Source: Candidatus Falkowbacteria bacterium RIFOXYD12_FULL_34_57 (lineage in GTDB: Bacteria; Patescibacteriota; Patescibacteriia; Patescibacteriales; UBA12075). Taken from it: 58,140 nucleotides of DNA. The notes below the pieces were generated by a model. It did not search any database. It saw nothing but the letters and a program-made list of their open reading frames with translations, and was not told where the DNA came from. The position numbers and the translations under genes are program-made. Location of the stretch: assembly GCA_001780285.1 (NCBI GenBank), contig MFGN01000016.1, positions 1 through 58,140 of the forward strand. Reading direction: 5' to 3'. Below, in pieces: positions 1-58,140 of the stretch. Each line of letters opens with the position of its first letter. Within the stretch, counting starts at the first letter, position 1.

Positions 1-216
1 TATTATTTAACCCAAATTATTAATTAATTTGAGTTAGATTTTATATGACTCAACCGATAGTAGCAAAGTTAGAAAATAGATGGCTCAATTCGCGGGGCTT
101 GCTTTTTTTAAATTATTATGCTATGGTTAGACTAATAAAAATAAATAATTAATTACCCTTTCTTGGATATGGGGATTAACTTTATCCACCTTTTCTCGGT
201 TAGGGACACAAAAGTC

Positions 217-603
217 ATGTTAGACAAAAAAAAGAAGCAGCAAATCATTCAAAAATTTAAGGTTCATAAAAATGATACTGGTTCTACACAAATCCAAATC
301 GCAATTCTTTCTGAAGAAATCAAAGAGCTTGCAGAACATCTTAAACAACACAAACAAGATCATTCTTCAAGGCGCGGTTTACTTAAAAAAGTAGGAGAAA
401 GAAGAAGACTTCTTAAATACTTACAAAAAGAAGATGAAAAAGCATTTATTGAATTATCAAAAAAATTAAAATTAAAAATATCTAAAAAAATGGTTGAGGA
501 TGAAGAGGAAAGAAAAAGAGCCGAAGAGGAGCTGTTGGCAGAGGATATTGTTGAAGAAGAAGAAATAGAAGAAGAAAATAACGAAGAAAAAAATAATGAT
601 TAA
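217..603 (+). CDS. rpsO: 30S ribosomal protein S15 with long acidic C-terminal extension
   Basis: Translation MLDKKKKQQIIQKFKVHKNDTGSTQIQIAILSEEIKELAEHLKQHKQDHSSRRGLLKKVGERRRLLKYL is canonical S15; the ORF-track start at 163 is probably too early. Confidence 0.95.
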   Translation: MLDKKKKQQIIQKFKVHKNDTGSTQIQIAILSEEIKELAEHLKQHKQDHSSRRGLLKKVGERRRLLKYLQKEDEKAFIELSKKLKLKISKKMVEDEEERKRAEEELLAEDIVEEEEIEEENNEEKNND

Positions 604-1090
604 ACATAAAGAACAAAGGGTTGGGGTGTTGGTTGATGTATCAAACATGTACCACTCAGCAAAGAATTTATATAAGAAAAGGGTAAACTTTAAAGAGGTT
701 TTAAAGAGAGCTGTAGCTGACAGAAAATTAATTCGCGCCACTGCCTATGTAGTAAAAACCGAAACCGAAGAGGAATTGCCGTTTTTTGAAGCTCTATCCC
801 AGCAAGGATTCGAGGTAAACATGAAAGACCTGCAAATTTTTGCCGGAGGAAACAAAAAAGCAGACTGGGATGTGGGAATTACTGTTGACGCTATTAAATT
901 AGGAAATAAACTTGATGTAATAGTGCTTGTAACCGGTGATGGGGACTTCCTGCCGCTAGTAGAATATCTACAAAATACAAAAGGTTGTTTAGTAGAGGTG
1001 ATTGCCTTTAAACAAACAGCTTCTTCTAGATTAGTAGAGGAGTGTGATGATTTTATAAATTTAAGCGACGATAAAAAATTCTTATTATAA
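596..1090 (+). CDS. NYN domain (LabA/DUF88-like) putative RNase
   Basis: GVLVDVSNMYHSAKNLY..., DWDVGITVDAIKL, VLVTGDGDFLPLVEYL: NYN/PIN-like acidic motifs; overlaps the end of rpsO. Confidence 0.85.
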   Translation: MIKHKEQRVGVLVDVSNMYHSAKNLYKKRVNFKEVLKRAVADRKLIRATAYVVKTETEEELPFFEALSQQGFEVNMKDLQIFAGGNKKADWDVGITVDAIKLGNKLDVIVLVTGDGDFLPLVEYLQNTKGCLVEVIAFKQTASSRLVEECDDFINLSDDKKFLL

Positions 1091-1121
1091 AATAAAGCGG
1101 CGCGAATACGCCGCTTTATTT
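1090..1121. terminator. bidirectional intrinsic terminator
   Basis: AAATAAAGCGGCG-CGAATA-CGCCGCTTTATTT inverted repeat directly after the NYN stop. Confidence 0.8.
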
Positions 1122-1145
1122 ATTAATATATTAATTTAAATAATT

Positions 1146-1206
1146 ATTTGGCCGACAGACACTTAGTACTGTGGTTTACCATAGTCCTTTAGCTTGTTGG
1201 CCAAAT
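1146..1206 (+). promoter_or_regulatory. structured 5' leader of pnp
   Basis: Outer stem ATTTGGCC/GGCCAAAT and inner stem ACTGTGG-TTTA-CCATAGT just before the pnp start. Confidence 0.5.
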
Positions 1207-1215
1207 CAACAAATT

Positions 1216-3516
1216 ATGGAAAAAGAAAAAATTTTTTCTACAAATTGGCTTGGCCGAACTCTCACATTTAAAACTGGTAAATTAGCCTTGCAGGCTAGTG
1301 CTGCCGTAATCGTACAATATGGAGATACGGTTGTTTTGGCTACCGTGGTAGAATCTAAAGAAGAAAAGGATGCATCTTGGTTTCCTTTAATGGTTGACTT
1401 TGAAGAAAGACTTTATGCTGGTGGTATTATAAAGGGCTCTCAGTGGATAAAAAGAGAGGGCCGGCCTACGGATGAAGCAATTCTTGCCGGTAGAATGATA
1501 GACAGATCTATTAGGCCATTATTTGATGATTCTAGCAGAAGAGAGGTTCAGGTGGTTGTTACTATTCTGGCTACTGATAAAGAAAATGACCATGATATAG
1601 TGGCGTTGATTGGTGCTTCTGCCGCGCTTTCTATTTCTGGTGTAAAGTGGAATGGTCCAATTGCCGGAATACGTATTGGACGCATAAACGGACAATTAAT
1701 TTATAACCCGACAATCAATGAAAAAAAAGAAAGTGATTTAGATTTGGTGGTGGCCGGAAACACAGAAACCATTATTCAAATTGAGGCTGGAGCAAACGAG
1801 GTAAAAGAAGAAGATATGTATCAGGCTATTGTTAGTGCTAAAGAAAAAATGGCGCCGGTTATTGATTTAATAAACAAGCTTAAAAAAGAAGTGCCTACCA
1901 CAAAAAGAGAAGAAAAAGAAAATATTTTAAAAACCTCCGAAGAAAAAGAACTAGAAGAAAAACGCAAACAAGGAATAGAAGTAGCTAAAAAATGGCTAAA
2001 AGAAAATGTAAACAAAATTCTTTTTGATAAAACTTTTTATTTAAAACAAGAAAGAAAGGCCGCTGTTTCAGAAATAAAAGAACAATTAAAAAAATATTTA
2101 GTTAATCAAAAAATCAACCCAACCCTAATCCAAGATATAATAAATAAAACAATAGATGAGGCGGTAGATTCAGAAATCACCAAAGAATTAATTGAGAATA
2201 AACGCCGTGTAGACGGAAGAGGAATTACGGATATTAGGGCGCTTTCAGCAGATATTAATGTTTTGCCTCGCGTTCATGGTAGTGGTTTATTTTCTCGCGG
2301 TGAAACCCAGATTATGTCCGTAGTAACCCTTGCAGGCCCAGGACTAGCTCAATCGCTTGAGGGTTTAGGTGGAAGCGGTGAAAAAAGATATATGCATCAT
2401 TATAATTTTGCTTCTTTTTCTGTTGGAGAAACAGGATTTATGCGCGGACCAGGAAGAAGAGAAATAGGTCATGGAGCTTTAGCTGAAAAGGCCCTTGCTC
2501 CGGTTTTACCATCTAAAGAGGATTTTCCCTACACCATCAGGGTGGTGAGTGAAACACTGGGATCAAATGGCTCATCCTCTATGGGTGCTACATGCGGATC
2601 AACGCTTGCCTTAATGCAGGCTGGTGTGCCAATCAAAAAAGCCGTAGCCGGTGTTGCTGTTGGTCTTGCTTCTTATAATGATATGAGCGCCTGGCAAGTT
2701 ATTACTGATATCCAAGACTTAGAAGATGGAAAAGGTGGCATGGATTTCAAAATCACAGGAACCAGCGATGGAATAACCGCAATTCAATTAGACACTAAAA
2801 CTCTTGGTCTTAATAATGAAATAATAAAAGAGGCTTTGAAACAAGGATATGAAGGAAGAATTAAAATCCTAGAAGCAATAAAAACCACTATTCCGGAGCC
2901 AAACAAAGAATTATCTCCTTATGCTCCTCGAATTACCAGTTTCTATATTGATCCGGAAAAAATTAGAGAAGTAATTGGTCCCGGTGGAAAAATTATTAAC
3001 GCTATTATTGGAGATTCTGAAATTACAATTGATATTGAAGATGACGGTCTTGTAATGGTGTGTGGCGCGGACCAAGAAATCACAAAAGAAGCTGTTAAAA
3101 AAATAAAAGATATCACAAGAGAGCTGCAAGCTGGTGAAAAATTCAAAGGAAAAGTGGTTCGTCTAATGGATTTTGGCGCCTTTATAGAAATACTCCCCGG
3201 ACGTGACGGTATGGTCCATGTATCTAAAATGGCTCCTTATCGAGTTGGTAGACCGGGAGACTTATTAAATATTGGCGATGAGGTTTGTGTAAAAATAGAA
3301 GAGATAGATGAACAAGGAAGAACAAATCTTTCTATGGTTGGTATAGTTGAGAATGAAGAATTATGGAAAAATCAAAAAGGAAAACAAGAAGGCGGTGGGT
3401 TTGGAGGAGGATTTAGAGGAAATGACAGAGGCGGAGGTAGGGGAAATTTCCGAGACAGAAGACCAAATTCTAATTTTAAACCACAAAATCCTAGACCGAA
3501 TAATCTAAAAAAATAA
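1216..3516 (+). CDS. pnp: polyribonucleotide nucleotidyltransferase (PNPase)
   Basis: Two RNase PH domains, KH (IREVIGPGGKIINAI) and S1 (GKVVRLMDFGAFIEILPGRDGMVHVSK), Gly-rich tail. Confidence 0.97.
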   Translation: MEKEKIFSTNWLGRTLTFKTGKLALQASAAVIVQYGDTVVLATVVESKEEKDASWFPLMVDFEERLYAGGIIKGSQWIKREGRPTDEAILAGRMIDRSIRPLFDDSSRREVQVVVTILATDKENDHDIVALIGASAALSISGVKWNGPIAGIRIGRINGQLIYNPTINEKKESDLDLVVAGNTETIIQIEAGANEVKEEDMYQAIVSAKEKMAPVIDLINKLKKEVPTTKREEKENILKTSEEKELEEKRKQGIEVAKKWLKENVNKILFDKTFYLKQERKAAVSEIKEQLKKYLVNQKINPTLIQDIINKTIDEAVDSEITKELIENKRRVDGRGITDIRALSADINVLPRVHGSGLFSRGETQIMSVVTLAGPGLAQSLEGLGGSGEKRYMHHYNFASFSVGETGFMRGPGRREIGHGALAEKALAPVLPSKEDFPYTIRVVSETLGSNGSSSMGATCGSTLALMQAGVPIKKAVAGVAVGLASYNDMSAWQVITDIQDLEDGKGGMDFKITGTSDGITAIQLDTKTLGLNNEIIKEALKQGYEGRIKILEAIKTTIPEPNKELSPYAPRITSFYIDPEKIREVIGPGGKIINAIIGDSEITIDIEDDGLVMVCGADQEITKEAVKKIKDITRELQAGEKFKGKVVRLMDFGAFIEILPGRDGMVHVSKMAPYRVGRPGDLLNIGDEVCVKIEEIDEQGRTNLSMVGIVENEELWKNQKGKQEGGGFGGGFRGNDRGGGRGNFRDRRPNSNFKPQNPRPNNLKK

Positions 3517-3536
3517 TCATCATAATTATTTTATAT

Positions 3537-3567
3537 AAAAAACAGGTAACTTGTTTGCCTGTTTTTT
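3537..3567 (+). terminator. intrinsic terminator after pnp
   Basis: AAAAAACAGG...CCTGTTTTTT. Confidence 0.75.
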
Positions 3568-3815
3568 AATGCATAATATATATTATTTTATGGGGTTTTC
3601 TTTTTTTAAATTTTTCAATAAAAAATTGATTATTTATCAATTATGCTACTCAGTAAATTATTGTTACTTTATTTTATTGATATAAATCAATATAATAGGT
3701 TATAATAAATAGTGTACAAGTTGTGTATAATTATTATTTTATTAAATTTTCAAATTTAAAAACTTTATAAATTTTAAAATTTTATTTTTTTAATATTAGT
3801 AAAAAATTCTACTTT

Positions 3816-4754
3816 ATGCCAAATAAACAAATAAAATCAGAAATAAGAAAGGCTTATTTGCTTGATAAATATGTAATTATTACTCCTGGCCGCGCAGAGC
3901 GCCCTAGAGATATAAAAGAAGAAACAATTATAAAAAGAACTGGGGATTGTCCTTTTTGTTTTAAAAATTTAAACCAAAAGAATATAGTAGACAAAATAAT
4001 GGATAAGTACAATCTTGAAAAATGGCAAGTTGTAAGTATAAAAAATATTTTTCCAGCCGTGACACTGGATAATGAAAAAGCTTATGGTGCCCAAGAAGTA
4101 ATTATTGAAACCAGGGACCACACCAAAGAGTTGGCGGATTTAAGTGAAGACGAAATAGAATCTGTGCTTAGAATGTATGCTAAACGTACAAAAAATATTG
4201 GCGAAAATGAAAAAATAGACTATATTCTTTGTTTTAAAAATCAAGGATCAAAAGCCGGAGCATCTATTGTTCATGCTCATTCTCAGGTTTTTGCCACCCA
4301 CATTATTCCACCAGATATAAGTAAAGAAATGGTAAAAGCGCAATCTTATAAAATAAAACACGGCACTTGTCCATATTGTGATATTATAAAAAAAGAAATA
4401 AAAACTGAAAGAAAAATTTTTGAAGATGGGTATATTGCCGCTTTTGCCCCTTATGCCAGTGAATATCACTACGAAGCCTGGATATTCACCAAAAGACACC
4501 TGGACAATATAACCATGCTCAATGATGATGAATTTAAATCTTTTGCCCATGTTTTAAAAAAAATATTAACCAAGCTGCAAAAATTAAATCTTTCTTTTAA
4601 TTTTTTTATGCACCAATTAATATCAAACAAAGATCAACACTTTTACCTTAAAATACAACCAAGGGATAGTATTTGGGCTGGTATTGAAATTGGTTCTCAT
4701 TTAGTAATTAATTCTATATCTCCGGAAATTGCCGCGGAGTTTTATCGAAAATAA
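3816..4754 (+). CDS. galT: galactose-1-phosphate uridylyltransferase-like (HIT superfamily)
   Basis: CPFC zinc motifs, GASIVHAHSQV catalytic motif, CPYC. Confidence 0.8.
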   Translation: MPNKQIKSEIRKAYLLDKYVIITPGRAERPRDIKEETIIKRTGDCPFCFKNLNQKNIVDKIMDKYNLEKWQVVSIKNIFPAVTLDNEKAYGAQEVIIETRDHTKELADLSEDEIESVLRMYAKRTKNIGENEKIDYILCFKNQGSKAGASIVHAHSQVFATHIIPPDISKEMVKAQSYKIKHGTCPYCDIIKKEIKTERKIFEDGYIAAFAPYASEYHYEAWIFTKRHLDNITMLNDDEFKSFAHVLKKILTKLQKLNLSFNFFMHQLISNKDQHFYLKIQPRDSIWAGIEIGSHLVINSISPEIAAEFYRK

Positions 4755-7699
4755 TGCCTTATCAACAAAAAAACAACCAAAGCTGGAGAATAAATAAGAA
4801 AAAATACTATTTAACCAGAAAAACAAAAACTCCAATAAAAAAAACAAAAAGACTGAATTTAAATCTTAGTATTTTTGATTTTTCTAATAATTTTAAACAA
4901 AAAGTATTTTTATTTTTATTAGGGTCTTTTGTAGTATGTTTAATGATTGGGGTAATTTTCATAGCTTGGCTTTCCAGAAATCTACCAAATCCCGGTGGTC
5001 TTATAGAACGAGAATTAGCGCAAAGCACTAAAATAATGGATCGTACCGGAGAAGAGATTCTTTATGAAATACATGGAGAAGAAAAAAGAACATTAGTAAA
5101 ATTAAATGAAATACCTAATTATGTAAAATATGCCACTATTGCTATAGAGGATAAAAACTTTTATTCTCATGGTGGTATAAGTTTATGGGGAATATTTAGA
5201 GGGACTGTACTACATTATATTCGATATGGAACCATGCAAGGCGGCTCTACGCTTACACAACAGTTTGTAAAAAACGCTATTCTTACCAATGAAAGAACTG
5301 TTACGCGTAAATTAAAAGAGTGGATACTGGCTTATAAAATTGAAAAAAAATACTCTAAAGATGAAATTCTACAAATGTATTTTAATGAAATTCCTTACGG
5401 CTCCACGGCTTATGGGGTAGAAGCAGCTAGCCAAAAATATTTTGGAAAAAGTGCGCGGAATATTAATATTGCTGAAGCCGCAATACTTGCCGCCCTACCA
5501 CAAGCACCAAGTAGATATTCTCCTTATGGTTCAAATATTGAAATACTTTTAGGACGCCAACAATATATTATTGATTTAATGTTAGAACAAGGATATATCA
5601 CGGAAGAAGAAGCAAAAGATGCCAAAGAATTTAAAATAGAATTTAAAGAACAGGGTTCAAATATTAAAGCTCCTCATTTTGTAATGTATATCAAAGAAAT
5701 TCTTTCAAATAAATATGGAGAAAAAATGGTTGAACAGGGCGGATTAAAAATATATACAACCCTGGATATATATAAACAAAAAATTGCTGAAGATGTTATT
5801 AATGAGTTAGCTGAAAAAAATGAAAAAGATTATAATGCCACAAATGCCTCTCTTATCTCTATTGATCCAAAAACAGGACAAGTACTTGCTATGGTAGGAA
5901 GTCGTGATTATTTTAATAACGATATTGATGGACAAGTAAATATTACTACTAGCAACCGCCAACCAGGCTCTTCTTTAAAACCATTAGTATATGCCACTAT
6001 GTTTTTAAAGGGTTATACTCCAAACACCATACTTTATGATGTGATTACGAGTTTTTCCACTAATAAAGATGAGCCCTACGAACCACATAATTATGACAAC
6101 AAAGAACATGGTCCTGTAACCATCCGCAAAGCACTAGCTGGATCATTAAATATTCCAGCGGTAAAAGCGATTTATTTAGCTGATATTGATAAGGTTTTAG
6201 AGCTTGCAACAGATATGGGATACACGACTCTTACAGATAAAAATCGTTTCGGTCTTTCCTTGGTTTTAGGTGGTGCTGAAGTAAAATTAATAGAACATGT
6301 AAATGCTTATGGGGTTTTTGCTAGGGAGGGAATATTTCATCCTATAACCACTATTTTAAAAATAGAAGATAAGGACGGAAACTTAATTGAAGAGGCAGAA
6401 ACAAAAGAAAAAAAGGTATTAGATCCAAAAATTGCTCGATTAATAAATGATGTTTTATCAGATAATGCTGCTCGTGCTTATGCTTTTGGAGAAAGAAACT
6501 GGCTCACGCTTAGTGATAGGCCTGTGGCCGCCAAAACAGGCACTACTAATGATTATCGAGATGCTTGGACTATTGGTTATACCCCGTCTATTGTTACTGG
6601 GGTGTGGGTAGGAAATAATAATAATTCAGAAATGAAAAAAGGAGCGGCTGGCGGAGTTGTGGCGGCACCAATCTGGCATAATTATATGAAAAAAGTATTA
6701 GGAAACACTCCTATAGAAGGGTTTAAAAAAATAGAGATAGAAAAAACAGGAAAACCAGTTCTAGATGGAGAGGCGGGGATGGAAACTGTAATAAAAATTG
6801 ACAAATCTTCCGGTCTTTTAGCCACAGAAAACACACCCCCAGATAAAATTGAAGAAAAAATATTCATACAACCACACTCTATTCTTTATTATGTGGACAA
6901 AAATGATCCTCTTGGTCCAAAACCAGAAAATCCTGAAAAAGATCCTCAATTTAAAGAGTGGGAAAAGGGTGTTGCTTTATGGCTTGAAAAAAAATTAGCA
7001 TCATCATCACCTAATGTAGAAATTATAGATCAACTCCCGCCAACAGAGTATGATAATACTCATACTATAGAAAACCTACCGGAAGTAAAAATTATTTCAC
7101 CAATTAATAATAAAACTATTCTTACCCCCCTACTTATATCCACAATAGAGGCGAGTGCTAAAAGAGGCATTAATAGAGTTGAATACTATATTAATGATAA
7201 TTTATTTTTTATAAATACTTCTTATCCTTTTGGTATAGAAAAAACAATTGATTTTTTAAATAATGGTTTTCATAATTTAAAGGTTAAAGTTTGTGATGAT
7301 GTTGATAACTGTACAACTAAAGAGGTTGAATTTAATTTAGTTTTAAATAATAATATACAAAACAAAGATATAACAGTAAAAATAATAAATCCGGTTTCCG
7401 GTCTTGCATTATCTAATATTGATTTTCCACTAACTGTTAAATTTGATATTGATAATCCAAAACAAGTTGCGAATATTAATTTATATTATATAGGAGAAGA
7501 TAATAACCCCGTTTTAATAAAAAATATTCAACCAATCACAGAAAGTATCACAGCCACTATCTGGGATAATCCACCAGCTTCAGGAACCTATAAAATATAT
7601 AGTGAAATAAATACTTGGGGTAAGAAAAAAATAAAAACCGAGGATATTTTTGTAATAATTAATAATATTTCAAATTCAATAAAAGAAGATAATGAATAA
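4754..7699 (+). CDS. class A penicillin-binding protein (glycosyltransferase 51 + transpeptidase) with C-terminal Ig-like region
   Basis: EDKNFYSHGGIS, GGSTLTQQFVKN, RQPGSSLKPLVYAT, AAKTGTTNDYRDAW. Confidence 0.95.
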   Translation: MPYQQKNNQSWRINKKKYYLTRKTKTPIKKTKRLNLNLSIFDFSNNFKQKVFLFLLGSFVVCLMIGVIFIAWLSRNLPNPGGLIERELAQSTKIMDRTGEEILYEIHGEEKRTLVKLNEIPNYVKYATIAIEDKNFYSHGGISLWGIFRGTVLHYIRYGTMQGGSTLTQQFVKNAILTNERTVTRKLKEWILAYKIEKKYSKDEILQMYFNEIPYGSTAYGVEAASQKYFGKSARNINIAEAAILAALPQAPSRYSPYGSNIEILLGRQQYIIDLMLEQGYITEEEAKDAKEFKIEFKEQGSNIKAPHFVMYIKEILSNKYGEKMVEQGGLKIYTTLDIYKQKIAEDVINELAEKNEKDYNATNASLISIDPKTGQVLAMVGSRDYFNNDIDGQVNITTSNRQPGSSLKPLVYATMFLKGYTPNTILYDVITSFSTNKDEPYEPHNYDNKEHGPVTIRKALAGSLNIPAVKAIYLADIDKVLELATDMGYTTLTDKNRFGLSLVLGGAEVKLIEHVNAYGVFAREGIFHPITTILKIEDKDGNLIEEAETKEKKVLDPKIARLINDVLSDNAARAYAFGERNWLTLSDRPVAAKTGTTNDYRDAWTIGYTPSIVTGVWVGNNNNSEMKKGAAGGVVAAPIWHNYMKKVLGNTPIEGFKKIEIEKTGKPVLDGEAGMETVIKIDKSSGLLATENTPPDKIEEKIFIQPHSILYYVDKNDPLGPKPENPEKDPQFKEWEKGVALWLEKKLASSSPNVEIIDQLPPTEYDNTHTIENLPEVKIISPINNKTILTPLLISTIEASAKRGINRVEYYINDNLFFINTSYPFGIEKTIDFLNNGFHNLKVKVCDDVDNCTTKEVEFNLVLNNNIQNKDITVKIINPVSGLALSNIDFPLTVKFDIDNPKQVANINLYYIGEDNNPVLIKNIQPITESITATIWDNPPASGTYKIYSEINTWGKKKIKTEDIFVIINNISNSIKEDNE

Positions 7700-7704
7700 A
7701 AAAA

Positions 7705-7740
7705 TAAAAAACAATCTTAAATTAATAAGGTTGTTTTTTT
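7705..7740. terminator. intrinsic terminator between convergent PBP and dnaN
   Basis: AAAACAATCTTA...TAAGGTTGTTTTTTT. Confidence 0.65.
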
Positions 7741-7752
7741 ATTCAAAAAATT

Positions 7753-8877
7753 TTATTTTTTTATTGGCATTATTATATAAAAATAAGTATAATCATTTTC
7801 TGCTTTTAAAATACAAGGAGTATTATTATTTATTATTTCTAATTTTATATTTTCACTGTTAATATTATTTAGTCCATCAATTAAATAACGAAAGTTTACA
7901 GTAACACCATTATCTTTACCTGAAACTTGTGCATCTAAATTAGTAATATTGTCACCCATTTGGCTAGAGGTTGAAGATATTACCATTTTATTTTTTCCTA
8001 AAGGGAAATCAAGGTTCACATCATTAATTCCTGCTTTAGAAAAAATAGATGCAGCTTTTATTGCTCTTATTAATTCATTTCTATCTACTATAACTGTTGT
8101 TTCTGTGCCGTTTGGTATTATTTGTTTATAATCAGGATATTGCCCCTCTATTAAACGAGACATCATTTCTGTATTTCCTATTTTAAACATAATTTGATTA
8201 TCAGATACAAAAAATTTAATTTTATTACTTTCTTCTAAATTTTCTAGTTTTACTGACGATAAAATTCTAATTAATTCTTGTAGTGTTTTTGCTGGAATTA
8301 TAATATTTTTATCTTCTTGTTTTTTTGTTTTTATTATAATTTCTTTTTCAGCTAATCGAAAACTATCAGTAGCAGCCATTATTAATTTATTATTTAAAAA
8401 TTGAAACAAAACCCCTGAAAGCTCAATCCTGGACTCAGAAGTAGAAACAGCAAACACAACCTGTGTTAAAGCTTTTCTAAAATCTTCTAAATTAGCTTCA
8501 AAAAAATCATTATCATTAATTATAGGAATTAATGGAAAGTCTTCTGTTGATTGACCTTTAATAGTTGTTTTATAATCACCGCTTTGAATTAATAATTTAT
8601 TATCTTTTAATTCTATATCTACTTTTTGATTAGGTAATAATGATATAAAATCAAAAAACACTTTTGATTCTACGGTAAATCCACCTTCTTTTTCAATTTT
8701 ACCACGAACCAAACTAGTAATCCCAACTTCTAAATTAGTGCTCACAAGTTTTATATTTCCATTACTAGCCTCTATCATTATATTATTAAGAATTGGTAAA
8801 TTTACATTTTTACTAGCAATATGAGCCACTGTAAATAATCCATTTTTTAAATTTTCTTGTAGTATGGATATTTTCAT
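7753..8877 (-). CDS. dnaN: DNA polymerase III beta subunit (sliding clamp)
   Basis: MKISILQENLKNGLFTVAHIASKNVNLPILNNIMIEA...; C-term YFYIIMPIKK; adjacent to dnaA. Confidence 0.96.
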   Translation of the reverse strand: MKISILQENLKNGLFTVAHIASKNVNLPILNNIMIEASNGNIKLVSTNLEVGITSLVRGKIEKEGGFTVESKVFFDFISLLPNQKVDIELKDNKLLIQSGDYKTTIKGQSTEDFPLIPIINDNDFFEANLEDFRKALTQVVFAVSTSESRIELSGVLFQFLNNKLIMAATDSFRLAEKEIIIKTKKQEDKNIIIPAKTLQELIRILSSVKLENLEESNKIKFFVSDNQIMFKIGNTEMMSRLIEGQYPDYKQIIPNGTETTVIVDRNELIRAIKAASIFSKAGINDVNLDFPLGKNKMVISSTSSQMGDNITNLDAQVSGKDNGVTVNFRYLIDGLNNINSENIKLEIINNNTPCILKAENDYTYFYIIMPIKK

Positions 8878-8878
8878 A

Positions 8879-10237
8879 TTAATTTATTGAATAAATACGC
8901 TGTTTTATTGATTCTATATCTTGTTTTATTTTTTCATTACCATCTAATTCTTTTGATATTTTATTAAAAGCATGCATAGCAGTAGTATGATCTCTTCCTC
9001 CAAGCTCGTGTCCAATAGTTGGATATGATGTATTTATCTCATTTCTCATTAAATACATAGTAATTTGCCTAGGATAAACAAGTTCTTTTTTTCTGCTTTT
9101 TCCAATTATTTCTTTATGTGCCACATCAAAAAATTTAGAAACTGATTCTAAAATATCTTTACAAGTTATTGATTTTGATTGAATATTAGTAATTAAACTG
9201 GAAAGTACATTTTTAGTACTATCTATGGTTGGGGTAGAATTATTAAATTCATGGTAAGCTATTAAACGATTTAAAGCTCCCTCTAATTCTCTTATATTAC
9301 TAGAAATATTATTAGAAATATAATATAAAATTTCTGGACCAAGAGAATAATTTTTTTCCTTGCATTTTGCCTCAAGTATAGCCACTCTAGTTTCTATATC
9401 TGGTTGAACTATATCCACAATCATTCCCCACTCAAATCTAGAAATTAATCTTTTTTCAAGAGCTGGGATAGATTTTGGCGGCCTATCAGAAGTCATAATT
9501 ATTTGTTTGTTGCTTTGATGTAATTCATTAAAGGTATGAAAAAATTCTTCCTGAGTACCATCTTTACCAGCCATAAACTGAATATCGTCAATTAATAATA
9601 AATCTACATTACGATATCTATCTTTAAAATCTTTCGCTTTTCCTGTTTTTATAGATTGAACATACTCGTTTGTAAAATTTTCACAAGTTATATATTTTAT
9701 TTTATCGGTAGTTTTTAAAACTTCATGTCCAATAGCTTGTAATAAATGAGTTTTACCAAGTCCAACTCCTCCATAAATAAAAAGAGGATTATAAGCATTT
9801 CCAGGATTTGCAGAAACTGCCTGACAAGCAGCGTGCGCAAGTTCGTTCCCTTTCCCAACTATAAAATTTTCAAATATATATTTATTATTTAAACCAAACC
9901 TATTTATAGATATAAGTTTTTGATCATTTCCATTCTCATCTTTTTTTATTTTTATTTTTTTAAGCAAATCTCCAACAGGGTTTGTTTTTCTAACTTCCAC
10001 TTTGTAAAAAATTTTTTGTATCTTTTCATTTACTATATTTCCTAACGCTTCACTTATTTGGTTATGATATTTTTTTTCTAACCACGCCTTTGTGAAAGTA
10101 TTTGGTACACAAACTATTACTTCATTATTTTCATAAGAAGAAACAAATGTGTTTTTAAACCATGTGGTAAAATTTGCTTTTGATAGATTTAACTCTATTT
10201 CACCTAAAACAGCTTGCCATAGTTGATCATTATTCAT
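8879..10237 (-). CDS. dnaA: chromosomal replication initiator DnaA
   Basis: NPLFIYGGVGLGKTHLLQAIGHE, LLIDDIQFMAGKDGTQEEFFHTFN, C-term GGRDHTTAMHAFNKI. Confidence 0.98.
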   Translation of the reverse strand: MNNDQLWQAVLGEIELNLSKANFTTWFKNTFVSSYENNEVIVCVPNTFTKAWLEKKYHNQISEALGNIVNEKIQKIFYKVEVRKTNPVGDLLKKIKIKKDENGNDQKLISINRFGLNNKYIFENFIVGKGNELAHAACQAVSANPGNAYNPLFIYGGVGLGKTHLLQAIGHEVLKTTDKIKYITCENFTNEYVQSIKTGKAKDFKDRYRNVDLLLIDDIQFMAGKDGTQEEFFHTFNELHQSNKQIIMTSDRPPKSIPALEKRLISRFEWGMIVDIVQPDIETRVAILEAKCKEKNYSLGPEILYYISNNISSNIRELEGALNRLIAYHEFNNSTPTIDSTKNVLSSLITNIQSKSITCKDILESVSKFFDVAHKEIIGKSRKKELVYPRQITMYLMRNEINTSYPTIGHELGGRDHTTAMHAFNKISKELDGNEKIKQDIESIKQRIYSIN

Positions 10238-10872
10238 AATTTAGATGGATTATTTATAAGTAATTAAAATTATATCAACAAAATAAAAAATTAGAAACCC
10301 CTCTGTATGTTTATAATCTGTTAATAATTAGTGGATAGATATTTTTTGTATTTTTTAAAATTATTTTTTAAAATTTTTCTTTAAGAAATATTTTTAAACA
10401 CTTTTCTTTATTAATTTAATATAATAAAAAGATAATAATAATAATAAAGGAGTGGATAGTTTTTTTAAAATTGAATTATTATTTGAGATTAGGAAATAAA
10501 CCGTTGTAATAATATGTGCAAAACTAAAACATAAATTGTGTTTTAGTTTTATATAATGTTAATAATAAAAAACTTTTCATTTTTTTTCAACATTAATTGC
10601 AAGTCGGTACACACACTAACCCACAAATAAATCAACAAGAGTGGTGGGTTAAAAATATAGTTTATTGATTTTATATTTAAGGTATGGTAATTTTTTTGTG
10701 AAATAATAATTTATAAAAAAACAAAAAATACACCTTAAAATATAGATATTAAAATATTGTTTATTTGTTTTTTTGTTGACTAATTATAATTCATATGATA
10801 TGTTGTCTATATTATTTAATTAAATATAAAAGACTTTATATATCATATACCCAAGTCTAAAACATAAAAAAT
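10238..10872. other. oriC: putative chromosomal origin of replication (oriC)
   Basis: AT-rich dnaA-rpmH intergenic region; two identical AGTGGATAG boxes (10330-10338, 10451-10459), AAT-trio array at 10431-10447, hairpin 10517-10547. Confidence 0.75.
10775..10803 (+). promoter_or_regulatory. putative promoter for rpmH-rnpA-yidD-yidC
   Basis: TTGACT-N17-TATGTT about 70 nt upstream of rpmH. Confidence 0.45.
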
Positions 10873-11010
10873 ATGCCAAAAAGAACATTCCAACCAAACA
10901 ATAGAAAAGCTCAAAAGAAACATGGTTTTCAAAATAGGATGGAAACAAAAGATGGTCGAGATGTAATAAAAAGAAGACGAGCCAAAGGGAGAAAGGTATT
11001 AACTAAATAA
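10873..11010 (+). CDS. rpmH: 50S ribosomal protein L34 (absent from the ORF track because short)
   Basis: [45 protein letters not shown]. Confidence 0.97.
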
Positions 11011-11026
11011 AGTTAATAGTTTTATT

Positions 11027-11365
11027 ATGCTTAAAAAGGATAATAAAATAACAAAAAAAAAAGAATTTGATTTTATTTTTAAAAAAGGAAAATCTAGTTT
11101 TGATAATATAATTGGAGTAAGGGTTATAAAAAATAATTTAAATAATAAACGCTTTGGTATTATTGTGGGTACTAAAGTAAGTAAAAAAGCAGTAGAGAGA
11201 AATAGAATAAAAAGACGGATAAAGACAGTATTAGTTAAAGAAATTTCTAAAATTAAACAAAGTATAGATTGTATTATTATTTCATTACCTCAAATAAAAA
11301 CAAGTAACTATAAAGATATTCAAATATCACTACAAAACCATTTTAAAAAACTTAATTTATTTTAA
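11027..11365 (+). CDS. rnpA: ribonuclease P protein component
   Basis: FGIIVGTKVSKKAVERNRIKRRIKTVL motif; rpmH-rnpA-yidD order. Confidence 0.94.
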   Translation: MLKKDNKITKKKEFDFIFKKGKSSFDNIIGVRVIKNNLNNKRFGIIVGTKVSKKAVERNRIKRRIKTVLVKEISKIKQSIDCIIISLPQIKTSNYKDIQISLQNHFKKLNLF

Positions 11366-11366
11366 T

Positions 11367-11621
11367 ATGAATTATTTTTTTTATTTACCAAAATTAGTAG
11401 CGATTAAAATAATAAAAATATATCAAAAAATATTATCCCCTGATCATGGGGTATTAAAAATATTTTATCCCTTTGGATGTTGTAAATTTAGACCAACTTG
11501 TTCAGAATATACAATAAAAGCAATAGAAAAATATGGATTAATAAAAGGTGGTTTTAAGGGTTTATGGCGAGTGTTAAGATGTAATCCATGGAATAAAGGT
11601 GGGTGGGATCCGTTAAAATAA
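11367..11621 (+). CDS. yidD: membrane protein insertion efficiency factor YidD
   Basis: KIYQKILSPDHG...CKFRPTCSEYTIKAIEKYG...GWRVLRCNPW. Confidence 0.95.
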   Translation: MNYFFYLPKLVAIKIIKIYQKILSPDHGVLKIFYPFGCCKFRPTCSEYTIKAIEKYGLIKGGFKGLWRVLRCNPWNKGGWDPLK

Positions 11622-11649
11622 TAAAAAAATTATAATAAATTAAAAAATA

Positions 11650-12372
11650 ATGTTTCAAACCTTTTTTTATCAACCAATATTAAATTTATTAATTTTTATT
11701 TATAATATAGTACCCGGACACGATTTAGGAATTGCTATTATTATTTTAACTATTATTATAAAATTAATTTTATGGCCCCTATCCCGAAAAGCTTTAAAAT
11801 CTCAAAAAGCCCTACAGGAAATACAGCCAAAAATAGAGGAAATAAAAAAGAAATATAAAGACAAAAAAGAGGAAATGGGCAAAGCTATGATGCAGCTTTA
11901 TAAAGATAATAAAGTAAACCCATTCTCATCATGTTTACCACTACTGATTCAATTCCCCTTTTTAATAGCTGTTTTTAGAGTGTTTAGAGATGGTTTTGGT
12001 AGTCATTTAGATTTATTATATCCATTTATAACACACCCAGAAGCAATAGATTATAATTTTTTAGGAATTATAGATCTTTCTTTAACCCATAATATAGTAC
12101 TTGCGGGGTTAGCGGGACTTGCTCAGTTTTGGCAAACACAGATGATGATGTCTAAAAGGCCGGAAGTTAAAACACTTGGCGCAAAAGATGAGGATATGAC
12201 CGCGATAATGAATAAACAAATGAAAATTTTTATGCCGATTATGACCGTGATGATTGGTTATCAGTTTTCCGCAGGACTTGCACTATATTGGCTTGTAAGC
12301 ACTTTATTTCAAGCATTGCAACAACTATATACATTTAAAAAAGAAGAGAAAATAGAAAATTTAATAATTTAA
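11650..12372 (+). CDS. yidC: membrane protein insertase YidC/Oxa1
   Basis: KLILWPLSRKALKSQKALQEIQPKIEEIKKKYKD; NPFSSCLPLLIQFPFLIAVFRVF. Confidence 0.96.
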   Translation: MFQTFFYQPILNLLIFIYNIVPGHDLGIAIIILTIIIKLILWPLSRKALKSQKALQEIQPKIEEIKKKYKDKKEEMGKAMMQLYKDNKVNPFSSCLPLLIQFPFLIAVFRVFRDGFGSHLDLLYPFITHPEAIDYNFLGIIDLSLTHNIVLAGLAGLAQFWQTQMMMSKRPEVKTLGAKDEDMTAIMNKQMKIFMPIMTVMIGYQFSAGLALYWLVSTLFQALQQLYTFKKEEKIENLII

Positions 12373-12398
12373 ATATAAAAAATAATATAAATAAAAAC

Positions 12399-12424
12399 AC
12401 AACTATTAACCTAGTTGTTTTTTT
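12399..12424. terminator. intrinsic terminator
   Basis: ACAACTA-TTAACC-TAGTTGTTTTTTT. Confidence 0.7.
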
Positions 12425-12441
12425 GATAGTAAATTTTTAAT

Positions 12442-13218
12442 TTAAAAATTTCTCCCTTTTCCCACAATTAAATTAATTTTTTCTTTAGCAATTTTTATAA
12501 TAACAGGAGTATTAATTTTTAAAGAATTATCTATTATTACTGGATATTTTGGGTTTGTAATTTGTAGCTCTTTAAAAGAAAAAACACTTTTATTTTCTTT
12601 ATTTTTATTTAATAACAATTTATTTAATTTTTTAGTTTTAATAAAAAGTTCTAAAGTACCATCTTGTGCATTAGCTTTTATTTCATTTGGCAACTCAATT
12701 CCCATGGGAAGATTTACAATTATTATTTCTCCTGGTTCAGTAATGTTTATAGAATAATTTTTATCAATTTCAATTATTGTTTCTTTTGTGGGAATTGTAG
12801 CTTGAGTTAAAAAATAATATTTATTAATCATTCCTAAGTCTAACTCTTTTATTCTTCTGGCAGCAATAATATCACAAGCATTTTCTTCATAATCTATTCC
12901 TAAATATTCCGCTATAGAATTATATTTTTTACCAATAGGAATTAAACCAAGAGGAATATCCCCTACTGTAGTATGTAGAGATTTTAATTTAGCAACAGAA
13001 TTTATAGCCTGAGCAAATAAATTATTATTTCCAACAATAATTATGTTTTTTGCACCCTTTTGCACCTCCCCCTCTATAGAGTTATAAATAGAACTCATCA
13101 CACCAAGTCTAATTATTTTTCCATTTAAACCAAGATCTGTAATTCTAGTTTCTATTTTTGCTATTTTAGATTGATATTTTTTATGACCAACATAAGAATC
13201 ATAAATATATATATTCAT
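12442..13218 (-). CDS. diacylglycerol kinase catalytic-domain-like protein
   Basis: IIIVGNNNLFAQAINSV..., GLIPIGKKYNSIAEYLGI resembles the NDG..N and P.GT.NDFA motifs of DAGK/LCB kinases, in degenerate form. Confidence 0.5.
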   Translation of the reverse strand: MNIYIYDSYVGHKKYQSKIAKIETRITDLGLNGKIIRLGVMSSIYNSIEGEVQKGAKNIIIVGNNNLFAQAINSVAKLKSLHTTVGDIPLGLIPIGKKYNSIAEYLGIDYEENACDIIAARRIKELDLGMINKYYFLTQATIPTKETIIEIDKNYSINITEPGEIIIVNLPMGIELPNEIKANAQDGTLELFIKTKKLNKLLLNKNKENKSVFSFKELQITNPKYPVIIDNSLKINTPVIIKIAKEKINLIVGKGRNF

Positions 13219-13272
13219 ATTTTAAAATAAATATTATTTCAAATATAAAAAAATAATATAATTAATAAGGCT

Positions 13273-13653
13273 TTATTGTTTTTTTTCAGAATTTTTTACT
13301 TCTTTTATCATATTTATCTTCCCGTTTATTATCGCCCCTCGTTCAATTGAAATTTCAGATGTTTCAATATCTCCAAAGATTTTAGCAGTAGAAGTAATTT
13401 CTAAATAGCCACCTACTTTTATATGACCCTGTACCTCTCCGCCGACACGCACCTCTTTAGCTTCAATACTTGCTGTAATTTTTGCTTTATCACGAATTAG
13501 AAGCCTATTCATAGTTTTCACACTACCCTCTACAATCCCCTCAATAATCATATTCCCCTGGCCATGAAAATTACCTTTAATTTTAATAGAAGGGCCAATA
13601 ATAGTTTCGGCATCCTTCACACTTACATTAACATCTTCTTTGTTGTTAAACAT
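13273..13653 (-). CDS. bactofilin family cytoskeletal protein
   Basis: GPSIKIKGNFHGQGNMIIEGIVEGSVK...KITASIEAKEVRVGGEVQGHI: beta-helix repeats. Confidence 0.9.
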   Translation of the reverse strand: MFNNKEDVNVSVKDAETIIGPSIKIKGNFHGQGNMIIEGIVEGSVKTMNRLLIRDKAKITASIEAKEVRVGGEVQGHIKVGGYLEITSTAKIFGDIETSEISIERGAIINGKINMIKEVKNSEKKQ

Positions 13654-13854
13654 ATTTTTTTAAAATTAAATAATTATTTACCTTTATTTAAGATTAGTAT
13701 ATTATATTAAAATATACAAGTAAACAAAAAATTAAATATAAAATTAATTTATTATTAGCTAATTTATTTAAAGATTTCTTTGCTTATTATAATAAAAACA
13801 TGATATAATAAAAACAACTTTTAATTAAAAATAAGTTATATACTACACAAAAAA

Positions 13855-14070
13855 ATACAAAATTGTTGGGAATATTGGGATTGTAAAATTAAAAAAATTT
13901 GCCCGGCTTATAAAACAGAATCGGGAAAAGAATGTTTTAATATAGCGTCACATAATTGTCCAAGGGTTAATCAAGGTAAACCAGGAGCACCAAGAGTAAG
14001 AAGAGGTTTTAAATATTGTTGGGAATGCCCATGGTTTAAAATAATTAATCCAGACTTTAATATACAATAA
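13855..14070 (+). CDS. small Cys-rich NCWE-type protein without canonical start codon (ATA start or decayed gene)
   Basis: Open frame (M/I)QNCWEYWDCKIKKICPAYKTESGKECFNIASHNCPRVNQGKPGAPRVRRGFKYCWECPWFKIINPDFNIQ*; no ATG/GTG/TTG in frame; ATA at 13855. Confidence 0.5.
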   Translation: MQNCWEYWDCKIKKICPAYKTESGKECFNIASHNCPRVNQGKPGAPRVRRGFKYCWECPWFKIINPDFNIQ

Positions 14071-14190
14071 TTTTTTATAATAAATATTATATAGATTTAT
14101 AGAAGCATCACTACTGGAAAAGTAACTTTTATCCGTAGATTATTTAAAAACCCCCTTAAAAAATTAATACATGATTCAAAATAAAAGCTT

Positions 14191-15507
14191 ATGTTAACCC
14201 ATAAAGAAAAAATTAATAGAATTATTCAACAATTAAAAGAACATAATATCAATAAACCAGCATCATTAAAGAAAAAAACTGTTTCCCATGAAGTACCAAA
14301 ACCTGGCGACAAGCGGTACTATGATCAAAAGATAGATGTGAGCGACCTAACAGCGATTTTATATATTAATCCGGATAAAAGAATTTGTGAGGCAGAATCA
14401 GGTGTTACTTTTATAGATTTAGTTAAAGAAACCATGAAACATAATTTAGTGCCGATAATTGTACCAGAGTTAAAAACTATTACTATTGGCGGCGCTGTGG
14501 CCGGATGTTCTTTAGAATCAATGTCATATAAATATGGTGGATTTCATGATACTTGTTTAGAGTATGAAATAATTACTGCAAATGGCGAAGTTTTGGTGTG
14601 CACACCAAATAATAAAAATAGTTTATTATTTCAAATGATTCATGGTACTTTTGGGACATTGGGGATTATCAGTAAATTAAAATTTAAATTAGTACCGGCT
14701 GAAAAGTTTGTGAAGGTTGTTTATGAAAAATATCAAACATTAGAAGATTATAAAAAAGCTGTTTGGAAACATTTTCAAAAACAAGATGTGGATTTTATGG
14801 ATGGAATTATCCACTCCCACACAGAATATGTGCTCAGTGTGGCAAATTTTATAAATAAAGCACCATACAATCATAATTACGATTGGATGAGAGTTTATTA
14901 TAAAAGCACAAAGACGCGCAAAGAAGATTATTTAAAAACGATTGATTATTTTTTTCGCTATGATAAAGGAGTAACTAATGTAACCCCAAAATCATTTTTA
15001 GGTCGTTTATTTTTTGGTAAATTTATTGATTCAGCAAGAGTGTTAAGTTTAGTTAATAAATTTCAAAAAATTATTTCGGCAAAAAAAATTCCAATTACAG
15101 TAGACACATTTATTCCCTTTTCTCGTATAACTGATTTCATGGAATGGTATAAAAAAGAAATTAACTTTTTCCCACTGTGGTGCGTACCATATAAACTAGT
15201 TCGACAGTATGAATGGCTGGACAAAAATTTTAGAGAAAAAATTAAAGATGAATTATTTTTAGATATTGCTATTTATGGTATGAAAAAGAAAGATAGAAAA
15301 AATTATTATAAATTAATCGAAGATAAACTAATAGAAATCGGTGCGATTAAAACATTAATTTCTACAAACTATTATAAAGAAGAAGATTTTTGGAAAATTT
15401 GGAACAAAGATTATTATGATAAATTAAAAAAACAAACCGACCCAAATAATATTTTTAGGAATTTATATACTAAAACCTGTAAAACTATGAGGGGTGTGGA
15501 AGAATAA
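14191..15507 (+). CDS. FAD-linked oxidase (GlcD/DHCR24-like FAD-binding oxidoreductase)
   Basis: VPIIVPELKTITIGGAVAGCSLESMSYKYGGFHDTCLEYEIITANGEV PCMH-type FAD motif. Confidence 0.85.
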   Translation: MLTHKEKINRIIQQLKEHNINKPASLKKKTVSHEVPKPGDKRYYDQKIDVSDLTAILYINPDKRICEAESGVTFIDLVKETMKHNLVPIIVPELKTITIGGAVAGCSLESMSYKYGGFHDTCLEYEIITANGEVLVCTPNNKNSLLFQMIHGTFGTLGIISKLKFKLVPAEKFVKVVYEKYQTLEDYKKAVWKHFQKQDVDFMDGIIHSHTEYVLSVANFINKAPYNHNYDWMRVYYKSTKTRKEDYLKTIDYFFRYDKGVTNVTPKSFLGRLFFGKFIDSARVLSLVNKFQKIISAKKIPITVDTFIPFSRITDFMEWYKKEINFFPLWCVPYKLVRQYEWLDKNFREKIKDELFLDIAIYGMKKKDRKNYYKLIEDKLIEIGAIKTLISTNYYKEEDFWKIWNKDYYDKLKKQTDPNNIFRNLYTKTCKTMRGVEE

Positions 15508-15584
15508 TTTTCTATTGCCAAAAATATTTTTTTAGTTTAATATAATAATAGACTTGAAGTTAAGCTTTAAGTTTATTTTTTTAA

Positions 15585-15657
15585 CTCCCCATAGTTCAAC
15601 AGGATAGAACAATCCTCTCCTAAGGGATAAATGTAGGTTCAAGTCCTGCTGGGGAGA
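15585..15657 (+). tRNA. tRNA-Arg (CCT)
   Basis: Acceptor CTCCCCA/TGGGGAG; anticodon arm ATCCT-CTCCTAA-GGGAT; T arm GTAGG-TTCAAGT-CCTGC. Confidence 0.88.
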
Positions 15658-15832
15658 CTAAATATTTAGCTAAAATTAGCTAAAAAATGAATTTAAATAT
15701 ACTAAAAAAAATACTAGAAATAAAAATACTAAAAAAAGATATAATATTTTAAAACAAAAAGTAAAAGAAAATTTGTTATATTTAAAACGGATGAAATAGA
15801 AATATTATTATTTTATAATTAATTCGGAAAAA

Positions 15833-15848
15833 TGTTCTACGTAGAACA
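15833..15848. repeat. palindrome copy a
   Basis: TGTTCTACGTAGAACA, perfect 16-bp palindrome. Confidence 0.85.
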
Positions 15849-15852
15849 ATAT

Positions 15853-15870
15853 GGGCCATTAGCTCAGTTT
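15853..15870 (+). pseudogene. truncated tRNA-Ala 5' fragment
   Basis: GGGCCATTAGCTCAGTT matches the 5' end of the intact tRNA-Ala at 15947, then diverges. Confidence 0.75.
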
Positions 15871-15904
15871 CCGCCCGAGGCGGATCAGCCCCCGGCTGAG
15901 GCTA
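15870..15904. repeat. GC-rich double mini-palindrome
   Basis: CCGCC-CGA-GGCGG followed by TCAGCC-CCC-GGCTGA. Confidence 0.6.
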
Positions 15905-15946
15905 GAAGATATTAATTTGTATTAAGAATAAGAAAATTAAATAAAT

Positions 15947-16020
15947 GGGCCATTAGCTCAGTTGGCTAGAGTGCTTGCATGGCATGCAAGAGGTCAAGGG
16001 TTCGAATCCCTTATGGTCCA
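15947..16020 (+). tRNA. tRNA-Ala (GGC)
   Basis: GGGCCAT/ATGGTCC acceptor; anticodon arm CTTGC-ATGGCAT-GCAAG; GGTTCGAATCC T loop. Confidence 0.93.
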
Positions 16021-16060
16021 CATAAAACATTAACAACTTAAAACTTAAAAAGGAGAAAAC

Positions 16061-16285
16061 ATGTTTCTTGTTTCTTTTGGTTTGCTATTTTTTGGAATTA
16101 TTGGAATTTTTAGTGGTTATTTTTTAAACATTTGGATACAGCTACTGATTATAATTATTGTTTCTTTTTATTATGTTAATATTTCAAAATATAGTAAAAA
16201 TACCAAACCATATACTATAGCGCTAAAAATGATTGTATCTTATGGAATCGGAACACTAATTGGAAATTTAATTTGTTTAATTTAA
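16061..16285 (+). CDS. small hydrophobic membrane protein
   Basis: 74 aa, about three TM segments; SD AAGGAG upstream. Confidence 0.65.
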   Translation: MFLVSFGLLFFGIIGIFSGYFLNIWIQLLIIIIVSFYYVNISKYSKNTKPYTIALKMIVSYGIGTLIGNLICLI

Positions 16286-16309
16286 AAATCTAAAATTAAA
16301 CAACGAAAA

Positions 16310-16333
16310 CTATTGTTCTATATAGAACAATAG
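16310..16333. repeat. palindrome copy b
   Basis: CTATTGTTCTATATAGAACAATAG, perfect 24-bp palindrome. Confidence 0.9.
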
Positions 16334-16372
16334 AACATTTTTAAAAATATAGTTAAACAAAAATTAATAACC

Positions 16373-16400
16373 AACCACTTAAAAACATAAGTGGTTTTTA
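16373..16400 (+). terminator. intrinsic terminator
   Basis: AACCACTTA-AAAACA-TAAGTGGTTTTTA. Confidence 0.7.
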
Positions 16401-16412
16401 AATAGAGAAGAC

Positions 16413-16428
16413 TGTTCTATGTAGAACA
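16413..16428. repeat. palindrome copy c
   Basis: TGTTCTA-TG-TAGAACA. Confidence 0.85.
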
Positions 16429-16442
16429 TTTATATAAAATTT

Positions 16443-16466
16443 AAATTGTTCCATATAGAACAATTT
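16443..16466. repeat. palindrome copy d
   Basis: AAATTGTTCCATATAGAACAATTT, 24 bp with one mismatched pair, upstream of the rdgB-like gene. Confidence 0.85.
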
Positions 16467-16508
16467 TGTGATACTATACTTATATAATTATTTTTAAATT
16501 ATAAAAAC

Positions 16509-17132
16509 ATGAAGGAGATTGTGTTTGCTACAAGTAATAAAGCTAAAGTAGATCAAATAAACTTTATAGTACAATATTTTAAATTTCCAATTAAAATAAT
16601 CGTTGGTAAGGAAATATATGGAGAAAAAAATAATTATAAGGAGATAGGGAATACTGTATCAGAAATTGCAAAAAATGGCGCTATTGATATTTCTAAAAAA
16701 ATTAACTTACCGGTTATTACAGAAGATACAGATTTTAGAGTAAACAGTTTAAACGAAGAGCCCGGGACTCGAGCAGGGTATTTTTTAAAAAAATACGGTC
16801 GAGTAGAAATATTAAGGAAATTAAATAATATAGATAATAGGTCTGCTAGTATTAATTCAGCAGTTGCTTTTAGTGCTCCAGATGGTAAAAATAAAATCTT
16901 TTTAAATACTATAAAAGGTAAAATATCTAAAGAAGAAAAATTTGATAAATTTCCTTCTTGGATATCTCCATATACTCATCATTTTGGAGGGGGTTATAAT
17001 GCAATTTTTATTCCCAATGGTTGGAATAAAACCTTGGCTGAGATAAGTCCAGAAGAATCTATACCTTGGTCTTATCGAGAAAAAAACTTTATAGATGTAA
17101 TAAAATATATACTAGAAGAATGTTCTATGTAG
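16509..17132 (+). CDS. RdgB/HAM1-like non-canonical purine NTP pyrophosphatase
   Basis: FATSNKAKV, ITEDTDFRVNSLNEEPGTRAGYF, FGGGYNAIFIPNGWNKTLAEISPEE. Confidence 0.85.
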   Translation: MKEIVFATSNKAKVDQINFIVQYFKFPIKIIVGKEIYGEKNNYKEIGNTVSEIAKNGAIDISKKINLPVITEDTDFRVNSLNEEPGTRAGYFLKKYGRVEILRKLNNIDNRSASINSAVAFSAPDGKNKIFLNTIKGKISKEEKFDKFPSWISPYTHHFGGGYNAIFIPNGWNKTLAEISPEESIPWSYREKNFIDVIKYILEECSM

Positions 17133-17136
17133 AACA
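17121..17136. repeat. palindrome copy e
   Basis: TGTTCTA-TG-TAGAACA overlapping the stop codon of the rdgB-like gene. Confidence 0.85.
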
Positions 17137-17155
17137 AATAAAAGGAGGAAAATTA

Positions 17156-17374
17156 ATGTTCTTTAATAAAGATAATTTTAAATTTTGTAAAACAAAAACA
17201 GGAAAGAAATTTCATATTATTCCTATAAAAGGAGTAAATAATAAATCTTTATGTTTATGTGAAAGTGATAAAGTTTATAATACTTATGATTCTGATAAAG
17301 ATATTTGTAAAAAATGTCAAAAAGAGTATTGGAAAGTAATAAAATCTTCTGTATTTAGATTGTTTTGTATGTAA
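17156..17374 (+). CDS. short Cys-containing protein (putative zinc ribbon)
   Basis: MFFNKDNFKFCKTKTG...LCLCESDK...DICKKCQKEYW; strong SD AAAGGAGG. The track start at 17066 lies within the upstream gene in another frame. Confidence 0.65.
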   Translation: MFFNKDNFKFCKTKTGKKFHIIPIKGVNNKSLCLCESDKVYNTYDSDKDICKKCQKEYWKVIKSSVFRLFCM

Positions 17375-17378
17375 AGAA

Positions 17379-17396
17379 TTGTTCTATATAGAACAA
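17379..17396. repeat. palindrome copy f
   Basis: TTGTTCTATATAGAACAA, perfect 18-bp palindrome. Confidence 0.9.
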
Positions 17397-17419
17397 AAAA
17401 ATAACTTTATAAAAAAGGG

Positions 17420-17457
17420 GATAAGTCCACAAAAATGTGGACTTATCTTATTTTTTT
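17420..17457. terminator. strong intrinsic terminator
   Basis: GATAAGTCCAC-AAAAAT-GTGGACTTATC then T-rich tract. Confidence 0.8.
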
Positions 17458-17481
17458 ATCTAATATTAAATAAAAAATTTT

Positions 17482-17511
17482 AGTGGATAAGCTGGGGATA
17501 ACGGTGGATAA
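17482..17511. other. DnaA-box-like repeat cluster
   Basis: AGTGGATAA (17482-17490), GGGGATAA (17494-17501), GGTGGATAA (17503-17511), same orientation. Confidence 0.4.
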
Positions 17512-17556
17512 ATATTTAAAAAAGAGACTAATAAATAGTCTCTTTTAGATTTTATT

Positions 17557-18438
17557 TTAATAAGAAGGTTGAAAATACATTACATCTTTAGGACCTTTAA
17601 AGCCTTTATAGACAAAAGCAAATTTCTTTTTGAATGGCTTTAGTAATATTTCTAGTTCTTGCTGCTTCTTTATAAGTATATTTTTTTGAAATTGGAAAGA
17701 GTCTTCCGGCTTATCTATTCCAAATATTTCTTTAAGTTCATTTGATTCTTTTTCAAGCTTTTTAATTTTTTCTTCTATTTTAATAGCGGTTTCCATTTTT
17801 TCTAAAATTTCCGGAATTTTATACATTAGAGGAAGTAACTTATCAAGTACTTTTTGAAAAATTTCTATTCCTTGTTTAATTCCTTCTGTAGAAAGAAGGG
17901 GAAAATAATAGACATATTCAGGGCTTATTGTAAAAGGAAGATATTTTAATTTTCTAGAATGTTCATAGTTACGAACATTACGCAAACAACATTTTTCTCC
18001 AAGTTGCATAATACCGCTTAGGAGCTCTAATAATGTGGATTTATCCATTAAAGTTTTTTTATCTATATTATGTTTTACATAAAAGTAACCATAAAACATA
18101 GTAGAATTTTTTTTATAATTGATATTATGTAAAAATGAATAATACCAGTTTTTAGGAAGGTTGAAATCTTTTCTAATTTCGTCACAACCACAGTTAGTTG
18201 TTAGAGCAAATTGTACTTCAGGATCAATGATTCCATCAATATTTTTTACTTTTCCAAATATATTATCTATAAGTTGTGACTTTTCAAAATGTTTTGTATC
18301 AAAATCAGGTTTTTCTTCAAGTAATGCTTTAAAACGTTCGTAAAAGCCAGGGTTACCAAATGATAAATTAGTGAAAGCTTGTCCAAAACAATGGCCATAA
18401 ATGTAATTGTGTTTAGTTGTTGATAATACGACTTTCAT
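17557..18438 (-). CDS. uncharacterised protein with C-terminal coiled coil
   Basis: Start MKVVLSTTKHNYIYGHCFGQAF... preceded by AAAAAGGAGATTAAC; no family recognised. Confidence 0.6.
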   Translation of the reverse strand: MKVVLSTTKHNYIYGHCFGQAFTNLSFGNPGFYERFKALLEEKPDFDTKHFEKSQLIDNIFGKVKNIDGIIDPEVQFALTTNCGCDEIRKDFNLPKNWYYSFLHNINYKKNSTMFYGYFYVKHNIDKKTLMDKSTLLELLSGIMQLGEKCCLRNVRNYEHSRKLKYLPFTISPEYVYYFPLLSTEGIKQGIEIFQKVLDKLLPLMYKIPEILEKMETAIKIEEKIKKLEKESNELKEIFGIDKPEDSFQFQKNILIKKQQELEILLKPFKKKFAFVYKGFKGPKDVMYFQPSY

Positions 18439-18597
18439 GTTAATCTCCTTTTTAGAAAAAAGAAAATGTTTGGGTATTTCCTGCATTTCTTTGGACTTTG
18501 CAAGGGTCATGCGCCCTAAAAAATAACTTTAATCGATTGTAAATGTGCTTTTTTGTATCTTTTAGTAAAAACACTAAGGTTACAAAGCCTTCAAAGG

Positions 18598-18626
18598 ATG
18601 TTAACATGAGTAATTACTGATGTCAA
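18598..18626 (-). promoter_or_regulatory. sigma70-type promoter, minus strand
   Basis: TTGACA-N17-TAACAT (with extended TG) read on the minus strand. Confidence 0.6.
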
Positions 18627-18646
18627 TAGCTTTTATGAAATTGATA

Positions 18647-18675
18647 TTGACATAATGTGTTTCGTGTGATATACT
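18647..18675 (+). promoter_or_regulatory. sigma70-type promoter, plus strand, upstream of nusA
   Basis: TTGACA-N17-TATACT. Confidence 0.7.
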
Positions 18676-18683
18676 GCGAATAG

Positions 18684-18716
18684 GCTAGTATAAAGAATAT
18701 ACTAGCTTTATTTTTT
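18684..18716 (+). terminator. leader terminator/attenuator upstream of nusA
   Basis: GCTAGTATA-AAGAA-TATACTAGC-TTTATTTTTT immediately after the promoter. Confidence 0.65.
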
Positions 18717-18799
18717 AAAAAATTAATAATTTAATAATATTAGAACTTATACTTTTTATAACACACTGTTTTATTTAAAATAAAATAGTGTTATTAAGT

Positions 18800-18827
18800 G
18801 AATTCCGGATCAAGTCCGGGATGATAG
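18800..18827. repeat. short dispersed-repeat-like palindrome
   Basis: ATTCCGGATCAAGTCCGGGATGAT; CCGGA-TCAAG-TCCGG. Confidence 0.4.
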
Positions 18828-18858
18828 ATAGAAGTAGGGTTTGGAATAAATAAATAAT

Positions 18859-20235
18859 ATGTCGGATATAACAAGTGCTATTAAGCAAATTTGTGATGAA
18901 AAAAATTTAAGTTATGAAGCTGTGGTGGAAACCATTGAGTCAGCACTCGCTGCAGCCTATAGAAAAGATTTTGGAAAAAGAAATCAAAATATTAAAGTGG
19001 AGTTTGCAGAAGATATAACCAAGTCCAAAGTTTTTGATGTGAAAACAGTGGTAGAAGATTTACCGGAAGAAGAGCTTGAAGAGATGAGAAGAAGAGAAGA
19101 GGCAAGAGAGGCCGGTGAATATTTGCCTAGAGAAGCTGTTGACACACAAGTTAAAAATCAAAAACAAAAAACTGAAAACAAGGAAAATGGAGTAAAAGAT
19201 GAAAAAACAGAAGAGGAGGAAGAAGAAAAGAAAAGATTTAATCCAAAAATGGAAATTCAACTTAGTGATGCTAAAAAAATAAAAAAGACTGCTAAGATTG
19301 GTGATGAGATAAAAATCAAATTAGAAATTGCTGAAGAATATGGAAGAATGGCAGCGCAAACCGCTAAACAAGTTATTATTCAAAGGCTCAGAGAAGCAGA
19401 AAGAGAAATGGTGTTTAATGATTTTAAAGACAAGGAACACGAAGTGGTTGGCGGTGTGATTCAAAGAAGAGAAGGAAAAATTGTTTTAGTTGATCTTGGA
19501 AAGTCTATCGGTATTATTCCATATGATGAACAAATTCCAGGAGAAAAATACAATCCCGGAGAAAGAATAAAAGTTTATGTAAAAGAAGTGGCGCTTAGAT
19601 CTAAAGGTCCGGAAATTATTTTATCTAGGAAATCTGAAGAGATTTTGAAAAAAGTTTTTTATTTAGAAATTCCGGAAATATCAAACGGACTAATTGAACT
19701 TAAAAGCGTGGCTCGTGAAGCAGGTTTTAGGTCTAAAGTGGCTGTGTGGACTGATTCAGAGAATGTAGATCCGATTGGATCTTGCGTGGGCCAGCGCGGA
19801 GGACGAATTCAAACTATTATTAGTGAATTAGGAGGAGAAAAGGTTGATATTATTCAGTATGATGAAAATCCTAAAAATTATATTTCTAATGCTTTAGCTC
19901 CGGCTAAAATTGAAAGCATTAAAATAAATGAAAAAGAAAAAACATCTAAAGTTTATGTGAGTAATAATCAGCTATCACTCGCCATTGGAAAGGGCGGACA
20001 GAATGCCAGACTAGCAGCCCGTCTTACCGGTTGGAAGATTGATATTATGGAAAGCGATAAAAAAAATAATCCAGAGGAATTAAAAGAGAAAGAGGGCGCT
20101 GAAGCACAGGATGAAAATAAAAAATTAAAAACTGAAAGCAAGGAAAAAAACAAAAAAGAAGAAAAAAAGAAAACCGAAACCGCCGAAAAAGAAATAAAAA
20201 AAGAAGAAAAAAAGAAGGAGGACAAGAAGAAATAA
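18859..20235 (+). CDS. nusA: transcription termination/antitermination factor NusA
   Basis: YEAVVETIESALAAAYRKDFG, VDPIGSCVGQRGGRIQTIISELGGEKVDIIQ KH domain; Lys/Glu-rich tail. Confidence 0.96.
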   Translation: MSDITSAIKQICDEKNLSYEAVVETIESALAAAYRKDFGKRNQNIKVEFAEDITKSKVFDVKTVVEDLPEEELEEMRRREEAREAGEYLPREAVDTQVKNQKQKTENKENGVKDEKTEEEEEEKKRFNPKMEIQLSDAKKIKKTAKIGDEIKIKLEIAEEYGRMAAQTAKQVIIQRLREAEREMVFNDFKDKEHEVVGGVIQRREGKIVLVDLGKSIGIIPYDEQIPGEKYNPGERIKVYVKEVALRSKGPEIILSRKSEEILKKVFYLEIPEISNGLIELKSVAREAGFRSKVAVWTDSENVDPIGSCVGQRGGRIQTIISELGGEKVDIIQYDENPKNYISNALAPAKIESIKINEKEKTSKVYVSNNQLSLAIGKGGQNARLAARLTGWKIDIMESDKKNNPEELKEKEGAEAQDENKKLKTESKEKNKKEEKKKTETAEKEIKKEEKKKEDKKK

Positions 20236-20265
20236 AAGGAGAAAAAATAATTAATTTTTAAATAT

Positions 20266-21195
20266 ATGGATAAAGTTTATATTATTGGGCATACTAGTCC
20301 TGATACAGATTCTGTGGTAGCTGCGATTAGTTATGCAGAATTTAAAAACAAAATTGAAAACACTAATATTTATATACCGGTTGTTGCCGGAGAAATAAAT
20401 AAGGCCACAGAGTTTATTTTTAATAAGTTTAATATAGAAAAACCAGAGATTCTTAATACTTTAGAAAATAAAAATGTAATTTTAGTTGATCATAATGAAG
20501 CTGCACAAAGCTTAACCGGAATTGAAAGCGCGAAAATTATAGAAATACTTGATCATCATAAATTAGATTTTAAATACAGTGAACCTATTTATGTAAATAT
20601 TAAGCCGTGGGGATCTAGCGCAACAATTGTTGCAGAGTTATTTTTGTCTAATAATTTAAATATCAGCAAAAGCACAGCCGGACTAATATTGTCTGCTATA
20701 CTTGATGATACGGTAATAACCAAATCGCCAACTTGCACAAAAACAGATAAAGACATGATAAAAAAATTATCAGAAATTGCTGAAATAAATGATTGGGAAA
20801 ATTTTGGAATGGAAATTTTTAAAGCAAAATCCGGAGTATCAAAAATGAGAGATATAGAAGTAATAAAAAGTGATTTTAAAGATTTTGATTTTATGGCCGG
20901 CAAGTTTGGGGTTGGGCAAGTGGAGACTGTTGATTTGAATGAATTTTCTAATCGTCTAGATAGTTTATTAATAGAGATGGAAAAAATAAAAAAAGAGAAT
21001 AATTATCATTCAGTGCTTTTATTTGTTACAGATATTATAAAAGGTGGTTCTAAAATTTTAGTAGCGTCGCGTGAAGCAGAAAAAATTGCAGAAGCGTTTA
21101 ATATAAAATTAAAAGATAATAAAGCCTATATTAACGGACTTATGTCTCGTAAAAAACAAGTAGTACCGGTGTTAACAGAAAAATTTAACAATTAA
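20266..21195 (+). CDS. ppaC: manganese-dependent inorganic pyrophosphatase (DHH family)
   Basis: IIGHTSPDTDSVVAAISYAE, LVDHNEAAQS, ILDHHKL, AILDDTVITKSPTCT, SRKKQVVPVL. Confidence 0.93.
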   Translation: MDKVYIIGHTSPDTDSVVAAISYAEFKNKIENTNIYIPVVAGEINKATEFIFNKFNIEKPEILNTLENKNVILVDHNEAAQSLTGIESAKIIEILDHHKLDFKYSEPIYVNIKPWGSSATIVAELFLSNNLNISKSTAGLILSAILDDTVITKSPTCTKTDKDMIKKLSEIAEINDWENFGMEIFKAKSGVSKMRDIEVIKSDFKDFDFMAGKFGVGQVETVDLNEFSNRLDSLLIEMEKIKKENNYHSVLLFVTDIIKGGSKILVASREAEKIAEAFNIKLKDNKAYINGLMSRKKQVVPVLTEKFNN

Positions 21196-21211
21196 ATTTT
21201 TTATACTCCCT

Positions 21212-21287
21212 GTGTTATTCTGAATTTTATTCAGGGTCTATTGGGTTGATTGGCGGCATGGATTTTGAATTAAGTTCAGAAAGACAC
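21212..21287. repeat. imperfect inverted repeat (TCATTCTGAA-type dispersed repeat)
   Basis: GTGTTATTCTGAATTTTATTCAG ... TTGAATTAAGTTCAGAAAGACAC arms. Confidence 0.5.
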
Positions 21288-21334
21288 GATAAGCAATAAT
21301 AATTAATTGTATTTTAATTAAAAAGGAGGGGTTA

Positions 21335-21535
21335 TTGGGTACTTTAAGCGAGGATTTAAAGAAAGCAAGAGAGCTTGGTCAAAATATTTTTGTAAGCGAA
21401 GATGGGTATGATCTTTGTGTGTGTTGTAAGAAAAAAACGCAGTATAAAACCAAAACAGATATTGATTTACGGACATGGTATGTTGAAGGCTGTGGACAGC
21501 TTTGTGAAGATTGTTATAATAAAATTTATAGGTAA
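21335..21535 (+). CDS. short Cys-rich protein (putative zinc ribbon), TTG start
   Basis: SD AAAAGGAGGGG; CVCCKKKTQ...GCGQLCEDCYNKIYR. Confidence 0.65.
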   Translation: MGTLSEDLKKARELGQNIFVSEDGYDLCVCCKKKTQYKTKTDIDLRTWYVEGCGQLCEDCYNKIYR

Positions 21536-21675
21536 TTAAGAATAAGGAGGAGTAATCAACACTCCTCCTTACATTAAAAAATTAAGAAATTAAATATTAA
21601 GTTCTTGGCTCTTTGTTTCCATTGTTGTTACACCAAATTAAAATTAATTTATGTTAACATGTTAAAATAATAAAT

Positions 21676-22962
21676 ATGAAAGTTGAAAAAAAAGATTTAA
21701 AAAAATCACAAATTGAATTAATTGTAGAGTTATCAGTAGAAGAATTCAAACCATATATTCAAAAAGGAGCAGAGGTGATATCTAAAGAGGTTAAGATTGA
21801 CGGATTTAGACCAGGGAAGGTTCCTTATGAAGTATTAAAAAAGAAAATTGGTGAGATGAGTATTTTAGAAGAATCAGCGCGAATCGCTATTAACAAAACA
21901 TTGGGAGAGGTAATCGCTAAACATGTGGAAGGCCAGCCCGTGGGTCAGCCAAAAATTGATATTACTAAAATTGCTCCAAATAATCCAATGGAATTTAAGG
22001 TAACACTGGATATATTACCGGAAGTTGTTTTGGGGGTATATAAAGATTTAAAAATTAAGAGAAAAAAAATAGAAGTAACAAAACAAGATATTGAAAAAAT
22101 GCTTACAGATTTACAAAGCATGAGAGCATCAGAAAAAGCAGTAGAGCGAGAAATAAAAGACACAGATAAAGCATTGGTTGATATTCAAATGTTTTCAGAC
22201 GGAATTCCGCTTGAAGATGGTCAAAGTAAAGATACAGCAATAATGATAGGAAAAGATTATGTTGTTCCTGGTTTTGATAAGCAATTACTCGGAGCTAAAA
22301 AAGGAGACAAAAAGGAGTTTAGTCTGCCTTATCCAAAAGAACACTATATGAAAAATCTAGCTGGAAAAATGGTAGAGTTTAAAGTGATTATAAAGGGAGT
22401 ATTTAAAAGAGAGATGCCGGAGATTGATGATAAATTTGCGGAAAGCATGGGAATAAAAAAACTTGATGAATTAAAAAAGAATATTGAACAAAATATTGTA
22501 ATGCACAAGCAACAAGAGATGGATAAAATAACAGAAAAAGAAATGTTTGAAAAAATTATTAACAAAACCAAATTTGGTGATATTCCGGAAAATTTAATTA
22601 AAAATGAGGCGCAAAACATGATGAGAGAAATAGAACAAGGCGTGTTGGAGCAGGGTGGTAAATTTGAAGACTATTTGTCCAGTATAAAAAAAACCCATGA
22701 TCAAATGGTGTTAGAGCTTTTACCGGATGCTGTAAGAAGAGTGAAAGCATCTCTTTTGATTCGAGAGGTATCTATAAAAGAAAAGATTGAAGCCACAAAA
22801 GAAGATGTTCAAAAAAATATTGAAGAAATGAAAAAAAAATATAAAGACAATAAGGAAGCCGTAATACAACTAAATTCACCAGAATATCAAGCCTATATAT
22901 TAAACGTATTAACCAGTCAAAAGGTGGTAGACAAGCTTAAAGAATGGAATATTGTGGAATAA
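21676..22962 (+). CDS. tig: trigger factor
   Basis: VDGFRPGKVPYEVLKKKIG ribosome-binding signature and FKBP-like central domain. Confidence 0.95.
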   Translation: MKVEKKDLKKSQIELIVELSVEEFKPYIQKGAEVISKEVKIDGFRPGKVPYEVLKKKIGEMSILEESARIAINKTLGEVIAKHVEGQPVGQPKIDITKIAPNNPMEFKVTLDILPEVVLGVYKDLKIKRKKIEVTKQDIEKMLTDLQSMRASEKAVEREIKDTDKALVDIQMFSDGIPLEDGQSKDTAIMIGKDYVVPGFDKQLLGAKKGDKKEFSLPYPKEHYMKNLAGKMVEFKVIIKGVFKREMPEIDDKFAESMGIKKLDELKKNIEQNIVMHKQQEMDKITEKEMFEKIINKTKFGDIPENLIKNEAQNMMREIEQGVLEQGGKFEDYLSSIKKTHDQMVLELLPDAVRRVKASLLIREVSIKEKIEATKEDVQKNIEEMKKKYKDNKEAVIQLNSPEYQAYILNVLTSQKVVDKLKEWNIVE

Positions 22963-22994
22963 GTTTTATTTAAATTTATACAAACAAATATAGT

Positions 22995-23030
22995 AAGGCT
23001 ATTAATAGTTATTAATAGCCTTTATATTTT
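22995..23030 (+). terminator. intrinsic terminator after tig
   Basis: AAGGCTATTAATA-GT-TATTAATAGCCTT then T-rich tract. Confidence 0.8.
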
Positions 23031-23033
23031 TAT

Positions 23034-23552
23034 ATGCCTTATATTATTGATGGAAACAATTTGGCCGGTAAATTTGATATTTTATTTGAAGATAGTTTTT
23101 GTGAACGATTAATTCGTATTTTAAAAAAGTTCAACAAAAGACGGAAAAGAAATATTATTTTGGTTTTTGATAGTTTAGAACCAATGGGAGATAAAGAGAA
23201 AATTGATAAATATCTTACCGTGATTTATGCTCCACGGGATAATTTTTATAAGTCTGCTGATGATAAGATTGTGGAGCTGGTGGAGAGAAATATTAAGAAT
23301 AAAGAAAATGTAATATTGGTTACTGATGATTTGGAAATAATCAATATAATAAAAGAAATAAAGACTAATATTGATATCCGTATTATAAAAGCTAGTGATT
23401 TTGTAAAAAAAATAAGAGAAAATATTTCAGTAAATTTTGCTTTGGATAAAGTTGGACAAAATGCAATACAGGGAAGATGGGGTGAAGATTTAAATAAAGA
23501 AGATATAAAAAAAATTAATGACGAATTATTAAGGCTGTGGGGTGAGAATTGA
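23034..23552 (+). CDS. YacP-like NYN domain protein
   Basis: MPYIIDGNNLAGKF...ILVFDSLEP...SADDKIVELVER...ILVTDDLEI. Confidence 0.75.
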   Translation: MPYIIDGNNLAGKFDILFEDSFCERLIRILKKFNKRRKRNIILVFDSLEPMGDKEKIDKYLTVIYAPRDNFYKSADDKIVELVERNIKNKENVILVTDDLEIINIIKEIKTNIDIRIIKASDFVKKIRENISVNFALDKVGQNAIQGRWGEDLNKEDIKKINDELLRLWGEN

Positions 23553-23615
23553 TTTGATTAGTTTTTAAAATTGTTTAAAAATGGTATAATACTTATAATA
23601 AATAAATTAATTTTT

Positions 23616-23837
23616 ATGTTAAGAAGAATATTACAAATCATTCTTTCTAAAAAACAATTTAAAAAAATAAAAAAGGAATCAAAAGAGTGGTTTTTAAAAT
23701 GTCCTGATTGTGACTATTTTAAATCAATTTGGGATAGGGGTGGAATCAGATTCGGCGCAAATTCAAAGAAAAAGAAGGAATTCGGGCATTGTCCTAAATG
23801 CAAAAAAAGAAAGTTGTTGGATGTAATTAAAAAATAA
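23616..23837 (+). CDS. short protein with CPDC/CPKC zinc-ribbon motifs
   Basis: LKCPDCDYFKSIWDRGGIRFGANSKKKKEFGHCPKCKKRKLL; TATAAT-like box at about 23585 argues for start at 23616. Confidence 0.65.
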   Translation: MLRRILQIILSKKQFKKIKKESKEWFLKCPDCDYFKSIWDRGGIRFGANSKKKKEFGHCPKCKKRKLLDVIKK

Positions 23838-23878
23838 TATTGATTTTTAAAAACGACCTTATTAAATTAATGTCGTTT

Positions 23879-24421
23879 TTATTTTATAATTTGAGTTGTG
23901 AATATAGAAATCTCTACCTCGGGGTCGTTCTTGTAAGCATCGGGCGGAAGGTCGGCTTTTTGGTAACAAAGTTGAGATAAAAATTCTTCCAGACCCCATC
24001 CGGTATCTGCCGCTACTCCCGGCAAGAATACTCCGCTACGAAAGCCCTTTTTAATTATTACTCCATGTATGCCCAAAATAATATCCTGCCAATTATTTAT
24101 TTTTTTCGGAACAGATAAAACATTAATTTCATAAGTTAAATCGATAAGCTCATCTTTTTGAATGGAAATAAAGCGATTATCTTCGGTTGCGGCCGCAATA
24201 GCTATGTCGCATATAGTTTGCCATAATGGTTTTTGGGGTTTAATCATACCAACACATCCGCGGAGTTCTTTTTTGTTATAAATACTTACAAACGCACCCA
24301 TGTGCGCATTTAAATTTTGGTCGTCTATTTGCCAATCTAATATATTATTGTTTTTAATATATTCTTCAACTGTTTGCTTGCAGATATTTAATAATTTTTG
24401 TTGTTCTTCTTGGTTTAACAT
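23879..24421 (-). CDS. amrA: AMMECR1-domain protein (AmmeMemoRadiSam system protein A)
   Basis: GAFVSIYNKKELRGCVGMIKPQKPL, GVIIKKGFRSGVFLPGVAADTGWGLEEFLSQLC. Confidence 0.92.
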   Translation of the reverse strand: MLNQEEQQKLLNICKQTVEEYIKNNNILDWQIDDQNLNAHMGAFVSIYNKKELRGCVGMIKPQKPLWQTICDIAIAAATEDNRFISIQKDELIDLTYEINVLSVPKKINNWQDIILGIHGVIIKKGFRSGVFLPGVAADTGWGLEEFLSQLCYQKADLPPDAYKNDPEVEISIFTTQIIK

Positions 24422-24434
24422 TATTTTTGATATT

Positions 24435-24923
24435 TCACAATATATCTAAAATTTTTAATTCTATTATTTCGGTTTTAGTATTCCATACGGCAAATGTTGC
24501 CCTTTGAAATGTTGCGCTTAGTGTTCCGGGGTTAATACACTTAACGTTGTTTTTATTATCTTCCCATGGCCTGTGGGTGTGCCCGTAAAAAACAATATCA
24601 CATTTTTTTTCTTTTAAAATTTTATCAATATAAAAAGGTTCGTGACAAAGGCCGATAATTTTATTTTCTATTTCAAATATGCCGATTTTATCAAAATATT
24701 TAATGTTTTTGTGTTGCGGAACATGTTCATCATCAAATAATTTTATGTTTCCGCTAACCATATAAATTGCTCCGGAAAATTTTGCTAATTCGTTTAAGGT
24801 TTCATTATTAGTTATGTCTCCGCAGCAAATTACACTTTCTATTTTATTTTTCTTTATCCAATTTAAAAATTTATTTAGATTAACAAGGTTGTCGTGAATA
24901 TCTGATATAATAGCGATTTTCAT
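24435..24923 (-). CDS. YfcE/MJ0936-type metallophosphoesterase
   Basis: MKIAIISDIHDN...CCGDITN...VFYGHTHRPW...NPGTLS. Confidence 0.93.
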   Translation of the reverse strand: MKIAIISDIHDNLVNLNKFLNWIKKNKIESVICCGDITNNETLNELAKFSGAIYMVSGNIKLFDDEHVPQHKNIKYFDKIGIFEIENKIIGLCHEPFYIDKILKEKKCDIVFYGHTHRPWEDNKNNVKCINPGTLSATFQRATFAVWNTKTEIIELKILDIL

Positions 24924-24929
24924 ATATCT

Positions 24930-26069
24930 TTATTTAAAAAAGAAATATAATTCATACAACATTCCACAAGTAAATAAAAATATTAACAGGTATAATAAAA
25001 ACTTGTGGGGTTTAATGGTAAACAATGACAACTTATCTTGTTTTTTTAGTTTTTTAAATACCAGAATAAGCATTATAGCGGCAAACCCTCCGCCAACTGC
25101 CCCAATAAAGCTTATTACTCTAACTAGACTAGTAAGCCCTAAACAATAAAGAAGATAAGGAACAGAAACTGCCAAGAACCAGGAGAGTTTCTCATTAACT
25201 TTAAAATCCCACCACAGGGTTTCTTTTACGGATTCAGCTACGCCAAACACAGATGTCATCATACTAAATACACCAAAGATTAAGGCTAGCACAATAACTC
25301 CGTCATCAAGTACTGACCTAACTCCAGTTAGAGCATCTTCTGATGTTTGTGCGCCGGATATTCCAACAATAGTCAAAGTGAAAACAGTTGTGATAATTAT
25401 AGAAATTATCATGCTAACCCGGATAATAGATTTGATTTCGGTTTTATTTTTGTTAACTAATTTGGCGACTATAGGAAGCGACCCGGCGCCGTCTAGCGCC
25501 ATCAACATGGCGCCGTAAGGTAAAATAATATTTTTTATATTTAAAGATGTAAAGTTTTCTATATCAATAACCCCCCATCCGCGGACAGCCATGAGACCAA
25601 CAACTAACAGTAATAACGTTGATATATATAATTCGGCTCTGGCGATTGCTTTTATACCAAAAAAAACAATTATAGATTCTAGCCCAAAAACAATTGTTGC
25701 ATAAATAAATGGGGTTCCACCCCAAAATTTATTTAATAATTGATAAAGGAAGTTTCCTGAAACAATAATATAAGCAAGTAGGGCGCCATAGTTTCCGATA
25801 AGCTTGGCAATAAAAACGGAAATTTTTCCACCTTTTCCCATGTATATCCCAACATATCCTGGCATTCTGTGAAATCCGGGGGTCTCTATAATTAAGTTAG
25901 CATAAACAATATGAAGTAAGTATTGTACAAGACCCAAAGACACTAAAAAAATAAAAAAAGAAAAGACCCCCGCCTTTACTGTTAAAAACGGAAGACCAAA
26001 CATTCCCACGCCAACTATATAACCAACCATGACCGCTATGGCACGATAATAGTTTTTTGATCTTTTCAT
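24930..26069 (-). CDS. amino acid permease (APC/aromatic amino acid-type)
   Basis: AVMVGYIVGVGMFGLPFLTVKAG and about 11 TM segments. Confidence 0.85.
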   Translation of the reverse strand: MKRSKNYYRAIAVMVGYIVGVGMFGLPFLTVKAGVFSFFIFLVSLGLVQYLLHIVYANLIIETPGFHRMPGYVGIYMGKGGKISVFIAKLIGNYGALLAYIIVSGNFLYQLLNKFWGGTPFIYATIVFGLESIIVFFGIKAIARAELYISTLLLLVVGLMAVRGWGVIDIENFTSLNIKNIILPYGAMLMALDGAGSLPIVAKLVNKNKTEIKSIIRVSMIISIIITTVFTLTIVGISGAQTSEDALTGVRSVLDDGVIVLALIFGVFSMMTSVFGVAESVKETLWWDFKVNEKLSWFLAVSVPYLLYCLGLTSLVRVISFIGAVGGGFAAIMLILVFKKLKKQDKLSLFTIKPHKFLLYLLIFLFTCGMLYELYFFFK

Positions 26070-26115
26070 ATATTTATTAATAATCCACTCCGTCGAAAGA
26101 GGAAGATGATAAGAG

Positions 26116-26685
26116 TTATTTTCTTAAGCTTACCTCGTAGTTTACTTGTTCTATTTTTCTTAAGTTTCCGCGGGCTTGGTCGTATTTTGTTCGAAGATAT
26201 CCGGTCATGTCAAATTCCACCAGTACAGACAATATATCGCTAATGATTTTTTTTATTTTTTTAACCTCTTCAGTGTTGCCTCGAGCAGCTTCGTTAACTG
26301 CAAAACGAACCAGTTCTCCGGTAGTATCGCATATCCCCCCCAAATAAGACTCAAAAGTCAGTTTAATTTCTTGGACTTTATTAATACTCTTTCCGGTTAA
26401 GACCAAATAAAACATTTTAGCTTCAACATATTCTTCCACGCCAGCTTTATAAGAACCCTCCTCATAAACCCTTTTAAAGCCGAATTTTTTTTCAAGCTTT
26501 TGAATAATTTTTTCGATTTCTAAAAATTGCTGTTCAGCTATTTTTATATCACCGCGATGAAGAGCAAAAATTATTCTTTTAGAATCATGTAAGACAATAT
26601 TTGATAAACTAATAATTTGTCTTCTTTCACTATTATTTTCTTGATACTCTTTTTTTAGTTTGTTTGCGAAATTTTTATTAATCAT
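26116..26685 (-). CDS. translin-family protein
   Basis: EYVEAKMFYLVLTG..., YLGGICDTTGELVRFAVNEAARG..., YLRTKYDQARGNLRKIEQVNYEVSLR matches the translin C-terminal pattern (LR.KYD..K...K.VE.V.YDLSIR). Confidence 0.75.
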   Translation of the reverse strand: MINKNFANKLKKEYQENNSERRQIISLSNIVLHDSKRIIFALHRGDIKIAEQQFLEIEKIIQKLEKKFGFKRVYEEGSYKAGVEEYVEAKMFYLVLTGKSINKVQEIKLTFESYLGGICDTTGELVRFAVNEAARGNTEEVKKIKKIISDILSVLVEFDMTGYLRTKYDQARGNLRKIEQVNYEVSLRK

Positions 26686-26804
26686 AGTTAGATAACAGAT
26701 AACGGGCAACAAATAACATAAATTATTATGTTAAAAGCAACAGGTAATCGGTTTTTGATTTAATTTTTTATAATTTTTTAAGTTTTCCGCGCTTAATTAA
26801 AAGC

Positions 26805-29800
26805 CTACTTCGCTACTCTAAAAACCTCTTCAATGGTGGTTTCTCCCTTTAAAGCTTTTAGTATTCCGTCTTGGAGCATTAAAACAGTTCCCTGAGCAAC
26901 GGCGGCTTGTTCAATATCATAATTTGTAACAGATGGGTTTTGGATGATTTTTTGTATTTCCGGCAACATTTCTATTACTTCATAAACACCTATTCGGCCC
27001 CTATAACCTATTCCACCGCAATATTCACACCCCGCGCCTTTGTAAAATTTGAGCCTCTCTGGTATTTTTATGTTTGCTTTTGAATGAATTGAATTTAAAA
27101 TAATTTTTATCTCATTTAGTGTTTCTGAATCAATTTTGGTTTCTTGTCTACACCTTGGACAAATTTTTCGTACTAACCTTTGGCTAATAGTGCAGTTTAT
27201 GGCGTTTATAAGCATTTCTTTATCTATTCCCAAACCAATAAACCTTGGTATTGCTCCGGCAGCACTATTGGCATGAATTGTTGAAAAAACTAAATGACCC
27301 GTCATGGAAGATTCGATAGCCACAGAAGCTGTTTCCTTGTCTCTTATTTCACCAACCATAATTACATTTGGATTTTGTCTAAGAAGTGATCTCAGAGCTT
27401 CTGCAAAAGTATAGCCCTTATCGGTGTCAATTTGAGTTTGCATAACCCCATCCATGTGGTATTCTATTGGATCTTCAATGGTTATTATTTTTATATTAGA
27501 ATTGTTTATAGCGTTTAATAAACTATATAGGGTGGTTGTTTTTCCGGATCCTGTTGGTCCGGTGGTAATAATCATACCCTTGGTAGCACTGATTGATTTT
27601 TTAATTGGAATCAGGGCATAGGGCTCTAAACCTAACTTTTCCATATTAAGCGCAGATGCTTGGTTGTTTAATAGTCGGATTACTACTGTTTCTCCGTAAC
27701 CACCGGAAATAATAGATATACGGCAATCTATCTTTTCTTTTGGCAATTTAACACTAAATCTTCCATCCCAAGTAGCCCTTTTTATATTCGTAGGAAAACC
27801 GGACAGTATTTTTATTTCAGAAAGAAGGGGTAAGTAATTATTTTTTGGCAGGGTGGCAACATCATGAAGTATACCATCTATTCTAAATCTAATTTTTACA
27901 CCATCGTCACTGGGTTCAATATGAACATCCCCGGTATTAAATTCTATTGCAGTTCCAAGCATTAAATTTATAATATCTTTGGTTGGAATGCTCACCAATT
28001 TCTCACTCATATTAAAGATGTTTTTGGAAAGTTCCTTGCTTTCTTTGGTAATTTCTTCAGAAATGGTTAAGCCACGGTCTATTGTTTTAGAAATAGCAAC
28101 ATCATAAAGAGCGTCAATGTAGTTAAATTTACCAATAACACGATAAACCTCTTCTAAGCTAGATATTCCCTCAAGACATTTTAAAACTCCGTCTTGCAAC
28201 ATAGTAATCATTCCGTCTTCTATTGCTTGTTGTAGTATTTTAAAAGAAGGTTCTTGTTTTAGTGTTAACTCTTTAATTTTATAGCTCATGGTGAATATTT
28301 CATATATTCCTAGGCGGCCCTTATATCCAATGTGATTACAGTGCACACAACCTTCTCCAACCCTATAAATGGTTGGTAGTTTATTAGGAATATTTATTTC
28401 CGCCTTAGGAGAAATAACAGCTAATATTTTTTTTACCAGGTCTTCTTCTTCTTTTGTAAGCTTGTGTTCAATTTTACAATGAGGACAGAGTTTGCGGATT
28501 AATCTTTGGCCAACCACGGCGTTAATTGATGGAATAAGAAAATATGGCTTGATGCCGATATCAAGAAGTCTAGGAATAACACCCGATGCATCATTGGTAT
28601 GTAGAGTAGATAATACTAAGTGTCCCGTGAGACTTGCCTGGGTGGCAATTTTTGCTGTCTCTAAATCACGAATTTCCCCCACCATTACAATATCCGGGTC
28701 TTGTCTTAAAATTGATCTTAGACCATTAGCAAAGTCATAATTTTTTTTAAGATCGACTTGGCTTTGGTTTATTCCCTTTAGTTTATATTCAATAGGGTCT
28801 TCTAGGGTTATTATTTTTACTTCAGAATTATTTAATCTATTTAAAATAGCATAAAGAGTAGTCGTTTTTCCTGATCCGGTGGGGCCAGTGGTTAATATCA
28901 TGCCATTTGGTTTCTTTATTTCTTTTTTTAAAGTATTCAAAGCATTTTCTCTAATTCCTAAATCATAAAGACCTAGACCCAGCGTGCTAGACTGTAATAA
29001 TCTCATAACCACGCTTTCTCCATAGGCCGTTGGCAGGAACGATGATCTAACATCAATTTTGTCGTCTTTTAAAAATATTGTGTATCTTCCATCTTGGGGT
29101 TTATCAGCAATGTTTATTTTTACTTTTGCGAGGAGCTTCATTCTAGATACTACCTTGCGCCAGTTTTCTTTGTCGATAATAGCTGCCTCTTGCAATACCC
29201 CATCAATTCTAAGTCTAACCACAATACCATGTTCTTCGGCTTCAATATGGATATCACTAGCATTAACATGCATAGCGGTTGCAAGGATTAGGGTTACAAT
29301 GTCGGAAATATTAACTTCTTTAATTTTTTGGTTTAAATTTTTGAAATTTTTTATTTCCTGTTTAAATTTTAATAAATCATCCGCTTTAATTTCTACTCCT
29401 CCCTCAATGCGAATTATTTTTGGCAATGATTTATAAAAATCTAGCGCATACTTTAAACTAAAAGGGGATATTAAATAAATTTTTCCCGGACAATGATATC
29501 TTTTTATTAATCCATCTAATATTTTTTGTATTTTTTGGTTAAATTCCGTGGTGCCAACTCTTATATTTTCTCCATCATAGTAAAAACAAACCACACTGTT
29601 TTTTTCAGCCTCTTTTTCTGGGATTAAAGATATAGCTTCTGGGCTTATTGGAAATCTAAACAAAGACATGTAGGGCAGTCCTTGAGCACTAGCGTTTAAC
29701 TGGGTGCTTCTCTCCAGCTCTTTTATTTGAATTTCCTCTTGTTTTTTCTTGAATTTACCAGCTACACTTTCTTCATCCATCTGTTCATCTGGGGGTATAA

Positions 29801-29834
29801 TTAAATCTTCAATTGATGTTATTCCTTGGGGCAT
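26805..29834 (-). CDS. tandem double GspE/PilB-type secretion ATPase
   Basis: Two complete modules, each with GPTGSGKTTTLY, ASDIHIE/TGDVHIE, DPDIVMVGEIRD/NPNVIMVGEIRD and a Zn tetracysteine. Confidence 0.95.
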   Translation of the reverse strand: MPQGITSIEDLIIPPDEQMDEESVAGKFKKKQEEIQIKELERSTQLNASAQGLPYMSLFRFPISPEAISLIPEKEAEKNSVVCFYYDGENIRVGTTEFNQKIQKILDGLIKRYHCPGKIYLISPFSLKYALDFYKSLPKIIRIEGGVEIKADDLLKFKQEIKNFKNLNQKIKEVNISDIVTLILATAMHVNASDIHIEAEEHGIVVRLRIDGVLQEAAIIDKENWRKVVSRMKLLAKVKINIADKPQDGRYTIFLKDDKIDVRSSFLPTAYGESVVMRLLQSSTLGLGLYDLGIRENALNTLKKEIKKPNGMILTTGPTGSGKTTTLYAILNRLNNSEVKIITLEDPIEYKLKGINQSQVDLKKNYDFANGLRSILRQDPDIVMVGEIRDLETAKIATQASLTGHLVLSTLHTNDASGVIPRLLDIGIKPYFLIPSINAVVGQRLIRKLCPHCKIEHKLTKEEEDLVKKILAVISPKAEINIPNKLPTIYRVGEGCVHCNHIGYKGRLGIYEIFTMSYKIKELTLKQEPSFKILQQAIEDGMITMLQDGVLKCLEGISSLEEVYRVIGKFNYIDALYDVAISKTIDRGLTISEEITKESKELSKNIFNMSEKLVSIPTKDIINLMLGTAIEFNTGDVHIEPSDDGVKIRFRIDGILHDVATLPKNNYLPLLSEIKILSGFPTNIKRATWDGRFSVKLPKEKIDCRISIISGGYGETVVIRLLNNQASALNMEKLGLEPYALIPIKKSISATKGMIITTGPTGSGKTTTLYSLLNAINNSNIKIITIEDPIEYHMDGVMQTQIDTDKGYTFAEALRSLLRQNPNVIMVGEIRDKETASVAIESSMTGHLVFSTIHANSAAGAIPRFIGLGIDKEMLINAINCTISQRLVRKICPRCRQETKIDSETLNEIKIILNSIHSKANIKIPERLKFYKGAGCEYCGGIGYRGRIGVYEVIEMLPEIQKIIQNPSVTNYDIEQAAVAQGTVLMLQDGILKALKGETTIEEVFRVAK

Positions 29835-29865
29835 ATTTTTATATAATTTTTGTTAAATTTAAAAT

Positions 29866-29949
29866 AAAAATTGTTAAATTGCTAAATGGTTAAATTATTA
29901 AAAAACTTTAAAAAAGTTAACAATTTAACAATATAACAATTTAACAATG
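29866..29949. repeat. cluster of TTGTTAAATTG / CAATTTAACAA direct and inverted repeats
   Basis: AATTGTTAAATTG...AACAATTTAACAATATAACAATTTAACAATG. Confidence 0.7.
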
Positions 29950-29973
29950 CATCAAACAAGTTTATAAAATAGA

Positions 29974-30921
29974 TTAATTTTTATTTTTTTCAAATAGTCT
30001 TATTAGCTTACTTACCCCGCCACGGCTTATAAGTTCCACAAAGAGAGATGTCCATGAAGATATTTGAAATGTAGAAAGAATCGCTCCCACCAAGGCAACT
30101 ATTAATAAAAATAAACAAGCAGAGGATACAAATAAAAACCAAACACCGAAATAAAGAACAACTTTAGAAAATATTAAAAACACAAAAAAGAAGGGGGCAA
30201 GTAAAAACACCACTAAAAAGTTAAGTACAAACAACAAAAAAGCCATTTCCAAACTAATTAACCAGTTTTTTACAAACAAACACCAACCAGCCCGCAAAGA
30301 GTTAATTACGGTATAACCTTTAATAATCACAAAACATATTGCATATTTTATAATAAATGACAAAATAACAGCTAATATTAAGAACAAAATAAATAATACA
30401 ACATATATAACACTTTGTAACATAGCTTCTTTTATAAAAAGAGCAAATAATATAAAAGAAAATATAAAAAATATAGATAGTTTTAAGAGCATATTTAAAA
30501 TAAACACTTTCCAAAAATTTTCTTCACCTTTTTTTATTCCTTCTTTTATATTATGTTTTTTGCCGGTTATTATTCTTACAGAATTACTAACAATAGCGAT
30601 TTGAGAAGATATAATCATCCAAATCAAAAATCCAACCATAAAAGTAAAAATTAATAATGTTCCCAAACTAAGAAAGAGGGTTAAAGGTTCTTTAACGGAA
30701 AGAAGGGCGATGTTTGCAAAAATATTTTTATTAAAAATACCAGTTTGAGAGAATTGTTGCCACCCAAACATAAAAAATTTATTATCATGATCAAACCCCC
30801 TAACAATAATATCTAAATCTCCCCCGTTTCCAAGCAGGGCGGCAAATAAACCAAAAAACCATAAATATTTATTTTTCCAAGTTATATCCCATGATTGTTT
30901 TAAGATGTTTGTGTATTTCAT
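29974..30921 (-). CDS. multi-pass membrane protein of unknown function
   Basis: About six hydrophobic segments; ILKQSWDITWKNKYLWFFGLFAALLG N-terminus. Confidence 0.65.
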   Translation of the reverse strand: MKYTNILKQSWDITWKNKYLWFFGLFAALLGNGGDLDIIVRGFDHDNKFFMFGWQQFSQTGIFNKNIFANIALLSVKEPLTLFLSLGTLLIFTFMVGFLIWMIISSQIAIVSNSVRIITGKKHNIKEGIKKGEENFWKVFILNMLLKLSIFFIFSFILFALFIKEAMLQSVIYVVLFILFLILAVILSFIIKYAICFVIIKGYTVINSLRAGWCLFVKNWLISLEMAFLLFVLNFLVVFLLAPFFFVFLIFSKVVLYFGVWFLFVSSACLFLLIVALVGAILSTFQISSWTSLFVELISRGGVSKLIRLFEKNKN

Positions 30922-31092
30922 ATAAAAACCCTTTATGTTTAATTAGTGTTATAGACTCTATAACAAACAAGTCTATTATAATATATTATAACATAACAAC
31001 ATATTTAAAACAACAAATTTTAATTTGTTAAAATTTGTTGCCCAATAGTGTTTGATTTGATATTATTAAAATACTTTTTAATATTCAACTTC

Positions 31093-32811
31093 ATGAATAC
31101 TCAAGAAAAAAAACAACAAATAAAAGAGCTTTTAAAAATTCATTATGGATTTGAAGAATTTCGCTTAGGACAAGAGAAAGTTATTGATAATATTTTAAAC
31201 AATAAATCTACTATAGTAATTATGCCCACCGGCGGAGGAAAATCTCTTTGTTATCAGCTGCCAAGCCTGGTTTTAGAGGGGGTAACTATTGTTATATCTC
31301 CCCTGATTGCCCTTATGAAAGACCAAGTTGACCGTTTAGGACAAATAGGCATTCCTGCTACTTTTATTAACTCTTCTATATCATTTGCAGAAACAACAAG
31401 TAGATTGGGGGCCGTAGAGAGGGGTTTTTATAAAATTATTTATATTGCTCCGGAAAGATTTTATAATATAGAGTTTATAAAAAGTTTAAAAAGGATCAAG
31501 GTAAGCCTGTTTGCTGTAGATGAGGCCCATTGTATATCAGAGTGGGGTCACGATTTTCGTCCTAGTTATGTAAAACTAAGAGAAGCTATTAATTTGGTTG
31601 GAAATCCAACAGTTGTCGCTTTGACTGCTACCGCCACGCCAGAAGTCAGAAAAGATATAATAAAACAACTTGGTCTGCAAAATCCAGAATTAATAATTAC
31701 TGGATTTAGTCGACCAAATTTAGAATTCGGAGTTGTGCAGGCTAGCGAAAGCAGAAAACCGCAATATGTATTAGATGTTGTTTCTAGTATGCCAGAGGGA
31801 GCAGGGATTGTATATGTTAGTACTCGCGCCAGAGCTGATCAACTTCTTCAGACTCTTTTAGAGCATAACATTGAGGCGGTTGGTTATCATGCCGGCATGG
31901 AAGCGGAAGACAGAAAATGGGTACAAAATGATTTTTTAAATAATAAGGCCAGAGTAATAGTAGCCACCAACGCTTTTGGTTTGGGTATTGATAAATCAGA
32001 TGTTCGTTTTGTTGTCCACTATGATATGCCGGGAACTATAGAGGCTTATTATCAAGAAGCTGGAAGGGCTGGGCGTGATGGCAAACCAAGTATGTGTCTC
32101 TTGCTTTATAATTCTCGAGATAGATATTTGCAGGAATTTTTTATTAAGGGAGATAATCCGCCAACGGAAATTATTTATGAAATATATGATACTCTGCTTA
32201 GTTATGAAACAGATTCAGTGTTAATTACTTATGCTGAGCTTGCAGAAACATTAACAGATAAAGTACCCGATATGGCGATTGGTACTAGTTTAAAAATATT
32301 AGAGACGGGTGGTTATATTTCTAGATCACGAGAAAAAAATGGAAATGCTTTTTTAAAGCTACTTTATAATTATGAGGATATATTAAGCAAATTTGGCAAA
32401 AGAGCCAAAAAGGGAAAAGAAATATTTTCTAAACTTTATGAAAAATATGAAGATGAACTAAACAACGGATGGGATTTAAATTTTGAAGAAATAGCAGATG
32501 TCTTGGGGGTAAAAAAAGATGCTTTAGTTAGATTAGTTCGCCAATTAGTAAGCGAAGAAAAGGTTGAATACAGGCCGCCATTCAAGGGAACGGAAATTCG
32601 TATTTTAAAAAGGGTTGATGTTAACAAATTAAATATAGACACAAACAGCTTGGAAAAAAAAAGAAAGAATGCTTATCAAAAGCTTAAAAAAATGGAAAAC
32701 TATATTTACCATATAGATTGTCGGCAAAAATATTTATTGGATTATTTTGGCGATAATGATTCAGGGATCTGCCATAAATGCGACATTTGCGTGACAAAAA
32801 ATTATTTATAA
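31093..32811 (+). CDS. recQ: ATP-dependent DNA helicase RecQ
   Basis: [11 protein letters not shown]...[42 protein letters not shown], zinc Cys cluster. Confidence 0.95.
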
Positions 32812-33033
32812 TTATTTAAAAAATTTGACTTTTTGATTTACAAGCATTTTAAAAAGTTTTAAACTAGATTTATCATATGGGAGTTTTTATTTTTTGTCCC
32901 ATATTTAAATTGTTATTTAAATAATAATTTGGTTTATTAATCCTATTCAGGGCGGATTCCAAAAAGCCCGCAGAGCTTTTTATAAAAAACAAGATCTTTA
33001 ATAATTTGCCTATTTTTATTAAAGGAGGCTAAA

Positions 33034-33237
33034 ATGGATAAAGTTGATCTAATTATATTTAAGCAAGCTTACATTGCTCAGGCAAAGAGATGTTTTTGTT
33101 GCGGACAACCGTGCATTTTTAATCCAAATGGATTTAAAATGATAGATAAAAACTTTTATTGCCAGAGTTGCCAAGATGATGAGCTTCGTGATGTGGAAGA
33201 ACTGCTTAACAGAGAAACACACCCAACCATTAATTAA
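33034..33237 (+). CDS. short Cys-rich protein (putative zinc ribbon)
   Basis: RCFCCGQPCIFNPNGFKMIDKNFYCQSCQDDE; SD AAAGGAGG. Confidence 0.65.
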   Translation: MDKVDLIIFKQAYIAQAKRCFCCGQPCIFNPNGFKMIDKNFYCQSCQDDELRDVEELLNRETHPTIN

Positions 33238-33274
33238 AAGAATAAAACAATAAAAACGAAATAGGGGGCAGAAA

Positions 33275-33622
33275 GTGGAACATGAAATAAAAAAAGAAAC
33301 CCGGCCATGGGGAGAGTTTGTGCAATATGTGTTTAATGAGAAATGTACAGTGAAAATAATTACTGTAAAAAAGGGGGAAGAATTAAGTCTCCAGTCTCAT
33401 GAAAATCGTGATGAATTGTGGGTGGCTATTGATAATGATTTAAAAGTTGAACTTGATGGAAGAGAGATTTTTCCAAAAAGAGAGGATATTGTATTTATTC
33501 CTAGAAAATCCAAACATCGTCTTTCCGCGCCTAACAAGAAAGGTAGAATACTAGAAGTATCCTTTGGGGATTTTGATGAAAAGGACGAAATTAGATACGA
33601 AGATAAATATGGTAGAAAATAA
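33275..33622 (+). CDS. mannose-6-phosphate isomerase type II-like cupin (GTG start)
   Basis: ETRPWGEFVQYV...VKIITVKKGEELSLQSHENRDELWVAI...SKHRLSAP. Confidence 0.88.
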   Translation: MEHEIKKETRPWGEFVQYVFNEKCTVKIITVKKGEELSLQSHENRDELWVAIDNDLKVELDGREIFPKREDIVFIPRKSKHRLSAPNKKGRILEVSFGDFDEKDEIRYEDKYGRK

Positions 33623-33627
33623 AATTC

Positions 33628-33658
33628 AAAGGGCGCAGAATACGCCCTTTTCTTTTTT
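33628..33658 (+). terminator. intrinsic terminator
   Basis: AAAGGGCG-CAGAATA-CGCCCTTTTCTTTTTT. Confidence 0.75.
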
Positions 33659-33783
33659 GAAGAATTTTGATATTTTTGAATTAGGTGTAAATATATATTA
33701 TTTTGTTGAACTGTAATTATTTTTTAAAAATAAGACGATTCATCTGCTTTTGTCGAAAAAGCTAATAATAAAAAAATAAACAA

Positions 33784-34491
33784 ATGGACAAACAAACTGA
33801 AAAAAATTTAATACGGATTGTTAGAAAGAATTATGATGATATAGCCGATCATTATAGCGAAACAAGAAAGAAACATCTTTGGCCAGAATTATTAAAATTG
33901 ACTGAAAAAATAAAAGATGGAGACAGGGTTTTAGATGTGGGATGCGGGAGCGGAAGACTATTGAACGCTTTTCGTAAGAAAAAAATAATATATCTTGGTG
34001 TTGATGCTTCAAAAAAATTAATACATAACGCACAAGGGTTAAATATAGGATATAATTTTGTGGAAGGAGATATTTTAAAATTAGGCGAAATACCACAAAT
34101 AGACTTTGATTATGTTTTTTGTATCGCGGTTCTTCAGCATATTCCCGGAAAAAAATTACAAATTGACGCCTTAAAGCAGCTAAAAAACAAAATTAGTCCT
34201 CGTGGCAAGATAGTTCTTACGGTGTGGAATATGTGGAGCAGTAAGTGGCAGAAACAAAATTTTAAAAAATTAATTTTAAAATTTACGCTATTAAAATTAA
34301 TTAAAAAAAATAAAATGGATTTCGGGGATATTTTATTTGATTGGAAAAATAAAGAGGGGTTGGAGGTTAGCCAAAGATATTATCATGTTTTTCGAAAACA
34401 AGAACTTAAAAAAATTTGCAAGAAAGCCGGCTTAAAAGTTAAATTTTTTAAAAAAGATGGTTTTAACTACTATTTAGTTTTAGAAAAATAA
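33784..34491 (+). CDS. class I SAM-dependent methyltransferase
   Basis: RVLDVGCGSGRLLNAFRKK motif I; FDYVFCIAVLQHIP. Confidence 0.9.
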   Translation: MDKQTEKNLIRIVRKNYDDIADHYSETRKKHLWPELLKLTEKIKDGDRVLDVGCGSGRLLNAFRKKKIIYLGVDASKKLIHNAQGLNIGYNFVEGDILKLGEIPQIDFDYVFCIAVLQHIPGKKLQIDALKQLKNKISPRGKIVLTVWNMWSSKWQKQNFKKLILKFTLLKLIKKNKMDFGDILFDWKNKEGLEVSQRYYHVFRKQELKKICKKAGLKVKFFKKDGFNYYLVLEK

Positions 34492-34495
34492 ACCC

Positions 34496-34524
34496 TTGAT
34501 TTTTGTTTTTTTTTGTGTTAGGAT
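34496..34524 (+). promoter_or_regulatory. promoter-like element upstream of tRNA cluster
   Basis: TTGATT-N17-TAGGAT, followed directly by a terminator-like hairpin (34533-34558). Confidence 0.35.
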
Positions 34525-34596
34525 ATTTTAAGAACTCCTGCTGGTTTGGGAGTTTTTATAATAATATTTGTTTAGCTTATTTGGGGTTAATTAATT

Positions 34597-34670
34597 GCAC
34601 CTGTAGCTCAATTGGATAGAGCACTTGGCTTCGGACCAAGGGGTTGCGGGTTCAAGTCCTGCCGGGTGCA
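34597..34670 (+). tRNA. tRNA-Arg (TCG)
   Basis: GCACCTG/CGGGTGC acceptor; anticodon arm CTTGG-CTTCGGA-CCAAG. Confidence 0.93.
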
Positions 34671-34690
34671 CAAATATAATATATTATGAT

Positions 34691-34764
34691 GGCTGGGTAG
34701 CTCAGCTGGTTAGAGCGCGGCACTCATAACGCCGAGGTCGAGAGTTCAAGCCTCTCCCCAGCCA
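34691..34764 (+). tRNA. tRNA-Met (CAT); elongator vs Ile2 not resolved
   Basis: GGCTGGG/CCCAGCC acceptor; loop CTCATAA. Confidence 0.88.
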
Positions 34765-34770
34765 CATTTA

Positions 34771-34843
34771 GCCCTTATAGCTCAGTTGGTAGAGCAGCTC
34801 CCTCTTAAGGAGACGGTCGAGGGTTCAAATCCCCCTGAGGGCA
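34771..34843 (+). tRNA. tRNA-Lys (CTT)
   Basis: GCCCTTA/TGAGGGC acceptor; loop CTCTTAA. Confidence 0.9.
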
Positions 34844-34850
34844 CAACATA

Positions 34851-34880
34851 AAAAACCCAGTCTTTGAAGATTGGGTTTTT
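34851..34880 (+). terminator. intrinsic terminator after tRNA cluster
   Basis: AAAAACCCA...TTGGGTTTTT. Confidence 0.75.
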
Positions 34881-34883
34881 GTT

Positions 34884-35141
34884 TTATATCGTTAAATTGA
34901 TGCCGTTTTTATCAGCCCATTCTCCCAGTGTAATAGATCCAGAGTTTTTATAATAGTTGAAAAACGGGCAATTTCTAGAAGCGCTGGCTTGTAGTCTTGT
35001 GTTGCGCAACAAGTTAATGTTGCCATTGTATGTTTTTACAATTTTAATCCAGTCATTTTTAGAATTTATTTTTCCCCAGGCCAGTTTGCCGTTGAAATAA
35101 AATTTTTTCCACGTTTCATTTTTATTCTTTTTCTTTTTCAT
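34884..35141 (-). CDS. small uncharacterised protein
   Basis: 85-aa ORF overlapping the ftsH 3' end; contains [13 protein letters not shown]. Confidence 0.5.
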
Positions 35142-37173
35142 CGCCGTATAACCTCGATTGTATGTTGGTTTTTTTTATCAATTCATCCATTTCATGCCCC
35201 ATAATAGTTTCTTTTTCAAGTAATAGTTCGGCAAGGGCATGCAGAACATCCAGATTGTCGTTTAATATTTTTTTTGCCTGTTCGTAAGCTTTATCTAAAA
35301 TATTTTTTATTTCCTCGTCAATTATTTGAGCGGTTGCTTCAGAGTATTCTTTGTTTTGTCCAATTTCTTTTCCTAAAAATATTTGATTTTGATCTTTGGA
35401 ATATGACCTTAATCCCAGTTTTTCGCTCATGCCCAAGCTGCAGACCATTTGTTCGGCTACCTTGGTAGCTTGTTTAATGTCATTTGATGCGCCGGTGCTT
35501 ATGCGCTTGAATATTATTTCTTCTGCTGCTCTGCCGCCATAAGCTACGGACAACTCATTTTCTAGTTGGTCTTTATACTTGAACATGCTCTCTTCTGGCA
35601 AAAACCAGGTAACCCCGGCAGCTTGGCCGCGGGGCACAATAGAGATTTTGTTTACCGTGTCTGTAAATGGAAGAAGTCTGGCAACCAAGGCGTGTCCGGC
35701 TTCATGATAAGCCGTGATTTTTCTTTCTTCCGGCTTTATAGCTTTATCTTTTTTTTCAAGCCCCATGTAAACTTTATCCTTAGCATCTTCAAAATCTTTC
35801 ATGGTTATTTTTTTATGATCTTTTTTGGTCGCAATCAAAGCCGCTTCATTAGCTAGATTTTCCAGATCAGCGCCTGAAAAACCCGGGGTCCCCTTAGCTA
35901 GTTCTTTAAAATTCACGTCGGAAGAAAGAAGCTTGTCCTGGGTGTGCACTTTGAGAATAAATTCCCTGCCTGATACATTGGGCATAGGTACATATATTTT
36001 TCGGTCAAATCTTCCGGGACGAAGCAGGGCCGGATCTAAAATATCAGCACGGTTAGTAGCGGCCATGATAATAATGTTGGTATGTTTAGAAAAGCCGTCC
36101 ATCTCGACCAGTAATTGATTGAGGGTTTGTTCTCTTTCGTCATGACCGCCTCCGAGTCCAGCTCCTCTTTGTCTGCCGACCGCATCTATTTCATCAATAA
36201 AAATGATACAGGGAGCATGTTTTTTACCATGAGCGAACAGGTCTCTGACCCGAGAGGCGCCAACGCCGACAAACATTTCTACAAAACTAGAACCGCTTAT
36301 AGAAAAAAAGGGAACCCCAGCTTCGCCAGCTACGGCTTGAGCCAACAATGTTTTCCCCGTCCCCGGTTTTCCTACCAGTAGTATTCCCTTAGGAATTCTG
36401 GCGCCTAATTTTGAAAATTTATAAGGATCTTTTAAAAATTTTACCACCTCTTCCACCTCTTCTTTTACTTCTTCAATTCCGGCTACATCCTTAAATTTTT
36501 TTATATCCTGATTATTGTTCTTTATATTTGCCTGGCTTTTTCCAAACGACGATACTCCGCCACTGCCACCACCCATCCCTTTTTTCATAAAAAAAATCCA
36601 CACCGCTATTAATATAAGCATAGGTATCCAGGATATAAATAGGCTTAACAAAAAATTGCCCTCCTGTGGTTTTGGGGTCTCCCCAATAGCTATATTTTTG
36701 TTTTTAGCCAGCTCTATCAATGTCTCAATTTCCTTTCCGGAAGTTTCTTTGGAAAGTGTAGTTTGATAAATTTTTATATTTTCTTCAACTAATTTGGGGT
36801 GTTCAATGAAAATGAAAGTTTTTTGATAAGGATTGTGTATTAGTTCGCCTTGGGCCGCACCGGGATTAAATTTTTTTATTATTTCTATAAAATCTGTATA
36901 AAAAACAAACTCCATTTTCTGGACGGGATTATTAGTTTTCTGGCTTTTATGAAAAACAGAAACTATACCCGAAAAAAGCCATAAACACACCCAAAGAACA
37001 AAGAAAATACGTATTATGCGCAATAATGTTTTTATTGGAGAAAAATCAGCTAAATCTGTTGTTTTTTCTTTGTGATTTTTCTGTTTTTTTGATATTAAAT
37101 AAATAAAATTTATTTTTAACCACCAAAACAACAATCTAAATTTTTCTATCAAACCAATTTTTTTCTTTTTCAT
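35122..37173 (-). CDS. ftsH: ATP-dependent zinc metalloprotease FtsH
   Basis: [38 protein letters not shown] motif. Confidence 0.97.
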
Positions 37174-37335
37174 AAATAACCCCCACAGATATCTGAAAAG
37201 CTATAAAATTTTTAATGATCAAGATTATAAATATATTAGATTTTTATCATACTTTTTGTAAAAAATCAAAACAAAAAGCAAACAAAAAAAAGATTTTGCA
37301 AAATTTTGAAAATGTGATACATTATTATTAACATC

Positions 37336-37409
<74 letters not shown>

Positions 37410-37509
37410 CTAGTAATAAAATGCTACAAATTATATTAAATTAAGAACAAGTAGTTGTTTATTTTTATGTTTTATTTTAACTAATATTAAATATTTTATG
37501 GAAATAATA

Positions 37510-37538
37510 TTGACAAAATTATAAATTTATGATATAAT
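37510..37538 (+). promoter_or_regulatory. fully consensus sigma70-type promoter of the pilin-like array
   Basis: TTGACA-N17-TATAAT; about 290-nt leader to the first ORF. Confidence 0.75.
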
Positions 37539-37829
37539 TAAATAATAATAAAAATATTAATTTTAAATTTTAAAATTTATAAAAATATAAATTAGAGATT
37601 CTGCATTAGAAAAATGATTTAAATTTTATTCTTAACCGCTGTTTGGCAACAGTATAAAATTCCTAAATTTTAATATAGTTTTTAAAAATATGTTGAAATT
37701 TACGAATTTTAAAAGGTAAGTTAGGGTTAAAATATTTTTCAGCAGAATTTTTTTGTAAATTTTTGTGAAATATGTTAAAATAAAATTAATAACTTTTATG
37801 TTAAATACTCAAAAGAAAGGGGGTGAAAT

Positions 37830-38222
37830 ATGAAAAAAATAATAAGTACTTTAGCAATTTTTACTTTAGTAGTTTTACCTATGTTTACCTTTGCTTTGCC
37901 AGTTTCAGCTGACGCTAATGCGTTGTTGTGGGGAGGGCAAGCCGGAAATGTACAAGCTAACACCGGTTTAGGAAACGAAGATCCAAGAGTAATGGCATCA
38001 GCCGTTATCAATATTATGCTTGGATTCTTAGGTATTATCGCCGTTGTGATTATCTTACTTGGTGGATTTAAATGGATGACTGCTGCCGGCGATGAAGCAA
38101 AGGTAGATGAAGCAAAGAAATTAATCGGCGCTGGTGTGATTGGTTTAATTATCATTCTTTCCGCATACGGACTTGCATTGTTCATAATCGACAAGCTATA
38201 TACAGCCACGGGAGCTTCATAA
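37830..38222 (+). CDS. VirB2/TrbC-type (T4SS pilin-like) two-TM secreted protein, paralog 1
   Basis: Signal peptide; GGFKWMTAAGDEAKVDEAKKLIGAGVIGLIIILSAYGLALFI. Confidence 0.8.
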   Translation: MKKIISTLAIFTLVVLPMFTFALPVSADANALLWGGQAGNVQANTGLGNEDPRVMASAVINIMLGFLGIIAVVIILLGGFKWMTAAGDEAKVDEAKKLIGAGVIGLIIILSAYGLALFIIDKLYTATGAS

Positions 38223-38254
38223 TAATATTTATTGCTAGATCTAGTATATATCAA

Positions 38255-38323
38255 GGAGGTCCAAATTTTTTTGGATCTCCAAGTCTATAAATATAAAAAT
38301 AATTTTTATATTTATAGACTTGG
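38255..38323 (+). repeat. double hairpin after paralog 1
   Basis: GGAGGTCCAAA-TTTT-TTTGGATCTCC overlapping CCAAGTCTATAAATATAAAAAT-A-ATTTTTATATTTATAGACTTGG (22-bp perfect stem). Confidence 0.9.
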
Positions 38324-38386
38324 AAATTATTAAATAAAGTGGATTTTTATTAAAAATCTATATAAAAACTAGAAAAGAGGTGAAAT

Positions 38387-38779
38387 ATGAAAAAAATAAT
38401 AAGTACTTTAGCAATTTTTACTTTAGTAGTTTTACCTATGTTTACCTTTGCTTTGCCAGTTTCAGCTGACGCTAATGCGTTGTTGTGGGGAGGGCAAGCT
38501 GGAAACATACAGGCTAACACCGGTTTAGGAAATGAAGATCCAAGAGTAATGGCATCAGCCGTTATCAATATTTTGCTTGGATTTTTGGGTATTATTGCTG
38601 TATTAATCATCTTACTTGGTGGATTTAAATGGATGACTGCTGCCGGCGATGAAGGAAAGGTGGATGAAGCAAAGAAATTAATCGGCGCTGGTGTGATTGG
38701 TTTGGTTGTTATTCTTTCCGCATACGGACTTGCATTGTTCATAATCGACAAGCTATATACAGCCACGGGAGCTTCATAA
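38387..38779 (+). CDS. T4SS pilin-like protein, paralog 2 (near-identical to paralog 1)
   Basis: Same length, about six substitutions. Confidence 0.8.
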   Translation: MKKIISTLAIFTLVVLPMFTFALPVSADANALLWGGQAGNIQANTGLGNEDPRVMASAVINILLGFLGIIAVLIILLGGFKWMTAAGDEGKVDEAKKLIGAGVIGLVVILSAYGLALFIIDKLYTATGAS

Positions 38780-38807
38780 TAACAGGTTTTTTATTGCATA
38801 AAATAAA

Positions 38808-38871
38808 GTGGGATCTGAATTTTTCAGATCTCACAAACCATGAATATAAAAGATTATATTCATGGTTTGTG
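38808..38871 (+). repeat. double hairpin after paralog 2
   Basis: GTGGGATCTGA-ATTTT-TCAGATCTCAC overlapping CACAAACCATGAATATAA-AAGA-TTATATTCATGGTTTGTG. Confidence 0.9.
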
Positions 38872-38882
38872 AATGAAGCTAT

Positions 38883-39278
38883 ATGCCTAAAAATATAAAA
38901 ACTTTTTGTATTATTTTTATTTCTTTGTTTGTAATATTTTTACCTACCGTAATTTTGGCCGGAGACTATGGGTTAAATGAAACAGCCGGTCAAGCTTTTA
39001 TAGGAAATCCACAGGCACGAGAAAAGGATTTGCAAAGCGGAGGAATAATTACCAGTCTTCCATCAGCAATTGGAAAGTTTGTTGGAGCCGGACTTGCTTT
39101 CATAGGGGTTGTTTTTTTGGTGCTTATGATTTATGGTGGTTTTGTTTGGATGATAGCCCGTGGAAATGAACAAGAGGTGGAAAAGGCAAAAAATTTAATT
39201 GAAGCTGCAGTTATTGGCCTTGTTATTGTGATGAGCGCCTATGCTATTACCGCATATATTGGAGGGGCGATAACTTAA
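38883..39278 (+). CDS. T4SS pilin-like protein, paralog 3
   Basis: GGFVWMIARGNEQEVEKAKNLIEAAVIGLVIVMSAYAITAYI. Confidence 0.78.
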   Translation: MPKNIKTFCIIFISLFVIFLPTVILAGDYGLNETAGQAFIGNPQAREKDLQSGGIITSLPSAIGKFVGAGLAFIGVVFLVLMIYGGFVWMIARGNEQEVEKAKNLIEAAVIGLVIVMSAYAITAYIGGAIT

Positions 39279-39291
39279 TTATTTTTAAAAG

Positions 39292-39684
39292 ATGTTAAAG
39301 TTTTATAAATTAATAATTTTTAGTGCTTGTTTGGTGTGCGGCCTGTTTGTTTTGGGAAACATTAGTTGCGTACAGGCAGATACCGCTAAAGAATCTTTTA
39401 ATAAAAGCCTTTTAGAAACAGCTCAGGGAACCGGACACTCTACTGTCCAGTCAGGCTCTTTACTCCCAGAAACTGTCGGAAAAATAGTTAAAATATTTTT
39501 GTCATTTATCGGGGTAATTTTTTTAATTCTTATGATTTATGGCGGATATGTTTGGATGATGGCTCGCGGCAATGAACAGGAGGTCAACAAGGCTCAAAAA
39601 ATAATTCAAATGGCCGTAATTGGCATGATTATAGTTTTGTCAGCATACACCGCCACAATCTTAATTGGAAAAATAATAAAATAA
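39292..39684 (+). CDS. T4SS pilin-like protein, paralog 4
   Basis: GGYVWMMARGNEQEVNKAQKIIQMAVIGMIIVLSAYTATILI. Confidence 0.78.
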   Translation: MLKFYKLIIFSACLVCGLFVLGNISCVQADTAKESFNKSLLETAQGTGHSTVQSGSLLPETVGKIVKIFLSFIGVIFLILMIYGGYVWMMARGNEQEVNKAQKIIQMAVIGMIIVLSAYTATILIGKIIK

Positions 39685-39694
39685 TTATTTATTT

Positions 39695-40117
39695 ATGTTT
39701 GAGCTTAAAAATATATTAAAAATATTTTTAGTGTTTACTTTTTTATTGATCGTGAATGTTCAATTTTGTTTTGCCTTGAATTTAAGTGATGCTTTTAAGG
39801 CCAATGATGGAACCGACACAGACCCACTAGATGCCGCGGCAAAATCAGCCGGATATAATATACAGCAAACTACTACCATAGAAGATACAATCGCTTCGGT
39901 TATAAACACCATCCTTTCTTTTTTGGGAGTAATATTTTTGCTTCTAATAATGTATGGCGGATATACATGGATGATGGCTCGTGGTAATGAACAAGAGGTA
40001 GAAAAAGCAAAAAATACTATAAAAACAGCTACAATCGGACTGGTTGTTATAGTTGGGGCATACGCCTTTAGTTGGTTTATTTTACAAAATTTAGGAGAAA
40101 GCACTTTGCAAAAATAA
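39695..40117 (+). CDS. T4SS pilin-like protein, paralog 5
   Basis: GGYTWMMARGNEQEVEKAKNTIKTATIGLVVIVGAYAFSWFI. Confidence 0.78.
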   Translation: MFELKNILKIFLVFTFLLIVNVQFCFALNLSDAFKANDGTDTDPLDAAAKSAGYNIQQTTTIEDTIASVINTILSFLGVIFLLLIMYGGYTWMMARGNEQEVEKAKNTIKTATIGLVVIVGAYAFSWFILQNLGESTLQK

Positions 40118-40125
40118 TTTAAATT

Positions 40126-40542
40126 ATGTCTAAAAAAATATTCACTCAAAACGGATTTGTTTTGAGTGGAAAAACAAAATTAAAACAAATAATAACCCTA
40201 TCATGCCTCATTGTTGTTCTAGTTTTACCATTTTTTGTGTTTGCTGAAAGTGCGCCACTGACAAAGCTTAAAGAAGTTGGTACCACAAAGGGGCCATTTG
40301 TTGAAGCAGATCAATATTCTTTCGCTGTTTTAGTTGGTACTGTTGTAAAAGCTTTTTTAAGTCTGTTGGGAATTATTTTTATTGGGCTTGTAATTTATGG
40401 TGGATATAATTGGATGACAGCCAGAGGAGACGAAGCAAAAGTAAATAAAGCCAAGGAGGTAATTCAAAATGCCGTTATTGGTTTGATAATTACAATTAGC
40501 GCCTATGCTATATGGGATTTTGTGTTTTATAAAGTTATATAA
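40126..40542 (+). CDS. T4SS pilin-like protein, paralog 6
   Basis: GGYNWMTARGDEAKVNKAKEVIQNAVIGLIITISAYAIWDFV. Confidence 0.78.
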   Translation: MSKKIFTQNGFVLSGKTKLKQIITLSCLIVVLVLPFFVFAESAPLTKLKEVGTTKGPFVEADQYSFAVLVGTVVKAFLSLLGIIFIGLVIYGGYNWMTARGDEAKVNKAKEVIQNAVIGLIITISAYAIWDFVFYKVI

Positions 40543-40546
40543 GAAT

Positions 40547-40948
40547 ATGTTTTACAAATATTTTAAATTATCTTTGTTTGTTTTTTTTATAAATATTCTT
40601 TTTTTTACAAATTTTTGTAATGCCCAGTTAAAAGATTATTCGGGAATGGGAGGACAGGCAAATAAAACAGCTGAAACTGCAGGGTTTGATTCTGGTGTGG
40701 GGGGGGGAGATGCTATTGGTGGTATAATAGCTTCATTAATAAAAGCATTTTTAAGTATTTTGGGTATTATTTTTTTAATCCTAGTAATTTACGGTGGGTA
40801 TAAATGGATGATGGCTCGTGGCAGTGAACAGGAGGTTGAGGCAGCCAAGAATATAATCCAGAGAGCAATTATTGGCTTGATAATTATTGTAGCTGCATAT
40901 GCTATTACCGCTTTTGTGTTTACGGGACTTGAAGATGCTGTGCAATAA
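40547..40948 (+). CDS. T4SS pilin-like protein, paralog 7
   Basis: GGYKWMMARGSEQEVEAAKNIIQRAIIGLIIIVAAYAITAFV; start moved from 40505 to 40547 to avoid overlap with paralog 6. Confidence 0.78.
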   Translation: MFYKYFKLSLFVFFINILFFTNFCNAQLKDYSGMGGQANKTAETAGFDSGVGGGDAIGGIIASLIKAFLSILGIIFLILVIYGGYKWMMARGSEQEVEAAKNIIQRAIIGLIIIVAAYAITAFVFTGLEDAVQ

Positions 40949-40969
40949 ATATTATTTTTTGATACATAA

Positions 40970-40993
40970 AAAAACAGGTTGATGCCTGTTTTT
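40970..40993. terminator. intrinsic terminator ending the pilin-like array
   Basis: AAAAACAGG-TTGAT-GCCTGTTTTT. Confidence 0.75.
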
Positions 40994-41069
40994 GGTTTGT
41001 TAAGATAATAATATGAGTGTGTCTATCTGCAAGCACTTAATTTTTGTTGGTGGCAATACGAAAAAAGTT

Positions 41070-41993
41070 TTATTTATAAATTTCATTGGTTAGACAATGA
41101 AAAGAACCGCCGGCAAAACGAAAATATGTCAAAGGAGAGTATTGGTGTTTTATTTCCATTTTTTTTAATTTTTCTTCTACATTAAGAGTAGAAAATTTTC
41201 CGCAGTTTAGGAAGATTCCGGGAGCAGTTAAGGCATTAACTGTGTAGTCGCCCAAACGGTTATTGTCACCAAAAGAATCTTGCTTTTTGATTAATATTAT
41301 TTTTTTGTTTAATTTTTTAATTTTTTTAAAACCATTTTCGGAAATATTTTCTTTGTTTAAAATAAAAGCAATTAATTCACCAGATTTATTAATTACCGGA
41401 CTAAGTACCGTATCTAGGTGGTATCCACTAGATTTTATTAAACAGTAATGATCAGGGTTTAATATTTTTCGTACAAAGTCATGACCTTTTTTATTTGATC
41501 TAGATAAACCCCCCAAATAAAAAGTTTCATTTTTTGTATGAATAAAAAAAACTTCCCCAAATTCTATATACGCATCAGCGGGAAGTTTTATAATTTTTTT
41601 ATTAAATTTTTTAGAAATATATTTGGCGTGTATATCGGCTTCTATTTTTCTATCAGAAACACTAAAGTTGGCTTTAATCCAATAATCTTTATACATAAGA
41701 CCCGCATCTCTGATAAAAACAGCATCATGGTGGAGACAGTTTTGTTGGTTTAATTCTTTGGGAAAAGGAAGAATGTGGAGTTTGAATCCGGTTTTTTTAA
41801 TTAAGTTAATAAAATTTTTGTAATCCTTTTTTATAACTGCTTGATCTGGAATTATTTTTTTTTGATCAGCGTATAAAGTGGCATAGTTTAAACTGGTTTT
41901 TGTTGTTCCCTTATGGACGGGGTACCCATTATACCAACAACCCCCTACTTCTCCATGAGGTTTTGGTAAATCTATAATTATAATTTCGTTCAT
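41070..41993 (-). CDS. amidinotransferase / DDAH-like guanidino-modifying enzyme
   Basis: HHDAVFIRDAGLMYKDYWIKANFS; C-terminal catalytic-type FAGGSFHCLTNEI. Confidence 0.8.
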   Translation of the reverse strand: MNEIIIIDLPKPHGEVGGCWYNGYPVHKGTTKTSLNYATLYADQKKIIPDQAVIKKDYKNFINLIKKTGFKLHILPFPKELNQQNCLHHDAVFIRDAGLMYKDYWIKANFSVSDRKIEADIHAKYISKKFNKKIIKLPADAYIEFGEVFFIHTKNETFYLGGLSRSNKKGHDFVRKILNPDHYCLIKSSGYHLDTVLSPVINKSGELIAFILNKENISENGFKKIKKLNKKIILIKKQDSFGDNNRLGDYTVNALTAPGIFLNCGKFSTLNVEEKLKKMEIKHQYSPLTYFRFAGGSFHCLTNEIYK

Positions 41994-42183
41994 AACTTAA
42001 TTTAAAGTCTTTATTTGTGTTACGCACCGTTGTTTTTTTAGAATCTCTTTTTTGGGTTTACGGTTTGTGTGTATGGTGCGTAAGATGAAATCTTTATTCA
42101 AATGTATTATAACAAAGTTTTTACTAAAAACACAATATATGATATAATTATAATAGTATTCTTTACTAATTTTAGCTATTTTT

Positions 42184-43668
42184 ATGAAGATAAACAATAA
42201 AGTTTTATTTATTATTTTATTTATTCTTATTATTTTAAGTATAAGCGGGGCAGTATTTGTTTTTCAAGACAAAGTTTTATTTTTAAAAGATTGGATTATT
42301 AATATAAAAAAAGGAAAAGACAAAGATTTGAATCAGGGTCCTATTGCTCAAAAAATCCCACAAACCCCAAATGTGAATCAATATAAAGATATAAAAATAA
42401 ATATAGCAACAAGTTCTCAGGAAGTCGCTACTTCTACTGTTGAAGATGTGGAATTGGTTGGAGCTACAACTACCAACGATATTATAAATACCATAACCAC
42501 CTACGATGCGGAAGTGGTTTATGGGATACTTAAAGACACGGACGGTGATACACTTTATGATTATGAGGAGATGGCAGTTTTTGGCACCGATTATTTAAAT
42601 CCAGATACGGACGGTGATGGATTTAACGATCATGAAGAGGTAGACGGGGGATATAATCCATTAGGCGAAGGAAGATTGGCTACCAACTCACCCATTTTTT
42701 TGTTAAAAACAATAGAACGAGCGCGACACAACTGCGAGGGATTATTATATAAAAATAAAATTTATTATTTAACAGTAGAAATATTAAAAAAATATTTAGA
42801 ACCAGAAGATTTTTCAGATTTAAGTATAGCCAGTTCTGTTGAAAATTTTAATAATGAAATAAATAATTGGTTAGAATCAAATATTTTGGTAAATGATATA
42901 AAAAAAATAGCTATTATCAACAAAGAAGAAGTTGATAAAGATAAGATAAAATTTGAGTATAGAATTTTTTACGCAACACAAGAATATGAATATGTTTTTT
43001 CTGAAGATAAAAAATTATATTTTATTAACATTGACGGCGAGTGGAAGGTTGATGCTTATTTAAGCGCACTTGAAGATGTTAGTTTAGAGAAAGCAGAAAT
43101 TGAATTGGTTCAGAAAAAAACAATTTCTAATATAAAAAAAATTCAGACAGCATTAGACATGTATTATTTAGACAATGGTGTTTATCCAGAAAATATTTAT
43201 CCCGATATTGCTACAGGAAGCACTATTTATTTATCTACACCGTTTAATCAAAGTGAACCACTGATGTGTCCAGAGGCAGAAGAGTATGATTATAAAGTGG
43301 GTGTTACAAAAAAAGATTATAGTCTAATATATTGTTTAGAAAAAGAAATAGAAAATACTCCTTCGGGCATTAATATTGCTTCTCCGAGCATTTTGTCTAA
43401 TCGCATTAAAAACAAGGTTGTTTATAAGGACTGCAAGCAAGATAATAATATTTCTACCAGCACCATAGAGGATATGAAGATACAAGAAGAGAAAATTTCT
43501 ACCACCAGTGCTGAAAAGATAGATTCAGACCAAGATGGGCTTTTGGATATAGAAGAGCTTTTTTATAAAACAGATCCCAATAATCCGGATACTGATGGAG
43601 ATGGGTATATTGATGGAGATGAGGTTCGGGGTGGTTATAACCCAAATGGTGATGGATTGTTAATATAA
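42184..43668 (+). CDS. membrane-anchored thrombospondin type 3 (DxDxDG) Ca-binding protein with pseudopilin-like segment
   Basis: N-terminal TM; NPDTDGDGFNDHEEVDGGYNP and NPDTDGDGYIDGDEVRGGYNPNG; ISNIKKIQTALDMYYLDNGVYPENIYP. Confidence 0.75.
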   Translation: MKINNKVLFIILFILIILSISGAVFVFQDKVLFLKDWIINIKKGKDKDLNQGPIAQKIPQTPNVNQYKDIKINIATSSQEVATSTVEDVELVGATTTNDIINTITTYDAEVVYGILKDTDGDTLYDYEEMAVFGTDYLNPDTDGDGFNDHEEVDGGYNPLGEGRLATNSPIFLLKTIERARHNCEGLLYKNKIYYLTVEILKKYLEPEDFSDLSIASSVENFNNEINNWLESNILVNDIKKIAIINKEEVDKDKIKFEYRIFYATQEYEYVFSEDKKLYFINIDGEWKVDAYLSALEDVSLEKAEIELVQKKTISNIKKIQTALDMYYLDNGVYPENIYPDIATGSTIYLSTPFNQSEPLMCPEAEEYDYKVGVTKKDYSLIYCLEKEIENTPSGINIASPSILSNRIKNKVVYKDCKQDNNISTSTIEDMKIQEEKISTTSAEKIDSDQDGLLDIEELFYKTDPNNPDTDGDGYIDGDEVRGGYNPNGDGLLI

Positions 43669-43690
43669 TTAAATAAATTTTAATAAAATT

Positions 43691-46450
43691 ATGTTTAAAA
43701 AGATTTTTTTTAATATTTTTTTGGCAGTAATATTTTTTATTCTTACTTCTTTGAGCGCCAATGCCCAAGAGGTTGAATGTGCAAATATGATTGTTGATAT
43801 TATTGCTCGAAATGAAGAAAGGGAGGTTATTCGCGATCTTTCTTTTGCTGTTTATGAACAAACCAAGGATGTAGATAACAATAGTAAGCCTGGCACAAAA
43901 GTTGATTCAGGAAAAATTGATGTTGTTTTAGGGAAGGGGGTTGCAGAATTTGAACCGAAAGCGGAAAAATATGTTTTAACCTTTAGTTATCTCAGTAGTG
44001 ATCTAGCTACCTTTTATTTTTATGACGCTTTTGATGGAATATGCGGGGCGCACATAGAGATTACTAAAATATTAAGTAGTATTAAATTTACATTGCGCGA
44101 TTCAAACGGGGTTCTTAGAAAAAATACAAAATTTTCAGTTTATACCCAGGGACTAGATGCTGATAGCAACCCCATTAGGGAAAAAAGCGATTTAATTGCA
44201 TCTTTAAATTCAGGAGAAACAGGAGAAGTTGTTATTTATGTGCCAGATAGCTCCAGAAGCATAGATGGAAAAAGCGTTGATCGTTTTGTTTTTGAGTCCA
44301 AAAACAGCAACAATGGTGTTTATACCAAATATGATATTAATGTTAGTGATGAAAACACAACCAATATCCGTTATGTGTTTAGTGATATGGAACTAGAGTT
44401 TAAAGATGCTTCTGGGATTGTTTTTCCGGCCGATACCCAAGTGGAAATATTTGTCGAAAAAGAGGGAAGTGCCGACGAAGAGAAGCTTGATGAAAAACTA
44501 AAAACACTTTATACGGATGGAAAAGGAAAGGTGGTCTTTGAATATCCGGAAGGAAGATATGCGGCTAGAGTAAAAAATGCATCCGGACAATATCAATATT
44601 ATTTTAATTTACAAATCAGCGATCAGAAAAGAAGAAAATATGAATTAAAAGCGAATGAACAGTGGGAGGTTGAAGATGGGGTTTGTGAGGAAAGCTCTGT
44701 TTTTACGCTGATTACCAGAAATTATAACAGTAACTTTGTTCCAGATCTTAAGTATGAATTATACGAACAAATTGAAAATGCTGACGGAGTGCCGGCAGCT
44801 GGTAAGAAAGTATTAAGTGGAACTATAGATGAAAACGGAAAAGCAGTAAAAACATTAAAGCCCGACTCTAGAAAGGTATATGCCCTCAAGGTTTATGATC
44901 AAAATTCCAGTGTGGGGGATCTTTGGTTTTTTGATGAAGTAAAATTTATTTGTGGACAAGACAAAGAAATAACCAAAAAAATACCAGCCATTAACATAGT
45001 TCTTCGAAATGGTGATGGAGAACTTGTAAAAAATCATAAATTTTCATTATATACTCAAAAATACGATGCGGATAATAACCCAATCAAAGAGAAAGAAGAT
45101 TTAGTTAGCTCCTCCTTTACAACCAGTGAAGAGGGTATAGCTACGGTTTATATATCTCCGTATCAACCGTATACCCAGGGAAAATATGGAACCTATGTTT
45201 TTTCTAGCAAGGGGGAGATGGATGGAGATTTTATAGAATATGGTATACAGATTGCAAGTTATGGAAATATAGATTTTAATTATATTTTTAGCGATGCAAT
45301 TATTAAGCTCCGAGACCCAAATAACTTACCCAAGGCGGAAGTTTCTTTGGATGTATATGATCAGGGGAAAGATTTACGGGGTGGAAACGCGCTAGGAAAA
45401 AAAATTAAAAGTATAAAAACAGATGAAAACGGAGAAGTACACTTTGAATACCCAGAGGGAAAATATGCAATAGTTGTTCAAGATGGTATTAAAAATGATA
45501 ATATTTTTTGGGACACTGTAATCAAAAATCAACAAAGAATTGAAAAACAAATAACACCAAATTTAACAAGGGTAAAAGTTTTTAATCAAAATAACAAGCT
45601 GGAAACAGAAAAAATCTCTATCTCTATTTATAGTATGACAGAGGATGAAAATGGTTTGTTTTATATTGGAAAGAAGGCAGGAACTATAAAGCCAAACAAC
45701 CTTGGTTATTCCGAAATTTCTCTCCGCCCGGATGCTTATTTATTTGTTGTGCAATATGATAAAAAAGATTATGGTCAAGCGCTTTATACGCAGAATGGTA
45801 TTCAACAAGATTTAAGTATTTATTTGAATAAAAATTACGAAATAAGCTTCAATCAAAAATTTAAATTAACCAAGCCCCAAATATCCACAACCAGCACTCT
45901 GGGAAAGAGGTTGAAAGGACGGATACTATTACAAGTAGAAGAGCACGGAGAAGCCTGGTATGTGGATCTGAAATCAAATAAAAGATATTATATGAAGAAC
46001 GGTTTTACGGCCTATGAGATGATGCGCAAGTTCGGATTGGGAATTACTAACGCCAATCTGGAAAAGATACCGGTAGGACTGGACGACCGTTTTAAAGAAA
46101 AAGATACCGACGGCGACGGCGTGCCTGATAAAATGGAAGAGGCTGTAGGCAGCGATCCGAAAAAAACAGATACGGACGGCGACGGTTATTCTGATTATAC
46201 GGAAATCAGAAACGGTTATAATCCGAACGGTTCCGGAAAAAAAGATTTTGACCAGGGTTTGTTGGAAAAAATGAAAGGTAACATATTGCTGCAGGTCCAG
46301 TCGCGCGGCGAAGCATGGTATGTCAATCCCGATGACGGCAAGAGATATTACATGAAGGACGGCGACAGCGCCTATGAGATCATGAGGTTTTTAAGTCTGG
46401 GCATCACCAATGAAGATTTGGAAGAGATTGAAGAGGGGGAGATGGAGTAA
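43691..46450 (+). CDS. large secreted protein: duplicated Ig/prealbumin-like halves, TSP3 repeats and two LLQV-GEAWYV-RYYM modules
   Basis: Signal peptide; FSVYTQGLDADSNPIREKSDL/FSLYTQKYDADNNPIKEKEDL; DTDGDGVPDKMEEAVGSDPKKTDTDGDGYSDYTEIRNGYNPNG. Confidence 0.8.
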   Translation: MFKKIFFNIFLAVIFFILTSLSANAQEVECANMIVDIIARNEEREVIRDLSFAVYEQTKDVDNNSKPGTKVDSGKIDVVLGKGVAEFEPKAEKYVLTFSYLSSDLATFYFYDAFDGICGAHIEITKILSSIKFTLRDSNGVLRKNTKFSVYTQGLDADSNPIREKSDLIASLNSGETGEVVIYVPDSSRSIDGKSVDRFVFESKNSNNGVYTKYDINVSDENTTNIRYVFSDMELEFKDASGIVFPADTQVEIFVEKEGSADEEKLDEKLKTLYTDGKGKVVFEYPEGRYAARVKNASGQYQYYFNLQISDQKRRKYELKANEQWEVEDGVCEESSVFTLITRNYNSNFVPDLKYELYEQIENADGVPAAGKKVLSGTIDENGKAVKTLKPDSRKVYALKVYDQNSSVGDLWFFDEVKFICGQDKEITKKIPAINIVLRNGDGELVKNHKFSLYTQKYDADNNPIKEKEDLVSSSFTTSEEGIATVYISPYQPYTQGKYGTYVFSSKGEMDGDFIEYGIQIASYGNIDFNYIFSDAIIKLRDPNNLPKAEVSLDVYDQGKDLRGGNALGKKIKSIKTDENGEVHFEYPEGKYAIVVQDGIKNDNIFWDTVIKNQQRIEKQITPNLTRVKVFNQNNKLETEKISISIYSMTEDENGLFYIGKKAGTIKPNNLGYSEISLRPDAYLFVVQYDKKDYGQALYTQNGIQQDLSIYLNKNYEISFNQKFKLTKPQISTTSTLGKRLKGRILLQVEEHGEAWYVDLKSNKRYYMKNGFTAYEMMRKFGLGITNANLEKIPVGLDDRFKEKDTDGDGVPDKMEEAVGSDPKKTDTDGDGYSDYTEIRNGYNPNGSGKKDFDQGLLEKMKGNILLQVQSRGEAWYVNPDDGKRYYMKDGDSAYEIMRFLSLGITNEDLEEIEEGEME

Positions 46451-46500
46451 TTTTTTAAAAATATTCGTGTAAATCGCTTTTAAGTTTATTATATAAATAT

Positions 46501-47559
46501 ATGCAAAAAGATCATATTACAATTTCATTTACCCGCCGGCAGTTTTATTTGCTGGGATTTGTTTTGGCTGCCGCGGTTATCAGCGCCTCTTTTTTGTGGG
46601 CGCGGGCGGCTTTTATCGAGCCGACTGCCGGGCCGGCATCAAGCGATCAGGATTTCGCGCAGAACATCCTAGGCGCGAATAACGCGGATAATGATTTTTC
46701 TTCCAATGCGGTAACGCCTGATGCGGACGGATCGATTATCGAGCGGCTGGAGGGTTTTGCGGATTATATGGCGGCGCGGGACAGGAATGACTACACTTAC
46801 GGCCGGGGTTGGATTGCCAGCTCTACCGGAAGCAATGCCACTACTTCGTTAACGCATAAAGCTTGTGAAGAGGCGAACGGCTGGGAATGGTTCGAGGATG
46901 GGAACGGCGACGGCGACACGATCGACGACGAAGATGGCATCTGCGTCCAGACTACGGCGGTCAGTTCCGGAGTTTTGTGCTGGAATGGAGATGATTATTC
47001 TTCCAATACTGACAATAGCTATATCGCCGCCTATACCTGTTCCGGCTCTTTCCCGAACGGAACGGTTGCCAGCTATTCAGGGATAGATTCGAGCGGCATT
47101 GCCGACGACGCCTGGGATGACGGGGACTGCGCCCTGTGCCAGGCGGACTGCTATGACGGCCGCAAGGACTTGCCGGACCAGGGCGGTTATACCGCTCCTG
47201 ACAATACTTGTACTTCCAACGAAGACTGTTATGAAGGGCCGCTGACGCCGGAAGTGCTGAAGAATTGGAAAGGCACTAAATTGCCTACAGCACAGGATTT
47301 TTACGGATTTTGCGGGTACAAGGACGGTGGATCCAATTATGAGACCGGGTGTTCTTCGGATGAGACTTTGGGCTATTACGGGCAGATGGTCGGACGGACC
47401 GATGAGTGCCTGGATTTGTCAGATACTGGAAACTTTGAATGGCTCTCCGAACAGTTCGGCAGCAGTGTTGCGCAAATAGCCGGTAGCGAAGCCTGCTCTT
47501 ACGTGAATTACTTTGATATCGACTTCAGCTTCAGGTTTCGAGCCGTCTTTCGTCCGTAG
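46501..47559 (+). CDS. secreted/surface Cys-rich acidic protein
   Basis: N-terminal TM/signal RRQFYLLGFVLAAAVISASFLWARAAF; multiple Cys; C-term FSFRFRAVFRP. Confidence 0.65.
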   Translation: MQKDHITISFTRRQFYLLGFVLAAAVISASFLWARAAFIEPTAGPASSDQDFAQNILGANNADNDFSSNAVTPDADGSIIERLEGFADYMAARDRNDYTYGRGWIASSTGSNATTSLTHKACEEANGWEWFEDGNGDGDTIDDEDGICVQTTAVSSGVLCWNGDDYSSNTDNSYIAAYTCSGSFPNGTVASYSGIDSSGIADDAWDDGDCALCQADCYDGRKDLPDQGGYTAPDNTCTSNEDCYEGPLTPEVLKNWKGTKLPTAQDFYGFCGYKDGGSNYETGCSSDETLGYYGQMVGRTDECLDLSDTGNFEWLSEQFGSSVAQIAGSEACSYVNYFDIDFSFRFRAVFRP

Positions 47560-47627
47560 AAATTTCAATTTTTTGATGTTTAAGTGATTGTTTATTTAAT
47601 CTTTTATTGATATTATTCTTTTCACTT

Positions 47628-47731
47628 TGTCATTCTGAGCTTTAGCGCCTTGCCTGCTTCTGGAAGGAAGAATCCCGTGAATAGTGCAATTACGACGGGA
47701 TCCTTCAAGCGCTTCGCTTCTCAGGATGACA
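47628..47731. repeat. dispersed palindromic repeat (TGTCATTCTGAG...CTCAGGATGACA)
   Basis: Terminal inverted arms TGTCATTCTGAG / CTCAGGATGACA over 104 bp upstream of tsaD. Confidence 0.75.
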
Positions 47732-47782
47732 CAATAATTGAGCAGTATTGAGCGAGTAAATATAAATTTAGCAAAAAGTTTT

Positions 47783-48814
47783 ATGAAAATACTGGGAATA
47801 GAAACAAGCTGTGATGAAACCGCGGCGGCGGTTGTATCTAAAGAAAGGGATAATATAAAAGTATTATCCAATATTGTTTCATCGCAAATTGATATACACA
47901 AAAAATACGGAGGAGTCATTCCGGAGATAGCCGCGCGCGAGCATGTGTTGCAGATTTTGCCGATTATTGATAAAGCTTTAAACAAAGCCGGGATTAACCA
48001 TAAAAAGCTGGATGCGATTGCCGTTGCTTCCGGCCCCGGACTGATTACATCGCTGCAAACCGGAGTGGAAACGGCAAAATCCCTGGCTTTTGCCTGGAAC
48101 AAGCCGATTATTCCGGTAAATCATGTCGAGGCGCATATTTATTCGGGGTTTATTGATAATTATAAAAAAATAAAATTTCCGGCCTTGGTCCTGACGGTGT
48201 CCGGCGGGCATACTAATTTAGTTTTTATGCGCCGTCACGGAAAATATGAAAAAGCGGGAGAGACCAGGGATGATGCAGCCGGAGAAGCCTTTGACAAGGC
48301 GGCCAAGCTTATGAATATCGGCTATCCGGGAGGACCGGTGGTTTCCGCTGAGGCGGAAAAAATATCCAATATCCAATATCCAATATCCAATATTAGTTTG
48401 CCTCGTCCGATGATGCATACCAAGGATTTTGATTTTTCCTTTTCCGGATTAAAAACAGCCCTTTTGTATGAATTGCGGAAGGATAAGGATTGGAAGAAAA
48501 AAGTTCCGGATTACTGCCATGAATTCCAGCAGGCGGTAATAGATGTGCTGGTTTATAAAACTATAAAAGCCGCCAAGAAATTCAAAGCCAAATCCGTTAT
48601 TTTGACCGGAGGAGTATCCGCCAATCAAGAGCTGCGCCGGCAGCTGGAAGAAAGCGTCTGCCGGGATTTGGATAAAGTTGAATTTTTCACCCCGCAATTT
48701 GCATATACTACGGACAACGCCGCCATGGTGGCTATGGCCGGACTTTTTCATTTTATATCCGGAGATATAAGTGATTGGAGGAAAGTGTCTGCTGATTGTA
48801 ACTTTGAATTATAA
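47783..48814 (+). CDS. tsaD: tRNA N6-adenosine threonylcarbamoyltransferase
   Basis: MKILGIETSCDETAAAVV, NHVEAHIYSG, GGHTNLVFM, GYPGGP, FSFSGLKTALLY, GGVSANQELRRQL. Confidence 0.96.
   Translation: MKILGIETSCDETAAAVVSKERDNIKVLSNIVSSQIDIHKKYGGVIPEIAAREHVLQILPIIDKALNKAGINHKKLDAIAVASGPGLITSLQTGVETAKSLAFAWNKPIIPVNHVEAHIYSGFIDNYKKIKFPALVLTVSGGHTNLVFMRRHGKYEKAGETRDDAAGEAFDKAAKLMNIGYPGGPVVSAEAEKISNIQYPISNISLPRPMMHTKDFDFSFSGLKTALLYELRKDKDWKKKVPDYCHEFQQAVIDVLVYKTIKAAKKFKAKSVILTGGVSANQELRRQLEESVCRDLDKVEFFTPQFAYTTDNAAMVAMAGLFHFISGDISDWRKVSADCNFEL
48361..48393 (+). repeat. intragenic heptanucleotide tandem repeat (AATATCC, 4.7 copies)
   Basis: AATATCCAATATCCAATATCCAATATCCAATAT within tsaD. Confidence 0.9.
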
Positions 48815-48936
48815 TGTTAAGATAAAAATCGTTACAAGAAAAATGTACGATTTTTTGTTTTTTGCCAAACAGGCAGATATTGTAATAATAGATAAAAAAC
48901 AAATATTATAAAATTGTGGTATAATATAAAGTAGAA

Positions 48937-48957
48937 AAAGTTGAAAGTTTATAAAGT
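48937..48957 (+). repeat. 21-bp dispersed repeat copy 1
   Basis: AAAGTTGAAAGTTTATAAAGT, identical at 57861. Confidence 0.85.
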
Positions 48958-48994
48958 ATAAAACTTGGAGTCGCTGATGCGATACCTACTAAAT

Positions 48995-50434
48995 ATGAAG
49001 AAATTTTTAATTTTATTATTTGTAATTTATTGTTTGTTGGGAGTTTATCAGGTTACCAAGAAGCTACCCAGGGGCGTTAATTATACCAGTGAGCCCATTG
49101 AGGTTGCGGAAGAAGATGTGAAGTTTTTATATGATCTTACTTTTGAGAATTCGGATGGAAAGATTGTTTCCGAACAGATGATTTTTAAATCCATTTTTAA
49201 TTTAATAGATAATGCTCAAAAATATATTTTAATGGACATGTTTTTGTTTAATTCTTTTTCTAAAGACAAAGAAGAGCCTTATAAAGAGTTATCCGGAGAA
49301 TTAACAGCTAAGCTACTTGAAGCTCGAGACAGAGAGAAAAATATTAAAATAGATGTAATTACCGATCCAATAAATACTATTTATGGCGGAGATCGCGCCA
49401 AAGAATTGGATATGTTGAGCGGGGGCGGTGCTAATGTTATTATTACTAACATTCAAAACCTTCGAGATAGCAACCCTATTTATTCTTCTTTTTGGAGAAT
49501 TTTTGTGGCCTGGCTTGGTAATTCTACAAGAGCAGGTTTTATTAAACACCCATTTGATGGTTATGGGCAAAGAGTAAGCTTGAGAAGCTATTTATCTATG
49601 TTGAATTTTAAAGCTAATCACAGAAAAGTGATTATGGCAGACGCGGGGGAAGAAATGAAGTCAATTATTACTTCTGCCAATCCTCACGACGGAAGCTCCG
49701 CCCACTCTAATGTTGCCTTGAGTATTAATGGAGATTTTTGGAAAGAAATTTATAAGTCAGAGCTGTTTACGGCAAATATGTCCGGAAACACCCTACAAGA
49801 AACACCACTAGGATTAAAAACTGAAAAAGAAGCAACCTCCACCATGGTGGTGCGCCTAATTAATGAAAATCAAATAGAAAAATCTTTAATAGGGTTAATA
49901 GATTCTACCACCAAGGGAGATAAAATTTTAATAACTATGTTTTATTTGTCTGATCGTAATATTATTAAATCTTTAATTAGAGCATCGGATCGAGAAGTGG
50001 ACATACGCATTGTACTTGATCCTAATAAAGATGCCTTTGGTTATAAAAAAAATGGTATACCAAACAGGTCAGTCGCTTATGAATTAACAAAAAAATCAAA
50101 TAAAAAAATTCAGATTCGTTGGTATGATACGCATGGAGAACAATTTCATTCCAAGCTTACGATGATTACGAAGGGAAAAGAGTCTTTTGTTGTTTTGGGT
50201 TCAGCTAATTTAACTAGGCGCAATTTAGAAAACTATAATTTAGAAACCGATGTTGAACTTCAAGCCAATTCAAATAGTGTTGTGATTCAAGACATAAATA
50301 ATTATTTTGAAAAAATTTGGTATAATAAAGATGGAAAATATTATACAGTTAGCTACCCAATATACAAAGACGAATCTGTTTTTAAAATTATAATGTATAG
50401 ATTACAAGAATTTTCTGGATTTTGTAATTTTTAA
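48995..50434 (+). CDS. membrane-anchored phospholipase D-like (two-motif) protein
   Basis: NHRKVIMADAGE and FHSKLTMITKGKESFVVLGSANLTRRN HKD-type motifs. Confidence 0.85.
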   Translation: MKKFLILLFVIYCLLGVYQVTKKLPRGVNYTSEPIEVAEEDVKFLYDLTFENSDGKIVSEQMIFKSIFNLIDNAQKYILMDMFLFNSFSKDKEEPYKELSGELTAKLLEARDREKNIKIDVITDPINTIYGGDRAKELDMLSGGGANVIITNIQNLRDSNPIYSSFWRIFVAWLGNSTRAGFIKHPFDGYGQRVSLRSYLSMLNFKANHRKVIMADAGEEMKSIITSANPHDGSSAHSNVALSINGDFWKEIYKSELFTANMSGNTLQETPLGLKTEKEATSTMVVRLINENQIEKSLIGLIDSTTKGDKILITMFYLSDRNIIKSLIRASDREVDIRIVLDPNKDAFGYKKNGIPNRSVAYELTKKSNKKIQIRWYDTHGEQFHSKLTMITKGKESFVVLGSANLTRRNLENYNLETDVELQANSNSVVIQDINNYFEKIWYNKDGKYYTVSYPIYKDESVFKIIMYRLQEFSGFCNF

Positions 50435-50527
50435 AAACACCCTAGTCCAATTCCCATATTTTTGTAAAGAAAAAATAACTATCACACCCTTTTTGTTTTA
50501 ATGGAAAAAAGAAAAAATATTTAATAT

Positions 50528-51802
50528 ATGAGAAAAATTTTATTTACAGCATTAATTGTTTTTATATTGTGTGGATGTTCTCGTGGTGCAGAAAATCAAG
50601 AAAAAGAAAATGAAAGCATTAATGGAATAAACCATTATAATATTTTGTTCCAAAATCAATACGGTGGACTACTTAAAAACAAAAAAATATCCATAGAGAA
50701 AGTTAGAGATAATCTTTTAATGAATTTTGGCGAAGGTTTTTCTAATATTAATTTGTTGCAGACAGACTCAGGTGCTATTTTGTTTGATGTTCAGGAAAAC
50801 ATAACGGCGGATGAAATTATAAAAGCATTAAAAATAGATAAAAAAAACAAAGAACAATATTCACAAAAAGAAAAATACAACCTTTTGATTATTCCTTTGG
50901 CTTGGCCGACAGAAAATAACAAAGATATTTCTTTGGGAAAATTTAGCACTTTTCAAATAAAAATATTAGAAACCTATGCGGAGGTTTTTGAAAAAAATAA
51001 CATTCAAGTTGATTTTGTGCAAATCCTCGGAGGCTTTAATCAGAGAATGCAGGCAGAATTTAATTTTGCGTTAGATGAAAGCTTGGACTTTGTAGAGGTT
51101 TATGCCGCAAGAACAAGAAAGTTGTTTCCAGATGCAAAAATTATTATTAGCGTAGGAGAAATGCTTTGTTATAATGAATATGCCCTGCAAGCATCCGATC
51201 AAAGATGTAGTGGTGACTTAAAATCTGGAAAGTTTATAAATCAGTGGGATTTTATAGAGAAAATAAATAATAAAAATGTTTCTTATGAGATAGTTGGATA
51301 TAAATATTTTCCTGCGCTAGATCACTCATCTTTATTTATAGACTTTGAAAAAATGTTTGACGATTTAATCGGGACCGGTAAGAAAATTTACATTGAAGAA
51401 TTTTTTATTCCGGGCGCGGAACCCATGGCAGGATTTATAAAAAATAAACCTGATAATGGTTGGTCTCAGGATTATCGAGCTAAATTTTTAAGCAGGGTTT
51501 TAAAATATATAAACCATCACCCAGATGTTGTTGGTATAAATTATTTAGAAAAAGATGGTGTGGGCGATTGGGAAGATTTTGATTATAAGCTAATAAACAA
51601 GGAAAAAAACAAGAACCTTGGTTTTTTAGTGGTAGAAGATTGGTACAAATCTTTAGACCTAGAGGCCGAAACAAAAACAGATGAAGATGGCAGAGTAATT
51701 ATGCCAGTTAGACCCGGACTTTATGAATTTAAATTAAATTGGCGGACAAAGAGAATTGTTGATCTTGGTGATAATTCAAACATAACTATTAAATTTGAAT
51801 AA
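50528..51802 (+). CDS. lipoprotein with TIM-barrel glycosidase-like region
   Basis: Lipobox ILCGCS; ISVGEMLCYNEYALQ..., KKIYIEEFFIPGAEP. Confidence 0.5.
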   Translation: MRKILFTALIVFILCGCSRGAENQEKENESINGINHYNILFQNQYGGLLKNKKISIEKVRDNLLMNFGEGFSNINLLQTDSGAILFDVQENITADEIIKALKIDKKNKEQYSQKEKYNLLIIPLAWPTENNKDISLGKFSTFQIKILETYAEVFEKNNIQVDFVQILGGFNQRMQAEFNFALDESLDFVEVYAARTRKLFPDAKIIISVGEMLCYNEYALQASDQRCSGDLKSGKFINQWDFIEKINNKNVSYEIVGYKYFPALDHSSLFIDFEKMFDDLIGTGKKIYIEEFFIPGAEPMAGFIKNKPDNGWSQDYRAKFLSRVLKYINHHPDVVGINYLEKDGVGDWEDFDYKLINKEKNKNLGFLVVEDWYKSLDLEAETKTDEDGRVIMPVRPGLYEFKLNWRTKRIVDLGDNSNITIKFE

Positions 51803-51803
51803 A

Positions 51804-52460
51804 ATGAAAAGAAAACATATACAAAATAAGAATTTTAAAATTTGGAAATATTTGGATTTTACTAAATTTGTCTCCCTGCTTGAGACTGATTCATTGTATT
51901 TTGCCAAAGCCAATACCATGATCGACCGTCATGAGGGTATTTTTAATTCTGATTCAAAACTTTCCGCTAGCTGTAAAAACAAAAAATTTAAAAAAACAAA
52001 AAATTTAGTTTATTTAAATTGTTGGCATATCAATAAATACGAATCAGCCGCTATGTGGAGCGTGTATTTGCAAAGCAATGAAGGGATTGCTATTCAATCC
52101 ACACGCCTTAGAATGGAAAAATCTTTTCAAAACAAAAAACACAACATCCAACTAGGGGAGATAAAATACACCGATTATCAAAAAGAAAATATCTGCAACA
52201 AGGATATTTTTTATCCCTTTTTTCATAAAAGAAAAAGTTTTGAATATGAAAAAGAATTTCGAGCACTGATTTATAAAAAACAAGAAAGCAGGGAAAGGGG
52301 AATATTTATTCCAATAGACATCAAGACCTTAATAGAAAAAATATATGTAGCACCGACGGCAGAAGAGTGGATAAAAGAACTTGTTCAGTCTTTGGTTAAA
52401 AAATATAATATTAATGTCGAAGTAATAAAATCAAATTTATTTGACGATCCGGTGTTTTAA
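51804..52460 (+). CDS. DUF2971-like protein
   Basis: WKYLDFTKFVSLLETDSLYFAKANTMIDRHEG...WSVYLQSNEGIAIQST...YEKEFRALIY. Confidence 0.65.
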   Translation: MKRKHIQNKNFKIWKYLDFTKFVSLLETDSLYFAKANTMIDRHEGIFNSDSKLSASCKNKKFKKTKNLVYLNCWHINKYESAAMWSVYLQSNEGIAIQSTRLRMEKSFQNKKHNIQLGEIKYTDYQKENICNKDIFYPFFHKRKSFEYEKEFRALIYKKQESRERGIFIPIDIKTLIEKIYVAPTAEEWIKELVQSLVKKYNINVEVIKSNLFDDPVF

Positions 52461-52469
52461 ATAAAATCT

Positions 52470-53696
52470 ATGGACAAATATCACAATCATTTTCATATTA
52501 CCAAACATCTCCATTTAAGAAATTTTTTGCATAATGAGTATAACGATCTGGTTATTGCTGACACTTTTCGTTTGTTGGCCATTTCCATGGTGTCATTATT
52601 TATTCCAATTTTTTTATTAAACAGCTCCTTTTCTATTTTAGAAGTTGCTTTTATGGAGTTAGGAGTTTTTGTTGGGGCAATCTTATTTCATTTTTTAACT
52701 TTAAAATTTTTAAATGCTTTCGGGGGGGTAAAAAGGGTGATGATTTGGAGTTATGTAATATATATTTTAATGTATTTAGCTTTGCGTTATACTGATTTTT
52801 TAGTGGCTGGTTTTGGTAAGGTAATTTTTTTGATTATTATTGCTGTTTTAGATGTTTCCGCATCTTGTTTTTACTGGACAACTCACCATGTTTACTTTTT
52901 TAAATCAACTAAATCAAGAAATGCCGGTAAAAAATTAGGCATTCTTTTAAGCGTGCCGACCATTGCCGGAATATCCAGTCCGTTTTTAGGCAGTATTTTG
53001 ATTGATAATTTTTCTTTTCATACCACTTTTTTAGTAAGTGCTATTTTAATGATTATTGCTTCCAGCGCTTTGTTTTTTTCCAGAGATATAAAAACAGAAA
53101 TAGATATGTCCCTGAAAAAAAGTTTTAATTTCCATAATCCTAGAACAAATATAATATTTTTTATTCAGGGACTTGGTTATGCGGCAGTCGGATTTATTTG
53201 GCCGATACTTTTGTTTTTGTTCTCCATAGAACTTATTTCTATGGGATTTTTATATTTGTTTTCCAATATTGTTTATGCGGCTATTAGTTATTTCGGCGGA
53301 AAGAAAACAGACAATGACCACTCTAATCTAATAGGCAGGGTTGGTGCTGTTGGACACGGGTTTTCTATGATATTTCGTGCTTTGTCTACCACCATTTTGG
53401 CTATGACAGCATTCCAGACCATGGGCGGATTTTTTGGCGGGTTGGTGCATATTGCCATTGATGCTGATTTTTTCAGAAATTCCCACAAAGACATGGCTAA
53501 TGCGATTATGTGCCGTGAAATATACATGAATCTCGGACGGGCATTTTTAGTCTTTATTTTAATTATTTTATTATTCTATTTTCCGGTAAGACAAGTGTTT
53601 ATCGGCGCTTTGATATTTTCAGGATTTTTAACTTTTATATTAAGTATATTAATTAAGGCTCGGCCCAACAACGAAGAAATAGAATGTTGTGAATAA
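52470..53696 (+). CDS. MFS-type transporter
   Basis: About 12 hydrophobic segments. Confidence 0.7.
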   Translation: MDKYHNHFHITKHLHLRNFLHNEYNDLVIADTFRLLAISMVSLFIPIFLLNSSFSILEVAFMELGVFVGAILFHFLTLKFLNAFGGVKRVMIWSYVIYILMYLALRYTDFLVAGFGKVIFLIIIAVLDVSASCFYWTTHHVYFFKSTKSRNAGKKLGILLSVPTIAGISSPFLGSILIDNFSFHTTFLVSAILMIIASSALFFSRDIKTEIDMSLKKSFNFHNPRTNIIFFIQGLGYAAVGFIWPILLFLFSIELISMGFLYLFSNIVYAAISYFGGKKTDNDHSNLIGRVGAVGHGFSMIFRALSTTILAMTAFQTMGGFFGGLVHIAIDADFFRNSHKDMANAIMCREIYMNLGRAFLVFILIILLFYFPVRQVFIGALIFSGFLTFILSILIKARPNNEEIECCE

Positions 53697-53756
53697 GGGG
53701 TGATGCCTGCTGCGGGTAAATATACAAAATACTAATAAGAATTGTTGATAATATAA

Positions 53757-53786
53757 AAAATACTGAACACTGTGTTCAGCATTTTT
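53757..53786 (+). terminator. intrinsic terminator
   Basis: CTGAACACTGTGTTCAG hairpin with A/T flanks. Confidence 0.65.
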
Positions 53787-53872
53787 AGTTTAATTAAATA
53801 TTAATAATTTGACCGTTAATGTTTATTAGATTAAAATTAGTATAGATTAAATAATTTTATTTTAATAAAGCT

Positions 53873-54934
53873 ATGATCAAAAAAGTATTGATTTTATTAT
53901 GCGTATTTTTTATATTATCAGGATGTTCACTATCTATAGTTAATAAAAACCATAACTATTCTACCGATAAACAGGAACAACGCGTAAATGAAGATATAGA
54001 CCCCATGGAAAAAGAGTTTAATGAAAGCGGCAGAGCTAAAGCCATAGAAAAGGAAGAGGATTTATGGCAATTTTATGAAAATATTTTCTCTCTCTTTTCC
54101 TTAAAATATCCGCATAGTGTTAGTTTAAATGGAAAAAATGAAGATTTGTCATTACAACTAATTATTACCAGTAAAAAGATAGAAACCCTAGAAGATACGC
54201 TTGGTTTTGATTCCGAAACTGCTTTAAAAAATAAAGAAAGCCTAGAAAATGGAGAATATGGCCAAGATGTAGATTGGCCGTTTGGAGCTTCTAAAAAAAT
54301 AAGAAAAATCAAGAATAAAAATGCACAAGAGTTTATGGTGTTGAACCGTTTTGAGGTTTGTGATGTTAATTTTGGGAGAAAATTATATTTTTTTAATAAT
54401 AATTATCAAGTTGTGATAACGCTTAAAATAGATCCTAAAATTATAAAAAACAGTATGCCAAATTATTTTACTACTAATAAGGAGGATTGCGGAGAAGAAT
54501 TGGTTTGGGATTTGGAAAAACAAGAAGATTTTTATAATACTTTAAAGTCGGGTCAAGGCTCCCCAGAGGCGCAAAATTGGTTTAACACCTTTGACCGAAT
54601 AATAGAGACAATTGAATTCATTGAAACGACAAATAAAAATAACCTTGAACAGATTCAGGGGATTTGGACATCAATTGATGATACAAAATATATTGTTGCG
54701 TTTTTAAACGACAAGAGAATAGAGTTTTATGATAACAAAAAAACATCGGAAAATATTTTAGAAATTTATAATCATTATCCTATAACCACGGAGTCCGTAC
54801 AAGATAAAAACGGAAAATATTTAAGAGTTGTTGATGGCGAGGATGTTTTTGAATACAAAATTGATAGCATATCAGAAAGTGAATTAACGCTTATCTATTT
54901 GCCACAGGGCAATATGCTGAAATTTAAAAAATAA
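53873..54934 (+). CDS. predicted lipoprotein of unknown function
   Basis: Lipobox FILSGCSLS. Confidence 0.65.
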   Translation: MIKKVLILLCVFFILSGCSLSIVNKNHNYSTDKQEQRVNEDIDPMEKEFNESGRAKAIEKEEDLWQFYENIFSLFSLKYPHSVSLNGKNEDLSLQLIITSKKIETLEDTLGFDSETALKNKESLENGEYGQDVDWPFGASKKIRKIKNKNAQEFMVLNRFEVCDVNFGRKLYFFNNNYQVVITLKIDPKIIKNSMPNYFTTNKEDCGEELVWDLEKQEDFYNTLKSGQGSPEAQNWFNTFDRIIETIEFIETTNKNNLEQIQGIWTSIDDTKYIVAFLNDKRIEFYDNKKTSENILEIYNHYPITTESVQDKNGKYLRVVDGEDVFEYKIDSISESELTLIYLPQGNMLKFKK

Positions 54935-54949
54935 TACTAGTCTACAACA

Positions 54950-54977
54950 AAAAAGGTACCCCTCGGGGTACCTTTTT
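54950..54977. terminator. bidirectional intrinsic terminator
   Basis: AAAAAGGTACCCC-TC-GGGGTACCTTTTT. Confidence 0.9.
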
Positions 54978-54995
54978 AGATATCTTTGTGATGAA

Positions 54996-57389
54996 TTATT
55001 TCTTTTTACTTTTCAAACTGGCCTCTTTTTTGTTTACCGCAATAGTGGTTTTGATTACCGTGTCTGGAATTAGGGAAATACTATCTATTCCACACCCCAC
55101 AAGAAAAGTAGCAAAGTCAGGAAAGTCGCTTGGCGCTTGACCGCAAATACCAACCTTGGTTTTGGTTTCTTTTCCAACCTGAATTAAATATTTAATTAAA
55201 GTTTTTACAGATTCATTTTTTTCATTAGAAACTCCAGCTACTTCCAGTGTTCCTCCGGCATCGCGATCAATTCCAAGGGTGAGCTGTGTTAAATCATTGG
55301 AGCCGATAGAAAATCCATCAAACTCTTTAGCAAATTCATGAGCAAGCACTATGTTCGTTGGAATTTCTGCCATAACATAAATTTCAAGCCCATTTTTGCC
55401 GCGTTTAAGGTTGTGTTTAGCCATAATCTCCTTTACTCTTATCCCCTCTTCTACCGTTCTACAAAACGGAATCATTATTTTTAAATTAGTGAGCCCCATT
55501 TTGTCCCGTACTTTAGCAAGAGCTTTACACTCTAATTCAAAAGCCGGTAAAAATTTTGGAGAATAGTATCTTGAAGCGCCACGCCATCCAATCATGGGGT
55601 TTGATTCTGTTGGTTCATAGTCCCTGCCACCTAAAAGATTAGCATATTCATTAGACTTAAAATCAGAAAGGCGAATAATTACATCTTTGGGATAAAAAGC
55701 AGCTGCAATCGTAGCCACTCCTTCAGCCATCTTGTCAATAAAAAATTGTTTTTTGTCGGAGTATCCTTTAGTGATTTCAGATATTTCTTTTTTTATTTTT
55801 TGATCTTTGAGCTTTGAAAAATTAATTAAAGCCAGGGGGTGTGCTTTGATATAATTGTTGATTATAAATTCCATGCGAGCAAGCCCTACCCCGTCATTGG
55901 GGATGAAAGAATCAGAAAAGGCTTGGTCCGGTTCCCCTACATTCATCATGATTTTAGTTTTTGGCCGTTTTAAATTTTTAATATTGGTTTTCGTTACTTT
56001 AAATGGTTGAATTCCTTCATATATAAACCCCTCTTCTCCCTCAGCACAACTAACCGTTACTTTAGTGCCGGCTTTAACTTTTCTACTGCCATCATTGGTT
56101 CCAACTACACAAGGTATTCCCATCTCGCGAGAAATAATCGCAGCATGACAAGTTCGTCCGCCTTTATCGGTTATAATAGCAGAAGCAATTTTCATTATAG
56201 GTTCCCAATCAGGATCGGTCATATCGGTAAGCAAAACTTGACCTGGCTTGAATTTTTCTATATCTTTAATGTCCATGATTTTATTTACAATTCCCGCTCC
56301 TATTTTATTTCCTACACTTTGCCCGGAAATTATTAATTTGCCGCGTTTTTCAAGTTTGTATTTTTCCACTACATTATAATCGCGCATACTTTGTACGGTT
56401 TCTGGTCTAGCTTGGGTAATATATAGCTTATTATCTCTTCCATCCAAAGCCCATTCCATGTCCATTGGTTTTTTGTAATGGTCTTCTATAATCATAGCCC
56501 ACTTAGCCAACTCTTTTACTTGTTTGTCGGTTATGGATTGTTTGTCCTGTTCAGCTGTTGAAACCTTAATATCCTTTACTGGTTTAGTAGCATTTTTAGC
56601 ATTGTTATAAACCATGCGCAATCTTTTCTTGCCAATAGATCTGGAAATAATAGCACTAGTTGGCTTGAATACATAGAATTCATCAGGATTTACTTTTCCC
56701 TGAACAATATTTTCGCCAAGTCCATAAATAGAATTGATGAGTACTGCGTTTTTGAATCCTGATTCAGTGTCAATAGAGAACATCACGCCAGATGAGGCAA
56801 TATCTGATCTGACCATTTTTTGAATTCCGACTGAAAGTGCAATGTCAAAATGATCAAATCCTTTATCTTCGCGATACGAAATAGCCCTGTTGGTAAAAAG
56901 AGAGGCAATACATTTACGTACAGCTTTTATGATATCTTTTTCCCCAGATACATTTAAAAATGTTTCTTGTTGTCCGGCAAAAGAAGCATCTGGTAAATCT
57001 TCCGCTGTAGCCGATGATCTAACTGCCACATCTACATTTTTCACGCCGTATTTATCGGATAATTTTTTATAACTTATTCTTATCTCCTCCGCCAAATCTT
57101 CTGGAAACTCTGCCCTTATAATTGCTTTTCTGACTAAATCGCCGTGTTTCATTAAGTTGGTTACATTTTTAGTATCTAATGTTTTTAAAATATCCCTAAT
57201 TTCTTGCTTTAGTCCACTTTTTTCTAAAAAATAATTATAAGCATAGGCAGTGGTTGCAAAACCGTTAGGAATTAAAACCCCTTTACCCGTTAGCTTACAA
57301 TACATTTCGCCAAGTGATGCATTTTTTCCTCCGACTTGCGGCACATCTTGAATACCTAATTCATTAAAAAATTTGATAAATTTAGACAT
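54996..57389 (-). CDS. ppsA: phosphoenolpyruvate synthase
   Basis: VGGKNASLGEM, GGRTCHAAIISREMGIPCVVGT, DGFSIGSNDLTQLTLGIDRD. Confidence 0.95.
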   Translation of the reverse strand: MSKFIKFFNELGIQDVPQVGGKNASLGEMYCKLTGKGVLIPNGFATTAYAYNYFLEKSGLKQEIRDILKTLDTKNVTNLMKHGDLVRKAIIRAEFPEDLAEEIRISYKKLSDKYGVKNVDVAVRSSATAEDLPDASFAGQQETFLNVSGEKDIIKAVRKCIASLFTNRAISYREDKGFDHFDIALSVGIQKMVRSDIASSGVMFSIDTESGFKNAVLINSIYGLGENIVQGKVNPDEFYVFKPTSAIISRSIGKKRLRMVYNNAKNATKPVKDIKVSTAEQDKQSITDKQVKELAKWAMIIEDHYKKPMDMEWALDGRDNKLYITQARPETVQSMRDYNVVEKYKLEKRGKLIISGQSVGNKIGAGIVNKIMDIKDIEKFKPGQVLLTDMTDPDWEPIMKIASAIITDKGGRTCHAAIISREMGIPCVVGTNDGSRKVKAGTKVTVSCAEGEEGFIYEGIQPFKVTKTNIKNLKRPKTKIMMNVGEPDQAFSDSFIPNDGVGLARMEFIINNYIKAHPLALINFSKLKDQKIKKEISEITKGYSDKKQFFIDKMAEGVATIAAAFYPKDVIIRLSDFKSNEYANLLGGRDYEPTESNPMIGWRGASRYYSPKFLPAFELECKALAKVRDKMGLTNLKIMIPFCRTVEEGIRVKEIMAKHNLKRGKNGLEIYVMAEIPTNIVLAHEFAKEFDGFSIGSNDLTQLTLGIDRDAGGTLEVAGVSNEKNESVKTLIKYLIQVGKETKTKVGICGQAPSDFPDFATFLVGCGIDSISLIPDTVIKTTIAVNKKEASLKSKKK

Positions 57390-57499
57390 AATGATAATAA
57401 CTAAAAATTCAAAGTTTAAAGTTTAAAACTTTATAATTTTAAGTTTATTTTCAACCCAAATTAAAAATAAGGGATTGACCCGTTTTAAACGGTTTTAGT

Positions 57500-57838
57500 T
57501 TATAAATTAATTTTTTTACTCCACTCGTAAATGTATGGAATTTTCCACCACTCACCATTTAAGGCCTTGATAATGCCCATTACCGCCACGACCGTGAGCA
57601 TTAACATTAAAAGTTGTCCAAAAAACGGAAACCACACAACAAGACTAGCCCCAAGCTCAATTGCAAATAAAACAAGCCCCTGTTTAGCGTGGAATTGCGC
57701 GAATTTTGAATTGCGTTTTCCAAGAAGAGGAACCAGGCAAAGAATCCATGCATAAGATAGGGCGGCAACTGTTTTGTTTTCTTCCACGTCTTGCTCTTTA
57801 ATGTCTACAATTTTTGTAGATTTTTTTTCTTTAGGCAT
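57500..57838 (-). CDS. DUF4870/Tic20-like small membrane protein
   Basis: VAALSYAWILCLVPLLGKRNSKFAQFHAKQGLVLFAIEL. Confidence 0.7.
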   Translation of the reverse strand: MPKEKKSTKIVDIKEQDVEENKTVAALSYAWILCLVPLLGKRNSKFAQFHAKQGLVLFAIELGASLVVWFPFFGQLLMLMLTVVAVMGIIKALNGEWWKIPYIYEWSKKINL

Positions 57839-57860
57839 AGTAATTTAGTCAAAAGTTTGT

Positions 57861-57881
57861 AAAGTTGAAAGTTTATAAAGT
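57861..57881 (+). repeat. 21-bp dispersed repeat copy 2
   Basis: AAAGTTGAAAGTTTATAAAGT, identical to 48937-48957. Confidence 0.85.
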
Positions 57882-58053
57882 TATTTAAAAATTATATTAA
57901 CTTTTGACTTTATAGCTTTTGAACTTTTTACTGAATAAACTAATTAAAATAGAAATATTTTATTAGTTATATAAAAATTTTTAAAGTTACTAAATAAGTT
58001 TAAATTTATAATTATATTATATCACAAATTTTGGGTTTAATAAATTTATTGTA

Positions 58054-58140
58054 TTAGTTCACCACATATTGGACAACATAGCCATTATTGATTAAATAAT
58101 CCACAGGAGTCTCTAAATTTAGCCCCCAATGGAAACGTTT
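58054..58140 (-). mobile_element. 3' end of an integrase-core-type transposase gene (cut by window edge)
   Basis: Minus-strand frame ...KRFHWGLNLETPVDYLINNGYVVQYVVN* resembles the RPH..LG..TP.EYL C-terminus of rve-type transposases. Confidence 0.5.

Follow-up and report, generated by a model that had tools for sequence, protein, structure and literature searches.

A tandem array of seven T4SS-type pilin genes in a Falkowbacteria-like genome as candidate subunits of a single filament

Seven neighbouring genes for pilins of the type IV secretion system (T4SS) type, P1-P7, occupy one strand of a 58,140-nucleotide stretch of DNA (the window, meaning the whole stretch analysed). They raise the question of whether such a row of related proteins provides the parts of one structure or a set of alternatives for the same part. 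The source genome (1.6 Mb, 37 contigs) belongs to a Falkowbacteria-like member of Patescibacteria and contains 15 PF18895 domains, with the array on contig C16; its bearer is an ultrasmall, probably host-dependent bacterium. The array is of a known kind, since arrays of pilins have already been described in Patescibacteria (PMC12102498) and T4SS pilins are essential in Southlakia epibionticum, where they lie within the T4SS cluster (Wang et al. 2023, PMC10633639); six VirB2-like pilins are cited for that species in a review (PMC12857230). In 383 Patescibacteria assemblies, 441 VirB2 arrays with 2-11 pilins each were counted by Quinonero-Coronel et al. (2025, PMC12102498), PF18895 being among the models used; two or more pilins in tandem make such an array, and here there are seven. 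The pilin set matters because it is not known what the T4SS does in Patescibacteria (PMC11665869), although the system is essential in the sole species tested.

The preliminary description had proposed seven consecutive T4SS-pilin-like paralogs of the VirB2/TrbC type. The reading frames are present (37830-40948, + strand, 130-147 aa as listed), and in a profile search all seven exceed the gathering score of PF18895 T4SS_pilin (26.6 bits), with 32.2-41.5 bits. The stricter TrbC/VIRB2 model is not matched over its threshold: none of the seven reaches the PF04956 cut-off of 27.9 bits and P2 alone appears below it (15.2 bits, E 0.025). The NCBIfam model NF045849 (pilin-like conjugal transfer) matches all of them, P5 alone being over the cut-off (46.5 vs 40 bits). 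The described shared motif is borne out by 17 invariant columns, including GG, W-M, A-G, E and I-G, which are concentrated in the two-helix core. A repeat search joins a 131-nt core of all seven genes into one direct-repeat family and finds a separate 300-nt repeat of 94% covering P1/P2. Taken together, the seven frames, the scores over cut-off, the shared columns and the repeat family indicate that the array is not due to chance. For P7, the probable start is 40547, 4 nt past the stop of P6, and not 40505, which falls within P6. The features are collected in Table 1.

Table 1. Positions of the pilin genes, of the candidate expression signals around them and of the giant pilin-headed pair. SD, Shine-Dalgarno site; MFE, minimum free energy; slots are lettered array positions.
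Feature	Position	Strand	Description
Promoter-like site	37510..37538	+	TTGACA-17-TATAAT; 12/12 consensus match, TG before -10 (consensus scan)
Candidate P1 5' leader	37545..37829	+	285 nt, A+U-rich, one long predicted hairpin
P1 SD	37814..37826	+	Near-perfect, AGAAAGGGGGTGA; duplex energy -20.8 kcal/mol
P1	37830..38222	+	Slot A, candidate major T4SS-type pilin, 130 aa; PF18895 32.2 bits
P1-P2 spacer hairpins	38250..38330	+	Strong; spacer MFE -49.0 kcal/mol
P2 SD	38371..38383	+	Strong, AGAAAAGAGGTGA; duplex energy -15.0 kcal/mol
P2	38387..38779	+	Slot A, second copy of candidate major pilin, 130 aa; PF18895 34.7 bits
P2-P3 spacer hairpins	38810..38873	+	Spacer MFE -37.1 kcal/mol
P3	38883..39278	+	Slot B, candidate minor pilin, 131 aa; PF18895 36.9 bits
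P4	39292..39684	+	Slot C, candidate minor pilin, 130 aa; PF18895 32.9 bits
P5	39695..40117	+	Slot D, candidate minor pilin, 140 aa; PF18895 41.5 bits
P6	40126..40542	+	Slot F, candidate minor pilin, 138 aa; PF18895 33.3 bits
P7	40547..40948	+	Slot G, candidate minor pilin, 133 aa from likelier start; PF18895 41.3 bits
Terminator-like stem-loop after P7	40970..40993	+	10-bp stem
Giant pair	L018:5551-14372 (contig C5, about 99550-108370)		Adjacent, exported, 878 and 2052 aa

All of P1-P7 show a hydrophobic stretch at the N-terminus and two more segments of transmembrane strength, so the hydropathy profiles depict them as exported two-TM proteins with a signal-like N-terminus, in agreement with the signal peptide and two helices noted at first. 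In the AlphaFold2 model of P1 (mean pLDDT 81.8, most of the core >90), long helices at residues 52-83 and 89-127 pack into a hairpin. A Foldseek search of this model against the PDB gave nothing significant (no match with E <2), the hairpin being too simple to discriminate, and a PDB sequence search with a 44-row pilin profile gave no match. A two-helix hairpin is not diagnostic. The comparison with VirB2/TrbC pilins (PF04956; F, T and TrbC pili) is one of how they work: like these, the present proteins have a signal peptide, two hydrophobic helices and a short polar loop, but none reaches the PF04956 cut-off and no PDB relative appears by sequence or fold. The Mbov_0395 family of mycoplasma integrative and conjugative elements (NF045849) matches all seven, six of them under its curated cut-off; it is an ICE protein, while no ICE context was seen around the pilins here.

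With a probability of about 0.6, the locus encodes subunits of a T4SS-type (VirB2-like) filament for the chromosomal T4SS of a Patescibacteria epibiont, with P1/P2 as its main and P3-P7 as its fixed accessory set. According to this reading, P1 and P2 would be two copies of one abundant main filament subunit, and P3-P7 five distinct subunits of low abundance that form a fixed set rather than alternatives. The pilins would be exported by Sec and then parked in the membrane as two-helix hairpins, in which the conserved GG-x-WM...G-E loop would face the cytoplasm; such a loop-inside topology is established for VirB2-type pilins. A VirB4/PrgI/VirB6-like core encoded elsewhere on the chromosome would pull them into the filament, whose assembly would then depend on the VirB4 of this genome.

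The signals for expression divide the array in two. Energies of Shine-Dalgarno duplexes were scored against the anti-SD of the genome's own 16S rRNA, whose end is GGATCACCTCCTTTCT. The best site among 105 other ORFs from seven stretches of the same genome, a set that left out P1 and P2 because the opposite-strand ORFs were longer, has -12.2 kcal/mol, and the sites of P3-P7 are weak. Across 15 arrays/genomes, slot A has a median of -20.3 kcal/mol, while the medians of slots B-G lie at about -3 to -5. A strong slot A site is not seen in L066, nor at the second copy in L068 or the later ones in L071. This split fits one major pilin (P1/P2) and five minor pilins (P3-P7), with the amounts predicted from the SD sites. 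In other classes, a strong site marks one or two members in 5 of the 12 arrays examined, often at the opposite end.

The layout of the genes follows the same division. Slot A stands first in the array, and in most cases ~70-290 nt that include a strong hairpin separate it from the later genes, which are packed tightly; the strong hairpin 3' of the last slot A gene recurs in most relatives. In the P1-P2 spacer, 26-nt arms (38275-38300/38302-38327) are 96% complementary. The promoter-like site sits 291 nt upstream of P1, and its perfect consensus is seen in this genome alone and is not kept in relatives, for which reason a promoter may be proposed for this genome only. The predicted fold of the P1 leader has an MFE of -63.7 kcal/mol (z -5.7 vs dinucleotide shuffles), and strongly folding leaders also occur in two relatives. 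Searches of this leader and the spacers against Rfam found no family at gathering score, only chance miRNA-type matches below the cut-off. Downstream of P7, the reading of the stem-loop as a terminator is only suggestive, since the T-run after the stem is poor.

Pilin domains of the same class also head two giant proteins encoded on another contig. Their N-termini are PF18895 domains, which fall inside the slot A clade of the pilin tree (SH-aLRT 100) and are 48-54% identical to P1; further domains are Big_5 (Ig-like), TIG and fn3, with a Cys-rich region in the larger protein. Orthologous giant pairs can be aligned almost from end to end. Counted by eye among the matches listed, at least 47 of the 59 relatives have an open frame of no less than 450 aa with a slot A-like pilin, and at least 36 of the 59 have an adjacent giant pair. 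The smaller giant's passenger region is shared by 10 of the 11 other genomes of the class, whereas none of 180 sampled genomes of other classes shows it; the pair is conserved across the order and the smaller giant class-wide. The AlphaFold2 model of the smaller giant, made from a 7-row alignment, has a low overall confidence (mean pLDDT 50.7), its usable parts being the N-terminal hairpin, the same as in the pilins, and some of the beta domains that follow. No Shine-Dalgarno site is evident in the sequence upstream of the listed start of either giant; an alternative in-frame start of the larger one has a moderate site (-10.7 kcal/mol), and its translation level is uncertain. Literature searches returned no description of such proteins under the terms tried, which is no proof of their being undescribed.

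The giants could be pilus-borne contact proteins. Probably a few copies of them would be incorporated in the same filament or at its base, so as to display their Ig-like, TIG, Cys-rich and Fn3 domains on the outside, where these could plausibly serve contact with a host cell. A wider proposal, tentative and given somewhat less than even odds, is that of a composite filament made of the main pilin, the five minor pilins as a fixed set and the two giants, which would co-polymerise with the main pilin via the same hairpin and expose these domains, forming a class-specific apparatus for host contact that is attached to a T4SS. The main pilin, the five fixed accessory proteins and the giants are testable candidates for the shaft of the filament, for its accessory components and for the proteins that make contact, respectively.

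Among other explanations, the one that survives best, although it is judged unlikely, is that these proteins never make a long pilus outside the cell and instead serve the T4SS as a channel or stalk that is embedded in the membrane or spans the cell wall. T4SSs of monoderm bacteria usually lack pili (PMC12102498), and the proteins are small two-TM hairpins from which a filament is only inferred. However, one main subunit whose ribosome-binding site is exceptional, accompanied by rarer variants, resembles the stoichiometry of a polymer more than that of a fixed pore, and in the giants the same hairpin bears exported domains of very large size.

Whether P3-P7 differ from each other in a fixed or an interchangeable manner can be judged from their relatives. 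Named relatives of the P1 class come from Candidatus Falkowbacteria, Uhrbacteria, Magasanikbacteria and other Parcubacteria-group MAGs. In a tree built from 115 pilin domains, taken from 15 arrays and from the giants, the pilins cluster by array position and not by genome. Since many inner forks of this tree are poorly supported, a tree-free test was added, in which slots were set by gene order alone in nine related arrays with five non-A members. Cross-genome best hits fall in the same slot in 437 of 496 cases (88%), as do 412 of 428 reciprocal best hits. Slots B (P3) and F (P6) find their own slot in 72/72 cases each, G (P7) in 66/72 and D (P5) in 53/72, while C (P4), with 38/72, is the weakest and most divergent. 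Identity is 42.8% within a slot between genomes vs 34.3% between slots of the same genome; for the exported N-terminal segments the values are 27.5% vs 17.9%. These figures support the view of slots as non-interchangeable subunits, and they argue for such arrays as heteromeric machines and against a store of variants that could replace each other. In some arrays, one or two additional pilins stand among the minor slots, and slot A is amplified to 1-4 copies across species, with copies mostly clustering within a genome. Orthology of slots across classes was also considered and is rejected on present data, as the pilins group by lineage there and the tree is poorly resolved.

The preliminary description had left two readings side by side, a multi-subunit apparatus with variable tips and a set of alternative pilins. 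The multi-subunit part is supported by the matching of slots across species and from the strong ribosome-binding site at the first position only; variable tips are unsupported because the N-terminal segments are conserved by position. Use of alternative pilins has been proposed for the VirB2 paralogues of Bartonella and Anaplasma, and the array could by the same logic be a reservoir from which different pilins are drawn at different times or in different cells, varying the surface or matching hosts. The divergence of the exported N-termini among paralogues and the lineage-specific amplification of slot A speak for this, and adaptation to different hosts is a published suggestion for Patescibacteria arrays (PMC12102498). 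Nevertheless, it appears improbable. P3-P7 match one-to-one by position across species, and they are packed with gaps of 4-13 nt and no switching signals were seen. The exported N-termini do differ in all but the first two genes, as first described, but P1 and P2 are 95% identical throughout and not in this segment alone. They differ at 18 codons, 12 synonymously and 6 non-synonymously, and a dN/dS of about 0.12 indicates purifying selection, hence they offer little variation.

The filament reading also calls for an assembly machinery. The first report that no VirB4, VirB6 or VirD4 is visible is correct for the window and does not extend to the genome, because the core lies on another contig, at an unlinked locus. 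Contig C5 encodes PrgI (over cut-off), a protein with a TraC/TrsD-like N-terminal part (TraC_F_IV-like, sub-threshold) and a VirB4-like ATPase (P-loop_TraG, E 8e-27), next to a long membrane protein that may be VirB6-like, a name given from position and length only; a VirD4-like gene is on contig C3. The genome thus has the VirB4, PrgI/VirB3 and TrsD homologues of Patescibacteria T4SSs, though not beside the array. A TrbL_3 (PF19590) search was uninformative, as none of its controls gave a match. No relaxase was recognised among the genes adjoining the T4SS core.

Near the array, no core gene occurs within 9 kb in this genome or in the relatives examined, so that the functional link of array and T4SS is drawn here by analogy. 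Arrays of this type are tied to the T4SS because, in one genome of another class (L171), a six-pilin array directly adjoins VirB6-like, PrgI, TrsD and VirB4 genes. Published linkage of core genes with arrays is not universal (1135 of 1948 assemblies; PMC12102498). Like the arrays treated there, the present one consists of tandem PF18895 pilins, with an MPF-FATA-like VirB4 and no outer-membrane complex in the phylum; the maximum within-array identity given is 54% vs 95% for P1/P2, and its accessible text makes no mention of slot orthology, of a major/minor split in ribosome-binding sites or of pilin-headed giants. S. epibionticum likewise is a host-dependent member of Patescibacteria with several divergent tandem T4SS pilins, but these are inside the T4SS cluster, in contrast to the unlinked array here; the cross-class tree took in the sampled arrays, without Southlakia. 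Least probable is an adhesive surface system of array and giants that works independently of VirB4 and resembles T4SS pilins by ancestry only: array, giants and virB4 cluster are all unlinked here, relatives have no core gene near the array, and giants and arrays are widespread in the order, but the array adjoins virB4 in L171, the Southlakia pilins sit within an essential T4SS cluster (PMC10633639), and no other ATPase that might assemble hairpins of this kind was identified.

Besides the array, six further PF18895 pilin genes lie elsewhere in the genome, single or paired (L020:127-950, 3017-3433; L021:9824-10642; L022:8335-8649; L023:6582-6965). Beside the array, an arginine-dihydrolase/dimethylargininase-like enzyme (PF19420 over cut-off) is encoded on the opposite strand at 41070-41993. 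A conserved link of the array to this gene or to FtsH was considered and rejected, as relatives show no conserved neighbourhood. The secreted Ca-binding repeat-protein locus described downstream exists as genes for two exported proteins with bacterial TSP3 repeats (42184-46447; 494 and 919 aa), the smaller with a weak T2SSG-like stretch and the larger with repeated internal stretches; it lies beyond the opposite-strand gene, and nothing ties it to the array. Further on, at 46501-47559, a 352-aa exported protein without a Pfam or NCBIfam match is encoded in a stretch of clearly higher G+C content (0.47 vs about 0.31).
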